A stretch of 64,000 nucleotides of DNA, from NCBI GenBank assembly GCA_947174415.1, contig CAMWIW010000002.1:103127-167126 (forward strand). The letters are read 5' to 3'. The notes below the pieces were generated by a model that was not told the origin of the DNA, made no database searches, and saw only the letters and a list, made by a program, of their open reading frames with translations. Of this stretch, positions 1 through 64,000 are shown piece after piece. Made by a program: the position numbers and the translations under genes. Each line of letters begins with the position of its first letter. Positions within the stretch are counted from its first letter, which is position 1. This stretch comes from an uncultured Clostridia bacterium. GTDB lineage: Bacteria > Bacillota > Clostridia > Christensenellales > Borkfalkiaceae.

Positions 1-437
1 AGCTCGATTGCGTGAACGACCGTACCTACGGGAATGTCCGCAAGGCAAAGCGCGTTGCCGCTCTTGATGTCTGCGCCTGCGCCCGAAACTACTTTGTCGC
101 CGACGTTCAGACCGACGGGTGCGAGAATGTATCTCTTTTCGCCGTCAGCGTAAGCAAGAAGTGCGATGTGCGCCGAACGGTTGGGGTCGTACTGAATGGA
201 CTTAACCGTTGCGGGGATACCGTCTTTATTGCGCTTGAAGTCGATAATTCTGTATTTGATTCTGTTGCCGCCGCCGATATGACGAACGGATATTTTACCT
301 TGATTGTTTCTGCCGCCCGATTTGCGCTTGTCGTGCAACAAACTTCTTTCGGGTTTATCGCCCGTGAGTTCGGTGTACGCGCTTACCGTCATAAAACGGC
401 GTGCAGGGGAGGTAGGTTTATACCTTTTAATAGCCAT
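1..437 (-). CDS. rplB: 50S ribosomal protein L2, 3' part beyond window
   Basis: Minus-strand reading from ATG at 437 gives [34 protein letters not shown]..., typical L2 N-terminus; first gene after rplW in S10 operon order; runs off window start. Confidence 0.95.
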
Positions 438-449
438 TTTTACGCCTCC

Positions 450-740
450 TTACGATAACGAGTTGAAGTACTCAATCGCCTTGGAGTCAGCGGTAAGCTG
501 GACGACTGCCTTCTTATAGTCGGGCGTGTAACCTTCGTTCCTGCCCATTCTCTTCTTCTTACCGTGGCAGTTTACGGTGTTCACGTACTCTACTTTTACG
601 TCGAACAGCTTTTCTACCGCGGACTTAATCTGCGTTTTGTTTGCGGACTTTTTAACGATAAACGTATACTTCTTGTCCGCTATTCCGTCGTAACCTTTTT
701 CGGTGAGGAGCGGTTTTAAAATTATATCTTCGGCAAACAT
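450..740 (-). CDS. rplW: 50S ribosomal protein L23
   Basis: [21 protein letters not shown]...; S10 operon order. Confidence 0.97.
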
Positions 741-1366
741 TATTCTCCGTAGACCTCCTCGATTTTCTTAACTGCCGCTTTCGTCATAACGACTTTTGCG
801 TTTGCAACCACTTCATAGGTTGAAATCTGCGCAACGGGCAAGGTTGAAAGCTTCTGAATGTTTCTTGCGGCAAGAATGACCTTTTCGTCGTTCGTATCCA
901 TTACGATAACCGCAGACTTGTCAAGCTTCAACGCCTCTTTGAATGCAACCATTTCTTTGGTCTTGCCGTCTTTTACCGCGAGCTTGTCAACAACGATAAA
1001 TTCGCCGTCGGCAACCTTCTTGGAAAGTGCGGAAAGTAACGCGCCGATTTTTGCCTTCTTGTTCATATCCTTGGAGAAATCACGGCTCTTAGGTGCAAAT
1101 ACGACGCCGCCCTTTATCCATTGGGGTGCGCGGATCGAACCCTGACGGGCGTTACCCGTGCCCTTCTGTCTCCAAGGCTTTCTGCCGCCGCCGCGTACTT
1201 CCGTACGGGTGAGGGTGGATTTCGTACCTTGTCTTTCGTTTGCAAGGCGGGTTACTACCGCCTGGTGAATGAGCGGTTCGTTGTATTCAACACCGAATAC
1301 CTTGTCGCTCAATTTCATAGTGCCGGCTTCGCTGCCGTCCATTTTATACACTTTTACGCTAGGCAT
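740..1366 (-). CDS. rplD: 50S ribosomal protein L4
   Basis: ORF with [25 protein letters not shown] motif. Confidence 0.98.
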
Positions 1367-1377
1367 TTCGTACCTCC

Positions 1378-2007
1378 TTACTTAACGGTGTCGTTAATGG
1401 TAACGACGCTGCCGTTAGGCCCAGGAACTGAGCCCTTTATGAGTAAACAGTTTCTTTCAACGTCCACTCTTACTATCTCGAGGTTTTGTACGGTTACGTT
1501 CTCAACGCCGTACTGACCTGCGAGGTGCTTGTTCTTGAATACTCTCGAAGGCGAGCTGTTCGCGCCCATTGAACCGGGTTCTCTGTGCACAGGTCCGACG
1601 CCGTGAGTTTCTTTAAGTCTGTGCTGATTCCAACGCTTGATAACGCCCGAATAGCCGTGTCCTTTGGAAACGCCGTGTACGTCTACTCTGTCTCCCGCCG
1701 TAAAGACGTCTGCCTTGATTTCGCCGCCGACCGTGTAGGAAGCGGTATCTGCAAGACGGAATTCTTTCAGCACTTTGCAAGGCTTAACGCCTGCTTTTTT
1801 GAACTGTCCGAGTTCGGGCTTGGTCAAAGCCTTTTCCTTCGCCTCGTCAAAACCGAGTTTCAAAGCGGCGTAGCCGTCCTTTTCAACAGTTTTGATTTGC
1901 ACTACGGGGCAGGGGCCCGCTTCGATTACGGTTACGGGGATAACCTTGCCCTCTGCCGTAAATATCTGGGTCATACCCGCTTTACGGCCGATGATTGCTT
2001 TATTCAT
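1378..2007 (-). CDS. rplC: 50S ribosomal protein L3
   Basis: [19 protein letters not shown]...; [18 protein letters not shown]. Confidence 0.98.
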
Positions 2008-2125
2008 TGATAAAGTTCTCCTTATAAAAATTTATTTCTCAGATACCGCGGCTCGCCGTCCCGCCGTTTCCGTCGTCTGCAAACCGTAGAGTATCTATAT
2101 TGACTTATATAATAATATGGAAAGA

Positions 2126-2425
2126 TTACAGCTTAATCTTAATATCTACGCCTGCGGGAAGGTGAACGGTATCCAAAAGCTTCGCGTTGGGGGTATAGAT
2201 ATCGATAATGCGCTTATAAGTTCTCTGTTCGAACTGCTCGCGGCTGTCCTTGTACTTGTGGGGCGAACGAAGAATAGTTACTATTTCCTTCTCGGTGGGA
2301 AGGGGAATAGGTCCTGAAATCTTAGCTCCGCTCTTCTTCATAGTTTCAACTATGCGTGAAGCTGCCAAATCCACAAGCTCGTGGTCGTATGCCGAAAGTT
2401 TAATTCTGATTTTCTGTCCTGCCAT
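2126..2425 (-). CDS. rpsJ: 30S ribosomal protein S10
   Basis: [47 protein letters not shown]... Confidence 0.98.
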
Positions 2426-2690
2426 TTTTAACTCCTTTTCCTAACAAAATTTACGTTTCGCGTGTCAACTTATCCGTGTGTATCGCGCCTTTCCCGTGAA
2501 AAAACACCGCATAGCGGCGTAAGCGAGTAAGCCACGGTTAGTCGCAAGGGTCTTGCCCTCACACTTGTCAGCGCAAATTATCTGTAACGGGGACTTGCCG
2601 TTTTTTGCAGTAACTTTACGCCTCTTCCCTATACACTTTTACGGTCTTTCCCGCCCCGAAAAAAGGGCAGAAATTTTGACACGCTTAACT

Positions 2691-2719
2691 ATTATATAAA
2701 ACACAAAAACAAAAGTCAA
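2691..2719 (-). promoter_or_regulatory. Predicted sigma-A promoter of the S10 operon
   Basis: Minus strand TTGACT (2714-2719) - 17 bp - TATAAT (2691-2696); about 260 nt upstream of rpsJ ATG. Confidence 0.7.
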
Positions 2720-2956
2720 CGAAATTTCGCCGCTTTTTTAATTGTTTTTGCCCGTTTTCGGGCGTTTTTAACCCGTTTTTTGCGCAAAAAACTATATTTG
2801 CGCTCAAATCGGCAAATACACACTATATCTTGTCCGTTTTCGCCCTTTTCCGTCAAAATTTTATTATGCAAAAAACCGCGAAAACGGGGTATTAAATTTT
2901 CTTATACCTTTTTATAAATGTGAAATAGATTGATTTTTGTTAGTTTCTAACAGAAA

Positions 2957-3217
2957 TCACTTTAAAATCGCCTCAGCCGCAAGGGATAAGCCAAGTTTAA
3001 ACCCCTCCTTGAAATTCTGCAAAAAAGTTTGTGAATGTTGAGAAAGCTGTAAATCGTTAATTTGGTCATATAGCTTTTTCTGCTCTTCGTTCAGGCTTGC
3101 ATAAAAATCTTTTTGGAGTTTATTTACCCTTTCCGAAATAATTTTGTACTCGTTAGAAATTGAAAATAATTCCTTATTCGCCGTTCCGTAATAAATGTTT
3201 TCAATAGCCGTTCTCAT
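2957..3217 (-). CDS. Small DUF6809-like protein (solitary copy)
   Basis: 86 aa; pattern IENIYYG...Y...LNEEQKKLYDQ...F.EGFKLGLSLAAEAILK shared with 22650-22913 and 55159-55419; SD aggagg upstream; minus-strand promoter TTGACC-N17-TATAAA. Confidence 0.7.
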   Translation of the reverse strand: MRTAIENIYYGTANKELFSISNEYKIISERVNKLQKDFYASLNEEQKKLYDQINDLQLSQHSQTFLQNFKEGFKLGLSLAAEAILK

Positions 3218-3518
3218 TTATTTCCTCCTGATGCAACATTATTATAATATTTTTTATATTATTCGTGTTTACTCAGGTCAAGAAACCTTAATTTACTGTT
3301 TGACTTGCACTTAGCACAAATTGCAATAACGCAAACAAGATACTTGGTCAAGCGGAACGCTTGCGGGGCTGTTTTTTGCGTGTTTTTAGTCAAGCGTTTT
3401 ATGCAAAACTTGCGTATTCAAAATTCGGTATTGAAATTCCGTCAAACCTATATTATAATGGTTGTAATAACAGCGTTGTCCGCATTTTTGCGGCGAGCAA
3501 CGGATAAGGGGATAAAAA

Positions 3519-5567
3519 ATGAATATTACAGCTAAGGAAATTCGCAATGTTGCGGTTATCGGGCACAGCGGCGAGGGCAAGACTACCCTTTGCGAGGCTA
3601 TGCTTTTTAACGGCGGAGTGATTGACAGAATGGGCAAAGTCGAAGACGGCACTACGCTTTTAGACTTCGACGAGCTTGAAAAGGCAAAAAAGATTTCCGT
3701 TTACACTTCGGTTGCGTGCCTTTTATGGAAAGGCGTAAAAATCAACCTTTTGGATTTGCCGGGCTTTTACGACTTCGAGGGCGAACGCCACGAGGGGCTT
3801 GCCGCGTGCGGCGCGGCGGTTTTGGTAATCGGCGCGAACGGAGTTCTGCCCATTGGCGCGGAAAGCGTGGTTGAATACTGCCTGAAACTCGGCAAGCCGC
3901 TTATTATTTTTATAAACGGTATGGACAAAGCCAACGCCGACTATGCGGGCACGGTTGCCGCGCTCAAAGAAAAGTACGCTGGCAAGCTTGCTCCCATTCA
4001 GTTGCCTATTATGGCAGACGGCAAAATGACGGGCTACGTCAACGCTATTCAGGAGAGGGCTTATAAGTTCTCCACGCAAGGACCGCAGGAAATTCCTATT
4101 CCCGCCGAGCTTAAAGGCTATATGGACGATATGCAGGCAAGCCTTATGGAAACGGCGGCGGAAAACGACGAAATTCTCTTAGACAAATATTTTAACGACG
4201 GCAGGCTTACAAAGGAAGAAACCGTTCACGGCGTAAGGCGCGGCATCGCCACGGGCAGCGTAATCCCCGTAATGGCGGGCAGTGCGTTGCAGAACCGCGG
4301 CGTTATTAACCTTCTTGACGAAATCGTGCGCTATATGCCCACCGCCAACGAAAGAAGAAACTCGCTTGCGACCGACCTTTTAGCAGACGAAATCGTCAAT
4401 ATACAGTGCGAAGAGGACGGACCGTTTTTAGCGCAGGTATTCAAGACGGTATACGACGCCTACTCAGGCAAAATGAATTATATTAAAATTTTCCGCGGGC
4501 GGCTGAAAACGGGTATGACCGTATTCAATCCCAACACGAACACGGAAGAACGCATTGGGCAGATTTTTGTTTTAAAAGGGAAAAAAGCCGAGCTAGTGCC
4601 CGAGCTTACCGCGGGAGATATAGGCGCGGTTAACAAACTGACGAATACCGATACCAACCACACGCTTTGCGCGGTTGGGACTTCGTTGGTATTCGACCCT
4701 ATCCGCTTCCCCCACCCCGCCATTTCGCTTGCGGTTAAGCCCGCGACGAAGGGCGACGAGGACAAGACCTTTGCGGGTTTTAAAAAGATGCTCGAAGAGG
4801 ATTACACTTTTTCGGTTGAAAAGCGCGCGGACACGGGCGAACTTATTATCAGCGGACAAGGCGAAGTTCACCTCGAAATGCTCGCAAAGAAACTGAAATC
4901 GCGCTACGGGATTTCAGTCAACCTTACAGAACCGAAAATCCCATACCGCGAAACGATACGCGCGGTGTCTAACGCAGAGGGCAAGCACAAAAAGCAGTCG
5001 GGCGGACACGGACAGTACGGACACTGCAAGGTGCGCTTCGAGCCGTTTGACGGGGACTTCGAGTTCGGCGACGAGGTCGTCGGCGGCGCAGTGCCCAAGC
5101 AGTACGTACCCGCCGTTGAAAAGGGGTTGCGGGAATGTCTTTGCCGCGGAGTTTTGGCGGGTTATCCCGTTACGGGCGTCAGGGCTGTTTTATACGACGG
5201 GAGCTATCACGACGTGGACTCTTCCGAAATGGCGTTTAAAGCGGCTGCCGCGCTTGCCTTTAAAGAGGGAATTAAGAACGCTAAGCCCGTACTTTTAGAG
5301 CCCGTTATGAAGTTGAAGGTTCTGGTTGCGGGCGAATACCTCGGCGGGGTTATGGGCGACATATCCAAACGCAGGGGAAGAATTTCAGACAGCTCAACCG
5401 AAGGCAACCTTACAACGGTTATTGCCGAAGTGCCTCTGTCCGAAATTACGAAGTACGCAACCGACTTGCGCGGCTTGACGCGCGGGCAGGGTAAATTCAC
5501 AACCGAATTTTTGCGGTATGAAGAAGTACCCCCTCAACTTGCCGAAAAAATAATAAGCTCTACCTAA
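3519..5567 (+). CDS. Elongation factor G-like GTPase (EF-G paralogue)
   Basis: 682 aa; P-loop GHSGEGKTTL, DLPGFYDF, NGMDKANAD, C-terminal EF-G domains (GQGEVHLEML, GGVMGDISKRRGRI). Confidence 0.9.
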   Translation: MNITAKEIRNVAVIGHSGEGKTTLCEAMLFNGGVIDRMGKVEDGTTLLDFDELEKAKKISVYTSVACLLWKGVKINLLDLPGFYDFEGERHEGLAACGAAVLVIGANGVLPIGAESVVEYCLKLGKPLIIFINGMDKANADYAGTVAALKEKYAGKLAPIQLPIMADGKMTGYVNAIQERAYKFSTQGPQEIPIPAELKGYMDDMQASLMETAAENDEILLDKYFNDGRLTKEETVHGVRRGIATGSVIPVMAGSALQNRGVINLLDEIVRYMPTANERRNSLATDLLADEIVNIQCEEDGPFLAQVFKTVYDAYSGKMNYIKIFRGRLKTGMTVFNPNTNTEERIGQIFVLKGKKAELVPELTAGDIGAVNKLTNTDTNHTLCAVGTSLVFDPIRFPHPAISLAVKPATKGDEDKTFAGFKKMLEEDYTFSVEKRADTGELIISGQGEVHLEMLAKKLKSRYGISVNLTEPKIPYRETIRAVSNAEGKHKKQSGGHGQYGHCKVRFEPFDGDFEFGDEVVGGAVPKQYVPAVEKGLRECLCRGVLAGYPVTGVRAVLYDGSYHDVDSSEMAFKAAAALAFKEGIKNAKPVLLEPVMKLKVLVAGEYLGGVMGDISKRRGRISDSSTEGNLTTVIAEVPLSEITKYATDLRGLTRGQGKFTTEFLRYEEVPPQLAEKIISST

Positions 5568-5571
5568 TTTC

Positions 5572-5613
5572 AAACGAAAGCCCCGCGGTATTCGCCGCGG
5601 GGCTTTCGTTTGA
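5572..5613. terminator. Bidirectional intrinsic terminator between convergent genes
   Basis: Perfect 18-bp arms caaacgaaagccccgcgg / ccgcggggctttcgtttg, 6-nt loop. Confidence 0.85.
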
Positions 5614-5624
5614 TTTGCCGTTAT

Positions 5625-6764
5625 TTAGTTAAACGAAACCTCTCCGTATTTTATATATTTAATAAGCCTGACAAACGCTCCGACCACGAATACGCCGCCC
5701 ATTGCCATAAAAAAGGCGGAGGCGCAGTACAACACACTGAACGAAGTCAAAAACTCGTGCAAGCTTGCAAACGGCAACGGCACACCCGTTGTGTTACTTA
5801 TCAGTAGACACAGCACTACGGGGAACACCACGAACATACACCCGAAAAGCAGCGGAATGATAAACACCAATACTATCGGCACGAAACTAAACGCGGTACA
5901 CATTACAATCAGTCCTATACCGATAAAGATAACACCGCCCTCTGCGGGGATAGTGCTGTCAGGCGCATAGTGCAAACCGATAACCGCGCACCCCGCCAAC
6001 ACTGCAACTATTCCCATACACAGCCCGCCCATATGCGTGATATCAAGGTTTTTACGGAAATCGCTTCGCCTTTCCTTTGCACGGCTCTTTTTGTCTTCCG
6101 AACCGTACAGCGATTGTATGTGAAGTTTTGCTCCGAAAATTTCTTTAAGTTTTTTTAATTCGCGTATAGGAAGGCGCAAGCCCGTACAAGTAACGCACTC
6201 CAAAGTGTATGCAAGTATCGAGAACGTACATTCCTTGCCCGTCTCGTACGCGGTAATTTTTGAAACGCTTGAACGGCGCAACACCTTGACCTCCGCCCCG
6301 TCCGTTACGCGGATATAATTTTCGTAAACTTCAAATACGGGTTGAGGGTCGGGATAGTCTAACTTATCATAATAGTTTTCCATCATTTCCGCACTGTCTT
6401 CAACCCCCGCCCTTTCGTTATTCCGAACCAACTTGTGGCGGAGGACAAACCGCAAAAACTTGTCCCACAGTTTAAACATTGACAGAAAAACTATAAGAAT
6501 GCACACCGCCAAAACAATAAAATCTACTATATGGCTTAGAAGTGTCTTAGCACCGCCGCACAGCACGTCGTCGATTACGGTATACAAAAACCAGAACACG
6601 AGAAAAGCCGAAATTATATACAGATAAATTGCGACAGGCGAACGCCATGTTTTTTTGCGTTCGCCAGCTTTTTTGTTATTTGATTTTTTAACACTTTTAC
6701 CAAACCCGTAAAGTTTTACACCCAAATCCTCCGGCGGGTTTTCAAGCACAATACTATATGCCAT
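5625..6764 (-). CDS. Multi-TM membrane protein of unknown function
   Basis: 379 aa with several hydrophobic segments; 1-bp gap to the CobW-like gene, same strand. Confidence 0.6.
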   Translation of the reverse strand: MAYSIVLENPPEDLGVKLYGFGKSVKKSNNKKAGERKKTWRSPVAIYLYIISAFLVFWFLYTVIDDVLCGGAKTLLSHIVDFIVLAVCILIVFLSMFKLWDKFLRFVLRHKLVRNNERAGVEDSAEMMENYYDKLDYPDPQPVFEVYENYIRVTDGAEVKVLRRSSVSKITAYETGKECTFSILAYTLECVTCTGLRLPIRELKKLKEIFGAKLHIQSLYGSEDKKSRAKERRSDFRKNLDITHMGGLCMGIVAVLAGCAVIGLHYAPDSTIPAEGGVIFIGIGLIVMCTAFSFVPIVLVFIIPLLFGCMFVVFPVVLCLLISNTTGVPLPFASLHEFLTSFSVLYCASAFFMAMGGVFVVGAFVRLIKYIKYGEVSFN

Positions 6765-6765
6765 A

Positions 6766-7719
6766 TTAATAATAAGTTACTACCGCTTCTTCGGGCGGGT
6801 CGGAGCGCTCGGCTTTTTCCGCTATCAGCACAGGGCCTTCGCCGCGGTATACGGCGTTCTTTTCAAGCGCGATTTTAGCGGTTACGGTAAGCCAGTCGCG
6901 GGTTTCCACTCCCTTTATAAGGTTGCCGATTTTTACGGCGAAACCGTCGTAGGCAATGTCCGCCTCGCAACAAGTCATTATGTGCCTGCCGAGAACGATA
7001 TAGCCCTTGGGCACTTTCTTCGAAACCGCAGCCATACCCTTAAAACGCACGGTCTTGCCGATATACTCGTCGGTCTTTTCGGCAAGGTCGCGATAGAACC
7101 AGGCAAAATCTCTGTCCTCTATCTCGATTACGGGCGCGTTCACGTCGAACGGCATAGGGTCTTCTATATCGTCGTAAACAACTTCTCCGCCCAAATATTC
7201 GTAGACTATGTCGGGGCGGCGGGATATGCCGCGTATGACTTTGTGGAAATCCTCTTTTACGTACTCGCCTTTAAAACGGTTGAAAACCACCATTTGCGTC
7301 ATCTGCACTTTATCAAAAACGAGTTGACGCATATTCTGGTTGAAGTTTAAAAACGTGGTTGCGTCGAAGAAGGTCATTATCTGGTCGATAACCCAATTTT
7401 CGGGCATTGCCTCGAAGAACTGCGAAAGTAACCAAGTGCCGTTGTATTCGACGACTACGCGCTCGACTTTGTACTTTTTAGCAAGCGCGGAGAGGTTGTC
7501 CATAGTAAGCTCGTCCACGCTTTCGAGTGTAACTTTGGTTACGTAGCGTACTTTGAATAAGTCGGGGTTGTACTCCTCTTCGCCCTCTTCGCAGACCAAA
7601 AGCAGAGTTCTTTCGCCCGTGTTCATTCGCTCGTCTTCGAGCGTTTCCTGTATGAATTTAGTTTTTCCCGATTCCAAAAAACCGAGGAATAAGAAAACCG
7701 AAATTTCTTGCTGTTCCAT
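6766..7719 (-). CDS. CobW-like P-loop GTPase fused to YcgQ/DUF1980-like C-terminal domain
   Basis: N-term LFLGFLESGKTKFIQETL (P-loop); no CxCC motif; C-term YIGKTVRFKGMAAVSKKVPKGYIVLGRHIMTCCEADIAYDGFAVKI resembles the TIGR03943/DUF1980 domain. Confidence 0.65.
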   Translation of the reverse strand: MEQQEISVFLFLGFLESGKTKFIQETLEDERMNTGERTLLLVCEEGEEEYNPDLFKVRYVTKVTLESVDELTMDNLSALAKKYKVERVVVEYNGTWLLSQFFEAMPENWVIDQIMTFFDATTFLNFNQNMRQLVFDKVQMTQMVVFNRFKGEYVKEDFHKVIRGISRRPDIVYEYLGGEVVYDDIEDPMPFDVNAPVIEIEDRDFAWFYRDLAEKTDEYIGKTVRFKGMAAVSKKVPKGYIVLGRHIMTCCEADIAYDGFAVKIGNLIKGVETRDWLTVTAKIALEKNAVYRGEGPVLIAEKAERSDPPEEAVVTYY

Positions 7720-7725
7720 AAAAAT

Positions 7726-8841
7726 TTAATTTACGCCGAATAAAGCGGCCAACTCTTTCTCATTAATTTTCGCGCCGATAACACAAAGTCTGCCCGTGTA
7801 TGCGGCTGCGCCCTCGCGCACGTCCGCTTCTTCGGGGATATAGTCAAAGTGCAACCACTTGCCGCAAGTGCAGGGAACTATGCCCTTTGCGCGAAGCACC
7901 GTGCCGAAACGCTTTTCGTCCGAAAGTGCTGAAAGGATAGCGCTAAGCTCTTTTTTGGAAAACTTTTTGCTCGTTTCAACTCCCCAGCTCGTGAAAACCT
8001 CGTCCGCGTGATGATGCCCGTGGTCGTGGTCATGACAGCAACCCTCGTGGTCGTGATGTTCGTGATGTTCGTGGCAGCACTCGCCGTGCCCGTGCTCTTC
8101 GTGGTGATGGGAGCAACCGCACTCTTCGCCGTGGTGATGTCCGTGTTCGTGCTCCTCGTCGTGGTCGTGGTGATGTCCGCAACAGCAACCTTCGTGGTGA
8201 TGCCCGTGATGTTCGTGTTCTTCAAGCTCGTGAAGCTCGTCTTCCAAAGTGTCCGAACGCTCGATAGCGGCAAGAATAGCCTTGCCGTCAAGCTCGTTCC
8301 AAGGCGTTGTAACGATAGCCGCGTGGGGGTTCTGCTCACGGACGAGCTCTTCCGCCTTTGCAAGCTTTTCGCCCGCAACGTCGGCGTGGCTGAATACTAT
8401 GCATGACGCAGATTTAATTTGGTCGTTGAAAAACTCACCGAAGTTCTTCATGTACATTTTGCACTTAGACGCGTCAACGACGGTCGCACGGGCGTTCACC
8501 TCGCAATCGTGAAGGTGCGCGCTCTCAACAGCGCGGATAACGTCCGAAAGCTTACCTACGCCCGACGGCTCGATTAATATTCTGTCGGGATGATATTCGG
8601 AGTAAACCTTTTCAAGCGCTTTTGCGAAGTCGCCGACGAGCGAACAGCAGATACAGCCCGAATTAAGCTCGTTTATCTGAATACCCGCTTCCTTTAAAAA
8701 GCCGCCGTCAACGCCGATTTCACCGAACTCGTTTTCGATAAGAACGAGCTTTTCTCCTGCGTAAGCCTCTTTAATTAGCTTTTTGATCAGCGTAGTTTTA
8801 CCCGCGCCCAAAAAACCCGAAAATATATCTATTTTTGTCAT
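7726..8841 (-). CDS. CobW/COG0523 (ZNG1-type) metal GTPase with long His/Cys-rich insert
   Basis: GFLGAGKTTLIKKL, SGCICCSLVGDF (CxCC), ~80-aa His/Cys/Glu-rich stretch, CobW_C region. Confidence 0.92.
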   Translation of the reverse strand: MTKIDIFSGFLGAGKTTLIKKLIKEAYAGEKLVLIENEFGEIGVDGGFLKEAGIQINELNSGCICCSLVGDFAKALEKVYSEYHPDRILIEPSGVGKLSDVIRAVESAHLHDCEVNARATVVDASKCKMYMKNFGEFFNDQIKSASCIVFSHADVAGEKLAKAEELVREQNPHAAIVTTPWNELDGKAILAAIERSDTLEDELHELEEHEHHGHHHEGCCCGHHHDHDEEHEHGHHHGEECGCSHHHEEHGHGECCHEHHEHHDHEGCCHDHDHGHHHADEVFTSWGVETSKKFSKKELSAILSALSDEKRFGTVLRAKGIVPCTCGKWLHFDYIPEEADVREGAAAYTGRLCVIGAKINEKELAALFGVN

Positions 8842-8875
8842 AACATACCTCTGCTATTTTAACCGACTTCAAATG

Positions 8876-8920
8876 CGGCGCAATGCAAGGCGGCACGGAG
8901 TGCAACGCCGCAGTGCGCCG
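8876..8920. repeat. Repeat family B copy (structured intergenic)
   Basis: Arms CGGCGCA (8876-8882) / TGCGCCG (8914-8920); core gcaaggcggcacgga shared with 39575-39589. Confidence 0.5.
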
Positions 8921-8941
8921 TATATATTAGGTTCGTTCGTT

Positions 8942-9478
8942 TTAATACGTAAGTTTACGGAACGACCCGTCCTCTTTATGTATCATAATATTGGCGTCCT
9001 GATTATCCGCAAGTGTTTTGCAGAAATCGATTGCTTCCTTTTGGGTTTTGAAAAGCTTTATCGCCTTTGCGCCGCCCGCCGCTTTGACTTGCCACATGTT
9101 TTCGTCCTTACGCTTGGAAACGTGATACGTTTTAGTAGTGGGTTTAGCGGGCTCTGTCTTTGCCGACGCCGTAGTTTTAGTCGTCGTCTTGGTCGCAGGT
9201 TTGTCAGCCGTAGTTTTAGCCGTCGTTTTCTTCTCGGCGGGCTGTTCCTTTTCCGCGGGCTTTTCTTCTGCTACTTCTGCCTCCTCAACGGACGTGGCTT
9301 CCGCAACGGGTTCTTCGGTTTTTACAACCTTGCTTTCGGCAGCCGCAGTTTTAGTCTTTCTGATATGGACGGCACAACAAATAATTACTATTAAAGCTAT
9401 AACCGCAACGAGAACTACCGCACCTATTATCCAATAAAGAACGGGCAGTCCCAAAATCAAGTCATCCATAGTTTTCAC
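8942..9478 (-). CDS. Membrane-anchored DUF2188 domain protein
   Basis: N-terminal TM, Lys/Thr/Ala/Glu-rich linker, C-terminal KTYHVSKRKDENMWQVKAAGGAKAIKLFKTQKEAIDFCKTLADNQDANIMIHKEDG. Confidence 0.75.
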   Translation of the reverse strand: MKTMDDLILGLPVLYWIIGAVVLVAVIALIVIICCAVHIRKTKTAAAESKVVKTEEPVAEATSVEEAEVAEEKPAEKEQPAEKKTTAKTTADKPATKTTTKTTASAKTEPAKPTTKTYHVSKRKDENMWQVKAAGGAKAIKLFKTQKEAIDFCKTLADNQDANIMIHKEDGSFRKLTY

Positions 9479-9544
9479 CTCTTAGTCTTTTTAATATTGT
9501 AAACTATATCGATTGCAAAATCAAGTAATTTGGGAAAAAGAAAA

Positions 9545-9572
9545 TGCGCCCGCCGTTCAGTCGGCGGGCGCA
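9545..9572 (-). terminator. Intrinsic terminator hairpin
   Basis: tgcgcccgccg TTCAGT cggcgggcgca. Confidence 0.65.
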
Positions 9573-9584
9573 ACTTAAACCGTA

Positions 9585-10529
9585 TTAATACTTCGTTACT
9601 TTTACGCTTTGGATTACGATGGGTTGCTTGGGCACGTTGAAATCCACAAGAATACCCCTGTCGTTATCAGGCTTGTTGGAATATACGTCGTTGTTGTCTA
9701 CGGGAACGTCGGAAACAATCGTATAAAAATCGCTTGCCGTATTCGAATGGTTGTTCTCGATATACTCTTTGACTGCCGCTACCAAATCGTCGAACGCTTC
9801 GGTATCTTTAAGCTGAGCAAAAACGGTATAGTTCATTTCCGAATACGCCGAGCTTACGCCTGTCTGCAAAGCAAAAACAGAAGTTGCACAGTTACTGTCG
9901 TAATCGGCAAGAATGATTTGGTCGTCCGTAGGGGTAACGTAGATTTTCTGCGTTGATTCCTTTGCATAATAGTACATTTTAAGGCAACCGTAATCAGCGG
10001 TAAGTGCGCCTTTTTCAATCTCTTGATTGATATTGTTGTAGAACTCGCCCATTACCGTGGGAAGAGCGTCCTCGCTTACGACGTACTCTTTACCGTCTTC
10101 GCCATACATGCGGTTAGAGTAAACGGAAGCCGAAAGCTTGCCGTCTGCGAAAAGCTGAGAATACGCGTCCTCCTTTGAAAAATCTTCAAAGTATTCGGAC
10201 ATAAGTCCCGTGTTGTCTATCTTCGAAACGTAAGCGGATTTATCGTAAGTATAGCCGCCCGTGAACCAATCGTTCGTCTGATAATTGTGAATAATCGTAT
10301 TGTCGTAGAAATTTGCGTCGGCAAGTTCGATAAAGTGCCTTACGGTATGGGGATACATATTCCTGTAAAGCTTATAGTCAACGGCGTAAGTTTCACCGTT
10401 GAATTCGTAAGTGATGCGCACTTCGGGGTGATCCGTTTCGGGATTACAGCCCGCAACCGCGCCAACCGAGCAGACGATAAGCGCAGACGCAAAACACAAT
10501 GCAATTTTTTTGAATATCTTAGACTTCAT
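9585..10529 (-). CDS. Lipoprotein with cyclophilin-like peptidyl-prolyl isomerase domain
   Basis: Lipobox VGAVAGC; TYEFNGETYAVDYKLYRNMYPHTVRHFIELADANFYDNTIIH cyclophilin-like. Confidence 0.7.
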   Translation of the reverse strand: MKSKIFKKIALCFASALIVCSVGAVAGCNPETDHPEVRITYEFNGETYAVDYKLYRNMYPHTVRHFIELADANFYDNTIIHNYQTNDWFTGGYTYDKSAYVSKIDNTGLMSEYFEDFSKEDAYSQLFADGKLSASVYSNRMYGEDGKEYVVSEDALPTVMGEFYNNINQEIEKGALTADYGCLKMYYYAKESTQKIYVTPTDDQIILADYDSNCATSVFALQTGVSSAYSEMNYTVFAQLKDTEAFDDLVAAVKEYIENNHSNTASDFYTIVSDVPVDNNDVYSNKPDNDRGILVDFNVPKQPIVIQSVKVTKY

Positions 10530-10659
10530 AGCATTATCCGTATAATTATACCTTTACATTTTACTTTGAAATTATAATATCGTCAAGCGTTTTTATTACG
10601 TTTAGCGTAAAAGTTTTGTTTAAGAAAACGCTTGCGGTGCTACAAGCCGCAATTAAAAA

Positions 10660-10687
10660 GTTGCCCGCGGCGAATGCCGCGGGCAAC
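10660..10687 (-). terminator. Terminator after rplL
   Basis: gttgcccgcggc GAAT gccgcgggcaac. Confidence 0.8.
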
Positions 10688-10711
10688 TTGATTAATTTAA
10701 CTCGTTTAAGA

Positions 10712-11089
10712 TTACTCTAAAACTGCGGTTGCGCCTGCTGCTTTGAGGTCAGCAAGAATCTTTTCTGCGTCTTCCTTAGCAACGTTCTCTTTAAGAACGC
10801 CACCCTTTTCAACTGCGGTTTTAGCTTCAACAAGTCCAAGACCGGTGAAAGCGCGAACGACTTTGATAACGTCGATTTTCTTTGCGCCTGCGTCTTTAAG
10901 AACTACGTTGAATTCGGTCTTCTCTTCAGCTGCTGCTGCGGGAGCTGCGCCTGCTGCGGGAGCTGCTGCAACTGCTACGGGAGCTGCTGCGCTTACGCCG
11001 AACTTTTCTTCAAGAGCCTTTACAAGCTCGCTTGCTTCGATAAGAGTTAATTTTTCGATTTCGGTAATGATCTTATTGATATCTGCCAT
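10712..11089 (-). CDS. rplL: 50S ribosomal protein L7/L12
   Basis: [43 protein letters not shown]... Confidence 0.98.
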
Positions 11090-11198
11090 TTTATTTATTC
11101 TCCTGATAATTTTTTATAATTTTATATTTTGCGCTTTAAGGGATACGCCAACCCTTTCGATTTAATTTGATTATACGGTTTCAACGCTTATATGCGTT

Positions 11199-11723
11199 TT
11201 AGCCTTGCTTCTGTTGCGCTACCGCATTAAGCACACGCACGAGACCTGCAACGACGTTGTTGAGTACTCCCGCAACGTTGGTAACGGGTGCGTTGATAGA
11301 ACCGAGCATCTTTGCGATAAGTTCTTCGCGCGAAGGCAAAGCTGCAAGAGCCTTTACGCCTGCCTTGTCCACGTAAGCGTTATCAACGAACGCGCTTTTA
11401 ATAGTGATTTTATCTTCATAGTCCTTTGCTGCGGCAACCATAACCTTTGCGGCGTTGGTTTCGTCCGAACCGAAAGCTACTGCGGTAGGGCCGTTGAGGT
11501 CCGCGTCAAAATCCTTAAAGCCCAAATCGTTCAATGCTTTTCTTACAAGGGTGTTTTTGTAGACCTTGTATTCGCAGCCCGCCTGTCTGCACTTGTTACG
11601 AAGCGCCGAAACTTCAGCAACGGTAAGCTTGTTGTAATCAACGAGAACGACCGACTTAGCCGTTTTCAGCTTTTCCAGAATTTCTTCAACGACTACTTTT
11701 TTAGCCTCAAAATTAGCTGACAA
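11199..11723 (-). CDS. rplJ: 50S ribosomal protein L10 (TTG start)
   Basis: ORF 11199-11768; TTG at 11723 preceded by aggaggtaataa gives M-SANFEAKKVVVEEILEKLKTAKSVVLVDY. Confidence 0.95.
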   Translation of the reverse strand: MSANFEAKKVVVEEILEKLKTAKSVVLVDYNKLTVAEVSALRNKCRQAGCEYKVYKNTLVRKALNDLGFKDFDADLNGPTAVAFGSDETNAAKVMVAAAKDYEDKITIKSAFVDNAYVDKAGVKALAALPSREELIAKMLGSINAPVTNVAGVLNNVVAGLVRVLNAVAQQKQG

Positions 11724-11734
11724 ATTATTACCTC

Positions 11735-11875
11735 CTATATTAATAATTCCTTGCGCCCGAAACGGCACAAGGAATTTTAAAATAAATGCTTATTTAAAAA
11801 TCGTCTTGTAACCTGAGCGGGAAATTAAGCTTACGCACCCGCCGTCTTGGGCAACAAATTATTTACTTTGATATT
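11735..11875 (-). ncRNA. Ribosomal protein L10 leader
   Basis: Upstream of rplJ; contains aagacggcgggtgcg...cccgctcaggttaca and hairpin aattccttgtgccgtttcgggcgcaaggaatt; extent approximate. Confidence 0.6.
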
Positions 11876-11919
11876 ATAGCGTTACGCGTTGACGAATGTC
11901 AACTCATTTTACGCAAATT

Positions 11920-12609
11920 TTAGCCTTTATTGAAAGTTACTCTTACGCCGGGGCCCATCGTTGCAGATAAAGTTACGGACTTGATGTACTGTCCCTTTGC
12001 AGCGGCGGGTTTAGCCTTTACGATTGCTTCCATAAGTGCGTTGAAGTTTTCGGTGAGCTTTTCTACGCCGAAAGACTTCTTGCCGATAGGGCAGTGAATG
12101 ATTGCGGTTTTGTCAAGACGGTATTCAACTTTACCTGCCTTAACTTCCTTAACTGCCTTTGCAACGTCCATCGTAACCGTACCCGACTTGGGGTTGGGCA
12201 TTAAGCCCTTAGGTCCGAGGATACGACCGATACGGCCTACCATACCCATCATATCGGGGGTGGTAATCATAACGTCGAAGTCGAACCAGTTCTGCGACTG
12301 AATACGCTGAATGGTTTCTTCAGCGCCGACGTAGTCTGCACCGGCAGCCGTAGCCGCGTCAGCCTTGTCGCCCTTTGCAATAACGAGGACTTTCTTGGTT
12401 TTACCCGTGCCGTTGGGAAGAACGAGCACGCCGCGGACCTGTTGGTCTGCCTGACGGGGGTCAACGCCGAGGCGAACGTGAAGTTCGATGGTTTCGTCGA
12501 ACTTTGCCTTAGCGGTTTCGAGAACTATTTTTGCAGCTTCGTTTAAATCGTAAGATTTGGAACGGTCGTACGATTTGATGCTTTCAGCATACTTTTTAGC
12601 AAGTTTCAT
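11920..12609 (-). CDS. rplA: 50S ribosomal protein L1
   Basis: [32 protein letters not shown]... Confidence 0.98.
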
Positions 12610-12623
12610 AATCGCGCCCCTCC

Positions 12624-13049
12624 TTACTCTTCAACCGTAACGCCCATAGAGCGCGCCGTGCCTTTAACCATAGACTTTGCCGCTTCCAAATCGGAGCAGT
12701 TCAAGTCGGGCATTTTAGTCTTTGCGATTTCTTCAACCTGAGCTTTCGTCAGCTTGCCAACCTTGTCGCGGTTGGGGCGGGCGCTTGCAGTTTCAATTCC
12801 CAACGCCTTCTTGATAAGAACGGGCGTAGGGGGAGTTTTGAGCTCGAAAGTGAAGCTTCTGTCCTGATAAATCGTAACAACGCAAGGAATGATAAGTCCC
12901 GCTTGCGAAGCGGTCTTTGCGTTGAATTCTTTGGTAAAGCCGGGTATGTTGATACCGTGAGGGCCGAGCGTAGAACCTACGGGGGGCGCGGGGGTTGCTT
13001 TACCGGCGGGAAGTTGCAATTTAACTACCGCAGTAATCTTTTTTGCCAT
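12624..13049 (-). CDS. rplK: 50S ribosomal protein L11
   Basis: [41 protein letters not shown]. Confidence 0.98.
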
Positions 13050-13112
13050 TTTTTATATCCTCCGTGTGGTTAAAACGAATATGCCATAGAAAGATTTAAC
13101 ATACTCTCCCAC

Positions 13113-13307
13113 TAAACGTTCCGTTTAATCAAGTGTCTTAATTGCTAAACACTTGACAAACCGACGTTGTTGTCAAATAAACGTTCCGTTTAATCAAGTA
13201 TCTTAATTGCCTAACACTTGACAAACCGACGTTGTTGTCAAATAAACGTTCCGTTTAATCAAGTGTCTTAATTGCCTAACACTTGACAAACTGAAATTGT
13301 TGTCAAT
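13113..13307. repeat. Repeat family A: three tandem 65-bp units
   Basis: Unit starts taaacgttccgtttaatcaagt at 13113, 13178 and 13243; each unit has inverted repeats taaacg/cgttta, caagtgt/acacttg, ttgacaa/ttgtcaa. Confidence 0.9.
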
Positions 13308-13317
13308 CTTAAATATT

Positions 13318-13860
13318 TTACTCTTCTATTTTCTGGACTTGAATAAATTCCACTTCGACGTCGGTGTTTCTGCCGAACATCTGTATGTTGACTTTGGCTT
13401 TCTGAGAAGCTGGGTTGAGTTCGGTTATAACGCCTTCGAAACCTTCCAAAGGACCGGACACGACTTTCACCTTGTCGCCTACGCCGAAGTCTGCATCTAT
13501 CAGTACTTCTTCAAGACGCATCTTGCGGATTTCCGCTTCCTTCATAGGGATAGGTCTGCCCTGAGGTCCGACGAAACCCGTTACGCCCCTCGTGTTGGTT
13601 ACCCAATACCAAAGCTGGTTAGAGTATATCATTTTAATAAAGACGTAGCAAGGAAGAAGCTTCCTCTCCACTATTTTACGCTTGCCGTTCTTCTCTTCGA
13701 TAGTCTGCTCCATAGGAATTTTGACGTCGAAAATCATACTCTGCAAGTTGTTGTTTTCTATTAAACGCTCCAAGCTGTCCTTCACCATCGATTCGTAACC
13801 CGAATAAGTGTGAAGAATGTACCAGCAAGGGTTTTCCGTATCTGCTACCATCGTTCCCAT
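13318..13860 (-). CDS. nusG: Transcription termination/antitermination protein NusG
   Basis: WYILHTYSGYESMVKDSLERLIENN...; KOW motif VGDKVKVVSGPLEGFEGVI. Confidence 0.97.
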   Translation of the reverse strand: MGTMVADTENPCWYILHTYSGYESMVKDSLERLIENNNLQSMIFDVKIPMEQTIEEKNGKRKIVERKLLPCYVFIKMIYSNQLWYWVTNTRGVTGFVGPQGRPIPMKEAEIRKMRLEEVLIDADFGVGDKVKVVSGPLEGFEGVITELNPASQKAKVNIQMFGRNTDVEVEFIQVQKIEE

Positions 13861-13863
13861 AAG

Positions 13864-14097
13864 TTACGCTCCGATATTCGTAATTACTTCAAGAAGGGCT
13901 TGCAAGCCGTAGTTTATGCCCGTAACGACGACGAGAAAAACCACGACAACTACGAGAACGACGCAAGTGCCTTTAACGACTTTGGGGAAAGTCGGCCAAG
14001 TAACCCTTTTCAGCTCCGAAAAGGTTTCTTTAAGCCTCCTGCCCATTCTTACGAATATATTAGGTTTTTTAGCGTTTTTATCAACTTGGTTTGCCAT
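13864..14097 (-). CDS. secE: Preprotein translocase subunit SecE
   Basis: Start at MANQVDKN with gggag SD; FVRMGRRLKETFSELKRVTWPTFPKVVKGT. Confidence 0.93.
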   Translation of the reverse strand: MANQVDKNAKKPNIFVRMGRRLKETFSELKRVTWPTFPKVVKGTCVVLVVVVVFLVVVTGINYGLQALLEVITNIGA

Positions 14098-14315
14098 AAA
14101 AAACTCCCTCACAAAAACTTTATTCTATTCTGCGAATAAAGTTTTGCGTGATTTTTAGCGGCTCTGCCGCTCTTTGCGCAATCTATAAGGGCACACGATA
14201 ATATAATTGCGCAAATTCACACCGCTGAGGTGGCGTAGCCACAAATTGGGTGCGCTGGCGCAAAAGCGCGGTTTTGCTTGCGCCGTATATTCTTTGTGAG
14301 ATTGGAAATCCCTTT

Positions 14316-14483
14316 TTACTTGCTCTCTTTATGCTCCGTGTGCTTTTTGCAGAAAGGGCAATACTTTGACATAGTGAGTCTGTCGGGGTCGTTACGCTTA
14401 TTTTTATAACTGTCGTAGTTGCGGTGTTTGCACTCCGTACACTCAAAAGTTATCTTTGTTCTCACATCTGCTTTTTTAGCCAT
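14316..14483 (-). CDS. rpmG: 50S ribosomal protein L33 (absent from supplied ORF track)
   Basis: Translated by eye: [55 protein letters not shown]; two CxxC motifs. Confidence 0.95.
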
Positions 14484-14656
14484 TTGGAAAAACTCCGTAC
14501 AAAAAAATTACACCCCCAAATTGAGTGCTAATTGAGTTTAACATTATTTCGGGGGGCTTGTCAACCCTTTTTTATTAAATTCACAAATTATTTTTGTATT
14601 ATGAATACCGCCCGCCGCGCGCAAAAGCACGCGGCGGGCGGTAAGATTAAAAGACG

Positions 14657-16093
14657 TCAATCTTTGTTTTCTTTTATTTTGGTATGCGAGCAGGTCCACT
14701 TCTCCTCATTGACTGCACGCCAGAAAGAGTAAACACCCAGCGTTACCACCGTAAGCAACCACCACAAAACACATTTGCCGAAGAACTGTACGGCTTTCCC
14801 GTCAAATTTAAGTTCAAGTCCGTCAATCTTTTTATGCTTGCAGAACCACCGCTCTTTATAGCAGTGCGCCCAATACCTTCCGAAAGAAAGCGTTATACCT
14901 GTAACGAAGTTGCAAAGCCAGTTTACACCCAAAAGCTGATACCAATGCCCGTCGAATTTGGATAAGTTTTCGCTTTCTTCGGTAATAACCGTATCTGCAA
15001 AGTGCGTGTGCTTAGTCTGCCATTTTGCCAGCGCAACTTTCATACATACGATATAGTAAATGCCCAGCGTTATCAGGGACAGAAACAGCCATAAAAGATA
15101 TTTGCCGAAAAGCAGAATTCCCTTTCCGTCAAATACAAGCTGTCTGCCGTTTACGTAGGTATGACTGCACTTCCAACGCAGCTTCCAGCAAATCATTGCA
15201 GGATAAGCCAAGCCAAGCGTTATAAGGCACACGAATCCCGTTAAAAGGTTTATACCGGCGTTTGCAAAAGCTCCGCCCGTAAAGGCTGAACCGCCGTTTT
15301 CCGCCTTTTCACGCTCTATCTTTTCAATCCTTTTCTGCTCCTTTGCGCGCTTACGTGCAAGGTACTTTTCGTCGGTTGAAAGGGCAAGCTTTCTATCCTT
15401 TATTGACCCGATAAGCCCGACAAGGCCACCGCCTACCAATATGGCGTTCATTGCAATGCCAAAGTTGTTTGCGTGATACGATTTGCCGCCCTTGAAGGTT
15501 ACTGTAAATTGCAAAATCGCAATCACTTCGGCAAAACCACCCGCGGCAATCATTAAATAATACACCAAGGTATCACCGCCGTATTCTTCCGCCCATTCAA
15601 GATATCTTTCATAGCCTTCAACCTGAGTAAAACTAATCTTTACCTGTTCGCCTGTTTTGCGGCTTTCAAACGTCCATGTCTTATCTTCCATATTTTCGGA
15701 CACGAAATCGTAGTATTCATATTCGCAAATTATTTTTATGTTAGGGTATTCCTTGTCAACGTCCCATTCCTCATACCATACTTCTTCCCTTTCCTCAACA
15801 AGCACTTGTGCATAAAGCTTGCCCTCATAAACGCATTCAGTATCTTCATCCCAAAAACCGTTCCCCCATGTTTGGGTTTCGTAGATTCCGTCGTTATCCC
15901 AATCGATATTGTCTACTCCAAGCCCGCTACCGACGGCGGCATTAACAAAGGACGCAGTATCAGCAGCGGATACAAGCATCATCACGACGGCCATAATTAT
16001 AATGATTACGGCGGTAATCAGATACATTATAGCTTGCGCAAACCCTAACTTAAAGCCCGTAGTTCTCTTCTTTTTTTCTTTCGTCTTGCTCAT
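14657..16093 (-). CDS. DUF898 (YjgN-like) family membrane protein
   Basis: Repeated segments KFDGHWYQLLGVNWLCNFVTGITLSFGRYWAHCYKERW... / LVFDGKGILLFGKYLLWLFLSLITLGIYYIV. Confidence 0.7.
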   Translation of the reverse strand: MSKTKEKKKRTTGFKLGFAQAIMYLITAVIIIIMAVVMMLVSAADTASFVNAAVGSGLGVDNIDWDNDGIYETQTWGNGFWDEDTECVYEGKLYAQVLVEEREEVWYEEWDVDKEYPNIKIICEYEYYDFVSENMEDKTWTFESRKTGEQVKISFTQVEGYERYLEWAEEYGGDTLVYYLMIAAGGFAEVIAILQFTVTFKGGKSYHANNFGIAMNAILVGGGLVGLIGSIKDRKLALSTDEKYLARKRAKEQKRIEKIEREKAENGGSAFTGGAFANAGINLLTGFVCLITLGLAYPAMICWKLRWKCSHTYVNGRQLVFDGKGILLFGKYLLWLFLSLITLGIYYIVCMKVALAKWQTKHTHFADTVITEESENLSKFDGHWYQLLGVNWLCNFVTGITLSFGRYWAHCYKERWFCKHKKIDGLELKFDGKAVQFFGKCVLWWLLTVVTLGVYSFWRAVNEEKWTCSHTKIKENKD

Positions 16094-16113
16094 AAAATCT
16101 CTCCCTATGGCTC

Positions 16114-16165
16114 ATTATAATTTAGGCATTGCCTAATTGTCAAACAAAATTTAGGCAATACCTAA
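16114..16165. promoter_or_regulatory. Divergent promoter/operators between DUF898 gene and XRE regulator
   Basis: Minus-strand TTGACA-N18-TATAAT with TTAGGCATTGCCTAA (16122-16136) inside the spacer; second site TTAGGCAATACCTAA (16151-16165) just before the XRE ATG. Confidence 0.75.
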
Positions 16166-16169
16166 TAAA

Positions 16170-16400
16170 ATGAACGTAATGAAAGAAAACTTGGATGCGG
16201 TAATAAGCGAGAACATCAGGCGTGAAATAGAAGCTTCAGGCAAAAGTAAAAGCGAAATCGCGCGGGCAATAGGCGTAGCCAAACCGACGATTTCGCAGTA
16301 CTGTTCGGGCAGAGCGCAGCCTACGCTTGCAACGCTTTCTAAGCTGTGCAACTATCTTGACTGTTCTGCCGACGAAATTTTGCAGATAAAACTTAAATAA
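16170..16400 (+). CDS. XRE-family helix-turn-helix regulator
   Basis: GKSKSEIARAIGVAKPTISQYCSGRAQPTLATLSKLCNYLDCSADEIL. Confidence 0.85.
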   Translation: MNVMKENLDAVISENIRREIEASGKSKSEIARAIGVAKPTISQYCSGRAQPTLATLSKLCNYLDCSADEILQIKLK

Positions 16401-16549
16401 ACAGCCGCCGTGCATATCACTTGCACGGCGGTTTGATTTTAAACCTTTTCGCAGGTTACGGTGAAGCAGTAAGGTTGTTTGCGCATAATTATTCATTTTA
16501 AATTAATAAAAACCCCCGAACAGTGCCGTTCGGGGTCGAAAAAGTTAAT

Positions 16550-16984
16550 TTAGTTCAGGTTGCTGCCCGTGGTGAAGGCGTATTGGTCTCTGTCCTCGGG
16601 GAAGATAGGGCCTGAAATGAAGGGCAGGTTCAAGGGCGCTATGAACGCGCTTGCCGTAAGGTTGGTTACGGACGCGCGAAGATAGGGATAGATGAGTTTG
16701 GTCGCCTCGATAACGAACTTCCTCTCTTCTGCTTCGCCGTGAATATCCTCTACCTCGAAAATACCTACGAGGGTTACGAGAATGTCGAAAGGCTTAGGCT
16801 CTTGCTCGGTGCTCTCGATTTTTACGGAAAGGGAAACGAAATTGAGCTTATCGTTGCCGTTGACCTTTCTTACCTGACGGGAAAACTGAGGCTTGATATC
16901 CAGCTTATCTTCGGGATTGAGTTTTACTCTGTTAAGCTTGAAAGTAAGCTCTTCGCCCGTTATTCCCTTGAAATCCATTTTCAT
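16550..16984 (-). CDS. SecB-like protein-export chaperone family
   Basis: 144 aa; ...VEDIHGEAEERKFVIEATKLIYPYLRASVTNLTASAFIAPLNLPF resembles SecB fold sequence. Confidence 0.65.
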   Translation of the reverse strand: MKMDFKGITGEELTFKLNRVKLNPEDKLDIKPQFSRQVRKVNGNDKLNFVSLSVKIESTEQEPKPFDILVTLVGIFEVEDIHGEAEERKFVIEATKLIYPYLRASVTNLTASAFIAPLNLPFISGPIFPEDRDQYAFTTGSNLN

Positions 16985-17161
16985 AATATAACTCCTTTTA
17001 ACGACTTTGCGCTGTTATCGCAGTCGGTTATGTTTAATTATAAACCAAGTATAACCCGTTTAAGCAAAATTGTCAACTTTCCTTGCGTTTGCGGGCATTT
17101 TTTATTGATAAAATCTTTCATAAAATGTATAATATTAGCGTTTGGGCAAGGAGAAAAGCTG

Positions 17162-18658
17162 ATGTCTGCTAAAAAGACCATTTATTTTGACGGCTATTGC
17201 GGTTACACCGTTGCCGTAATTGCGGAGAACGGTAAAGTTACCGAATTTAATTTCGAAAAGCAGAAAAAAAGCTGCGCCGTCGGAAACATTTATAAAGGCA
17301 GAGTCGAAAGCGTGCTGAACGGTATGCAGGCGGCTTTTATAAACTGCGGGTTAGAGCGCAACTGTTTTCTTTCAGCCGACGACTTCCTGCCCGACAGCGA
17401 GAAGTACGAGGGCACTGTTGCTTCGGAATATTCCTTCCCCGACCTCAAAGAAGGCGACGAAATTTTAGTGCAGATAGCAAAGCTTCCCGTAGGGAAAAAA
17501 GGCGCTAAGGTTACTACGCATCTTTCGTTCGTAGGCAATTATTTAATTTACTTGCCCGACTCCCCTTTTATAGGCGTTTCGCGCAAGATTGACGACGAGG
17601 AGCTTCGGCACAACCTTGCCTACACGGCAAAGCACATAAAGAACGAAAACGAAGGGCTGGTCGTGCGCACCGCCGCTCCCTACGCAAGACACGGCAGTAT
17701 TAAGCAGGAATACCGTTATCTTAAAAAGTTACACGAAGATTTGATTGCGAAAGCTGCGACTGCGCAAGTCGGGGAGCTTCTTCACACCGACGACTTTTTG
17801 ACGGTGAGGGTGTTGAGGGACGTGCTTTCGCGCGACGTGGATAAAATCGTAGTCGGCAACGCGCAACTCAAAGAAACGGTAGAACGGCTTATCGGGCTTT
17901 ACCCCGAAGAGACGCGCCGACCCGTAGTGTTTAACGATACGGGCAGAGATTTGTTGGACGAAACGGGAATTTCAAAACAGATACTTGCCATAGCCTCACC
18001 CCGTGTAGACCTTGAAAACGGCGGATATATAATTATTGAAAAGACGGAAGCTCTGACCGTTATAGACGTAAACACGGGCAAATTTACGGGGGACTATAAC
18101 CTCGAACAGACCGTATACCATACCAACCTTTTAGCCGCGCGGGAAATTGCAAGACAAGTGCGGCTGAGAAACGTCGGCGGAATCGTCGTGGTGGACTTTA
18201 TCGATATGAACAGCGTTTCGCACAACCGCGCGCTCGTGGAAGAGTTCGAGCGGCTGTTAAAGACGGATAAAGCGAAGTGCATCGTTTCGCCCATGTCGCA
18301 GTTCGGGCTTGTGGAATTTACCCGTAAACGCTTGGGAGCAAACCCTTTAAACTTTATGATAAAGCCTTGCAAGTACTGCCGCGAGGCGGGCTATACAATG
18401 ACCGAAGAATACGTTCTTTTCGGGCTGAGGGCAAAGCTGTTAAACGCCTTTGCAGACGGCGCGAAAGCGGTGAGAATAGATATGAACGCCGACGTTCTAA
18501 ACAAGCTTACGAATTGGCAAGAGTTTTTAACCGATTTGAAAGAGCGCGCGCCAGGCGTAAAAATTTACGCCGTACCCCACAGAACCTATCACGAAGAGCA
18601 GTTAAATATCCGCCTTAACGAATTCGATATCCCCTCGGACGCGGTAAAAATTATGTAA
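17162..18658 (+). CDS. rng: Ribonuclease G/E family
   Basis: Start trimmed to MSAKKTIYFDGY; S1-like GNIYKGRVESVLNGMQAAFINCG; TVIDVNTGKFTG; IVVVDFIDM; KPCKYCREAG. Confidence 0.92.
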   Translation: MSAKKTIYFDGYCGYTVAVIAENGKVTEFNFEKQKKSCAVGNIYKGRVESVLNGMQAAFINCGLERNCFLSADDFLPDSEKYEGTVASEYSFPDLKEGDEILVQIAKLPVGKKGAKVTTHLSFVGNYLIYLPDSPFIGVSRKIDDEELRHNLAYTAKHIKNENEGLVVRTAAPYARHGSIKQEYRYLKKLHEDLIAKAATAQVGELLHTDDFLTVRVLRDVLSRDVDKIVVGNAQLKETVERLIGLYPEETRRPVVFNDTGRDLLDETGISKQILAIASPRVDLENGGYIIIEKTEALTVIDVNTGKFTGDYNLEQTVYHTNLLAAREIARQVRLRNVGGIVVVDFIDMNSVSHNRALVEEFERLLKTDKAKCIVSPMSQFGLVEFTRKRLGANPLNFMIKPCKYCREAGYTMTEEYVLFGLRAKLLNAFADGAKAVRIDMNADVLNKLTNWQEFLTDLKERAPGVKIYAVPHRTYHEEQLNIRLNEFDIPSDAVKIM

Positions 18659-18663
18659 TGCAA

Positions 18664-18692
18664 GCCGCCCGCACAGAAACGTGCGGGCGGCG
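18664..18692 (+). terminator. Intrinsic terminator after RNase G
   Basis: gccgcccgcac AGAAAC gtgcgggcggc followed by gttt. Confidence 0.7.
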
Positions 18693-18730
18693 TTTAAGTT
18701 TGATTTGAGATAAGTCCGTTACCAAACTCA

Positions 18731-18830
18731 GTAATTAAGATACTTGGTTAAGCGGAACGCTTATTGATTGGAGCGAAAGCCGTTTTACCGCTTCCGCAAT
18801 TAAGATACTTGGTTAAGCGGAACGCTTACG
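18731..18830. repeat. Repeat family A: two copies, 65-bp offset, opposite orientation to 13113 copies
   Basis: gYaattaagatacttggttaagcggaacgctta at 18731 and 18796. Confidence 0.9.
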
Positions 18831-18831
18831 C

Positions 18832-19272
18832 TTAAAGGAATGCTTTAAGTTTCTTTTCGAAGCCCTCTTCGAGGTTGATAAGCTCGGTTAAAAGATTTTT
18901 AACTTCCGCATCCATAACCCTTTCACCGTCGGTAAGAGAGGTTCTGAGTGAGGTTATGCCGTTAACCGTGCCCTTTATCATCATTTGCGCGATATTCTGA
19001 GCCGAGTTATCGTTTGCCGTACCCATTTTAATGGCACTCCACATCATAGCCTTTTTCATAGGGTTGGGCTCTTTCACGTCAACGTCGAACTTATGCGCAA
19101 GCTCTGCCGCCTTAGAGCAAATTTTTTCGTACTCTTCGTGCTCACGAAGAATTTCTTCCTTGATTGCCACGTCCTCCACTTCGGGCAGAATGTCCGATAT
19201 AGACGTAAGCGCAAGCTGTGCGTTGCGGTAAATCTCAGCGATAATTTCGCTTTCTTTTTTCAATTCTTCCAT
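18832..19272 (-). CDS. Hypothetical alpha-helical protein (DUF2383/ferritin-like style)
   Basis: 146 aa, helical, acidic; no confident family. Confidence 0.55.
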   Translation of the reverse strand: MEELKKESEIIAEIYRNAQLALTSISDILPEVEDVAIKEEILREHEEYEKICSKAAELAHKFDVDVKEPNPMKKAMMWSAIKMGTANDNSAQNIAQMMIKGTVNGITSLRTSLTDGERVMDAEVKNLLTELINLEEGFEKKLKAFL

Positions 19273-19384
19273 AAGATATATCTCCTTAGTAAAAAGTGTG
19301 CGCGCCTTACAAAAATTTATTCACGGCGCTAAAAAGGCTTGACAATTATTTTATACTTGTGATAAATTTAATACCGAGCCGCTT

Positions 19385-19475
19385 GGAACGGGCTTTTTAA
19401 GTGCGCCATTTTGCGCCGCCCCGAATACCGGCGAGACGTGCGTTCGGCTTTGCGAACCGAATTGCAACAGGAGGT
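19385..19475 (+). ncRNA. Possible ribosomal L21 leader
   Basis: Structured GC-rich leader (aagtgcgccattttgcgccgccccgaataccggcgag...) immediately upstream of rplU. Confidence 0.4.
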
Positions 19476-19481
19476 AAAATT

Positions 19482-19958
19482 ATGTACGCAATATTTGATA
19501 ACGGCGGCAAGCAATACAAAGCTTGCATTGGCGACCTTGTTAAACTTGAAAAACTTGCTGGCAAGGTTGGCGACAGCGTCGAGTTCCCCGTCGTTCTCGT
19601 TTCCGACGAGAAGGGCGTTCAGGTTGCTAACGACGTTGCGGGATTGAAGGTTAAGGCTGAAATCGTTTCCGAAGGTAAGGACAAGAAGATTATAGTCTTC
19701 AAGTACAAGCCCAAGAAGAACGAAAGGAAAAAGCAAGGACACAGACAGCCCTACACTGTGGTAAAGGTTACGGCTATCGGCGCGGCTACCGAAGAAAAGC
19801 CCGCAGCTAAAAAGCCTGCCGCAAAGAAGCCCGCAGCCGAGAAGACCGCTGCACCCAAGGCTACCGCAGAGAAAAAGGCAACACCCGCGGCAGAGGCTAA
19901 AAAGCCCGCTGCAAAGACTACGACGGCTAAAAAGCCCGCTGCTAAAAAGGCTGAATAA
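19482..19958 (+). CDS. rplU: 50S ribosomal protein L21 with Lys/Ala/Pro-rich C-terminal extension
   Basis: MYAIFDNGGKQYKACIGDLVKLEKL...KKNERKKQGHRQPYTVVKV then (P)AAKK-rich tail; SD aggagg. Confidence 0.95.
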   Translation: MYAIFDNGGKQYKACIGDLVKLEKLAGKVGDSVEFPVVLVSDEKGVQVANDVAGLKVKAEIVSEGKDKKIIVFKYKPKKNERKKQGHRQPYTVVKVTAIGAATEEKPAAKKPAAKKPAAEKTAAPKATAEKKATPAAEAKKPAAKTTTAKKPAAKKAE

Positions 19959-19976
19959 TTTAAGGAGGATAACGGA

Positions 19977-20255
19977 ATGTTTTTTATAAGTTTATTCGCT
20001 CATAAGAAAGGAACGGGTTCTTCCCACAACGGCAGAGACAGCAACCCCAAAATGCTCGGCGTTAAGCGTGCGGACGGTCAGTTCGTGCTTGCAGGCAACA
20101 TTTTGGTAAGACAGCGCGGCACGAAGTTCAAGCCCGGCAACAACGTCGGCATCGGCAAGGACGATACGCTTTTTGCGCTTATCGACGGCACGGTTAAATT
20201 CGAAAGAGTAGGCAGAGACGGCAAACAGGTTTCTATCTACCCCGTTGCAAAATAA
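19977..20255 (+). CDS. rpmA: 50S ribosomal protein L27
   Basis: [71 protein letters not shown]. Confidence 0.97.
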
Positions 20256-20264
20256 TTGAAAATA

Positions 20265-20291
20265 AATGAGGGCTTTATGCCCTCATTATTT
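20265..20291 (+). terminator. Intrinsic terminator after rpmA
   Basis: aatgagggc TTTAT gccctcatt atttttatc. Confidence 0.7.
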
Positions 20292-20308
20292 TTATCAAGA
20301 GGTTATTT

Positions 20309-20800
20309 ATGTTACAGGTATCCCCCATTAACGACAAAACTCAAAATGAATTCGAAAAGCTCTTTGCGGAATATTACTCAGAACTCGATTGCGGCGAGGA
20401 CGTCCCCCACCTTTTAAAAGAATATATTATACCTGACCTTTTGGCAGGGCTTATAAAGATAGATATTTTAAAGGACGGCAAAGTTTTTGCGGGGTTCGTC
20501 ATTTATCAGAAGGACGATATAGACAACGAGTGGAACTTTAAAGAAGGTTGGGGCGATATACGCGAAATTTTCGTTATACCCTCCCTCCGCCGTCAAGGCT
20601 TGGGCAAGTTTTTACTGTACACCGCCGAAATGAAGCTGAAAGAAGCGGGTGCGGAAAAAAGTTACTGTCTGCCCGTAGACGGCACGGAAGGCTTCTTCTC
20701 CGCCTGCGGCTATAACCGCGGCAACGAATACAGCGAAGAGCTCGATACCTTCGTCTATGAAAAGAAAGATTTAAATAACTGCTGTAAACGTTCCGTTTAA
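20309..20800 (+). CDS. GNAT-family N-acetyltransferase
   Basis: IREIFVIPSLRRQGLGKFLLYTAEMKLKEAG. Confidence 0.85.
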   Translation: MLQVSPINDKTQNEFEKLFAEYYSELDCGEDVPHLLKEYIIPDLLAGLIKIDILKDGKVFAGFVIYQKDDIDNEWNFKEGWGDIREIFVIPSLRRQGLGKFLLYTAEMKLKEAGAEKSYCLPVDGTEGFFSACGYNRGNEYSEELDTFVYEKKDLNNCCKRSV

Positions 20801-20880
20801 TCTAGGTATCTTAATTGCATTTGCAATACACCTACACACCTCAAATCAAACATAGTCCCGCGGCATAAAGCCGCGGGACT
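20785..20880 (+). repeat. Repeat family A copy fused to terminator
   Basis: taaacgttccgtttaatctaggtatcttaattgcatttgcaatacacctacacacctcaaatcaaacatagtcccgcggcataaagccgcgggact; near-identical to 23202-23296. Confidence 0.9.
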
Positions 20881-20884
20881 TGAT

Positions 20885-21913
20885 TTATACGCTTAAACCG
20901 CATATTGCCATTACCGCCATAAGTACAAGCGGTATCGTTACAAGGCTTATCACGGTGTTTGTTACGAATGCGGCGGTTGCCGTATCCTTTTCCCCGCCGA
21001 AGCTTTCAGCCATAGCAACGACCGACGCCGCGGGAGACATAGCCATTGCGATTACGGGCGCTAAATAAACGTACTCTTCGAAGCCGCTTTCCGCCCCTTG
21101 CCCCAAAAGCCCCCAAAACGGCAGGGTGATTAAAAGAGTTAAAAAGGGCGCTACTATCAGCCTTAACCCGCCCGCAAGGTACACTCCCTTTTTGCAGAAT
21201 AACTGTTTTGCTGGGGTTTCGGCAATTCTTATGCCCACGATAACCATAGACAGGGGCGCGGTCATATACGCAAGATACTGCGGAAAAATTCTAAGCTCCG
21301 CCACTTCGTCGAACATAAAAAAATTTATTTGCGGCACGAAAAACAGCAAAAGCGCAAAAACGTTTGCGATTATCGCGGGGTTACAAACAAGTTTTTTTAT
21401 TTTTATATCCTTGAAGTTGCCCGTAATCAAAACGACGCCGACAGTCCAACACATTACGGTGAAAACCACGTTGAACACCATCATATACATACTTGCAAGC
21501 GGGTTGCCGCCCGTGAACATTTCTATGAACGGTATACCCAAAAATCCGCAGTTGGAGAATATCGCGACGAATGAATACACGTTTGCAGTGCTTTTGTCCT
21601 TTGCTTTTATGAAAATCAGTTTGCAAAGTCCAAGCATTAGCCCTATTGCAAGCACCGATATTGCAAGAGTAATACCGAAGTTTTTTAAAAGGGTGAGCTT
21701 TTCGATACTTTGTATATACTCCCAATCCTCTTCCGAAAATATGCAGAACGCTTTTATTGCAAGCGCGGGCTGACAAACGTACAGCAACAGGTTGGACAGG
21801 GTAAGCGTTCCTCCCTCCCCTATCTTTTTGAGTTTTTTAAGCGCAAACCCGGGCACGGCGAATAACGCCAGCACCGCCATAATTAATAGCGCCTTGACCA
21901 AAATATTTATCAC
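20885..21913 (-). CDS. Auxin efflux carrier (AEC) family transporter
   Basis: ~10 TM; LALFAVPGFALKKLKKIG...LSNLLLYVCQPALAIKAF; AMSPAASVVAMAESFGGEKDTATAAFVTNTVISLVTIPLV. Confidence 0.85.
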   Translation of the reverse strand: MINILVKALLIMAVLALFAVPGFALKKLKKIGEGGTLTLSNLLLYVCQPALAIKAFCIFSEEDWEYIQSIEKLTLLKNFGITLAISVLAIGLMLGLCKLIFIKAKDKSTANVYSFVAIFSNCGFLGIPFIEMFTGGNPLASMYMMVFNVVFTVMCWTVGVVLITGNFKDIKIKKLVCNPAIIANVFALLLFFVPQINFFMFDEVAELRIFPQYLAYMTAPLSMVIVGIRIAETPAKQLFCKKGVYLAGGLRLIVAPFLTLLITLPFWGLLGQGAESGFEEYVYLAPVIAMAMSPAASVVAMAESFGGEKDTATAAFVTNTVISLVTIPLVLMAVMAICGLSV

Positions 21914-21993
21914 GCAATAATTATAGCACCGTTTTTATAATTTGTAATTAATTTGATATGGACAAAACGGATAAATTGTGATACAATACGGCT

Positions 21994-22653
21994 ATGAACA
22001 AGATTGTTTTTGCGGGAAAAAACGTCCGCGGCGAAAGGCTTCAAAAGTATTTGGAAATAACAGTTAAGGACGGCGAAGTCAGCGTCGTGCCGCCCTATTG
22101 CGACTGCGAGGGCAAGAGTTCGGACGAAGATTTGCGCATTTTTATCGAACAGCCCGTACTGCCGCTTAAAGAGGCGGTAATTTTTAACGACTGCGAGGAA
22201 ATACGGCAAGCGGCGTTTCAAGCCGAAAAGTTTTTCGGGCACGAACGGGGCAACGCCGTTATGCAGGCGTTGGGGAACTTGTTGGTTAGCTATATCTGTT
22301 TTTATGCGGAAAGAACGAGCCGCTCGCCAGTGGTAGAGCTTATAGCCGAGGATATTGCGAAGAACCTTTCAAACACTGCGTACGCTTTGGACGATTTTAT
22401 TAAAAGGCTGCCGCTAAACTACGACTACGTCAGGAAGCTTTTCCAAAAGGAAACGGGAGCAACCCCGCGGGCGTATCTTGAAAATGCAAGAATGGAGCTT
22501 GCGGCAAGCATACTTTCAAGCGGGGTATCGAACAAGTACAGCAATTATTCGGTTTCACAAGTTGCCGAGGCGTGCGGATATGCCGAACCGCTGTATTTTT
22601 CCCGCGTGTTCAAAAAGCACTTCGGCGTTGCCCCGTCCGAATATCAGGGTTAA
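21994..22653 (+). CDS. AraC-family transcriptional regulator
   Basis: C-term YDYVRKLFQKETGATPRAYLENARMELAASIL...VAEACGYAEPLYFSRVFKKHFGVAPSEYQG. Confidence 0.88.
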   Translation: MNKIVFAGKNVRGERLQKYLEITVKDGEVSVVPPYCDCEGKSSDEDLRIFIEQPVLPLKEAVIFNDCEEIRQAAFQAEKFFGHERGNAVMQALGNLLVSYICFYAERTSRSPVVELIAEDIAKNLSNTAYALDDFIKRLPLNYDYVRKLFQKETGATPRAYLENARMELAASILSSGVSNKYSNYSVSQVAEACGYAEPLYFSRVFKKHFGVAPSEYQG

Positions 22654-22913
22654 CCGTTCAAAAGCGATTCCGACGTTAACGCTAAGCCGAGCTTGAACCC
22701 CTCTTTGAAAAACTGCTGTATACGCTCCTCCGCCAACTCGATTTCACCCGTTTCATACTCATCATATTTTTGTTTCTGCTCAACTGAAAGGCTGTTATAA
22801 AATTCTTCGAAATTTTTATTTACCTCTTTTTGCAGCGTTAGATATTTTTCGGACAAGGGTGTTAAGTTGAAGCTCTCTTTCCAACAATATAAATTTTCAA
22901 TCGGTGTTTTCAT
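22650..22913 (-). CDS. Small DUF6809-like protein (left module)
   Basis: ATG at 22913 (MKTPIENLYCWKES...) with aaggaggt SD; 87 aa; paralogue of 2957-3217 and 55159-55419. Confidence 0.75.
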   Translation of the reverse strand: MKTPIENLYCWKESFNLTPLSEKYLTLQKEVNKNFEEFYNSLSVEQKQKYDEYETGEIELAEERIQQFFKEGFKLGLALTSESLLNG

Positions 22914-22934
22914 ATGTAACCTCCTTATGATATA

Positions 22935-22993
22935 ATTATATTCCCACACTCGTGGGAAGTCAAGTGTTTTTCCCACATTTGTGGTTTTATAAT
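22935..22993. promoter_or_regulatory. Divergent promoter/operators of left XRE-DUF6809 module
   Basis: Minus strand TTGACT (22958-22963) N17 TATAAT (22935-22940) with palindrome TTCCCACACTCGTGGGAA (22941-22958); second site TTCCCACATTTGTGG (22970-22984); plus-strand TATAAT 22988-22993, 3 nt before the XRE ATG. Confidence 0.8.
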
Positions 22994-22996
22994 TAT

Positions 22997-23200
22997 ATGG
23001 AAAAATTTTTTGAAAGATTAAAAGAATTGCGTCAAGAAAAGGGTTTATCACAAACACAGCTTGCAAAAGAAACGGGAATAAGTAAAAGCGCGATAGGGTT
23101 TTGGGAAACAGGCGACAGAATACCGAATGCACAAGCGGTGGTTGTGCTTGCAAAGTATTTCGGCGTAAGCGCTGACTACCTCTTAGGTTTGGAAGATTAA
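22997..23200 (+). CDS. XRE-family HTH regulator (left module)
   Basis: ATG at 22997: MEKFFERLKELRQEKGLSQTQLAKETGISKSAIGFWETGDRIPNAQAVVVLAKYFGVSADYLLGLED. Confidence 0.9.
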   Translation: MEKFFERLKELRQEKGLSQTQLAKETGISKSAIGFWETGDRIPNAQAVVVLAKYFGVSADYLLGLED

Positions 23201-23201
23201 A

Positions 23202-23300
23202 TAAACGTTCCGTTTAATTTAGGTATCTTGATTGCATTTGCGATACACCTACACACCTCAAATCAAACATAGCCCCGCGGCTATAAGCCGCGGGGCGTTT
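23202..23300 (+). repeat. Repeat family A copy fused to terminator
   Basis: taaacgttccgtttaatttaggtatcttgattgcatttgcgatacacctacacacctcaaatcaaacatagccccgcggctataagccgcggggc. Confidence 0.9.
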
Positions 23301-23319
23301 ATTTTTATTTTAGTAAATC

Positions 23320-24459
23320 TTATCTTCTGATTTGGCGAATTTCTGTATACGCCATTACGAACGGCCCTGTACCCTTTGCGTCGTTTTCTACGATAGGTTC
23401 TGATATATAATATTCGTAAGTGCCGTCGCGGGTGGGGTTGTTTTCAGGTCCAAGCCCTGCCATAAGGCAGATACCGCCGAGGTTAAGCTGTCCGTCCGTT
23501 TCGGTGAGGTATTCTCTGCAAATGCCGTTAAATACCTTTTCGCCGACTGCCGCAAAGCGTCTGTCAACGAAGCCGAGGCGCGCTCCCTTCATCATTGCGT
23601 AGGCAATCATTGCGCTGCCCGAGGTTTCAACGTAGTTGCCCTCTCTGCCCATTTGGTCTACGACTTGCCAGAACATATGCTTTTCAGGGTCGATATACTG
23701 CTCTAACCCCTCTATCGTCTTTCTGAAAATGGTGATAAGCTCTGTCTTTAAGTTGGGACGGGATAAGTCGAAATAGCTTATTGCGTCAACAAGACCTACG
23801 GTGTACCAACCCACCGAGCGCAACCAAAAGCTTTTTGAAAGTCCCGTTTCGGGATTGCTCCAAAAGGCTTGTTTCGATACGTCCCAACCGTGATAGTACA
23901 GCTTCTTTTCGTCGTCGTACATATTCTGCCAAACGTTTCTGAACTGCTTAACTATATCACCGTAATTTCTGCCGCGGTTAAATTCCGTTTCATAGCGCGT
24001 ATAGAATACCTGCGCCATATACAGCCCGTCGAGCCAGACTTGGTTGGGGTAAATCTTCTTATGCCAGAAATTACCCAATTCGGTGCGGGGCTGACTTTGC
24101 AACTGACTGTATAAAAGGTTAATTGCCCTCTTGTATTTAAGCTTGCCCGTTTCCTTATACAAATCGAAAAGTATTCTGCCCTCGTTTATGTTGTCAACGT
24201 TGTATGTAGCAAGGTCGTAGCCGCGGATTGTTCCGTCCTCGAAAACGTAAAAGTCCACGAATTTATCAATAAAATCAAGGTACTTTTTCTTGCCCGTCAG
24301 CTTGTAAATGGTATAAAGCGAGGTCATCATACAGCCGTCGATATAGTTCCATGCGGGGGCTTTACCCTTTCTGATATTCTCTATATTCCAAACGGGAGCG
24401 TCGGGCGTGGTGTCGTCCAAAAGACGGTCTATATATCTGTCAATTACCGAATAATCCAT
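23320..24459 (-). CDS. Glycoside hydrolase family 105/88 (unsaturated rhamnogalacturonyl hydrolase)
   Basis: GKAPAWNYIDGCMMTSLYTIYKLTGKKKYLDF..., WLDGLYMAQVFYTRYE, SKSFWLRSVGWYTVGLVDA, SGSAMIAYAMMKG. Confidence 0.9.
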   Translation of the reverse strand: MDYSVIDRYIDRLLDDTTPDAPVWNIENIRKGKAPAWNYIDGCMMTSLYTIYKLTGKKKYLDFIDKFVDFYVFEDGTIRGYDLATYNVDNINEGRILFDLYKETGKLKYKRAINLLYSQLQSQPRTELGNFWHKKIYPNQVWLDGLYMAQVFYTRYETEFNRGRNYGDIVKQFRNVWQNMYDDEKKLYYHGWDVSKQAFWSNPETGLSKSFWLRSVGWYTVGLVDAISYFDLSRPNLKTELITIFRKTIEGLEQYIDPEKHMFWQVVDQMGREGNYVETSGSAMIAYAMMKGARLGFVDRRFAAVGEKVFNGICREYLTETDGQLNLGGICLMAGLGPENNPTRDGTYEYYISEPIVENDAKGTGPFVMAYTEIRQIRR

Positions 24460-24468
24460 AATTTCCTC

Positions 24469-25998
24469 CTATTCTTCAACTACGTTGCCGCAATTTTTCT
24501 TTATAATTTTTTCGCCCTGAACGCCGTCGAAGGTTACGTTTTTAAGTACGAGATTTTCCACGTTGTCAACGTAAAGCCCCTCTTTGCAGTACTCACGCAC
24601 GTTTTCGAGCATTGCGGGAACGAACGGCTTTGCATCGGCTTTGAAAGCAAAGCTTACGTTTTCTATGCGGATTTCCTTAATGGGCTGTTCCACAAGTCCG
24701 TCGAAGTAACCCGCCATACATTCGCAGTCGGTGCACTCTATGTCTTTAAATACGAACTTGCCGAGATAGGGCGTGCCGTCGTCAACAGGCAGCTTCTTGC
24801 GCGACCAGACGAACTCGGTATGCCCGTCGGGGTCGCAGAAATAATACATATTTATGACGAGCGGGGTAATTACGTTATCCATTTTAATGTTTTCAAACGT
24901 TACGCCGTCGATAATTCCGTCCTTGCCGCGCCCGCGTCTTGTTTTAATTCTAAGTCCTCTGTCGGTGTGTCTGAATACGCACTGACTGACCGAAAGATTT
25001 CTGACTCCGCCGCTCATTTCGCTGCCGAGGACGATTGCGCCGTGTCCGTTTTCAAACAAGTCGTTGCGGAGGGTGTGGTTGCTTGCGGGAGTTTTATAGG
25101 TCTTGCCCATATACAGCTTGCCCGCTTTTATGGCGCAACAGTCGTCGCCAACGCTGAACTTACAACCTATTATATCGACCTTGTCGCAGCTTTCGGGGTC
25201 AAGCCCGTCAGTGTTCGGTCCTGTGTAGGGATTCTGAATTTTTAAATCGTAAAATTTAAGGTTTTGTGAAAAGAAGGGGTGCAAATTCCAGCTTGCGCTG
25301 TTTTTGCAGGTTACGCCGTGAAAGACGACGTTTTTGCATTTGTTTAAAAAGACGAGGCGGGGACGGGCAACCTTTCTGCCCTTGGGCGTTGCCCACCAAG
25401 TGGATTTATCGGCATTGCCGTTTATCGTGCCCTCGCCGATTACCTTTATATTCTTTTGCCTGTACGCAGAAACGAAGGATTGATGGCAGTCGAAAGGCTC
25501 ACCCTCCCAACTTGCGAGAACTTCTTCCTTGCCGTTCACCGTCGTGCGGGCGGGAATATAGGGATAGTTTTCTTCGCAAACGTCGCCCAAAAGGGTTGCT
25601 CCTTTTTTAAGTTCTAAGGTTATATCGCTCTTCAATACTATGGGACGGACGAGGTACTCGCCTTCGGTAAGCACTACTCTGCCGCCCTTGGGGCAACTGT
25701 CTATTGCCATTTGGACGAAGTAGGTATCGTCCGTAATGCCGTCGCCTTTTGCGCCGAGCGATTTCGCGTCTATTAACGCACTGTCTTCTAAAGTCGTGAA
25801 AGCGAGCGTCTTTTTGCCTACTTTTACCGTGTACTCGGTATGAGGGGTGAGATTGAAAAGTGAAAACACGTTTGTATCACTTTTGAGCGCTTTTTCACCG
25901 TTCAGATAAACGAAGTAAGGTTCGGGCGAGTAATAGGGTTTTTTGTTGGTTAACTCAAAGCAAGCCGACGTGCTTGATACGAATAACTTTTTAAACAT
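24469..25998 (-). CDS. Glycoside hydrolase family 28 (polygalacturonase)
   Basis: DAKSLGAKGDGITDDTYFVQMAIDSCPKGG..., NTDGLDPESCDKVDIIGCKFSVGDDCCAIKAGK, GHGAIVLGSEMSGGVRN. Confidence 0.95.
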   Translation of the reverse strand: MFKKLFVSSTSACFELTNKKPYYSPEPYFVYLNGEKALKSDTNVFSLFNLTPHTEYTVKVGKKTLAFTTLEDSALIDAKSLGAKGDGITDDTYFVQMAIDSCPKGGRVVLTEGEYLVRPIVLKSDITLELKKGATLLGDVCEENYPYIPARTTVNGKEEVLASWEGEPFDCHQSFVSAYRQKNIKVIGEGTINGNADKSTWWATPKGRKVARPRLVFLNKCKNVVFHGVTCKNSASWNLHPFFSQNLKFYDLKIQNPYTGPNTDGLDPESCDKVDIIGCKFSVGDDCCAIKAGKLYMGKTYKTPASNHTLRNDLFENGHGAIVLGSEMSGGVRNLSVSQCVFRHTDRGLRIKTRRGRGKDGIIDGVTFENIKMDNVITPLVINMYYFCDPDGHTEFVWSRKKLPVDDGTPYLGKFVFKDIECTDCECMAGYFDGLVEQPIKEIRIENVSFAFKADAKPFVPAMLENVREYCKEGLYVDNVENLVLKNVTFDGVQGEKIIKKNCGNVVEE

Positions 25999-26710
25999 TT
26001 GCTGCTTTCTCCTTCTTCGATTTTTTTACTAAATAAACGATTAAGTCCTTTATGCCTATGAAAATCATATCCGCAACCACGCAGAACGTGCCGAACAAAA
26101 GCGGTTCTACGCCTAAGGCTATTACGTTTTCTGTGCCTTTAATACAGTTTATTAACTCGTTCAGACCGAGATAAAAACCGAAATACATTACAAGAGCCAC
26201 TACTATATAGTAAAGAATGTTGGTAAAAAACGTCCAATACGCCTTGAACGGGAAAGGAAACATTATATAAGAATTGTACTCACCGTCGTCGTGTTCCATA
26301 TATCTGAATATGGGATTGACAAAAAGCTCCACAACAAGTCCCAAAACGAAGCCCGTTAAAACTATTGCGTCAAGAGGGTCGCCGTTCATAAATTGCTGTA
26401 TGCCGAACATTACGAAGTAACATACCAGCCCTGCAAACCACCACTTTATAAAAAGCGCTTTTATCCATACGGGAATTTTGCCCAGAAAGTCGGTTTTGTA
26501 AGGGTCGAACTCTTTCTTCTTACCGCTGCGGGTGTAGTTATTGGGGTCGTCCACGCCCGTGCAGTCGGAAATAAACATCGTAAGGTCGTTTGCAGCCGTT
26601 GCAGGCGTTTCGTCCTTTAATGCGGCGACGAGCTCGTCAACCTTATCGACTTTGAGGTCGTAATAGTTTTCGATAGTAGTTTCTTTTATAAATTTTTTCT
26701 TTTTAGCCAT
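25991..26710 (-). CDS. Membrane protein of unknown function in ABC/pectin operon
   Basis: 239 aa, multiple TM; overlaps GH28 gene start by 8 bp. Confidence 0.6.
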   Translation of the reverse strand: MAKKKKFIKETTIENYYDLKVDKVDELVAALKDETPATAANDLTMFISDCTGVDDPNNYTRSGKKKEFDPYKTDFLGKIPVWIKALFIKWWFAGLVCYFVMFGIQQFMNGDPLDAIVLTGFVLGLVVELFVNPIFRYMEHDDGEYNSYIMFPFPFKAYWTFFTNILYYIVVALVMYFGFYLGLNELINCIKGTENVIALGVEPLLFGTFCVVADMIFIGIKDLIVYLVKKSKKEKAANV

Positions 26711-26824
26711 AGGTTACCGTCGGCTGAGGAAACTCCCCGTTGCGCCGTTAATTATTTTAATAACCGACAAAATAGTTTTGCCGGTTATAAGTTATCAATA
26801 AGTATTTTTGTCCTGCCGATTATA

Positions 26825-27493
26825 TCAGTCTTCCTGAATATCGATTGCGCCGCTCATATTCTCGGTAGCAGACTCAAGCTCAACCTTGGTATTGATTTTG
26901 TTGATGAGTTTGCTGTATACGGGAAGTAACGCGAACACAACGGCAGATAAGCCGAGAAGAACGATATGTCCTATAATGTAAGGCAACGCCGTATCCACAG
27001 CAATGTATAATAAAGACGTGTTTGACGACAAATTTTGAAGACAGTTTGTCATCTGGATATAGCTGACTATATCGCACGCTAACATAGCCCCTATCATTAC
27101 GAATACTAAAACAATAAAGAAAATATTGGGTTTTTTGCGCTTGGGGAATGCGTTTAAGAAACTTACCAAAACGAGAAGCGATAAAAGCGTTACTACGAAG
27201 ATACAAATACCGGTTGCCTTAACATATTGGTTTGATTCACCCTTAAAAACTGCGTCAGACAGTTTGAAAAGTATCAGCATAAAGTAAATCGTAGAAACCG
27301 CAAGCAATAATAGAGCAATATTCTGAGGTTTACGCTTTAAGCCAACCGTTCTTTTTCTGAACCATTCTTTTACGCCGCTTTTGAACTTTTGCCCCTTGGA
27401 AGGTTCTTGCGGTGCGGGAGAAACGGGTTCAACTGTCTCAATAGCTTGATTTTCGGGTACTTCATTGACCAATACGGTTTCGTTTTCAGCCAT
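26825..27493 (-). CDS. Multi-TM protein of unknown function in ABC operon
   Basis: 222 aa; several TM; 13 bp downstream of ABC ATPase. Confidence 0.6.
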   Translation of the reverse strand: MAENETVLVNEVPENQAIETVEPVSPAPQEPSKGQKFKSGVKEWFRKRTVGLKRKPQNIALLLLAVSTIYFMLILFKLSDAVFKGESNQYVKATGICIFVVTLLSLLVLVSFLNAFPKRKKPNIFFIVLVFVMIGAMLACDIVSYIQMTNCLQNLSSNTSLLYIAVDTALPYIIGHIVLLGLSAVVFALLPVYSKLINKINTKVELESATENMSGAIDIQED

Positions 27494-27506
27494 AGTTTTT
27501 CCCTCC

Positions 27507-28586
27507 TTACCTTATCGCCTTACCGGGCATATCGCCTTCGGGTTTTTCAAAGAAATGCGTCATCGCAGGGTCGAAACCGATATTAATTTCATCCCCCTCA
27601 ACGTAGTTGCACCATTCGGCAAATTTGCAGACGACGATTTTAGTGCCTCCTATTTTACCGTGAACTAGGGTATTCATCCCCAAATTCTCATTATTGGTTA
27701 TAGCAAGCTTAACAGGTCCTTCGCGCACGATATTTTCGGGACGTACGCCCAAAACGACTTCCTTACCCTCATAATCCTTTAAAATCTCTTTCTGTTTTTC
27801 GTTTAAAGGATAATTGAAAAGTTCGCACTTGAAGTCGCCCTTTTCCACTTTGCCCTCGAACATATTCATAGGAGGAAGTCCTATAAACGTTGCAACGAAA
27901 GTGTTTGCTGGTCTCTCGTATAATTCGATAGGCTTACCTATCTGCTGAACGTGCCCCATCGACATACAAACTATTCTGTCAGCCAAAGTCAAAGCCTCGG
28001 TCTGGTCATGGGTTACGTACATCATAGTAGCGTTCAGTTTTTTATGAAGGAGAAGAATTTCTCTACGCATAGAGCCGCGAAGCTTTGCGTCGAGGTTAGA
28101 TAAGGGCTCGTCAAAGAGGAATACTTTGGGGTTACGCACGATTGCACGTCCCATAGCAACACGCTGACGCTGACCGCCCGAAAGCTGTTTGGGCTTTTTG
28201 TTGAGCTGAGATTTCAAATCAAGAATTTCAGCCGCAGCCATAACCTTTCTGTGAATAACTTCTTTATTCTCCTTGCGGAGTGTGAGCGAGAACGCCATGT
28301 TCTCGTATATAGTCATGTGTCCATACAGAGCATAGTTCTGGAAAACCATCGCTATATCTCTGTCCTTGGGAGGAAGACGGGTACAGTCCTTGCCGTCGAT
28401 AATGAGTTTACCGTTAGTAATGTCTTCGAGCCCCGCAACCATTCTCAGCGTCGTGGACTTGCCGCAACCCGAAGGCCCTACAAGTACGATAAATTCGCCG
28501 TCGGCTACGTCAAGGTTGAAGTCGTAAACCGCTTGCACGCCGCCGTCATAAATTTTGTCGATGTGTTGCAAATTTACGTCAGGCAT
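27507..28586 (-). CDS. Sugar ABC transporter ATP-binding protein (MsmK/UgpC type)
   Basis: GPSGCGKSTTLRMVAGLE, LSGGQRQRVAMGRAIVRNPKVFLFDEPLSNLDAKLR. Confidence 0.95.
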   Translation of the reverse strand: MPDVNLQHIDKIYDGGVQAVYDFNLDVADGEFIVLVGPSGCGKSTTLRMVAGLEDITNGKLIIDGKDCTRLPPKDRDIAMVFQNYALYGHMTIYENMAFSLTLRKENKEVIHRKVMAAAEILDLKSQLNKKPKQLSGGQRQRVAMGRAIVRNPKVFLFDEPLSNLDAKLRGSMRREILLLHKKLNATMMYVTHDQTEALTLADRIVCMSMGHVQQIGKPIELYERPANTFVATFIGLPPMNMFEGKVEKGDFKCELFNYPLNEKQKEILKDYEGKEVVLGVRPENIVREGPVKLAITNNENLGMNTLVHGKIGGTKIVVCKFAEWCNYVEGDEINIGFDPAMTHFFEKPEGDMPGKAIR

Positions 28587-29187
28587 TTACTTCACCCCCT
28601 GCGTTTTCTTCCTTTTTGAGTTCACCTTCTAAATCGATTTCGCCGTTTTCAACTTTCTTTTCAAAATCTTCAACAGCCTTAGCACGGATAAAACCGATGA
28701 CCGCAGACGCAATTATGCAAGCACCTGACGCCGCCAAAGCAATCGTCATCAAAAGGAACGAGCCTATATCGATTTTTTCCGCCATGATACCGCTTAAAGG
28801 TAGCCAGAATATTCTTGCGATTTGCAGTGCACCTAGCACGAGCTGGAAGGGGAACAACTTCCTCTTATAGTTTTTGACCTGTTCTGAGAAAAGGAACACA
28901 AAAAGAAGGAAGAATAAATTGTAGATAACGTCAAAAGCTATTGCCCAAGTGTAATAGAACTTTTCGTTATTTACCTGCGAATACAGTGAAAGAAAATATA
29001 TACAGCCGAGCGCAAGCCCTAAAAGAGCAAGGTTTGCCGCAAATTTATTTTTCTTGTACCTGCTTATATCGTTCTGAATAACGGGATTTTTAGGAGCTTT
29101 AACCTTCTCAGTTTTAGCCGGTTTAATCTCGTTAGTGTTTTCGATCTCAATTTTTTCAATCTCTACGGGGTCGATATTGTTCGTCAT
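28579..29187 (-). CDS. Multi-TM protein of unknown function in ABC operon
   Basis: 202 aa; overlaps ATPase start by 8 bp and upstream gene by 4 bp. Confidence 0.6.
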   Translation of the reverse strand: MTNNIDPVEIEKIEIENTNEIKPAKTEKVKAPKNPVIQNDISRYKKNKFAANLALLGLALGCIYFLSLYSQVNNEKFYYTWAIAFDVIYNLFFLLFVFLFSEQVKNYKRKLFPFQLVLGALQIARIFWLPLSGIMAEKIDIGSFLLMTIALAASGACIIASAVIGFIRAKAVEDFEKKVENGEIDLEGELKKEENAGGEVNA

Positions 29188-29813
29188 ACCACACCTCCCG
29201 CTAAATTTTCGTTTGCAAGAAGTTTCTTTTCCCCTTGCATAAGTTTAATCTTCCATACAAGATTCAAAATTAAAGCAACCGACGCCAAAATTACGAGTAT
29301 ATAGACAACAAAACCTATATCGAACGCAGCCGTGCTCTCACTGTACTGTTTCACTATATTAGCACCAGGACGGCTTGCAATTCTGTTATCCCAGTAAGCT
29401 TCCCACTCTACGAAATCTACGTTTAAGAATTTGCTTCTCCAAATTCCGTTAAGAACCAAACTTACGACAGACATCACGATATTTCCGCCGGCACATAAGC
29501 CTATTGCCACGTAATTGGAAACGTAATAGTTTCTGCGTTTATTGCAAGAAGTAATATATAAAAGTACTGCAAGCAAAATCATCGCAATACCGAAATACAT
29601 CAACAAATTATTGAAGCTTTGTATTTCAACGTAAAGTGTTGCATCGTATTTACCATCAGACGCATCGAAAAAAGATTCAAAACTGTTATCAAGCGTCTGC
29701 CCCAGCTTTACCATTGATCCGGTACAATAGCAGAAAGCGTACAGCGTTGCTATTGCGCCTAAAATAATCATTGCAAGGCACAGATATTTTTGAAATCTCA
29801 TTTGAGTCTTCAT
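29184..29813 (-). CDS. Multi-TM protein of unknown function in ABC operon
   Basis: Likely start MKTQMRFQKYLCLAMIILGAIATL at 29813; TM segments. Confidence 0.6.
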   Translation of the reverse strand: MKTQMRFQKYLCLAMIILGAIATLYAFCYCTGSMVKLGQTLDNSFESFFDASDGKYDATLYVEIQSFNNLLMYFGIAMILLAVLLYITSCNKRRNYYVSNYVAIGLCAGGNIVMSVVSLVLNGIWRSKFLNVDFVEWEAYWDNRIASRPGANIVKQYSESTAAFDIGFVVYILVILASVALILNLVWKIKLMQGEKKLLANENLAGGVV

Positions 29814-29831
29814 AGAAACCCCCAAAAATTG

Positions 29832-29865
29832 TTTAGGCGCCCGCGCCCTTGCGCGGGCGCCTAAA
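29832..29865 (-). terminator. Intra-operon attenuator/stabiliser hairpin after the solute-binding protein
   Basis: tttaggcgcccgcgc CCTT gcgcgggcgcctaaa, perfect 15-bp arms, weak U-tract on minus strand. Confidence 0.7.
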
Positions 29866-29892
29866 TCGTACAAATTTACAGTACTTTAAAAA

Positions 29893-32532
29893 TTATTCTG
29901 CGTCCGCTGCGGGCTTAAGATAATTCCAATAAGACTTAGCGGTTTCCCATGCGTCCGCATATACTGCTTCTCGCGTTGCGGATAGCGACTTGATGGACGG
30001 AGCGTCATTATCAACCGACTTGTTACGCAAATCAGAAATTGAGCTATAAACTAACGTAACACCGTCGGAATTGAACGTTGAAGAGGTGCCGTAACAAATT
30101 ATCCAAGGCATAATACCCATTGCGCTCTTAGAAGTACCGAAGAACTTCTTATAGTTAGTATAAGCTGCTTGATTGAGAATTTGCTGCTGGTCTTCGTCCG
30201 AAACGGGCAAACCTGAAGGAACGCAGGTGTACCACAAATTACCGGACTCCATATCAAGCGACATACCCTTTATAACGCCAAGGTCAAGTAGAACGCCCAC
30301 TTTATCAGAACCAACCTTACCTGCTTTAGAAGTAAGCTGGCTCTCAAACGACTGATCTTTTACGCCTACGGGAAGAGTTGAGCCGATAAGATAACGCGCA
30401 TAGTTCGTAAAGCTGAGACCTGCGCCGTTAACGCTACTTGTATCGGTTACTTTCCAACCGTTAACTTCTTTCTTCATAAAGGATTGTAAAACTTTGGTTG
30501 TTACGGTAGGGGTTATTCTGCCCTTATATTCAGTACCCGAGTATTTAACGCCCTTGTAAGTGAAGTATTTTTCGGCATCTGCCGCAGCGGGTTCATTATA
30601 CCAGAAGCCGCCGTCCCCGTTTGCGTTGGTTGCCATAGGGCCGTAGGTGGATACGATTTGTCCGTCTTCAGAGTACAAATAGTCGATAAACTGTAAAGCT
30701 GCCTTCAATTTTTCAGGATTGTTTGCAAGCGCTCCGTTAAGCGCAAGACCGCTCGTTTTAACGGTACGCCAGCTTTCAGTAAATCTCATAACGTCAGTAT
30801 GGTTACCGTCGCCGTCAACGTCCCATTTAGATACAGGTGTAGCTATCGCTGCGAATTTAAACGTACCCACTGTATCAAGATAAGCGGGAGCGCCTGAAAT
30901 CATATCACCCTGCATATAGAAATTGTATTCAGTCTGCGTCTGCGAATAATCATATTCCATAAAGCACTCGACAGGCTTTTTGCTCTTCGTATTAGCAGAT
31001 TGAGCTATACTGCTCTTTGCATTAAAGTCAAAAGAAGCCGTACAGTCAAGAATTAAACCTTCCTGGAAGAGTTGGTTCATCCTTACTGATACCTCGTAGA
31101 ACTCATCGTCGTTTCTTGCATCATGCAAGTCGCCGTTGCTGTCGATATACATATATTCGTTAGCGGAAGCAGTACCGCGAACGCCGTAAAGCTGTCCGCC
31201 AAGACGAAGGAGGTCAGGAGTACGGTTATTGTTGCCTTCACGCGCGGTAATACCGCCGATATCATTGCCATCTTTAACGCCGAGAGCCGACTTGTTGGTC
31301 AAAATGCAACGAAGCATCGCCACTAAGTCGTCTGCATCCCAACAAGCGTCGTAACCATTGAAAAGGTTAGCACGCTCATTAGCAGCGTAATATTTCTGAC
31401 CATCTACCTGATAGCACGCGTCTATATAAACGCGGAAAAGGGTTAAAAGCTGAGCGCCCGTTGCAGCAGGGTTAACCGTAAGAGCGGCGTTCTGAATTGC
31501 AACGATATTGCCGCTATCACCGGTGTAAGCCGTACCGGCAATTGCTCTGTATGCGGTATCAAGCGGAGTATTGTCAGTCTTGATCTGAGTAAGAACGTTA
31601 CCGTAGTTCTTTACTATGGTGATTTTGCCTGTACCGGTCTTGTTAGCGCTTTCAACTTCCATAGTGCCGGTGCCCGCCATAAAAGGTTCAACTTTTACAC
31701 CGTTGTATCTAAGGTTAGTCGTACCGCTCTCATACTGCTGGCAGCTTACGTTGAAAGCCGTGCTACCGGTTGTTTCCGTATCGCTGTTGAGAAGCTTTTC
31801 GGTCCAGTCCTGACGGATAAGGCAATATCTTTCTATATCATCCATACCGTCAAAATAAGGAGCAACATAAAGCGTCTTACCTTCGCCCGCTTTATCTCCA
31901 GTAGTCTTCATTCCGTCTTGCAAAAGCGAAAGATATACAACGGGGTTCTGGTTAAGGAACGCCGCATAATGAGGCATATAATCAAGATAATCGGCAAGGT
32001 TCAAGAAGCTCGTACTGCCGGCCTGATCGACTACCTTGCTCAAATCGCTTGTAAAAATATCAACGTTCGAATATCTGTTTTCGGTTTGCGAGCTTAAAAT
32101 CTTAGAAAGGTTTTCGCTCGTTTTAGTACCGTCCCAAACGTCGTTAAATCCGATATGCAATTCGTTGCTCATGGTTTGCCAAGCGGGTTTAAGCTGACCG
32201 TCGGTATACGTATTATTGTCAGGTAAAGTGATTTCATCACCCAACTCTCTGAAAGACGTTGAGTTGATCAATTTCTCGTGCCCTACGGCAAGATTCAAAG
32301 TTACGTTAGAACGCTCGTAACTGGAATAGTTGATATCTCCTGTAGTATCGTTTACAACGTCATATCCGTCAGGCAATTCAAGCAGGTTTCTGCTTGTGGG
32401 GTCGCCAGGGATTTTATCGCCTTTGCCGCCGTTGCCATCATTAGGACCGCACGCAGCAAACGATAACATCATTGTTCCTGCCATAACGGTTGACACGACC
32501 GCCATAGCGATTTTTTTGTTCTTGTTCATCAT
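29893..32532 (-). CDS. Extracellular solute-binding lipoprotein (large, 879 aa)
   Basis: Lipobox MLSFAACGPN; SBP-like architecture next to LplB/LplC-like permeases. Confidence 0.85.
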   Translation of the reverse strand: MMNKNKKIAMAVVSTVMAGTMMLSFAACGPNDGNGGKGDKIPGDPTSRNLLELPDGYDVVNDTTGDINYSSYERSNVTLNLAVGHEKLINSTSFRELGDEITLPDNNTYTDGQLKPAWQTMSNELHIGFNDVWDGTKTSENLSKILSSQTENRYSNVDIFTSDLSKVVDQAGSTSFLNLADYLDYMPHYAAFLNQNPVVYLSLLQDGMKTTGDKAGEGKTLYVAPYFDGMDDIERYCLIRQDWTEKLLNSDTETTGSTAFNVSCQQYESGTTNLRYNGVKVEPFMAGTGTMEVESANKTGTGKITIVKNYGNVLTQIKTDNTPLDTAYRAIAGTAYTGDSGNIVAIQNAALTVNPAATGAQLLTLFRVYIDACYQVDGQKYYAANERANLFNGYDACWDADDLVAMLRCILTNKSALGVKDGNDIGGITAREGNNNRTPDLLRLGGQLYGVRGTASANEYMYIDSNGDLHDARNDDEFYEVSVRMNQLFQEGLILDCTASFDFNAKSSIAQSANTKSKKPVECFMEYDYSQTQTEYNFYMQGDMISGAPAYLDTVGTFKFAAIATPVSKWDVDGDGNHTDVMRFTESWRTVKTSGLALNGALANNPEKLKAALQFIDYLYSEDGQIVSTYGPMATNANGDGGFWYNEPAAADAEKYFTYKGVKYSGTEYKGRITPTVTTKVLQSFMKKEVNGWKVTDTSSVNGAGLSFTNYARYLIGSTLPVGVKDQSFESQLTSKAGKVGSDKVGVLLDLGVIKGMSLDMESGNLWYTCVPSGLPVSDEDQQQILNQAAYTNYKKFFGTSKSAMGIMPWIICYGTSSTFNSDGVTLVYSSISDLRNKSVDNDAPSIKSLSATREAVYADAWETAKSYWNYLKPAADAE

Positions 32533-32616
32533 TATTTCTCCTTATATATTTTGTTTTTACGGTTTAACCGATATAACCTTAATATTAATATTTTTTACGC
32601 TTTTAATTTTTCCAAA

Positions 32617-33552
32617 TTATTCTTTTACGCCGCCCATATTTACGCCCTTAGCAAAGTACTTTTGTATGAAGGGATAAATTGCAAGAATGGGAATGATAGC
32701 GCATACAACCATTGAATATACTACCGAAGTTGCCGAATAGCTATAAAGACTGTCCCAAGTAGCAAGTTTATCTGCATCCAAACCATCACTTCCGGCTATA
32801 TCCGTATATTCTTTAAGGAAATCCCTTATATATACTTGAATAGGCCAGCTGAAACGTTGGTCGCTCATAACTTTTGCTGCCCAGAAGTAGCCGTTCCAAC
32901 GGGAAATTCCGAAGAAAAGCGCGACTGTTGCAATAGTTGCTTTACTCATAGGAATATAAACTTTGGTAAGTATCTGCATTTCGGTTGCGCCGTCTATTCT
33001 TGCCGCTTCCTCTATCTCAGATGGAACGCCCTCAAACGAGTTTCTGAGTAAGATAATGTTCGTTGCGTTCATACCCATTGCAAGGACGACCGTCCATTTA
33101 AGGTCGTTAATGCCAATACCTTGGAAAACACCGACGGTGTTCATATAGTTTGTATATTGGGGAATGATGCCTGCGGAGAACCACATTGTAAATACAAGGA
33201 AGAAGTTCCAACCGTGTCTGCCTAAAAGCCTTTTCTTGGAAAGCGCATACGCGCCGAGAATTGAATATCCCAATGCCCAAACCGTACCGAAGAAAGTTAC
33301 GAAGAGAGTGTTTGCATAGTTGATCCAAAATTTGTTATCCGTAAGAACCCGCATAAAAGCATCGCCCTGAACGTCAACGGGCCATAGGATGACAGAACCT
33401 TGCTTTATCGCTTCGCCCGAGCTAAAAGCCGAAGCGAGCGCGTAAATTAAGGGATATAAACACATGAGTGCGAATACCGTAAGAATGAAATAAGCAACTA
33501 TTTTGAATATAAGTTCGGAAGTTTCTGTTTTTCTTCTATTTGCTTTTGCCAT
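32617..33552 (-). CDS. Carbohydrate ABC transporter permease (MalG/LplC-like)
   Basis: EAARIDGATEMQILTKVYIPMSKATIATVALFFGISRWNGYFWA. Confidence 0.93.
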   Translation of the reverse strand: MAKANRRKTETSELIFKIVAYFILTVFALMCLYPLIYALASAFSSGEAIKQGSVILWPVDVQGDAFMRVLTDNKFWINYANTLFVTFFGTVWALGYSILGAYALSKKRLLGRHGWNFFLVFTMWFSAGIIPQYTNYMNTVGVFQGIGINDLKWTVVLAMGMNATNIILLRNSFEGVPSEIEEAARIDGATEMQILTKVYIPMSKATIATVALFFGISRWNGYFWAAKVMSDQRFSWPIQVYIRDFLKEYTDIAGSDGLDADKLATWDSLYSYSATSVVYSMVVCAIIPILAIYPFIQKYFAKGVNMGGVKE

Positions 33553-33564
33553 TTCACTCCCCCC

Positions 33565-34650
33565 TTAATACAACGAAACGTCTGACGCCGTTCTTGCGAT
33601 TTTGTTTGCGCCGATAACCAAAATCATACCAATTAAGTTATTCAGCATTTCCGCAGCCGTACCTAAAGCTTTGAACTCTTTATCGTCAGCCTCGGACCAT
33701 TCGTTTGCCAACGTAGAAACGGTATGCGCAACTTCGTAGTTGCTCATTGCGCCTTCGCCTCTGCCTTCGCCTAAGAGGAGGTATATCTTTTCGTAACCTA
33801 CGGAAAGTAGCGAACCTATCTTCATAATGAGCATAATTACGACGGTGGAAAGAATGCTGGGGATAACGACGTAACGCATCTGGGCCATCTTGCCTGCACC
33901 GTCTATCTGCGCCGCCTCGTATGACGTAGGCGAAACCGCGATGACCGCCGCAAAGAATACGATTGAGTCATAGCCGGCGTGCTCCCACAAATCCGTAATT
34001 ATGTATATTGCTCTGTAATATTGCGTAGTCTGAACCAAGCCGTTGTTCAAAGCTGCGGAATCTGCACCAAACCAAGAGAATACCGTTGAAACAATACCTA
34101 TGGACTGAGTTCCCATCGACGTGCCGCGGAAAAGTACGAGTACGAGCGACGTTACGATAACGGTCGAGAGGAATTTGGGAAGGTAAACGCAGACCTGCAT
34201 TATACTTCTTACAACGTTTGACTTTACTTCGTTAAAGAAAAGCGCCAAAATTATGGGCATAGGGAAGCCGAATAACAGTCCGTAGAACGCTGTGGTAAAC
34301 GTGTTTCTGAACGCCATCCAGAAATCGGGACTTATAATTTTATCCGTGAAAAGCGTTGAGAAATATTTAAGACCCGTCCAATAATACGTCGAAACGTGCA
34401 TCGTATCGCCCGTAGTAGGGTTTTTAAAACAGCCCATAAGCTCATACATAGGCAGATACTTCCAAAGGAGATAAACTATCAGCATAGGTACGAGCATTAT
34501 GTATAGACGCCAGTCCTTTAAGACCGTCCATCCCGTGTTCTTCCATCTGTTCCGCTCAGTTTCGTCCCTTACCTTCTGTTCGTCCGACATGTAATAAGTG
34601 CCGGTCTCTTCATTGTAGATAAGGAAGTCATCACATTTGAGTTTGAACAT
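33565..34650 (-). CDS. Carbohydrate ABC transporter permease (LplB-like)
   Basis: YEAAQIDGAGKMAQMRYVVIPSILSTVVIMLIMKIG. Confidence 0.93.
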   Translation of the reverse strand: MFKLKCDDFLIYNEETGTYYMSDEQKVRDETERNRWKNTGWTVLKDWRLYIMLVPMLIVYLLWKYLPMYELMGCFKNPTTGDTMHVSTYYWTGLKYFSTLFTDKIISPDFWMAFRNTFTTAFYGLLFGFPMPIILALFFNEVKSNVVRSIMQVCVYLPKFLSTVIVTSLVLVLFRGTSMGTQSIGIVSTVFSWFGADSAALNNGLVQTTQYYRAIYIITDLWEHAGYDSIVFFAAVIAVSPTSYEAAQIDGAGKMAQMRYVVIPSILSTVVIMLIMKIGSLLSVGYEKIYLLLGEGRGEGAMSNYEVAHTVSTLANEWSEADDKEFKALGTAAEMLNNLIGMILVIGANKIARTASDVSLY

Positions 34651-34742
34651 TGAAATTTTTCCTCCATATCACTTAAAATTAAGTAAATATACAAAAAGCT
34701 AATGCTTTAATTGCCGAAATTTTTGCGCCGTTTATAAGTCTT

Positions 34743-35474
34743 TTAACGGCTCTCGGGCGGATATTCGTCCCGCATATCTATCCCGTCGCCCTCTTCTTTC
34801 TCGATTACGGGCAAATCGTGAAGCCTTCTCAGTTCGTCCTCGTCAAGCTCGGTGTAGCCTGCCCAAGCTTCTTCTTTAGGAGTTTTTGCTTCTTCGCGTT
34901 CGCGCGCAACGCGTTTTAAGTAGGTTTTTTGGTCTTCGAGCAGACCTTCAAGCCTGCTTAATATCAAAAGCGCGATTATCGCAAAAACTATATTAAGGCT
35001 TTCCGTAAAGAAAGTGTTGCCAAGATACGGAATAAATTCGTTGCCGAAGCACGCTGCGACCGCAGAACGCCCGAATATCACCAAAACGAACGCGATTATG
35101 GGATAAATTATTACAAGATACCACTTGGAAAAGAGCTTTTCCTTGGGAATGACCTTAAAAATAAACCACGAAAGCAGTATAAACGCGTTGCCGACGGCGT
35201 AAACTACGTAAGTTTCGATTTGCGCGCCCATAAACGCACTGTATAAAATTCCGTGCAACACGGGAAAAATCGCTGCAAGCCAGTTCCAACGAACCAAAAC
35301 TATCAGCGATACGGTGAACATCAGCGAAACCGCAAACAGCATATCGGGAAATAATTTCTGTATTGCGTAGACGTTCAACGCCTCTAACGCCGTCATAATC
35401 ACTATAAACAGTAATATATCGACAAGCTTATACTGATTATATGAAACGACGCCGTTAATGTTTAATTTTTTCAT
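34743..35474 (-). CDS. Multi-TM protein of unknown function, upstream of ABC permeases
   Basis: 243 aa, multiple TM, acidic C-term. Confidence 0.6.
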   Translation of the reverse strand: MKKLNINGVVSYNQYKLVDILLFIVIMTALEALNVYAIQKLFPDMLFAVSLMFTVSLIVLVRWNWLAAIFPVLHGILYSAFMGAQIETYVVYAVGNAFILLSWFIFKVIPKEKLFSKWYLVIIYPIIAFVLVIFGRSAVAACFGNEFIPYLGNTFFTESLNIVFAIIALLILSRLEGLLEDQKTYLKRVAREREEAKTPKEEAWAGYTELDEDELRRLHDLPVIEKEEGDGIDMRDEYPPESR

Positions 35475-35657
35475 AAAAATTTAGTTAGAAACAATATGAA
35501 AGGGTAAAAAATTGTAGATTTTCACATTTAGCTAACTAATTATAACATGCGGGTTTTTAAATTGCAATACTTTTTTTATTGTTTCACGAAAAATTTGTGA
35601 TATAATATATAATGAAAAAAGAAAATTACCCCACCGCACGTTCAAGGAGATTTATTT

Positions 35658-36596
35658 ATGAAAACGCTGAGATTGACGCCGAAAGACGATTTACAATATA
35701 TATTGAATAGAATTTGCGAGCCTACCACGATATATTTGGCTGCGGGTGAGTATAATCAGAAAATCGAGATAACCGCAAACGACCTGACGGTTATAGGCGA
35801 AGACCGTGAAACAACGGTTATTACCTACGACGATTACGCAAGAAAAATGCACTCCGACGGGAACGAATACAACACCTTCCGCACCTACACCGTTTGCGTA
35901 ACGGGCGAGAGAGTGCGGCTTGAAAATCTGACCGTGAAAAATTCCAACACAGACCCGAAAACCGTAGGGCAATGCGTTGCCCTGTCTGTAAACGCAAAGA
36001 ATTTCTATGCTAAAAATATAGATTTAAAATCCACCCAAGATACCCTCTTCCTTTACCCCTTTCCCGACGATTTGGTCGTGCGTTACCGAGGGTTCATTCC
36101 TCAAAATCAGCTTTATACCGAGGGACGCGCAACGCACATCTTCGAAGATTGCCGCATTTACGGTACGGTTGACTTTATTTTCGGCTGTGCGGAGGCTTAT
36201 TTTAAGAACTGTAAGATAATTTCCATTGACGACGGGCGAGATACGGGTTTTATCGCCGCACCCGCACACCCGCTTGCAGAAGACAGCGGGTTTACGTTTT
36301 TGGATTGCGATATTCTTTCGGAAGGCGCTAAGCAAGCAACGATTTTCCTTGCTCGCCCTTGGCGGGACTTCGGTAAATGTGTTTTTATAAACTGCCGCGT
36401 CGGCGAGCATATCAGACGCGAGCTTTTCGACAAGTGGAACGACACCGAACGCGACAAGACCGCAAGGTTTGGGTACTATAACCTTGATTGCTCCTTTACT
36501 CCCGCCCCCGTCGAATGGAGCAAAGAACTTAGCGTTGCCTATGCAAAAAAAATTATAGCGCGCTTTGAAGAGAAAATTAAAGATTATATTAAATAA
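35658..36596 (+). CDS. Pectinesterase (carbohydrate esterase family 8)
   Basis: YFKNCKIIS, GTVDFIFGCAEAYF, QDTLFLYP, LARPWRDFGKCVFINCRVG. Confidence 0.95.
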   Translation: MKTLRLTPKDDLQYILNRICEPTTIYLAAGEYNQKIEITANDLTVIGEDRETTVITYDDYARKMHSDGNEYNTFRTYTVCVTGERVRLENLTVKNSNTDPKTVGQCVALSVNAKNFYAKNIDLKSTQDTLFLYPFPDDLVVRYRGFIPQNQLYTEGRATHIFEDCRIYGTVDFIFGCAEAYFKNCKIISIDDGRDTGFIAAPAHPLAEDSGFTFLDCDILSEGAKQATIFLARPWRDFGKCVFINCRVGEHIRRELFDKWNDTERDKTARFGYYNLDCSFTPAPVEWSKELSVAYAKKIIARFEEKIKDYIK

Positions 36597-36620
36597 TTTT
36601 GTAGAATGATGTAACGAAAA

Positions 36621-36653
36621 AGCCTGCGGGAAGAATTACCCGCAGGCTTTTTA
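36621..36653. terminator. Bidirectional terminator
   Basis: aaaagcctgcggg AAGAATTA cccgcaggcttttt. Confidence 0.75.
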
Positions 36654-36662
36654 AATTTATAT

Positions 36663-38009
36663 TTATTCCTGAACATTTATCGCACAACTCGTTTTAAAGG
36701 AAAGTTTGTTTATTACTACAATGCACGCAAGCATCACCGCGTTAAGTATTAGCACAGCAATGGGTATAGCATAACTGACGGTGTAATCGATATGTTCGTT
36801 CATCCCTGTTAATTTAACCGTTAAGGCAACAGCTATTGCCAGACACGCAGCTGACAAAACGAAACAGCTTACCGAAGTACCAACTGAACTTTTACCGCAT
36901 CCTTCTGACACCCTGACGGCCATATTATAAACTATTTTTGCGGTTAGAGCAATTAAAACAGTTTGCAGAACGTAGCCTATCGTGCCACAACATATAAATG
37001 TAAGTAAATTCTCGTCGCTGTCCCTGAAAACCAAAGAAGTAATAAAGCTAGTGAAGCTGCACGAAGAAGATACTTTATAGGTAATCGTCTGTCCATATAA
37101 AGATAGGTCGTAAGATATCTTGCTGACCGGCTTTGCTATTAACACCGTAAGTACTATCGCAATTAAGCCGATAGCAAGCGCACCCGTAAAATCAAAAAAG
37201 GCTTTTTTATCTTTTAATTCCGATATTCTTTGAACGAATTTCGAAACGAAGTATGCACCCGTGCTTATACCGCCGAGAATAATCCCCGCAAGATTTGCAT
37301 CACCATAATATAACTGCATACTGTCATCGTTTCCTACATACCCGACGTTATGGAATGCATAAAATGCCGCAGAAAAAACTGCGAATGAAAGAAAGGTAGC
37401 TATTGCGGGTTTTGCAAAATTTGCACCGTCTTCTTTATTAATAAACTGCTTTACGCATTTAAGGACTGTAATAATGGCAAATACAGCCATACTTAAAAGT
37501 GCAATAGCGGCAACGGTAGTACCTAACGCCGCGTAGGTATAATATGCGGCGATATCCAAGTCGCTGTACTGAATCCACGAACCTTCACTGTTTAATTCAC
37601 TGAGCGATTCATACATTTTTCCAAAATAGTCGTAAATTGTTATAATAGAGCTTTCAAGAACTACTCCCTCTGAACCGTTGACTTTCAGACCGATAAAAAA
37701 CGTAAAAATAATACCAATCAGCGCAGCAAATGCAGCAAAAGCACAGCTCGCGTATTCAAAGTATTTTTTATAGTTCGTTTTATTAGTGCAATTAACCGCG
37801 GAAGCTTCGGCTACGGCTGTTTCTTCAATCACCTTATCGCCATTAGCAGAGTCATCATCCACGCGCATCCCGCACTCGCCGCAAAAAAGTCCGTCTTCGG
37901 GAATTTCGCTTCCGCACTTGGGACATATCTTTTTCCCTAAGCGTTTACCGCAATAGTTGCAGAACTTGACGCCGTCGGCGATTTCTTTCCCGCAATGTCT
38001 ACAAATCAT
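36663..38009 (-). CDS. Zinc-ribbon membrane protein
   Basis: N-term MICRHCGKEIADGVKFCNYCGKRLGKKICPKCGSEIPEDGLFCGECGMRV then multiple TM. Confidence 0.75.
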   Translation of the reverse strand: MICRHCGKEIADGVKFCNYCGKRLGKKICPKCGSEIPEDGLFCGECGMRVDDDSANGDKVIEETAVAEASAVNCTNKTNYKKYFEYASCAFAAFAALIGIIFTFFIGLKVNGSEGVVLESSIITIYDYFGKMYESLSELNSEGSWIQYSDLDIAAYYTYAALGTTVAAIALLSMAVFAIITVLKCVKQFINKEDGANFAKPAIATFLSFAVFSAAFYAFHNVGYVGNDDSMQLYYGDANLAGIILGGISTGAYFVSKFVQRISELKDKKAFFDFTGALAIGLIAIVLTVLIAKPVSKISYDLSLYGQTITYKVSSSCSFTSFITSLVFRDSDENLLTFICCGTIGYVLQTVLIALTAKIVYNMAVRVSEGCGKSSVGTSVSCFVLSAACLAIAVALTVKLTGMNEHIDYTVSYAIPIAVLILNAVMLACIVVINKLSFKTSCAINVQE

Positions 38010-38026
38010 AATACTCCTTTGTTGAT

Positions 38027-38051
38027 TTGCGCGCGGCTTTCGCCGCGCGCA
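38027..38051 (-). terminator. GC-rich hairpin between uxaC and downstream gene
   Basis: ttgcgcgcggc TTTC gccgcgcgcaa. Confidence 0.6.
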
Positions 38052-38062
38052 ACGATTTATTT

Positions 38063-39478
38063 TTAATTAAAGCCGAAGAACTCCGCGGCGTTATTATAGC
38101 AAACGTCTTCGACTATCTGTCCGAGACGGGGAAGCTCTTCCGCGGGGTATTGCCCGCTTTCAACCAATCTTCCGAGCATTTGGCAAAGAAGCCGTCTGTA
38201 ATACTCGTGGCGGGGATATGCAAGGAACGAACGGCTGTCCGTGAGCATACCTACGGACTGCGCAACCAAGCCTACCTGCATAAGCGTTTCGAGGTTCTGG
38301 CGCATTCCGTCCTGCTGATCCAAGAACCACCAAGCCGTGCCGACCTGTACTCTGCCCTTTACGCCTTCCTTCTGGAAGCAGCCCGCAAGCACGGTAAGTG
38401 CGTAATTGTCGCGGGGGTTGAGGCAGTACAGAATAGTTTTAGGCATATTGCCGTCCTTATCGATTTCGCCCAAAAGCGCTGAAAGTTTTTCCATATACAC
38501 CGCGTCCTCGATTGCGTCGAAGCCCGTGTCAGGTCCGATTTTTTCAAGCATGGACTTGGAGTTGTTTCTGAGCGCGCCGATATGATACTGTTGCGCCCAG
38601 CCGTATTTTGCGTATTCTTTTGCAAGGAACACGAGAACGTAGCCCTTGTATTTATCCTGCTCTTCAACGGAGATAGCCGCGCCCTTCATGCCCTTTAAGA
38701 AAATTTTGTTTGCTTCCGCGTAAGTTGCGGGGGCATAGCAAACCACGTCCAACGCATGGTCGGAAAGCTTAGAGCCCATTTCGTCGAAGAACTTTATTCT
38801 TGCCGCAAGCGCATCGCACAGGTCCTGCAAGCACTTAATGGGTTTACCCACTACGCCTGCAAGCTGATTTACCCAACTTGCAAACCAAGAGAGTTCTACG
38901 TTAATCGCTTTGTCGGGACGGAACGCAGGGCGCACCTTTACTTTTAAGGTCGGGTCTGCATTCATTTTCTTGTGCCACTCCAAACTGTCAACGGGGTCGT
39001 CAGTCGTGCACACCGTCTTTACGTTGAATTTGTACATCATTTCGCGCGCGGTCAACTTTTCCAAAACCTTGTTGGCTTTGTCCCAAATGACTTGTGCGTT
39101 TTCTTTATTGATAATTTCGTCTATGCCGAAATATCTTCTCATTTCAAGGTGCGACCAATGATATAAGGGGTTGCCCACAAAATAAGGCATACTCTCAACG
39201 AACTGCATATATTTTTTGTAGTCGTCGTCAGGTCCTGAAATGCTGTCCTCGGCGTATCCCCTTGCGCGGAGGGCGCGCCATTTGTAGTGGTCGCCGTATC
39301 TGTCGCCCGCGCCCAGCCATACTTCGGCTAAGTTTCTGAATTTCTTGTCCTCGAAAATTTCCTTAGGCTGCAAGTGGCAGTGATAATCTATAATGGGCAT
39401 CTTCTCGGCGTGCTCGTGATAGAGCGTTTTAGCCGTTTCGGTATCGAGAAGGAAGTCCTTATCCATAAAAGCTTTCAT
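38063..39478 (-). CDS. uxaC: Glucuronate/galacturonate isomerase
   Basis: MKAFMDKDFLLDTETAKTLYHEHAEKMPIIDYHCHLQPKEI... Confidence 0.96.
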   Translation of the reverse strand: MKAFMDKDFLLDTETAKTLYHEHAEKMPIIDYHCHLQPKEIFEDKKFRNLAEVWLGAGDRYGDHYKWRALRARGYAEDSISGPDDDYKKYMQFVESMPYFVGNPLYHWSHLEMRRYFGIDEIINKENAQVIWDKANKVLEKLTAREMMYKFNVKTVCTTDDPVDSLEWHKKMNADPTLKVKVRPAFRPDKAINVELSWFASWVNQLAGVVGKPIKCLQDLCDALAARIKFFDEMGSKLSDHALDVVCYAPATYAEANKIFLKGMKGAAISVEEQDKYKGYVLVFLAKEYAKYGWAQQYHIGALRNNSKSMLEKIGPDTGFDAIEDAVYMEKLSALLGEIDKDGNMPKTILYCLNPRDNYALTVLAGCFQKEGVKGRVQVGTAWWFLDQQDGMRQNLETLMQVGLVAQSVGMLTDSRSFLAYPRHEYYRRLLCQMLGRLVESGQYPAEELPRLGQIVEDVCYNNAAEFFGFN

Positions 39479-39505
39479 TTTATATACTCCTTTATTGAAT
39501 AATCC

Positions 39506-39623
39506 CTTGACTTAGAAACAAGCAAGACAAGGCGCGTGAGTACTGACCGCAGTGAGTTTACTTTGCGTAAATGAGCAAGGCGGCACGGAACTCAACGCTG
39601 TATTGCGCAGTTTATAAGTCAAG
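39506..39623. repeat. Repeat family B: 118-bp element with terminal inverted repeats
   Basis: CTTGACTTAGAAAC (39506-39519) vs reverse complement of GTTTATAAGTCAAG (39610-39623), 13/14 match; core gcaaggcggcacgga shared with 8885-8899. Confidence 0.65.
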
Positions 39624-39630
39624 TATTGTT

Positions 39631-41103
39631 TTAAAGTGTTACGCCCGTTTTGAAGATTGCTATCTCTTTGGTTTCGTTAATTTCATTTTTGGCAAGCTTG
39701 CCGTTTGCCGTGTCTACGACTAAGTCGATTAATTTTTCAAGCTGAGTTTCAAAATCGCTTTCCAAGACTGCGCCCGCATTGAAATCAATCCAGTTCGACT
39801 TGTTCTTTGCAAGGTCGGAATTAGTCGCGATTTTAAGTGTGGGCACGAACCCGCCGAAGGGCGTTCCTCTGCCCGTCGTGAAAAGTACGAGATGGCAGCC
39901 GGCCGCCGCGATATTGGTTACCGCGCACATATCGTTGCCCGGTCCGTTCAACAGGTTAAGCCCTTTTTCGGTTACGAAGCCGTCGTCGAAAACTACGTCT
40001 TCCACAGGACCTGCGCCCGACTTTTGCGTGCAGCCCAAAGACTTGTCTTCGAGCGTAGTTATACCGCCCGCCTTGTTGCCGGGGGAAGGGTTCTCGTAGA
40101 CGGTCTGTCCGTTGCGACGGAAATAGTCCTTGAAATCGTTGATTAATTTTACGACTTTATTAAAGGTTTTCTCGTCCTTTGCGCGGTTCATTAAGAGCTG
40201 TTCCGCGCCGAACATTTCGGGTACTTCGGATAAAACCGTCGTGCCGCCCGCCGCGACTATATAATCGGAGAAAAGTCCGACGAGGGGGTTTGCGGTTATG
40301 CCCGAAAGCCCGTCGCTGCCGCCGCATTTAAGCCCGACTTTGAGGCAAGATATATCCCGCTCCTCGCGCTTGTCCTTTTTGACGGTTTCGGAAATTTCCT
40401 TTAAAAGCTTTACGCCGCTTTCAATTTCGTCCTCAACTTCCTGACAAACCAAAAATTTAATACGGCTTTCGTCAACTTTGCCCAAGCCCTCTTTGAAGGC
40501 GGACATCTGGTTGTTTTCACAGCCCAAGCCGAGTACGAGCACGCCGCCCGCGTTGGGGTGCTTGACGATTTTCTGTAAAATGAGCTTCGTCCTTTCGTGG
40601 TCGTCGCCGAGCTGCGAGCAACCGTAAGGGTGCGTGTAGGTAAACACCCCGTCGCAGCCCTTTACGCCGTACTTTGACTTGAATTTTTCAACGATAAGTT
40701 TGGCTTGTCCGTTGACGCAGCCGACGGTGGGAATAACCCAAATTTCGTTCCTTATGCCGACGTCGCCGTTCGCGCGGGGGTAAACCTTTACCTTGCGCCC
40801 CTTTACGGGTTTTACGTCAGTGGGAACTTTGTTATAAGAATATTCCAAATTTTCCGAAAGGTTGGTGTGCACGTTGTGCGTATGCACGTGCGCGCCCTTT
40901 GAAATATCCGCCGTTGCGCAGGCAATGGGGTTGCCGTACTTTATGATATTTTCACCTTTTTTAATATCGCGCAAGGTGAACTTGTGCCCTTTAGTGATGT
41001 CCTCAACGAGGGTTATCCCCTCGTGGACTTCACCCTTTTTAAGGTCGCAAAGGGCAACGGCAACGTTGTCGAGCGGATTGATTATTATGGTTTTCTTTGA
41101 CAT
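39631..41103 (-). CDS. uxaA: Altronate dehydratase (UxaA family)
   Basis: NPLDNVAVALCDLKKGEV..., THPYGCSQLGDD, LKCGGSDGLSGITANP. Confidence 0.95.
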   Translation of the reverse strand: MSKKTIIINPLDNVAVALCDLKKGEVHEGITLVEDITKGHKFTLRDIKKGENIIKYGNPIACATADISKGAHVHTHNVHTNLSENLEYSYNKVPTDVKPVKGRKVKVYPRANGDVGIRNEIWVIPTVGCVNGQAKLIVEKFKSKYGVKGCDGVFTYTHPYGCSQLGDDHERTKLILQKIVKHPNAGGVLVLGLGCENNQMSAFKEGLGKVDESRIKFLVCQEVEDEIESGVKLLKEISETVKKDKREERDISCLKVGLKCGGSDGLSGITANPLVGLFSDYIVAAGGTTVLSEVPEMFGAEQLLMNRAKDEKTFNKVVKLINDFKDYFRRNGQTVYENPSPGNKAGGITTLEDKSLGCTQKSGAGPVEDVVFDDGFVTEKGLNLLNGPGNDMCAVTNIAAAGCHLVLFTTGRGTPFGGFVPTLKIATNSDLAKNKSNWIDFNAGAVLESDFETQLEKLIDLVVDTANGKLAKNEINETKEIAIFKTGVTL

Positions 41104-41117
41104 TTGAACCTCTTGAA

Positions 41118-42584
41118 TTATTTACATTCACCGGTGCAGCCCGCAACGAAGCACTCGACCGCTGCGCGCATACCCTTTTCTTCCATTGCTTTCAGATAGG
41201 TTGCAACAGTGGAAGTGATTTCGGGGTGAATCGTATTCATATCCATACCCCATGCGTCGGTCCAACCCAACGCGTTCTTTGCGAGTGCGAGGTAGTCGCC
41301 GCCGAAATCAGTCCAAAGCTCTTTCCACTTTGCAAGGTAAGCGGGGTCGTCGTTGAGTTTTATATCCTCTTCTCCCCTCTTGCCCTTGTGGAAGAGAACG
41401 AGTGCAGAATACGCAAAGAGAAGATGCTTGGGAAGCGCGCCTTTAATTCTCACGTAATCCAAAAGCGTGGGCAGAAGCCTCGTTTTGAATTTGGTCGTGG
41501 AGTTAAGCGCAATCGACATCAGCTCGTGGCGTATGAACGGGTTCTGATATCTTTCGATAACGCTGTTTGCAAACGCCGTCATCTGGTCGGCGGGAAGGTT
41601 AATCGTAGGGTTGACTTCCTCGAATACGAAGTCGCGCACGAATTTGCCGATAACGGGGTCGTTAACAGCTTCGCCTACGGTATCTATGCCGCAGAGGTAT
41701 GCGACGGGCACGAGCGCGGTGTGCGAGCCGTTGAGAATTTTGACTTTTCTCTGCTTGTAAGGCTTAATATCGTCTGCAAAAATTACGTTAAGCCCCGTGC
41801 TGTCCGCGGGGAATACTTTCTGGATATGGGGTTCTTTCTTCAACACCCAAAGATGGAAAATTTCGCCCTTTACGACGTTGTTGTCGATATAGCCCGTCTC
41901 TTTTTGGATATCCTCGATTTCGTTTCTGGGATAGCCGGGAACTATGCGGTCAACGAGGGTCGAAGTGAAATGGTTTGCGGTCTGCAACCATTCGATAAAC
42001 TTTTTATCCATTTTGTTGATTTTCGCAAGCTCTACGAGACAGCGGTACAGTTCGTCGCCGTTGTTGTCGATAAGTTCGCAGGGAATAATGCAAAGTCCCT
42101 TGTCCTTTGCGCCCTTGAATTTGTCGTAACGTCTCTTTAAAAGCGCGAGAAGCTTGCCGGGGTAAGACTTGGGGCAAACCAAAAAATCGGTGTCCGTAGG
42201 GTCAACGGCAATACCCGCTTCGGTGGTGTTGGAAATTATAACTTCCAAGTCCTCGCTTTCGCCGTACGCCAAAAACTTTTCGTAGTCGGTGAACGGGTTA
42301 AGGCAGTCGCCAACGACGTTTATAACCTGACTGTTCTTTACTTTTTTGCCGCCGTCGATACCTTCCAGACGGAGAGTGTAAAGTCCGTCCTGCTCGGAAA
42401 GCTCCTTAACTCTGCCGAACGGCATAGGCTGAACGAGAACGACGTCCGCTTCGATAGCGTGCTTGTCGTTCAAGTCCTGTATTATCCATTCGACGAAAGC
42501 TCTTAAAAAGTTGCCCTCGCCGAACTGCATTATTTTTATCTTTCTTTCGGGTTTAGCGAATAATTTTTTGCTGATAAGTTCCAT
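41118..42584 (-). CDS. uxaB: Tagaturonate reductase
   Basis: KIMQFGEGNFLRAFVEWIIQDLND..., VKILNGSHTALVPVAYLCG. Confidence 0.92.
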   Translation of the reverse strand: MELISKKLFAKPERKIKIMQFGEGNFLRAFVEWIIQDLNDKHAIEADVVLVQPMPFGRVKELSEQDGLYTLRLEGIDGGKKVKNSQVINVVGDCLNPFTDYEKFLAYGESEDLEVIISNTTEAGIAVDPTDTDFLVCPKSYPGKLLALLKRRYDKFKGAKDKGLCIIPCELIDNNGDELYRCLVELAKINKMDKKFIEWLQTANHFTSTLVDRIVPGYPRNEIEDIQKETGYIDNNVVKGEIFHLWVLKKEPHIQKVFPADSTGLNVIFADDIKPYKQRKVKILNGSHTALVPVAYLCGIDTVGEAVNDPVIGKFVRDFVFEEVNPTINLPADQMTAFANSVIERYQNPFIRHELMSIALNSTTKFKTRLLPTLLDYVRIKGALPKHLLFAYSALVLFHKGKRGEEDIKLNDDPAYLAKWKELWTDFGGDYLALAKNALGWTDAWGMDMNTIHPEITSTVATYLKAMEEKGMRAAVECFVAGCTGECK

Positions 42585-42599
42585 AGTGCGTATCCTCGA

Positions 42600-43715
42600 T
42601 TAATGTCTTTTTAAGTCGCTCTCAACTGCCAATTCGGTTTCGCAGTCAAAGACGTACGCTGCCGAATAGGGAACGAAGAATTTGAAGCGCGAGCCCATTT
42701 CAGGCGTGTGGTGAGGGTTGACTTTAAGTATTACGTTGACGTTGCCGACGTTTGCATAAACGTTGGTCATATCACCGAGAAGCTCGGTTAAATCTACTAC
42801 CGACTCGAGCTCGTAGCCGCCCTCGGCTTTGCTGCCCTTTGCGGGAGCGGAAAGCTTGATTGCTTCGGGTCTGAACGCGAACGCAACCTGTTTGCCTTCG
42901 AGCGCCTTTACGTCCTTAACGACGGGGGTCAGGTCAAGCTCTAACTCGCCCGCTTTAATCTTGCCGCCCGAAACGGTGCTTTTGATAAAGTTCATGGGAG
43001 GTTCGCCTATGAACCCTGCAACGAATATGTTGCGGGGATAGAAATACAGCTCGTACGGAGTGCCTATCTGCTGAACGTAGCCGCCCGATTTCATTACGAC
43101 TATTCTGTCCGACATAGTCATAGCTTCGGTCTGGTCGTGGGTTACGTAGATAGTCGTTGCTCCGACCGAACGGTGAATTTGCTTAATCTCCGAACGCATC
43201 GTAACGCGCTGCTTTGCGTCGAGGTTGGACAAAGGTTCGTCCATAAGGAAGATTTTAACCTTTCTTATGAGCGCGCGGCCTACCGCTACACGCTGACACT
43301 GACCGCCCGAAAGGTTACGGGGAAATCTTTCAAGATAATCCGTAAGCCCGAGAATTTTCGCAGTCTGCTTAACTTTCTCGTCGATAACGTCCGCGTCGAT
43401 GCCTTCGAGCGTAAGCCCGAAGCCCAAGTTTTCATACACGGTAAGGTGAGGATAAAGCGCGTAGGACTGGAATACCATCGCGATACCTCTGTCCCTTGAC
43501 GACATTTGGTTTGCAAGAACTCCGTCGATATAGAACTCGCCCGAAGTAATTTCTTCGAGCCCCGCTATCATACGGAGGGTCGTAGACTTGCCGCAGCCCG
43601 AATCGCCGACAAGGCAAATGAATTCCCCGTCTTTAATTTCCATATTGAAATCGTGCACGGCGTGGTATCCGTTAGGATATACTTTGTTTACGTCTTTAAA
43701 TAAAAGATGTGCCAT
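42600..43715 (-). CDS. Second sugar ABC ATP-binding protein (MsmK/UgpC type)
   Basis: GDSGCGKSTTLRMIAGLE, LSGGQCQRVAVGRALIRK. Confidence 0.94.
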   Translation of the reverse strand: MAHLLFKDVNKVYPNGYHAVHDFNMEIKDGEFICLVGDSGCGKSTTLRMIAGLEEITSGEFYIDGVLANQMSSRDRGIAMVFQSYALYPHLTVYENLGFGLTLEGIDADVIDEKVKQTAKILGLTDYLERFPRNLSGGQCQRVAVGRALIRKVKIFLMDEPLSNLDAKQRVTMRSEIKQIHRSVGATTIYVTHDQTEAMTMSDRIVVMKSGGYVQQIGTPYELYFYPRNIFVAGFIGEPPMNFIKSTVSGGKIKAGELELDLTPVVKDVKALEGKQVAFAFRPEAIKLSAPAKGSKAEGGYELESVVDLTELLGDMTNVYANVGNVNVILKVNPHHTPEMGSRFKFFVPYSAAYVFDCETELAVESDLKRH

Positions 43716-43769
43716 TTTGTTTTTCCCCTTTGATATAATTAATATAGGTTAATAAGATTTATACGCATT

Positions 43770-44639
43770 TTATTTTAAGTCGGGCGTTGCGATATTGTCC
43801 ATATCGTCATAAGCCTGATTTTCGCCGCACATACCCCAAATGAAGGTGTAATTGTGCGTACCGACGCCGCTGTGGATAGACCAGCTGGGCGAAATAACTG
43901 CCTGCTCGTTATGCATTATTATATGGCGGGTTTCGTCGGGCTTGCCCATAAGGTGGATAACAGCTTGGTCGGAAGGCACTTCGAAGTACATATATACTTC
44001 CATTCTCCTCTCGTGGGTGTGGCTGGGAAGGGTATTCCAAGCACTGCCCTCCGCAAGCTCCGTCATACCCATTGCAAGCTGACAGCTTTCGCAGACGTCG
44101 CCGATAATGAACTGGTTAATGGTGCGCTTGTTAATTCCTTCAAGCGTGCCGAGGTGGCGCTGAACGCAGTACTTTACGCCCTCGGGAGCGGGAACGCCCT
44201 CAACGGGCTTCACGATTTTTACCGTGGGATAAGTTTTGTGCGCGGGGCTTGAATTGATATAGAACTTAGCGGGCTGCTTTTCGTTTTTGGAAGAGAACTC
44301 GACCTGTTTAGTGCCCATTCCTATATAGATGCCCTCTTTAAAGCCGATATCGTACTTTTTGCCGTCGAGCGTAATAACGCCTGCGCCGCCGATATTGATA
44401 ACGCCCATTTCGCGGCGCTCTAAGAAGTAGTTTGTAGCAAGCTCCTTGAAAGTGCCGAGGGACAAGGTCTTTTTTACGGGCATTGCGCCGCCCGCGATTA
44501 TTCTGTCCTGATGGGAATAGGTCAGAAGAATATCGTCCGCCTCAAAAAGCTTTTCTATTAAATATTTTTCCCTGAGTTCCTTTGTGTCGTACTTCTTGGA
44601 ATCGTCGGGGTGGTTTGCGTAGCGAATATCGAATTTCAT
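43770..44639 (-). CDS. kduI: 5-dehydro-4-deoxy-D-glucuronate isomerase
   Basis: MKFDIRYANHPDDSKKYDTKELREKYLIEKLFEADDILLTYSHQDRIIAGGAMP; THERRMEVYMYFEV. Confidence 0.96.
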   Translation of the reverse strand: MKFDIRYANHPDDSKKYDTKELREKYLIEKLFEADDILLTYSHQDRIIAGGAMPVKKTLSLGTFKELATNYFLERREMGVINIGGAGVITLDGKKYDIGFKEGIYIGMGTKQVEFSSKNEKQPAKFYINSSPAHKTYPTVKIVKPVEGVPAPEGVKYCVQRHLGTLEGINKRTINQFIIGDVCESCQLAMGMTELAEGSAWNTLPSHTHERRMEVYMYFEVPSDQAVIHLMGKPDETRHIIMHNEQAVISPSWSIHSGVGTHNYTFIWGMCGENQAYDDMDNIATPDLK

Positions 44640-44699
44640 AATACTTCACTCCATTTTTTATTTATAGATTAAGTTCACAAATTTTCTTTGCTATTATGT

Positions 44700-45536
44700 T
44701 TAAATGCTGTTCCACTTATCGCGGATAAACTCCGAGCAAGGCACAATGTCGTCCCCTGTCGTGCCTTCCAGAACGAGGTAGGCGTTTTTATCGTACGCCT
44801 TAATTCGGGACAGTATTTTGTCAAAGTCGAACATTCCCTTGCCGGGGGCAACCTGTTTCAGTTTTCCGTCTTCGAATACGCAATCCTTAATATGGAAAAC
44901 TACAATATCGGCAAAGGTCTTTAAGCCCTCGTCGAGAATTTCGAGATAGTTGCCGTAGTTGGACGCGTCGAGATAGTTGTAAATATCGAAGATAACTTTT
45001 ACGTTGTCCGCGTTAATTTCGTCTATCGCGCGCTTTAAGGTTGCGACGTTCCAGCAAACGTGCCCTGCCGCTCCTTCCATTCCGACGAACGCGCCGACTT
45101 CCTTTGCATATGCGGCAAGCTCTTTGAAAGTCGTAATAACCGTCTGCAATGCTTCTTCGGTGCGGTTTAAGGGATTATACGTCCACTTGTCGTCGTTAAA
45201 CGAGCCCGTTTCCGAACCGACGATATTACAGCCGAGTTTTTTGCAGTACTTTAAATAATCTTTAAATACCGCTTTGCAATTAGCGACTTTTTCCTTATCG
45301 GAATGAACGGGATTAAAGTATGCTCCGATAAGCGGAACGTCTATTCCCGCGGCTTTAAGCGCGCTGCCTATCGCCGCGGAATTGGTTTCGTTCAAAGCGT
45401 CAGGGGCGTACTTTATTTCGTCCATAAATTTATAAGCAACGAGCTGTACCGCCGAAATACCGCAGTCCTTTGCTTTTGCGATTGCGTTTTCAAGCCCCTT
45501 GACGCCGAGGTCGTGCGTTCTGAACGCTATTTTCAT
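44700..45536 (-). CDS. Sugar phosphate isomerase/epimerase (AP endonuclease 2 fold)
   Basis: AYAKEVGAFVGMEGAAGHVCWNVATLKRAIDEINADNVKVIFDIYNYL. Confidence 0.85.
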   Translation of the reverse strand: MKIAFRTHDLGVKGLENAIAKAKDCGISAVQLVAYKFMDEIKYAPDALNETNSAAIGSALKAAGIDVPLIGAYFNPVHSDKEKVANCKAVFKDYLKYCKKLGCNIVGSETGSFNDDKWTYNPLNRTEEALQTVITTFKELAAYAKEVGAFVGMEGAAGHVCWNVATLKRAIDEINADNVKVIFDIYNYLDASNYGNYLEILDEGLKTFADIVVFHIKDCVFEDGKLKQVAPGKGMFDFDKILSRIKAYDKNAYLVLEGTTGDDIVPCSEFIRDKWNSI

Positions 45537-46567
45537 TATCTCTGAACGCGACCCGAGCCGTCGCCGCCTGCCAACGCTTCAACTTCTTTACGGGATACGA
45601 GGTTAAAGTCGCCGGGGATTGTATGCTTCAACGCGGAAGCCGCAACGCCGAATTCAAGCGCGGACTTGAAGTCCTTGCCGTCAAGGAAACCGGTAATTAC
45701 GCCGCCCGCAAAGCTGTCGCCGCCGCCTACGCGGTCAACGATGGGGGAAATTCTGTAAGTTTTGGAATGATAGAATTCTTTCTTCTCAGCGCTGTAAATG
45801 CAAGCCGACCAACCGTTGTCCGAAGCGGAATGGCTTACGCGGAGGGAAGAAATAGCGTACTTGAAGCCTAAATCTTTGCACATTCTTTGGAAGATGTCCT
45901 GATAGCCTGCAAGCTCCAAATCGCCCTTGGTTACGTCGGTTGCGCCGGGCTTGTAGCCAAGCACGAGCGCCGCGTCCTCTTCGTTGCCGATGCAGACGTC
46001 AACATACTTCATAAGTTTGGTCATAACCTTTTGAGCCTTTTCGCTGGACCAAAGCTTTTTGCGGAAGTTCAAGTCGCAGGAAACGGTAACTCCGTGCTTT
46101 TTAGTAGCCTTTAAAGCCTCTTCGGTGAGCACTGCCGCGCTGTCAGAAACTGCGGGGGTAATACCCGTGAAGTGAAACCAATCCGCGCCTTCGAAGATTG
46201 CGTCGAAGTCAAAATCTTTCGCGGTGGCGGTAGTGATTGAAGAATGAGCTCTGTCGTAAACGACTTTGGAGGGACGCATAGCCGCGCCCGTTTCAAGATA
46301 ATAGATACCGAGGCGCTCGCCGCACTTTGCGATGTGGCAGGTCTGAACGCCGTACTTTCTCAAAGATGCGATTGCACATTCACCGAGTTCGTTATCGGGA
46401 ACTGCCGTTACGAATTCGGCGTTATGTCCGTAGTTTGCGCAAGATACGGCTACGTTAGCTTCGCCGCCGCCGTAGTTGATGTCAAACTCGTCAGCCTGAA
46501 TAAACTTTTCGTTGTTGGGGGTGGAAAGACGAAGCATTATTTCGCCCATGGTTACTATTTTTTTCAT
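45536..46567 (-). CDS. kdgK: 2-keto-3-deoxygluconate kinase (PfkB family)
   Basis: MGEIMLRLSTPNNEKF..., YGGGEANVAVSCANYG, RVGGGDSFAGGVITGFL. Confidence 0.9.
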   Translation of the reverse strand: MKKIVTMGEIMLRLSTPNNEKFIQADEFDINYGGGEANVAVSCANYGHNAEFVTAVPDNELGECAIASLRKYGVQTCHIAKCGERLGIYYLETGAAMRPSKVVYDRAHSSITTATAKDFDFDAIFEGADWFHFTGITPAVSDSAAVLTEEALKATKKHGVTVSCDLNFRKKLWSSEKAQKVMTKLMKYVDVCIGNEEDAALVLGYKPGATDVTKGDLELAGYQDIFQRMCKDLGFKYAISSLRVSHSASDNGWSACIYSAEKKEFYHSKTYRISPIVDRVGGGDSFAGGVITGFLDGKDFKSALEFGVAASALKHTIPGDFNLVSRKEVEALAGGDGSGRVQR

Positions 46568-46625
46568 AAGATTTTTCTCCTTAATTTTTCTTAGATTATT
46601 TTTTTCTTGACATTGAAGTCAAACA

Positions 46626-47609
46626 TTATTTTTTTAATACGAGATGTACGGCAAACCCGCCGAATTCGTGCTTTAAGTACGCCACGTTCATAACGCCTTC
46701 CGCGTTGTACTTTATCGAGGTTTCGTCAACGTCGTATCCGCGCAGTTTAAGCTGATACAGCGCGCGCTTTACCGAATTAGTTGCAATCGCAATGTGTCCG
46801 TGAGTGCCCTTGAACGGCTTTTTCATCATCTCCATATAGGTCGAAGCGAAGACCGAGCTGTTGCCCACCTTCTTCGTAAAGCCGAACGCATTGTCGAACT
46901 CGTCCGCAACCGCTTCCGCCTCTTCGGGGTTCTGACAGTTCAACCCGACGTGAACCATAGTAAAGCCGAGCATTTTATCTATTGCTTCGCGGCAGAGTTT
47001 GGTTATGCCCGCCCAATCGCCCGCGTTGACGAGGGCGGCGGGAACTATCCAACTTCCTCCGCAGCAAACTACTTTCTTAAATGCAAGGTAAGTGTTGAGG
47101 TTATCCGCCGTAACGCCGCCCGTAGGCATAAAGCGCATAGTTGAATAAGGCGCGGAAATTGCCTTTATGTAGGGCAGCCCGCCCGCCTGTTCTGCGGGGA
47201 AGAACTTCGCGAAGTCAAGCCCGAGCTCCAACGCCTGCTCTATCTCGCTTGCCGAAGAAAGCCCCGGCGCGAAAGGTACGCCCTTATCGAGGCAGTGCTT
47301 GACGACTTTGGGGTTAAGCCCCGGCGCAACGAGAAATTTTGCGCCCGCCTTGATTGCCGCATCGGCTTGCTCGCAGGTCAACACCGTACCCGCGCCGACA
47401 AGCATATCGGGGTATGCTTTTGTCATTCTGCGGATAACTTCGTCCGCACCCTTTGCACGGAAAGTAACCTCTGCGCAGTTGATGCCGCCGTCGCGAAGTG
47501 CCTTTGCAAGGTTTTCCGCGTCGTTGACGTTATCAAGCTTTATTACGGGCACGATGCCGACGTTTTCAAGCTCGTCAACGAGCGCGTTGATTTTGTCTTT
47601 AACGGTCAT
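46626..47609 (-). CDS. eda: KDPG aldolase fused to C-terminal VOC/glyoxalase-like domain
   Basis: IVPVIKLDNVNDAENLAKALRDGGINCAEVTFRAKGADEVIRRM...VGAGTVLT; then MLGFTMVHVGLNCQNPEEAEAVADEFDNAFGF...HIAIATNSVKRALYQLKLRGYDV. Confidence 0.9.
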   Translation of the reverse strand: MTVKDKINALVDELENVGIVPVIKLDNVNDAENLAKALRDGGINCAEVTFRAKGADEVIRRMTKAYPDMLVGAGTVLTCEQADAAIKAGAKFLVAPGLNPKVVKHCLDKGVPFAPGLSSASEIEQALELGLDFAKFFPAEQAGGLPYIKAISAPYSTMRFMPTGGVTADNLNTYLAFKKVVCCGGSWIVPAALVNAGDWAGITKLCREAIDKMLGFTMVHVGLNCQNPEEAEAVADEFDNAFGFTKKVGNSSVFASTYMEMMKKPFKGTHGHIAIATNSVKRALYQLKLRGYDVDETSIKYNAEGVMNVAYLKHEFGGFAVHLVLKK

Positions 47610-47729
47610 TTGAAATCCCCCTTGACATTTCATTATTATTCATAATAATTATAGCACCGCCGTTTTTTAATTCTATACACAAAACGGATTAGTTTATACA
47701 TTTTTCGTAACTCAATATTGTCGAAAAAC

Positions 47730-47763
47730 AGCAGCCGCCCGCGGGTTAATCCCGCGGGCGGCT
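47730..47763 (-). terminator. Intrinsic terminator after pectate lyase gene
   Basis: agccgcccgcggg TTAAT cccgcgggcggct. Confidence 0.7.
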
Positions 47764-47770
47764 TTATTAA

Positions 47771-50011
47771 TTAAGTTGTTTTGGGTACAAGTTTTATAAG
47801 GTAAACCGAGTTTTCGCCGTTGCCTTTTACAACGGTGTGGTCGCCCGCAGACAATTCGAGAGATATGACGTAATACCCGCCCTCAGCCACGGGAGTTTTT
47901 TCGTTGCCGTCTACGGAAACCGTTTTAGCGTTTAGAACGTAGATATACAAAATCATAATTTCAGTCGTGGTAAACTCGATTTTTCCGCCGCTGTCAAGTT
48001 TCAGCGCGGTGTTTTTGGGTACGGTTACCCCCGCCACGACTATTTCGGAATGAGATTTAGTCCCGCCCGTAACGGTAAAGCCGCTGCCCGAGGCTGTGGG
48101 AATAAAGCTTACTTCCCCCGCGACGGGTCCTGTTTCCGTGCCGCCCGTTGAACCGCCTTCTTCCGTCGAACCGCCCGTTGAACCGCTGTCGGGAGTGCCT
48201 ACTTCTATGCCGCCGACTTTGACTAAATCGGACGTGTAGTTGGTAAGCGCGGCTTTAAGTTCGGGTATAACCGCGTAATTGGCGTCCTCGGTTTCGTCGT
48301 CGAATTCCCATTTGAAGTCGCCGCCGCCTATTCTGCCCGCGTACTTTTCAATCTTTTCCTTTGCTTCTTCGGCGGTGTCTACTTCGTATTCGTAGAAATC
48401 CGAAGCCGTATCGAAGTTGCTGTAAGCCGTTCCGCCCTGCTTCGCCTTATACTCCGCGGGAACTTCTTCCTCACGCGATGAAGCAAGATAACAGTCAAGG
48501 TTGGTCTTATCGGCAGTGTCGTTCTGCGTGATTAATTTCAGGTTAGATGCAGTGCAATCGAAAACGTTGCCGAACGCTTTTATCATACCTCCGTCCTCGC
48601 CCGAGAAAGTACCCGCTCCCAAAGCGTCAGTACCCTGATTGGAGGATAGCATAGGGTGCATTGACGCCGTAGAACGGAAATAGTTGTTTTCAACGAAAGC
48701 ACTCGCCCCGTAAGTTACGCCCACACCGTACTTTGCATTGCCGTCGAAATAGTTGTTGTAAACGTGAACGGTGCAAGTTCTTATTCTCGGGTGGCGGCTG
48801 TCGGAATGGTCGTACCAATTGTGGTGGTAAGTAATATAATTCGAAGTAACTTCATTCTTCATACCCTGCAAGTTGCACTTGCCGCTATCCCAGAAATGGT
48901 TGTACGAATGTGTTACGTACGTAGAAAGTTTAGTGTCAAGCGCTCCGTCGCCCTTTGCTTGGTCGGCGTCTCCGCCCGCGCCACCGTAAAACATATCGCA
49001 GTTATGTACCCAAATATGATCGTTTGAGTTTTCAATACCGACGTTATCAGAACCGTCGCCTACGGTGTTCATAAAACCTAAATTACGGATTTCTACGTTA
49101 GAGCTTCTCACAATGCGCAAGCCCCAGCCGTTTGCCGTCGCGTCGTTGCCTATGCCTTCTACCGTAACGCCGGCGGTGGTTTCCTTTATAAGGAAGTTGC
49201 CTACGTCCGACATAGCAGTAGCCGTATCCAGCACACCGATATTGCCGATAAATCGCACGGAAAGGGGCTTCGTTTCCTTTTTATATGCCGTTAAAATTGC
49301 CTGTAAGCCCACACATTCTGTGCCTGAAACAGTCATTTTAACCGAATGTTTATTTTCGTCCGTAATGTATAAAACGTTTGCGTTTTCCCTTAAAGTGCCG
49401 TCCTCGTTGTATGCGCCCGACGAAGTGCCGTTAACGAATGCATAGCCCGAACGGTCGTGCGCAAGAACGGTTATTTGAGTTGCGGTTGCCGCCTTGCTCT
49501 CGTCCTCTGCAAGCTCCGCGCCGCCCGTGGGCACGACTTTGAGCGTATACACGCCCGCTTTAAGCCCTACCGCGTCGGCACGGAAACAGTCTTTATATTC
49601 ACGCACCAACGGAGCGTCAAGCTGAGTATAATCTCCGCTTTCGCCCTTTACGTAGACGTTGTAGCCCATTGCGCCCGCGACTTTATCCCAAACGACGTAC
49701 GCCGCTTCCAAATCGCCTGCGGCTTCGGTTATCTTAACCGAGCCTTCGGGAACAGTCGGAATAACGGGTTCGGAAGGTTTCTCCGCGCTATTATCGCCCG
49801 AGCCGTTGTTATTATCCGAGCCGTTGTTGTCGTTTGAACCGTTACCGTTGTTCGAGCCGCCGTTTACGCCGTCCTCGGGTAATTGCGAAGAGCCGCCGCC
49901 GCTTCCCGTGCCAGATTCTCCGCTTCCGCCGTCAGTGCCGCACGCGGCAAAGACGAACAAGCCTAAGCTTGCAACCGCAGTCGCAATAATTTTTTTGATT
50001 TTGTCGTTCAT
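47771..50011 (-). CDS. Secreted lipoprotein pectate lyase (PL1-like) with FN3-like N-terminal and extra C-terminal region
   Basis: Lipobox FVFAACGTD; GSDNVGIENSNDHIWVHNCDMFYGGAGGDADQAKGDGALDTKLSTYVTHSYNHFWD; YDHSDSRHPRIR. Confidence 0.9.
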   Translation of the reverse strand: MNDKIKKIIATAVASLGLFVFAACGTDGGSGESGTGSGGGSSQLPEDGVNGGSNNGNGSNDNNGSDNNNGSGDNSAEKPSEPVIPTVPEGSVKITEAAGDLEAAYVVWDKVAGAMGYNVYVKGESGDYTQLDAPLVREYKDCFRADAVGLKAGVYTLKVVPTGGAELAEDESKAATATQITVLAHDRSGYAFVNGTSSGAYNEDGTLRENANVLYITDENKHSVKMTVSGTECVGLQAILTAYKKETKPLSVRFIGNIGVLDTATAMSDVGNFLIKETTAGVTVEGIGNDATANGWGLRIVRSSNVEIRNLGFMNTVGDGSDNVGIENSNDHIWVHNCDMFYGGAGGDADQAKGDGALDTKLSTYVTHSYNHFWDSGKCNLQGMKNEVTSNYITYHHNWYDHSDSRHPRIRTCTVHVYNNYFDGNAKYGVGVTYGASAFVENNYFRSTASMHPMLSSNQGTDALGAGTFSGEDGGMIKAFGNVFDCTASNLKLITQNDTADKTNLDCYLASSREEEVPAEYKAKQGGTAYSNFDTASDFYEYEVDTAEEAKEKIEKYAGRIGGGDFKWEFDDETEDANYAVIPELKAALTNYTSDLVKVGGIEVGTPDSGSTGGSTEEGGSTGGTETGPVAGEVSFIPTASGSGFTVTGGTKSHSEIVVAGVTVPKNTALKLDSGGKIEFTTTEIMILYIYVLNAKTVSVDGNEKTPVAEGGYYVISLELSAGDHTVVKGNGENSVYLIKLVPKTT

Positions 50012-50101
50012 ATTTTCCCCCAAAGCCGCCTTGGGACGGCTGTTTTCGTTAGTTTATTATATGCCCGCCTAAAACGCCGATAATCTACGGTTATCTGCGT
50101 T

Positions 50102-50854
50102 TTAACGCCCGAGCCAGCCGCCGTCAACTGCAAGGGTAAACCCGTTAACGTAGTCGGAGGCTGACGAAGCAAGGAACACCGCCGCGCCCTGTAAGTCCTC
50201 GGGCGTGCCCCACCTGCCTGCGGGGATACGCGCTAAAATATCCGCGCTCCTTTCGCCGTCCTGACGGAGTGCTTCGGTATTGTTAGTCGCCATATAGCCG
50301 GGCGCTATGCCGTTTACGCATATGCCGTACTTAGCCCACTCGTTGGCAAGGGTCATAGTAACGCCCTTAATTGCCGACTTCGACGCCGTGTAAGAGGGAA
50401 CTCTCACCCCGCCCTGATAGGAAAGCATCGACGCAATATTAATTATTTTACCGCCATCGCCCTGCTCTATAAACTGCTTTGCAACGGCTTGCGTCAAGAA
50501 GAAAACGGTCTTTAAATTGACGTTTAAAACGCTGTCCCAATTCTCCTCGGAAAACTCTATACTGTCCTGCCGTTTGATAACGCCCGCGTTGTTGACAAGT
50601 ATATCTATCCTGCCGAATTTTTCGACCGTCTTCCCGATTATCGTCGGAATGACGGCAGTATCGCTCAAATCCGCAATTACGTTGTAAAAGTTCTTGCCGC
50701 AGATTTCAGCCGTTTCGTCGCTGGGTCGGCGGGATACGCCCACCACCTTTGCTCCCGCTTCCGCGTAGGCTTTGCAAATTCCCTGCCCAAGCCCCGTGTT
50801 GCTGCCCGTAACTATTGCAACCTTGTCCTTTAAGCTGAACTTATCTAAAATCAT
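50102..50854 (-). CDS. kduD: 2-deoxy-D-gluconate 3-dehydrogenase-like SDR
   Basis: Start MILDKFSLKDKVAIVTGSNTGLGQGICKAYAEAGAKVVGV; YTASKSAIKGVTM; SD upstream of 50854. Confidence 0.88.
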   Translation of the reverse strand: MILDKFSLKDKVAIVTGSNTGLGQGICKAYAEAGAKVVGVSRRPSDETAEICGKNFYNVIADLSDTAVIPTIIGKTVEKFGRIDILVNNAGVIKRQDSIEFSEENWDSVLNVNLKTVFFLTQAVAKQFIEQGDGGKIINIASMLSYQGGVRVPSYTASKSAIKGVTMTLANEWAKYGICVNGIAPGYMATNNTEALRQDGERSADILARIPAGRWGTPEDLQGAAVFLASSASDYVNGFTLAVDGGWLGR

Positions 50855-50899
50855 ATTTCCCCGCCTTATTAAATTCGAATTAATCCTATCATACACTAA

Positions 50900-50928
50900 A
50901 ACCGCGGGTTTTGCAATACCCGCGGTTA
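50900..50928 (-). terminator. Intrinsic terminator
   Basis: aaccgcgggt TTTGCAAT acccgcggtt. Confidence 0.65.
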
Positions 50929-50931
50929 AAT

Positions 50932-51786
50932 TTATTTTTCAAACACTGTTTCTCCGCCTGCGGGCACTTCGTAAATTTTTCCCCTCAGTTCTACGAATAC
51001 AGGCGTGTGCGACGGGTTAAACACCCTTTCTCCGTCCAAGGAATATACCAAACTTCCGTAAGCCTGACAGTAGTTATAGATTTCGCCGTTCGTCGCAAAC
51101 CATATATCTTTTTTATGTTTTGCAAGCTCGGCGCAGGCGTTTTCAATCAAATTCCAATTATTATCGTCGTCAAATTCGTAGCTATGCCCCCATATATATA
51201 GCAAATACGGCTCTCTGTGCTTAAATTCGTCGGTTGGCGAAGTCGATAAAAATTTCGTCAAAAGTTCGTAAAATTTCGGGTCTGCGTGGTGGCAGGTGGG
51301 CTTTAACCTCAACCAATCCGCGGGGACTTCGAAAGAATACGACGGCTCGGTAGTGCGGGCGTAAGCTACGCCCAAATTAGCCATTGCCCCCACAATATCA
51401 TCGTTATAACCGTTATAAGCGTAAGCCATTCCGCGCACTATTCGCCCAAACCTGTTTTCGAGATAAAGCCTGTTTTGGACGATTTCGTTTATTGCCTCGG
51501 GCAGAGGCACTTTATTCAAAAATATATGCCGTGCGCCGTGCAAAGCCACCTCGTGCACGCCGCTCTTAAATGCGTTGAAGGTTTCCTCCTCGTCCATTCT
51601 GCCGTGCCAATTTTCACAGTCGAACAAATCGCTGTTGAGGTTGAAAGTACCTTTAACGCCGTATTTATCGAAAATTTTCAAGAGCTTCAAATCGGCTTTT
51701 ACGCCGTCGTCGTAACTGAAAGTTACAGCCTTCGCCTTACCGCAGGGAAAGCGCATAAATTTTTCTTCAAACATCTGTCGTTTCAT
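50932..51786 (-). CDS. Polysaccharide deacetylase family protein
   Basis: Start MKRQMFEEKFMRFPCGKAKAVTFSYDDGVKADLKLLKIFDKYGVKGTFNLN; EVALHGARH. Confidence 0.85.
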   Translation of the reverse strand: MKRQMFEEKFMRFPCGKAKAVTFSYDDGVKADLKLLKIFDKYGVKGTFNLNSDLFDCENWHGRMDEEETFNAFKSGVHEVALHGARHIFLNKVPLPEAINEIVQNRLYLENRFGRIVRGMAYAYNGYNDDIVGAMANLGVAYARTTEPSYSFEVPADWLRLKPTCHHADPKFYELLTKFLSTSPTDEFKHREPYLLYIWGHSYEFDDDNNWNLIENACAELAKHKKDIWFATNGEIYNYCQAYGSLVYSLDGERVFNPSHTPVFVELRGKIYEVPAGGETVFEK

Positions 51787-53239
51787 TTTCTGTCTCCTCG
51801 ATTTCTGTAACGGTTTCAGGGCACGGCTCGCGCAAAAGCCCCGAAGACTTTTTCCACCTGCCCGACAAAAGCCTTGAAATAAACAGCACGGAACGGGCAA
51901 CCCAATCGGCGCACATCGCAATCCAGAAGCCCATTGCGCCCATTCTGAACGGAAGAATATCCGTAGTCAAGATAAAGCACACGCCCACGCGCATAAGTAT
52001 CATTGAGCCTATCGCCGCGAACATTACGTACTTTACGTCCGAAGTCGCCTTTAAAATAGCGGGCGTCGTGAACGAAAGCGGATAAGTAACAAATTGGAAC
52101 GCAAGACACATATACAGACAGTTTAACGCGATTTGGCGGGTTGAGTCTGGATAGTCGTACAAGAGAACCAACCACTGCGCAGTACCCATTATGAGTGCGA
52201 CGGTAACGGCGTTGGCTAAGTAAGAAATGATAAACATTTTCTTCATATAGTACTTAGTCTGTTTAACGTCGCCCGTGCCGACCGCCTGACCTACTACGGT
52301 GAGCGCCGAAGTACCCACGCCGCCCCCCACGACCGAAGCGATATTGTTTATATTCGACGCCACGGAGTTTGCGTTTGCCTGAACGTTAGTGCCGTTTTGG
52401 GTGTAGAACTCTATATTGATAAATACCGAAGTCATCAGCTTGCCGAGTTGGAAAAGGCAAGCCTCGATCCCGCTTGGAATTGCAAGGTGCAAAATCTTTT
52501 TAATCATAGCCTTGTCGAAGCGGAATTTTTCGAAAATTTTAACGTGCACGGCGTAGTTCTTTTTGCAAAGTAAGCAAAGCATAAAAATTGCGGGCACGCT
52601 GCGGCAAATCAGGGTAGCAAGCCCCGCGCCTATTACTCTCAAATTCAGGGCGTAAATGAACAGCGCATTAAAGCCGACGTTTAAAGCGCAGGACAGAACC
52701 GCGCTAGACATAGTGAAAAACGACTTTCTCTGCGCCCTCAGAAGTGCGGCGCTCGCGTTGAATATGCCGATAAACGGAAACGATGCGGCAGTTAAATAGA
52801 AGTACTGCTGCATATAGTCGAAAGTGTTCTCGGGCGCGCCGCCGTAGAAAAGCTTCAAAAGCGGCCAATTAAGCGCAAGGCATAGCCCCGCAAGCCCGAC
52901 CGAAACGAGCCCGACGAGAACGAGCACCTGCTTCGCGCTTTTGTTCGCGTCGTCAAGGTTCTTAGCGCCGAGATACTGTGAAGTTATAATAGCGCCGCCC
53001 GTAGCGAACGCCGAAAAAAGCTGAATAATCAGGTTATTAATCTGGTCGACATTGGATATGGCGGTGCTGGCGTTTTTAACAATTTCTCCCGCATCGTTCA
53101 CGTCGGCAATGCTCGAAACCATCATTGAATCGAACAGTCCCAAGGACGTGGAAAAAATCTGCTCGATTACGATAGGCGCAATAAGCAAAAGAAGGGCTTT
53201 GCCCGTAAAAAGCGAATATCTTTGTTTCGATTTCGTCAT
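51767..53239 (-). CDS. MATE-family efflux transporter
   Basis: LLIAPIVIEQIFSTSLGLFDSMMVSSI..., TAASFPFIGIFNASAALLRAQRKS. Confidence 0.92.
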   Translation of the reverse strand: MTKSKQRYSLFTGKALLLLIAPIVIEQIFSTSLGLFDSMMVSSIADVNDAGEIVKNASTAISNVDQINNLIIQLFSAFATGGAIITSQYLGAKNLDDANKSAKQVLVLVGLVSVGLAGLCLALNWPLLKLFYGGAPENTFDYMQQYFYLTAASFPFIGIFNASAALLRAQRKSFFTMSSAVLSCALNVGFNALFIYALNLRVIGAGLATLICRSVPAIFMLCLLCKKNYAVHVKIFEKFRFDKAMIKKILHLAIPSGIEACLFQLGKLMTSVFINIEFYTQNGTNVQANANSVASNINNIASVVGGGVGTSALTVVGQAVGTGDVKQTKYYMKKMFIISYLANAVTVALIMGTAQWLVLLYDYPDSTRQIALNCLYMCLAFQFVTYPLSFTTPAILKATSDVKYVMFAAIGSMILMRVGVCFILTTDILPFRMGAMGFWIAMCADWVARSVLFISRLLSGRWKKSSGLLREPCPETVTEIEETENETTDV

Positions 53240-53305
53240 ACCGCGCGCCCTCCTTTATAAATTCACTACATTGTAATACTTTAATACGTAATTGTAAAGT
53301 GTTTG

Positions 53306-53341
53306 AAGCGCGCCCGCGTTTTCAAAAACGCGGGCGCGCTA
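53306..53341. terminator. Intrinsic terminator between GH43 and MATE genes
   Basis: agcgcgcccgcgttt TCAA aaacgcgggcgcgct. Confidence 0.75.
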
Positions 53342-53346
53342 TTATT

Positions 53347-54843
53347 TTAATCTTTTACTCTGTTATCGGTGCAGGTTACGCGGAAAAATTTAAAAGTTGC
53401 GCTGCCTTTACCGCCTGCGCCGCGCGCGTAGATACCTATTTTCGCGCCCGTCCATACTCCGCCCTCGGCGTAGAATTTATGCGTGAACGCGTTGCCGCCG
53501 AACGAGAATTTATACGCCAACAAGTTAGGGCTTTCGAATTTAGCCGACAGCTTGAAGGTTACGTTGCCCTCGTCGTAGGGCTGACTTTTTGCAAGCGTTT
53601 CGTCCTCTTCCCCGCCTATTTCGCCTTTGCGGATTTCAAGGAAATTCTGCCCGTCCCTTCGCACTACGCAAACGTAGGCGTAGTTCTTTCCGAACACGGT
53701 AAAGCCCGCCTCGTCCCCGTCGTTTACAAGGTTCAGCTTGCACTTGCAGTTGACGGCGAAATTCTTGTAATAAACTTTTTGCATAAACAGCTGCGGCAGG
53801 TCCGAAAGCGCAGTTTTATCAAAAGCGCAACAGTTGAGTTTAAGCCCGCGCTTGAATGAGTACCACTCTTCCTTTCTGTTCGCGGGGGTCTGCCAAACGA
53901 GGGACAGCCTGTCGCCGTCGAATTCGTCCGAGGGGTTTATTTTCGCGCCGCTTACGAAGTCAACGGGATATTCCCCGCCCGAAACGGGCGTACCCGCAAG
54001 CCCGTCGTCCGAGTTGCCGCAGACGAACCAACCGTCCTCGAACGAGGCGGGCTGTAAGTGCACCACGCGCCCGTACGCGCCCATATCCTGAAAATGCATA
54101 AACGCCCACCTTTCGCCCGCGTCGTCCAAGTCGATAAGCGCGCCTTGGTGAGGTCCGTTGACTGCGGTGTCGCCCTGCATTAAAATTACCTTCGTTTCGT
54201 AGTTGCCGTAGATATTTTCGCTGCGCAAGGCAACCTGCCAACCCGTTTTGACGCCGCCCGCAGGAGCAAGAATGTAGAAGTATTTGCCGCGGCGGTAAAT
54301 CTTAGGTCCTTCTATTTTGGGCGCAAGGTCGCGCCCGTCGTAGATAATTTTGTAGTCGCTTGTAACCTCTTTCAAATCCTCGTCCGCCTCGAAAACGGCA
54401 AGACGGGAGTTAAAACCTATACGGCTTTTTACGAACGCAAACACGACGTAGCACTTGCCGTCCGCCCAAATCGGGCAGGGGTCTTCGTAGCCCGCGCCCG
54501 TAAGAAGGGGACGGAGAAGAGACCATTTGCCGTAGGGGTCTGTCGTTTCGGCAACAAAAATGCCCTCGTCGGGGAAGGGAATAAGACAGTAAAATTTGCC
54601 GTTATGATACCTGAGCGACGCCGCCCACGCGCCCTGTCCGTGGCATACTTTATCGAACTTGGAAAAGGGCAATTCGTCTAAAACGTAGTTGATAATTTCC
54701 CACTCCACTAAGTTTTTGGAGTGAAGAACGGGCACTGCGGGAACGTGGTTGAAGCTTGACGCAACCATATAAAAATCGTCCCCCACCCTTATCACGTCGG
54801 GGTCTGAATAGTCTGAAAACAAAACGGGATTTTCATATTTCAT
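53347..54843 (-). CDS. Glycoside hydrolase family 43 (beta-xylosidase/arabinofuranosidase-like)
   Basis: MKYENPVLFSDYSDPDVIRVGDDFYMVASSFNHVPAVPVLHSKNLVEWEIINYVL; C-term XynB-like beta-sandwich. Confidence 0.93.
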   Translation of the reverse strand: MKYENPVLFSDYSDPDVIRVGDDFYMVASSFNHVPAVPVLHSKNLVEWEIINYVLDELPFSKFDKVCHGQGAWAASLRYHNGKFYCLIPFPDEGIFVAETTDPYGKWSLLRPLLTGAGYEDPCPIWADGKCYVVFAFVKSRIGFNSRLAVFEADEDLKEVTSDYKIIYDGRDLAPKIEGPKIYRRGKYFYILAPAGGVKTGWQVALRSENIYGNYETKVILMQGDTAVNGPHQGALIDLDDAGERWAFMHFQDMGAYGRVVHLQPASFEDGWFVCGNSDDGLAGTPVSGGEYPVDFVSGAKINPSDEFDGDRLSLVWQTPANRKEEWYSFKRGLKLNCCAFDKTALSDLPQLFMQKVYYKNFAVNCKCKLNLVNDGDEAGFTVFGKNYAYVCVVRRDGQNFLEIRKGEIGGEEDETLAKSQPYDEGNVTFKLSAKFESPNLLAYKFSFGGNAFTHKFYAEGGVWTGAKIGIYARGAGGKGSATFKFFRVTCTDNRVKD

Positions 54844-54856
54844 ACGTATTTCTCCA

Positions 54857-55066
54857 TTAATCGGTTAAGCCTAATAAATAGTCAGCGGAAACATTAAAAT
54901 ACTTTGCAATTTTAACAAGCGTATCCATATCAGGCTCACGCTGTCCCGTTTCCCAAAAACTTATCGTTTGATTACTGAAACCTAAATTTTCACTAAGTTC
55001 ACGCTGTGATATTTTTTGTTCTATTCTTAACTCTTTGATTTTTTTACCCAAGCAATTATTTTTCAT
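54857..55066 (-). CDS. XRE-family HTH regulator (right module)
   Basis: IKELRIEQKISQRELSENLGFSNQTISFWETGQREPDMDTLVKIAKYFNVSADYLLGLTD. Confidence 0.9.
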   Translation of the reverse strand: MKNNCLGKKIKELRIEQKISQRELSENLGFSNQTISFWETGQREPDMDTLVKIAKYFNVSADYLLGLTD

Positions 55067-55087
55067 AATTAAATTTTAAAACATTTT

Positions 55088-55128
55088 TCCCACATTTTGT
55101 TGACTTCCTACATTTTGTAGGATATAAT
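55088..55128. promoter_or_regulatory. Divergent promoter/operators of right XRE-DUF6809 module
   Basis: Plus strand TTGACT (55100-55105) N17 TATAAT (55123-55128); the 17-bp spacer is the palindrome TCCTACATTTTGTAGGA; half-site-like TCCCACATTTTGT 55088-55100. Confidence 0.8.
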
Positions 55129-55158
55129 ATTTTTATATTTTTTACGCAAGGAGAAATT

Positions 55159-55419
55159 ATGATATCTGCGATTGAAGAAATTTATAACGGCGATGCGGGC
55201 GACACAAACGTTAAGACAACCGACGAATACCGTAGACTTATGAGAGAAATGAACGGCAAAAACGAAGAGATAATGAAAAAAATGTCGGCAAAACAAAGGA
55301 ATTTGTTTGACGAAATTTTGACGTTGAGCAATTTGTTGGAAGCGGAAGCCGGTTTTGCCAACTTCAAGTACGGGTTCGAGCTGGGGTTATCTATCGGTAT
55401 GGAAATTGCATTAAAATAA
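55159..55419 (+). CDS. Small DUF6809-like protein (right module)
   Basis: MISAIEEIYNGDAGDTNVKTTDEYRRLMREMNGKNEEIMKKMSAKQRNLFDEILTLSNLLEAEAGFANFKYGFELGLSIGMEIALK; SD aaggaga. Confidence 0.75.
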   Translation: MISAIEEIYNGDAGDTNVKTTDEYRRLMREMNGKNEEIMKKMSAKQRNLFDEILTLSNLLEAEAGFANFKYGFELGLSIGMEIALK

Positions 55420-55424
55420 AACGT

Positions 55425-55455
55425 CGCGGAGGGTGCAGCCCCTCCGCGGCATTTT
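55425..55455. terminator. Intrinsic terminator
   Basis: cgcggaggg TGCAG ccctccgcg gcatttttat. Confidence 0.7.
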
Positions 55456-56873
55456 TATTTTCTGTTAAAAAAGTATTCGTGTACTTCTTCTTTTCCGCCC
55501 TTGGCTTGCACTTTGCCGTCCGCGATAAATACCGCTCTGTCGCAAAGCGCTTCGGCGCAGCGCATATCGTGCGTTACCGTTATCATTGTATTGCCGCTTT
55601 TATCGTGCAGCTCGTCGAGAATTTTAACAAGCTCGCAAAGACCTTTATAATCCTGCCCGACCGTAGGCTCGTCCAACAAAAGCACTTCGGGGTTGCCCGC
55701 CGCGACGGCGGCAATCGAAACCCGCCTTTTCTGACCCTCGGACAACGACTGCGGGTGGCGCTTGCGGATATTTTCCAAACCGAAAAGCCTGATTATTTCT
55801 TCCGCGTATTCTTTCGAAACCGCGTTGAATGATATTTCTTTTTCTACCGTGGGCATAAACAACTGATAGTTGGGGTTCTGATACACAACCCCCACGCTTT
55901 TAAACCATTTCTTGCTTCGCCTTTTTTTGCCGAACTTGGGGTTTAATTTCTGAACTGTTTCCCCGCCGTTGGGTTTATTGAGCCTTGCGATAATGCGTAA
56001 AAGGGTCGTTTTGCCGCAACCGTTTTCGCCCAAAAGCAACAGCCTTTCACCGCGCTTTACAGACAGGGTTACGCCCTTTAAAATTTCACGCTTGCCCGCT
56101 TTATACTTTACGCCCGAAAGCGAGAAGATTTCTTCCCCCTCTTCGTGCTCGTCCGAATTATCCTCAATTGTAACCGATTGCGAAAGAAGGTAATTCCACT
56201 TATCCTCGACCTTGGTAATTTCGCCCGCGCTTATACTCCACACGCTGTCCACGAACGGAAGAACCATATCCAAGCGGTGCTCCACGACGAGAACGGCGTA
56301 GCCTGCTGCGGCAAGAGAGCGGAGTGCGTTCATTAAATGAGTTGCCCCCTCGGCGTCCAAGTTGGCGAGAGGCTCGTCCAAAATTAATATTTTCTGACCC
56401 GTGGCAAGCGTCGAGGCGGTTATGAGACGCTGCTTCTGACCGCCCGATAAAGTGCGCGTGTTCCAACCCCTTTCAAGTTTCATAAGCGCGCAGACGCGCT
56501 CTATCTGTCCGTCGGTCGTTTGGGGGGAATAGGCGAAATTTTCGCACCCGAAGGCTATTTCGTCCTCGACGGTTTTATAAATAATCTGACTGTCGGCGTT
56601 CTGCAAAACCACGCCCACTTTGCGGCAGACCTTAGAAAGCTTTTGACCCTTTATATCCTCGCCGTCGATTTTAACCTCGCCCGTAATTTCACCCGAAATC
56701 ACATTCGGAATAATGCCCGAAACTATCGATAAAAGCGTGCTTTTGCCCTCGCCCGAGTGCCCCGACAAAAGCGCGACCTCGCCGTAGTCAACCGAAAAAT
56801 TTACGCCGTTTAAAACTTTTTCTTCACTTTTGCCGTAAGAAAAGCTTACCGAAATTAACTCTATTGCTTTCAT
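55455..56873 (-). CDS. ECF transporter ATPase, two ABC domains in one chain
   Basis: GHSGEGKSTLLSIVSG and GENGCGKTTLLRIIARL; two signature motifs (LSGGQKQRL, LSEGQKRRV). Confidence 0.93.
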   Translation of the reverse strand: MKAIELISVSFSYGKSEEKVLNGVNFSVDYGEVALLSGHSGEGKSTLLSIVSGIIPNVISGEITGEVKIDGEDIKGQKLSKVCRKVGVVLQNADSQIIYKTVEDEIAFGCENFAYSPQTTDGQIERVCALMKLERGWNTRTLSGGQKQRLITASTLATGQKILILDEPLANLDAEGATHLMNALRSLAAAGYAVLVVEHRLDMVLPFVDSVWSISAGEITKVEDKWNYLLSQSVTIEDNSDEHEEGEEIFSLSGVKYKAGKREILKGVTLSVKRGERLLLLGENGCGKTTLLRIIARLNKPNGGETVQKLNPKFGKKRRSKKWFKSVGVVYQNPNYQLFMPTVEKEISFNAVSKEYAEEIIRLFGLENIRKRHPQSLSEGQKRRVSIAAVAAGNPEVLLLDEPTVGQDYKGLCELVKILDELHDKSGNTMITVTHDMRCAEALCDRAVFIADGKVQAKGGKEEVHEYFFNRK

Positions 56874-57547
56874 AACACCACCGCCAACACTACGCCCGTT
56901 ATAAGCCCCGCGAGATACAGTAAATCGAAAATATTTACTACCTCTTTTTTGTAGACGGTGTAACGCCTTTTGCCGAGCGTGAAACCGCGCGTTTCGATTG
57001 AGAGCGCAAGCGTGTCGGAAATATCGACCAATCTTGTAACAAGCGGAATTAAAAAAGCGCGGTAAAAAATTTTGGGGTTTAATACGCTGCCCGCGCCGCG
57101 GGTCTTCATTGCCTCGCGAACACGGCGGATTTCACCCTTTAAAACGGGAACGAACGACGTCGTAATAAGCATACCGAGGGTTATCCCGCGCGGCGTACGG
57201 AGTTGGGAAAGGTTTCGCGTCATTGCGACTGCGCCGATGCTCATACCGGGGATAATTGCTATAAACACCGCGCCGAAACGGTTAGCCATTGCGAGGGCGG
57301 CGTTGAAGTCCCGACCCGCGGCGAAGTAGGCAATAAGCGTGAAAATTCCGCCGAAGATTATATAGACGGGAAGAACCTTTAAACACTGCTTCCAACAGCC
57401 GAACAGGAACAGCCACAGATACGCCGCAAGTAAGAAGTACGAGCATACGACCGTTTTTGCCGTTACAAGCCCGAAAACGAGAATTAACAGCGCGGACGCA
57501 ACCGCAATGAGCGGATATAATTTACTTTTGTATTTTATAAAACTCAT
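56870..57547 (-). CDS. ECF transporter T component
   Basis: Likely start MSFIKYKSK; CbiQ-like EIRRVREAMKTRGAG, FLIPLVTRLVDISDTLALSIETRGF. Confidence 0.88.
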   Translation of the reverse strand: MSFIKYKSKLYPLIAVASALLILVFGLVTAKTVVCSYFLLAAYLWLFLFGCWKQCLKVLPVYIIFGGIFTLIAYFAAGRDFNAALAMANRFGAVFIAIIPGMSIGAVAMTRNLSQLRTPRGITLGMLITTSFVPVLKGEIRRVREAMKTRGAGSVLNPKIFYRAFLIPLVTRLVDISDTLALSIETRGFTLGKRRYTVYKKEVVNIFDLLYLAGLITGVVLAVVL

Positions 57548-58221
57548 TTCAACTTTCCTGCTTTTTTGAGTTCGCGCGCAATTACCATTCCTATTACCGA
57601 GCCGACGAAGCACAGCGCAACGACGGCTACGGAAATTCCGACCATAAGCCCGATATCATTACCGCCGATAAACATAGATACGGCGGCTTTTTCGGTGTTG
57701 TCAACGGTGTAGAAAACGTTGTAATAGAGATAAAGTAAAGGCAGAGTTAAAGGCATATACAGCGTGCCCGCAAGCACGCAAGCCCAATCGTTTTTATAGC
57801 CGCGGAAGATTATCAGGGTAAGTCCTTCCGCAACCACCGCGCAAGCAATCAGCATCACCATGGGCGGGAACATAAAAACGAGGAAAACCGAAATGAATAC
57901 CGACTGAAAAAACAGCGCGAAAGGTTTTCTGACCTTCATCATTCCGATAACGGGGAAAAGCGAAAACTGTAAACCCAGACCAAGCTCGATTATGCCGAAA
58001 AGCGGGACGTTGACGAGTAACGGCATTATCGCGCCCGTAACCAAGGTGCACGCCGTAATTATCGCAAGAAAGACGATATCCTTTATTTTGAATTTTCTGA
58101 AAAGGCGTTTTTCGGCGGCAATCTCTTTTTCCTTGAAAAGGGCTTCCGCCGCTTCGTTCTCGGCGCGGTTCTCTTCCGCGCACGCGACTATGCCCGCAAT
58201 TATTTGTTCGGTGTTTTCCAT
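57544..58221 (-). CDS. MptD-like ECF transporter S component
   Basis: KIKDIVFLAIITACTLVTGAIMPLLVNVPLFGIIELGLGLQFSLFPVIGMMKVRKPFALFF. Confidence 0.8.
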   Translation of the reverse strand: MENTEQIIAGIVACAEENRAENEAAEALFKEKEIAAEKRLFRKFKIKDIVFLAIITACTLVTGAIMPLLVNVPLFGIIELGLGLQFSLFPVIGMMKVRKPFALFFQSVFISVFLVFMFPPMVMLIACAVVAEGLTLIIFRGYKNDWACVLAGTLYMPLTLPLLYLYYNVFYTVDNTEKAAVSMFIGGNDIGLMVGISVAVVALCFVGSVIGMVIARELKKAGKLK

Positions 58222-59909
58222 CAGGATTTAACCTCGCTCATCTTGCCGTTTTCCACGCGGTAAATTCTGTCCGCAATTGCCATCGTGCTTTCGCGGTGGG
58301 ATACGAGGATAATGCTCTTTTTGTTTTTCTGCTGATTTAAAGCTTTTAAAATTATACCCTCGTTTATGCTGTCTACGTTGCTCGTGGGTTCGTCCAGAAG
58401 AATAAGCTCGCTGCCCTTCAAAAAGGCACGGGCAAGACCTATTCTTTGCTTTTCGCCCGCGGAGAGGTTGTCGCCCAACGCGCCCACCTGCGTCTTGTAG
58501 CCTTCCGGCAGTTTCAAAACGAAGTCGTGCACGGAAGCGAGCCGGCAAGCCTCTTCGAGCTCTTCCTGCGTGGCGTCTGGCTTTGCTATGCGCAAATTCG
58601 CTTCGATAGTTTCGTCGAAAAGATAGGTGCTTTGCGAAACCATAGTTACGCTTTCGAGAAGGCTCGAAGTGTTGATTTTATCAACGTCAACGCCGTTATA
58701 GTTTATCTCACCCTCGCCCTTTTGCCAAAACCTTAACAAGAGCTTTAAGAAGGTGGATTTACCGCAGCCGCTTTCGCCGACAACGCCGATAATTTCGCCC
58801 TTTTCGGCGTGCATTTTAATATCTTTCAGAACTTCGGTCTGGCCGTCGTAGGAAAAACTTAAACCGTTGACTTCGAGATTTTCGTACTCTACGTTTTCTC
58901 CGTCCGTAACTTCGGTTACCGCGGGCTTTTCGGCAAGTAAATTCAAAACCCTGTCTCCGCTTGCGAAAGTCTGAGTAAGGTTGCCGGGGAGGGCGGAAAT
59001 TGCTATTACAGGTCCGAACGAGCCGAACACGGCAACCACTCCGATTATCATTTTGCCCACGGAAAGCAAGTCGTAGCTGACGAGAACTATCCCGACTGCA
59101 AGCGTGATTATTATAGACAGCGATACCGCAAGCTCGGTCGCAGCACCCGCACGGGCTATACCGTGCTTCATTCTCTTGGTTTCTTTTAAGAGTATTTCGC
59201 TGCGGCGGTTTACTTCTCTTTCCCTGTCTTCGCCCGCGTTGTTTAAAACTATATCCTTAATTCCCTTTATGCTGTCAAGGAAGTACGCGTTGAAGCTTGA
59301 AAACTCCGCGCGGTATTTAACTCCGCTTTCTTTCAGCCTTGCCGAAGATATGAGCGGAACTATTATTCCTATCGCAAAGTACGCAACGAGCGCGACTGCG
59401 GCAAGATACCAACTCGAAACGAACCCGACGAATAAAAGCACGGCAACCGAAACGAGCACTGCTATACATATGGGCGAAACGGTGTGCGCGTAGAAAACTT
59501 CGAGCGTTTCTATATCCGAAGTTATCATTGCGATTATGCTGCCCTTTTGTTTGCTTTCGAGCTTGGCGGGGCACAGCTTGCGCAGTGCCGCAAAAATTTT
59601 ATCGCGCAGAACTGCAAGTAATCTGAATGCTATGAAGTGGTTTGAGTACTGCTCGAAATATCTGAGTATTCCCCTGAGCACGCCGCAGCCCACGGCAATG
59701 CCGATTATCCAATAATAGGACAGCTCGACTGCTTCGCCCAAGGCTTTGGCTACGCCGACCGCACCCGACACAGTTACGCCCATTGCGCAGATAAAGCCGA
59801 GCGAGCCGTTTATTACCGCAAGTACCATAATATACGAGAGGCTGCCTAAAAGAAGGATTAGGCTTGCCATTATTTTTGCACCGCTTCTGCGAAGTTTCTG
59901 CTTACTCAT
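58221..59909 (-). CDS. ABC transporter permease/ATP-binding protein (CydC/YbtPQ-like)
   Basis: N-terminal TMD, GESGCGKSTFLKLLLRF, LSAGEKQRIGLARAFLKGSELILLDEPTSNVDS. Confidence 0.9.
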   Translation of the reverse strand: MSKQKLRRSGAKIMASLILLLGSLSYIMVLAVINGSLGFICAMGVTVSGAVGVAKALGEAVELSYYWIIGIAVGCGVLRGILRYFEQYSNHFIAFRLLAVLRDKIFAALRKLCPAKLESKQKGSIIAMITSDIETLEVFYAHTVSPICIAVLVSVAVLLFVGFVSSWYLAAVALVAYFAIGIIVPLISSARLKESGVKYRAEFSSFNAYFLDSIKGIKDIVLNNAGEDREREVNRRSEILLKETKRMKHGIARAGAATELAVSLSIIITLAVGIVLVSYDLLSVGKMIIGVVAVFGSFGPVIAISALPGNLTQTFASGDRVLNLLAEKPAVTEVTDGENVEYENLEVNGLSFSYDGQTEVLKDIKMHAEKGEIIGVVGESGCGKSTFLKLLLRFWQKGEGEINYNGVDVDKINTSSLLESVTMVSQSTYLFDETIEANLRIAKPDATQEELEEACRLASVHDFVLKLPEGYKTQVGALGDNLSAGEKQRIGLARAFLKGSELILLDEPTSNVDSINEGIILKALNQQKNKKSIILVSHRESTMAIADRIYRVENGKMSEVKS

Positions 59910-61624
59910 AACGCGTAGCCCTCCTCTAAGTTCTTCTGTGCGGTAAACAGTTTTTCGTAGCCCGCTTTGGCGGTCATAAGCGCGGAGTGCGCGCCGCTCT
60001 CTTTGATTTCGCCGTTTTCCATATAATATATATTGTCCGCGGGGACGACGTTAGCAAGGCGGTGAGAAATTACTATTACGCTCTTTTCTTTGGAAAGCTC
60101 TTTCATATTGTGCATGATTATGCCCTCGCTCTCCACGTCGATATTGCTCGTCGCCTCGTCAAAGACGTAAATATCCTTGTCCGCAACGAGATTGACTGCA
60201 AGCGCGAGCCTTTGTTTCTGTCCGCCCGAAATATTGTTGGCGTCCTCGGTTATGACTTTTTCAAGCCCGCCGTTTTCTCTTATGAAGTCCGCAAGGTTGA
60301 CTTTTTGGAGTGCGGAATAAATTTCTTCGTCCGAAACGTCTCTTTTTGCAAGGTAAAAATTTTCACGCACGGTGGCGTTGAAAATATAGGTATTGTAGCT
60401 TACTTGCGCCAAGTGCGAATAATAACTTTCACGTGAAACGTTTTCAAGCGGGACGCCGCCGACGGTTACGCTGCCGCACTTTGGACGGAACGCGCCGACT
60501 AGCATATTTACGACGGTAGATTTGCCGCAGCCGCTTTCGCCGACGATTGCCGTCATACCCTTTTCGGGGAAAGTCATATTAACTTCCTTCAAGACGTCGC
60601 GAGTGCCGTCGTAGGAAAAAGTTACGCCGTTGAGTTCGATTTTTTTACTTCCTACGCATTGCGTTCCCCAAACGGGGTCGGGAGTATTTAAAAGGGCGAT
60701 TATCTTTTTGCCCGCGCTCGCGCCGTTCATTGCGACATGGAACGCCGAACCGAACGAACGGAGCGGAAGGAAAAACTCCACCGCAACGAGGGTTAAAAAC
60801 AGCGCGTAAACGGGATTAAGACCCCAGAACGCCGTACCGCAAACCGCAAGAGCTATACCCGCCCCCGCACCGCCGTATGCAACCAAATCCATTATGGTGG
60901 TGCTTGCAAGCTGCATTACGAGAACCTTCATTGTAATTTTGCGGAACTCTTCGGCGCTTTCGTTCATTCTTTTGTGCTGAGCTAAGTCCGTTTTGAAAAT
61001 TTTAAGTTCTTTAAGTCCCTGCACGCTGTCTAAAAACTTATCGCCCATAGAGGTGTACTTACCCCAATATTTTGCGAAAATTTTCTTTGCGTACTTGGAA
61101 ACCGCGATAATTGAAACGGGAATTAAGGGCACGCACGCCAACAGAACTAAGGCTGTGCGCCAATCTATCCAAACGCAGATAATAAAAAGAATTACGGGAG
61201 CAAGCATTGCAAAGAAGAATTGCGGAAGATAGCTTGAATAGTACAGGTCGAGTTGTTCAACTCCTTCCATCGAAACCTGCGTAAGTCCCGCCATACTCAT
61301 TCCGTCCGTTGAACGCACGCCGAGCTTTACTATTTTGTTATAAGTTCTTTCGCGCAGGTCCTTTTTGACTTTTCTGCCCAAAATATCTTTAACGTCGCCC
61401 GTGAGCCGCGTCATAGCGTAGCGAATTACGATGCCCACGACTGCGCAGATAGCGGGATAAATATAGTTCAACGGCTCGGCGTTTTCGATAACGAGGGACA
61501 CCGCCCAACAGATGCTTGCCGTAATGCCTACGTTTGCCAACAGTCCGAAAACCTGCAACAGTGCGGCAACGAAAATATACTTCTTGTTTTTACCTATTAA
61601 TCTGAATAATTCTTTATCTATCAT
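59906..61624 (-). CDS. ABC transporter permease/ATP-binding protein (CydD/YbtPQ-like)
   Basis: N-terminal TMD, GESGCGKSTVVNMLVGAF, ISGGQKQRLALAVNLVADKDIYVFDEATSNIDV. Confidence 0.9.
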   Translation of the reverse strand: MIDKELFRLIGKNKKYIFVAALLQVFGLLANVGITASICWAVSLVIENAEPLNYIYPAICAVVGIVIRYAMTRLTGDVKDILGRKVKKDLRERTYNKIVKLGVRSTDGMSMAGLTQVSMEGVEQLDLYYSSYLPQFFFAMLAPVILFIICVWIDWRTALVLLACVPLIPVSIIAVSKYAKKIFAKYWGKYTSMGDKFLDSVQGLKELKIFKTDLAQHKRMNESAEEFRKITMKVLVMQLASTTIMDLVAYGGAGAGIALAVCGTAFWGLNPVYALFLTLVAVEFFLPLRSFGSAFHVAMNGASAGKKIIALLNTPDPVWGTQCVGSKKIELNGVTFSYDGTRDVLKEVNMTFPEKGMTAIVGESGCGKSTVVNMLVGAFRPKCGSVTVGGVPLENVSRESYYSHLAQVSYNTYIFNATVRENFYLAKRDVSDEEIYSALQKVNLADFIRENGGLEKVITEDANNISGGQKQRLALAVNLVADKDIYVFDEATSNIDVESEGIIMHNMKELSKEKSVIVISHRLANVVPADNIYYMENGEIKESGAHSALMTAKAGYEKLFTAQKNLEEGYAL

Positions 61625-61955
61625 TTTTCAGCCTTTTATACTTAACCATTTGCGCGACGTGCGAAATTGCAAACACGGGGTGCGTGAATAACATTCTCGG
61701 ACCTGAATATTTCATTACCGCCTTTATTTCTTCACGCATTTCGGGTTTATAACAGTGGATTTTGCAAAACGAGCAGAACTTTTTGTTCACCTTAAAGGGG
61801 CACTTTTCAAGACGGAAAAGCGCGTAAGCCGTAAGCTCTTCGCACTTGTCGCAAAGCCCTTTCTTTATCCTGTGTCTGCCGCAGCAATATTTTTTTATCA
61901 TTACGGGGATTAGCTTTTTTTCCTTTTCCCACGCCTTTAAAGATTTGTCTTTCAT
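61614..61955 (-). CDS. Nitrous oxide-stimulated promoter family protein (PF11756-like), Cys-rich
   Basis: KKYCCGRHRIKKGLCDKCEELTAYALFRLEKCPFKVNKKFCSFCKIHCYKPEMREEIKAVMKYSGPRMLFTHPVFAISH. Confidence 0.85.
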   Translation of the reverse strand: MKDKSLKAWEKEKKLIPVMIKKYCCGRHRIKKGLCDKCEELTAYALFRLEKCPFKVNKKFCSFCKIHCYKPEMREEIKAVMKYSGPRMLFTHPVFAISHVAQMVKYKRLKNDR

Positions 61956-62083
61956 AAAAAATAAACGGCGGAAACTTAACCACCGTTTATTATTATAATA
62001 TCTACGTTATTTTTTGTCAAACGGCTTTAACCTTGCCCAAACCGTTTTTTTAAGTAAATTAGCCGTTGCCGTGATCGCAACAA

Positions 62084-62620
62084 TCAAATCGATTTGCCCA
62101 TTTCGTAGGCTTGTTTAAAAGCGGGTTTGTTTTTGATTTCACCCTTCTCGTATACGCCCGTGCCGTAAATTACGCCGCGCTCAACCGCGCCTTCGACGCA
62201 ATCGGCGTAGCCCCTGAAACAGGCAAGCGTGGTTTCCATTGCTTCTTTCGTGCCGTCTGCGGCAGTCATTATGTAATAGAATTCCTTGTTCTTGACTTCG
62301 AGCCACCGCGCGACGGTACGGTCAATGACGGCTTTAAGCTGCGCGTCTATCGAATAAAAATAGACGGGGCTTGCAAAGACGATAACGTCGGCGTCTATCA
62401 TTTTCTGAAGGATTTCCGCCATACCGTCGTTAATTACGCACTTACCGCCGCTTTTGCGGCAATAATAGCAAGCCTTGCAATAGCCGATATTTTTATCGGC
62501 AACGTTTATTTTTTCTACCTCGTGTCCGCTCTCCGCCGCGCCGCGCATAAATTCGTCGCAAAGCGTATCCGAATTACCGCCATTTCGCGGGCTTCCAGAC
62601 AATATCAAAACTCTTTTCAT
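62084..62620 (-). CDS. Flavodoxin/NADPH-dependent FMN reductase family protein
   Basis: LILSGSPRNGGNSDTLCDEFMRGAAESGHEVEKINVADKNIGYCKACYYC. Confidence 0.9.
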   Translation of the reverse strand: MKRVLILSGSPRNGGNSDTLCDEFMRGAAESGHEVEKINVADKNIGYCKACYYCRKSGGKCVINDGMAEILQKMIDADVIVFASPVYFYSIDAQLKAVIDRTVARWLEVKNKEFYYIMTAADGTKEAMETTLACFRGYADCVEGAVERGVIYGTGVYEKGEIKNKPAFKQAYEMGKSI

Positions 62621-62633
62621 AACTTTTCACCTC

Positions 62634-63233
62634 TTAATTCACGGTAAAACCGTTTGCTTCTAAGTATGCGTCAATCGTCGCGGTGCTCGTTGCACGCGCA
62701 AACAGTCCGTCATGAACGGTTGCCGTTCCCGCACAGCCGCGAACGAAGTCCATAGAAGTTTCGAACTGTTCCGTGTTCATTGACGCCGACTGCGAAAACG
62801 GATAAATATCTTTACCTGTCAAATCGTTGCTTTCCAAAAACGTTCCGATTATCATAGGCGCTGTCCACCACCATATGGGATAGCCGATAAAAATAACGTC
62901 GAACTGCGAAACGTCTATCGGATTTTTGATTTCGGGGCGGGCGTCAGAGTCGCGTTCTTCCAGCGCCACCTCGGTACAGCGCGTATAGTCCGTAGGGTAT
63001 GGCGTTGCGGGCTCGATTTCATAGAGCACGCCGTCCGTTTTATCGGCTAAATATTCAGCTAACCGTTCGGTATTCGACGACCAAGTGAAATACGCAATCA
63101 AAACGTGTGCGTCCTCGGGAATTTCGGGCATTCCCGCGCCTTCGGGCTCATTGTTGCACGCGGTTAGCGTTAACCCGAAAAGGCAAACAACCGACAATAA
63201 AAACACCAAAGCTTTTTTCATAGTGTTCACCAA
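62634..63233 (-). CDS. Flavodoxin-like lipoprotein
   Basis: Lipobox FGLTLTACNNE; VLIAYFTWSSNTERLAEYLADKTDG; FIGYPIWWWTAPM. Confidence 0.88.
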   Translation of the reverse strand: MVNTMKKALVFLLSVVCLFGLTLTACNNEPEGAGMPEIPEDAHVLIAYFTWSSNTERLAEYLADKTDGVLYEIEPATPYPTDYTRCTEVALEERDSDARPEIKNPIDVSQFDVIFIGYPIWWWTAPMIIGTFLESNDLTGKDIYPFSQSASMNTEQFETSMDFVRGCAGTATVHDGLFARATSTATIDAYLEANGFTVN

Positions 63234-64000
63234 TTTTTCTTTTCCTTGCTGTGGTCGTTATTCTTCTTCCGCTCTTGTACCATTTTCACAAACCATTCAA
63301 CCATGTTAGGGTCAGTGTGCGAGAAGAAAAGACTTTGCTTTTTATCGAGGCTTGCCATAACTTTCATATCTTCGTCTGAAAGCTTAAAATCGAACACGTT
63401 GAAATTCTGTTCCATTCTTTCGATATGCACCGATTTGGGAATAACTACGATACCGCGCTGCAACTCCCAACGGAGTATTACCTGCGCAACTGACTTGTTG
63501 TATTTGGCGGCGATTTTCGCTATCGTTTCGTTGGTAAACAGTCCTCCGCGCCCTTCTCCGAACGGGGCCCACGCCTCTATTTGAACGCCGTATTTTTCCA
63601 TCCATTTCTGGGCTTCTGTCTGCTGATTGAAAGGGTGAGTTTCAACTTGGTTCACCATAGGGCGGATACGCGCGAAGCTGCACAGGTCAATCATTCTGTC
63701 GGGGTAAAAATTAGATATGCCTATCGCGCGGATTTTGCCTTCCGCATACATATCCTCCAAGGCACGCCACGCACCGTAGTAATCGCCGAACGGCTGATGC
63801 AAAAGAACTAAGTCGATATAGTCGCACTTTAACTTCTGCATACTTTCGTATACGGACTTTTTCGTTTCCTCATAGCCGTAATGCTCTATCCATACCTTCG
63901 TTGTTATAAACAATTCCTCACGGGGGATACCCGACTTTGCAATTGCATTACCGACTTCTTCTTCGTTGAAATAGCTCTGCGCCGTGTCGATATGACGGTA
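63227..64000 (-). CDS. Aldo/keto reductase, 5' end beyond window
   Basis: FITTKVWIEHYGYEETKKSVYESMQKLKCDYIDLVLLHQPFGDYYGAWRALEDMYAEGKIRAIGISNF; frame continues upstream to window end. Confidence 0.93.
   Translation of the reverse strand, partial: YRHIDTAQSYFNEEEVGNAIAKSGIPREELFITTKVWIEHYGYEETKKSVYESMQKLKCDYIDLVLLHQPFGDYYGAWRALEDMYAEGKIRAIGISNFYPDRMIDLCSFARIRPMVNQVETHPFNQQTEAQKWMEKYGVQIEAWAPFGEGRGGLFTNETIAKIAAKYNKSVAQVILRWELQRGIVVIPKSVHIERMEQNFNVFDFKLSDEDMKVMASLDKKQSLFFSHTDPNMVEWFVKMVQERKKNNDHSKEKKNW

Follow-up and report, generated by a model that had tools for sequence, protein, structure and literature searches.

A CobW-like P-loop domain fused to DUF1980_C in Clostridia: a possible soluble metal relay derived from a permease-linked system

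In a window of 64,000 nucleotides from an uncultured Clostridia bacterium, the gene at positions 6766..7719 on the minus strand encoded P0001, a conserved gut-bacterial protein of 317 aa in which a CobW-like P-loop domain was fused to a DUF1980_C domain, as judged from Pfam and NCBIfam profiles. Together with the neighbouring CobW GTPase gene, it formed a conserved unit of two genes, both encoding soluble proteins. The components are known families. With a probability somewhat above even, the pair is best explained as a two-gene soluble metal-handling module that was derived by deletion and acts as a nucleotide-gated relay. The wider proposal is more tentative and is held at rather less than even probability: an undescribed metal transport system of CobW, a second P-loop GTPase joined to ArsP_1, and OB-fold DUF1980_C would have become, through a single deletion, a nucleotide-gated metal relay of two soluble proteins, now widespread in Clostridia.

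Domains and motifs of the fusion protein

Both domains of P0001 were recognised above the Pfam cut-offs, as the sequence-only reading of a CobW-like/YcgQ-DUF1980-like fusion had proposed. The cobW profile (PF02492) matched residues 8-149 (7273..7698, minus strand) with 32.3 bits against a cut-off of 20.7 and an E-value of 9e-8. DUF1980_C matched residues 194-312 (6784..7140, minus strand) with 61.2 bits against a cut-off of 25.9 and an E-value of 1e-16. The suspected likeness of the C-terminal half to TIGR03943/YcgQ proteins was borne out for their C-terminal domain, the only part of TIGR03943 that matched; the score of 69.7 bits was below the NCBIfam cut-off of 88.8. The N-terminal transmembrane domain of DUF1980 (PF09323) had no match in P0001. 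The same was true of CobW_C (PF07683), the position of which was taken by DUF1980_C. Transmembrane segments and signals were absent from P0001, which predicts a location of its DUF1980_C in the cytosol.

The Walker A motif GFLESGKT was located at residues 13-20 (7660..7683, minus strand). A second motif, E-Y-N-G at residues 91-94 (7438..7449, minus strand), stood where CobW has EPSG in the alignment to the neighbouring GTPase P0002. Across the P-loop domains of fused and unfused proteins, G13, G18, K19, E44, G46, E91, N93 and G94 were invariant in 77/77 sequences. The CxCC metal motif, already noticed as missing from P0001, was found in none of 80 fusion proteins, and the N-terminal domain need not contact metal without it. 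Nucleotide binding by P0001 is probable from the retention of all key residues. The DUF1980_C domain carried the motif C250-C251-x-x-D254 (6958..6972, minus strand), the proposed metal site. Both cysteines were conserved in all 77 sequences (51/51 fused proteins and 26/26 TIGR03943-type relatives) and the aspartate in 76 (50/51 and 26/26). Fusions down to about 50% identity kept Walker A, E-x-N-G, FNR and MTCC-x-x-D.

A sequence search among solved structures returned no relevant relatives of P0001. The AlphaFold model, calculated with 24 relatives, reached a pLDDT of 89.6 and a pTM of 0.80. In Foldseek searches, the N-terminal half, predicted to adopt a SIMIBI-class fold, resembled the SIMIBI-type GTPases Ffh, HypB and UreG. 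The DUF1980_C domain, modelled alone with a pLDDT of 90, had its best matches among the OB folds of Rim1, RPA, RMI and AsnRS; with E-values of about 1e-3 and TM-scores of 0.4-0.5, these matches inform on the fold class and not on function. By model and Pfam match together, the C-terminal half is predicted to be an OB-fold DUF1980_C and not an ordinary CobW_C domain, the outcome that would have spoken against the original reading.

Gene neighbourhood and distribution

The fusion gene was separated by 6 bp from the gene for P0002 (371 aa; 7726..8841, minus strand) and by 1 bp from the gene for the membrane protein P0003 (379 aa; 5625..6764, minus strand), and these distances agreed with the initial description. 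P0002 showed the features of COG0523 proteins: cobW and CobW_C domains in Pfam, the CxCC motif as GCICC at residues 62-66 and a long His-rich insert. Among 80 surveyed loci, a CobW gene adjoined the fusion in all 79 that had upstream DNA, at a median distance of 3 bp. P0003, a multi-TM protein, matched no family above cut-off in Pfam or NCBIfam. Its homologues (26-50% identity) lay beside the fusion at 3/80 genome-contig loci and 4/29 same-genus loci, downstream of the fusion gene in the few same-genus genomes concerned.

The sequence-only reading had combined CobW, fusion and membrane protein into a three-gene metal-handling system. The 1 bp gap and common strand of P0001 and P0003 fit such joint action, but the rarity and divergence of P0003 homologues and the lack of a match to any metal-transport family make it very improbable. 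The constancy of the CobW neighbour and the scarcity of P0003 homologues define a conserved unit of two genes, with P0003 as an adjacent, lineage-specific gene outside it. Domain order and CobW neighbour recurred in other genomes, and metal handling remains the most likely role of the fusion paired with a His-rich CobW, whereas the third gene was mostly missing.

The fusion was present in 56/61 genomes of the same genus, nearly always as a single open frame, with few copies cut at contig ends; the five genomes lacking a match were 76-85% complete. It occurred at no fewer than 587 places in the genome contigs searched and, counted as full-length matches, in 75/392 genomes sampled across the class. 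Given this recurrence, the fusion does not stem from a misannotation or misassembly. Among 24 diverse relatives of P0001, Pfam detected DUF1980_C in all and cobW in 23. As these genomes are public, the architecture must also occur in public protein databases.

Arrangements varied in distant families. The order of CobW and fusion was reversed at loci L194 and L195, and the neighbouring CobW belonged to another subtype at L162, L166 and L197. For two fused P-loop-DUF1980_C genes (L165:4368-5303 and L196:4460-5395), no adjacent CobW was detected. The respective genomes, G412 and G263, held further fused copies, so these genes are possible paralogues with other partners.

Permease-linked relatives and origin of the fusion

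In other members of the class (L142-L193), the P-loop and DUF1980_C domains were encoded by neighbouring genes. Profile searches located the genes of 26 unfused loci. The first gene was CobW, the second encoded the P-loop domain and the third a TIGR03943 protein that had a TM N-domain as well as DUF1980_C. The P-loop domain occurred on its own (209-218 aa) or as a fusion with an ArsP_1 permease of 8 TM segments (about 510-600 aa). In most of these loci CobW, P-loop-permease and TM-DUF1980_C were on one strand. Given this order, a single in-frame deletion would produce precisely the gene pair seen in the window. Based on the gene sizes of L142, one contiguous deletion of about 1.4 kb would have removed the permease and TM segments. 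Intermediates retaining part of the permease were not found among the loci examined.

Trees were calculated for each domain, separately and concatenated; the separate N and C trees were short and had some long branches. In the N-domain tree, rooted with CobW, the fused forms made up one clade with an SH-aLRT of 97 next to the permease-fused forms. In the C-domain tree, they grouped, with a support of 99, with the DUF1980_C domains encoded in these operons (L142, L182-184, L186, L151, L187-189), and the long-branched L166 lay outside the fused group and was unplaced. The concatenated tree recovered the fused clade with 100/98, nested within permease-linked forms (99/94 and 99/87). A single clade of all permease-linked forms was rejected with an AU p-value of 0.0015, and of 1e-6 when two long rows were left out. 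These sequence trees show the fusion as a single lineage nested inside the CobW - [P-loop-ArsP_1] - [TM-DUF1980_C] systems. They suggest that a membrane transport system turned soluble through the loss of its membrane parts.

Alternatively, the fusion could have arisen when a P-loop gene standing alone recombined independently with a DUF1980_C gene. Such single P-loop genes do exist (L143-L147, L160). However, the N-terminal half of the fusion grouped beside the permease-fused and not the stand-alone forms, both halves grouped with the same operons, and the gene order fits one deletion. Recombination is therefore considered rather unlikely, and deletion from a permease operon is the preferred origin.

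Some relatives departed from the common unfused arrangement. Three loci (L146:3116-5737, L147:2697-5313 and L160:1082-3701) combined CobW, a stand-alone P-loop gene and ArsP_1, and DUF1980_C was not detected there; a permease with a second GTPase can thus exist without DUF1980. Small DUF1980_C proteins of 152-184 aa with one TM segment (L153:3942-4496, L154:4327-4839 and L155:3973-4431) had lost the CC motif and were found outside any ArsP_1 or CobW context.

Metal-regulation context

Flanks of 11/26 unfused loci contained a gene for a Fur-family protein or an ABC-3 (Zn/Mn-type) permease. L149 and L157 showed a gene run of ABC ATPase, ABC-3 permease, Fur, CobW, P-loop-ArsP_1 and DUF1980, with the families confirmed. 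The profiles did not assign the Fur proteins near unfused loci to Zur. Near fused loci, the flanks of which varied in length, genes for Fur, ABC-3 or ArsP_1 were found in 0/107 cases. A scan with the B. subtilis-type (Bacillus-type) core gave no Zur-box-like site above shuffles upstream of CobW at fused, distant fused or unfused loci.

Family searches of the host genome (G000, 96% complete) detected P0001 and P0002 as its only cobW-domain proteins above cut-off and a single DUF1980_C. A FUR-family regulator and an ABC-3 metal permease were absent, as was ArsP_1, the YcgR-type permease that had been named as the usual partner of DUF1980 proteins. ABC-3 was found in 0/7 sampled genomes of the host family. 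A role of the fused system as a genome-wide substitute for Fur/Znu was rejected as a general rule, because Fur was present, in a patchy distribution, in 27/61 same-genus genomes and ABC-3 in many fusion-bearing families.

Nucleic acids are frequent ligands of OB folds. The OB domain of the fusion might bind RNA, DNA or protein, which would make the pair a nucleotide-switched regulator with a structural CCxxD. Its best structural matches and the missing metal-regulation signature near the fused genes are consistent with this. Yet the modest TM-scores indicate fold only, CC and D are also conserved in membrane-tethered relatives, the partner is a His-rich CobW with CxCC, and genes for Fur and ABC-3 are located close to unfused relatives. 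A regulator of this type is regarded as distinctly unlikely.

The pair could also serve an unlinked membrane transporter, with the fusion as a soluble regulatory subunit docking on that permease. Both domains are part of a permease operon in the unfused relatives, and fused and unfused systems occurred together in the genomes G251, G324 and G319, both in keeping with such a subunit. The coexistence also indicates that the fused form is no simple substitute for the unfused one. Against a transporter elsewhere in the genome, the host lacked both ArsP_1 and ABC-3 permeases, and ArsP_1 was present in 17/75 fusion-bearing genomes versus 164/317 others, a comparison of lineages that are not independent. 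Service to an unlinked permease is held to be unlikely.

Proposed function

The most likely function of the fused pair, as far as it can be derived from sequence, is that of a soluble nucleotide-gated relay for a metal, probably zinc, that connects the His-rich CobW GTPase with the CCxxD site. G3E GTPases form dimers and bind metal by CxCC (PMC9164220). The CobW GTPase would collect a transition metal, probably Zn(II), via its CxCC motif. The second P-loop domain, in P0001, would dock onto it, a step proposed because HypB and other G3E GTPases act in dimeric form. GTP binding or hydrolysis would then drive movement of the metal onto or off the CCxxD site. Applied to the permease-linked relatives, this relay would serve to load or gate the permease, and the fused pair would act as a cytosolic chaperone/acceptor pair. 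Metal binding at CCxxD and contact with CobW are thus predicted features, and zinc is suggested by analogy with the unfused relatives only.

Comparison with known systems

P0001 shares the P-loop G3E-like fold, Walker A and E-x-x-G with COG0523/CobW GTPases of the G3E family (YjiA, ZigA/ZagA, YciC). It differs from them in lacking CxCC and CobW_C and in having EYNG and DUF1980_C instead; its neighbour P0002 is the one with the typical features of members. With TIGR03943/YcgQ/ScfB proteins (DUF1980), the partner of which is the ArsP_1 permease YcgR/ScfA, it has the R-x-x-x-x-CC-x-x-D core of DUF1980_C in common. In contrast to these, it has no TM N-domain, scores below the TIGR03943 cut-off, is cytosolic judging by its sequence and has no adjacent ArsP_1. 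The closest systems are the CobW - [P-loop-ArsP_1] - DUF1980 operons, which have the same three soluble modules, order and invariant residues but keep the 8-TM permease and TM anchor and are partly accompanied by Fur or ABC-3 genes. In Bacillus anthracis, Zur binds between the operon of an ArsP_1 permease (BAS1632) and yciC (BAS1633), which encodes a COG0523 GTPase (PMC6336718). This places a COG0523 GTPase beside an operon that encodes an ArsP_1 permease and is controlled by a zinc regulator, although in another arrangement and with no fused P-loop-DUF1980_C reported (PMC6336718).

In the literature covered, which was mostly outside the subscription journals, neither the fused pair nor the GTPase-permease system was found described, and no publication was found that joins CobW with DUF1980-family names. 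Six such family names appeared in just two of 5.39 million papers. These genes were not mentioned in a paper on C. difficile and calprotectin. To our knowledge, most COG0523 GTPases are without a known client. Nor is a function known for the widespread membrane pair ArsP_1/TIGR03943 (YcgRQ, ScfAB), which a streptococcus requires for fitness in mice (PMC5584981). The fusion ties together these two open questions, the clients of COG0523 and the role of ArsP_1/TIGR03943. It predicts that a CobW GTPase has DUF1980_C as a partner in the cytosol and that coupling to metallochaperone GTPases extends to some ArsP_1 permeases; by homology, the C domain of YcgQ/ScfB is predicted to be cytosolic as well. 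Since the fused pair comprises two genes for soluble proteins, purified proteins should give access to its metal binding, to the formation of a complex and to any stimulation of the GTPase, which is hard for the membrane version.

Other features of the window

Promoter and terminator scans returned no more hits than in shuffles, and Rfam found nothing in window positions 5000-10500. Positions 3519-5567, beside ribosomal protein genes, encoded an EF-G-like GTPase of 682 aa, identified from its sequence alone and apparently a second EF-G-type protein. A protein of 178 aa was encoded at 8942-9478, with one N-terminal TM segment and a C-terminal repeat-like domain (..AKAIKLFKTQKEAIDFCKTLADNQ..). 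It was also located upstream of CobW in several other loci of the same genus.
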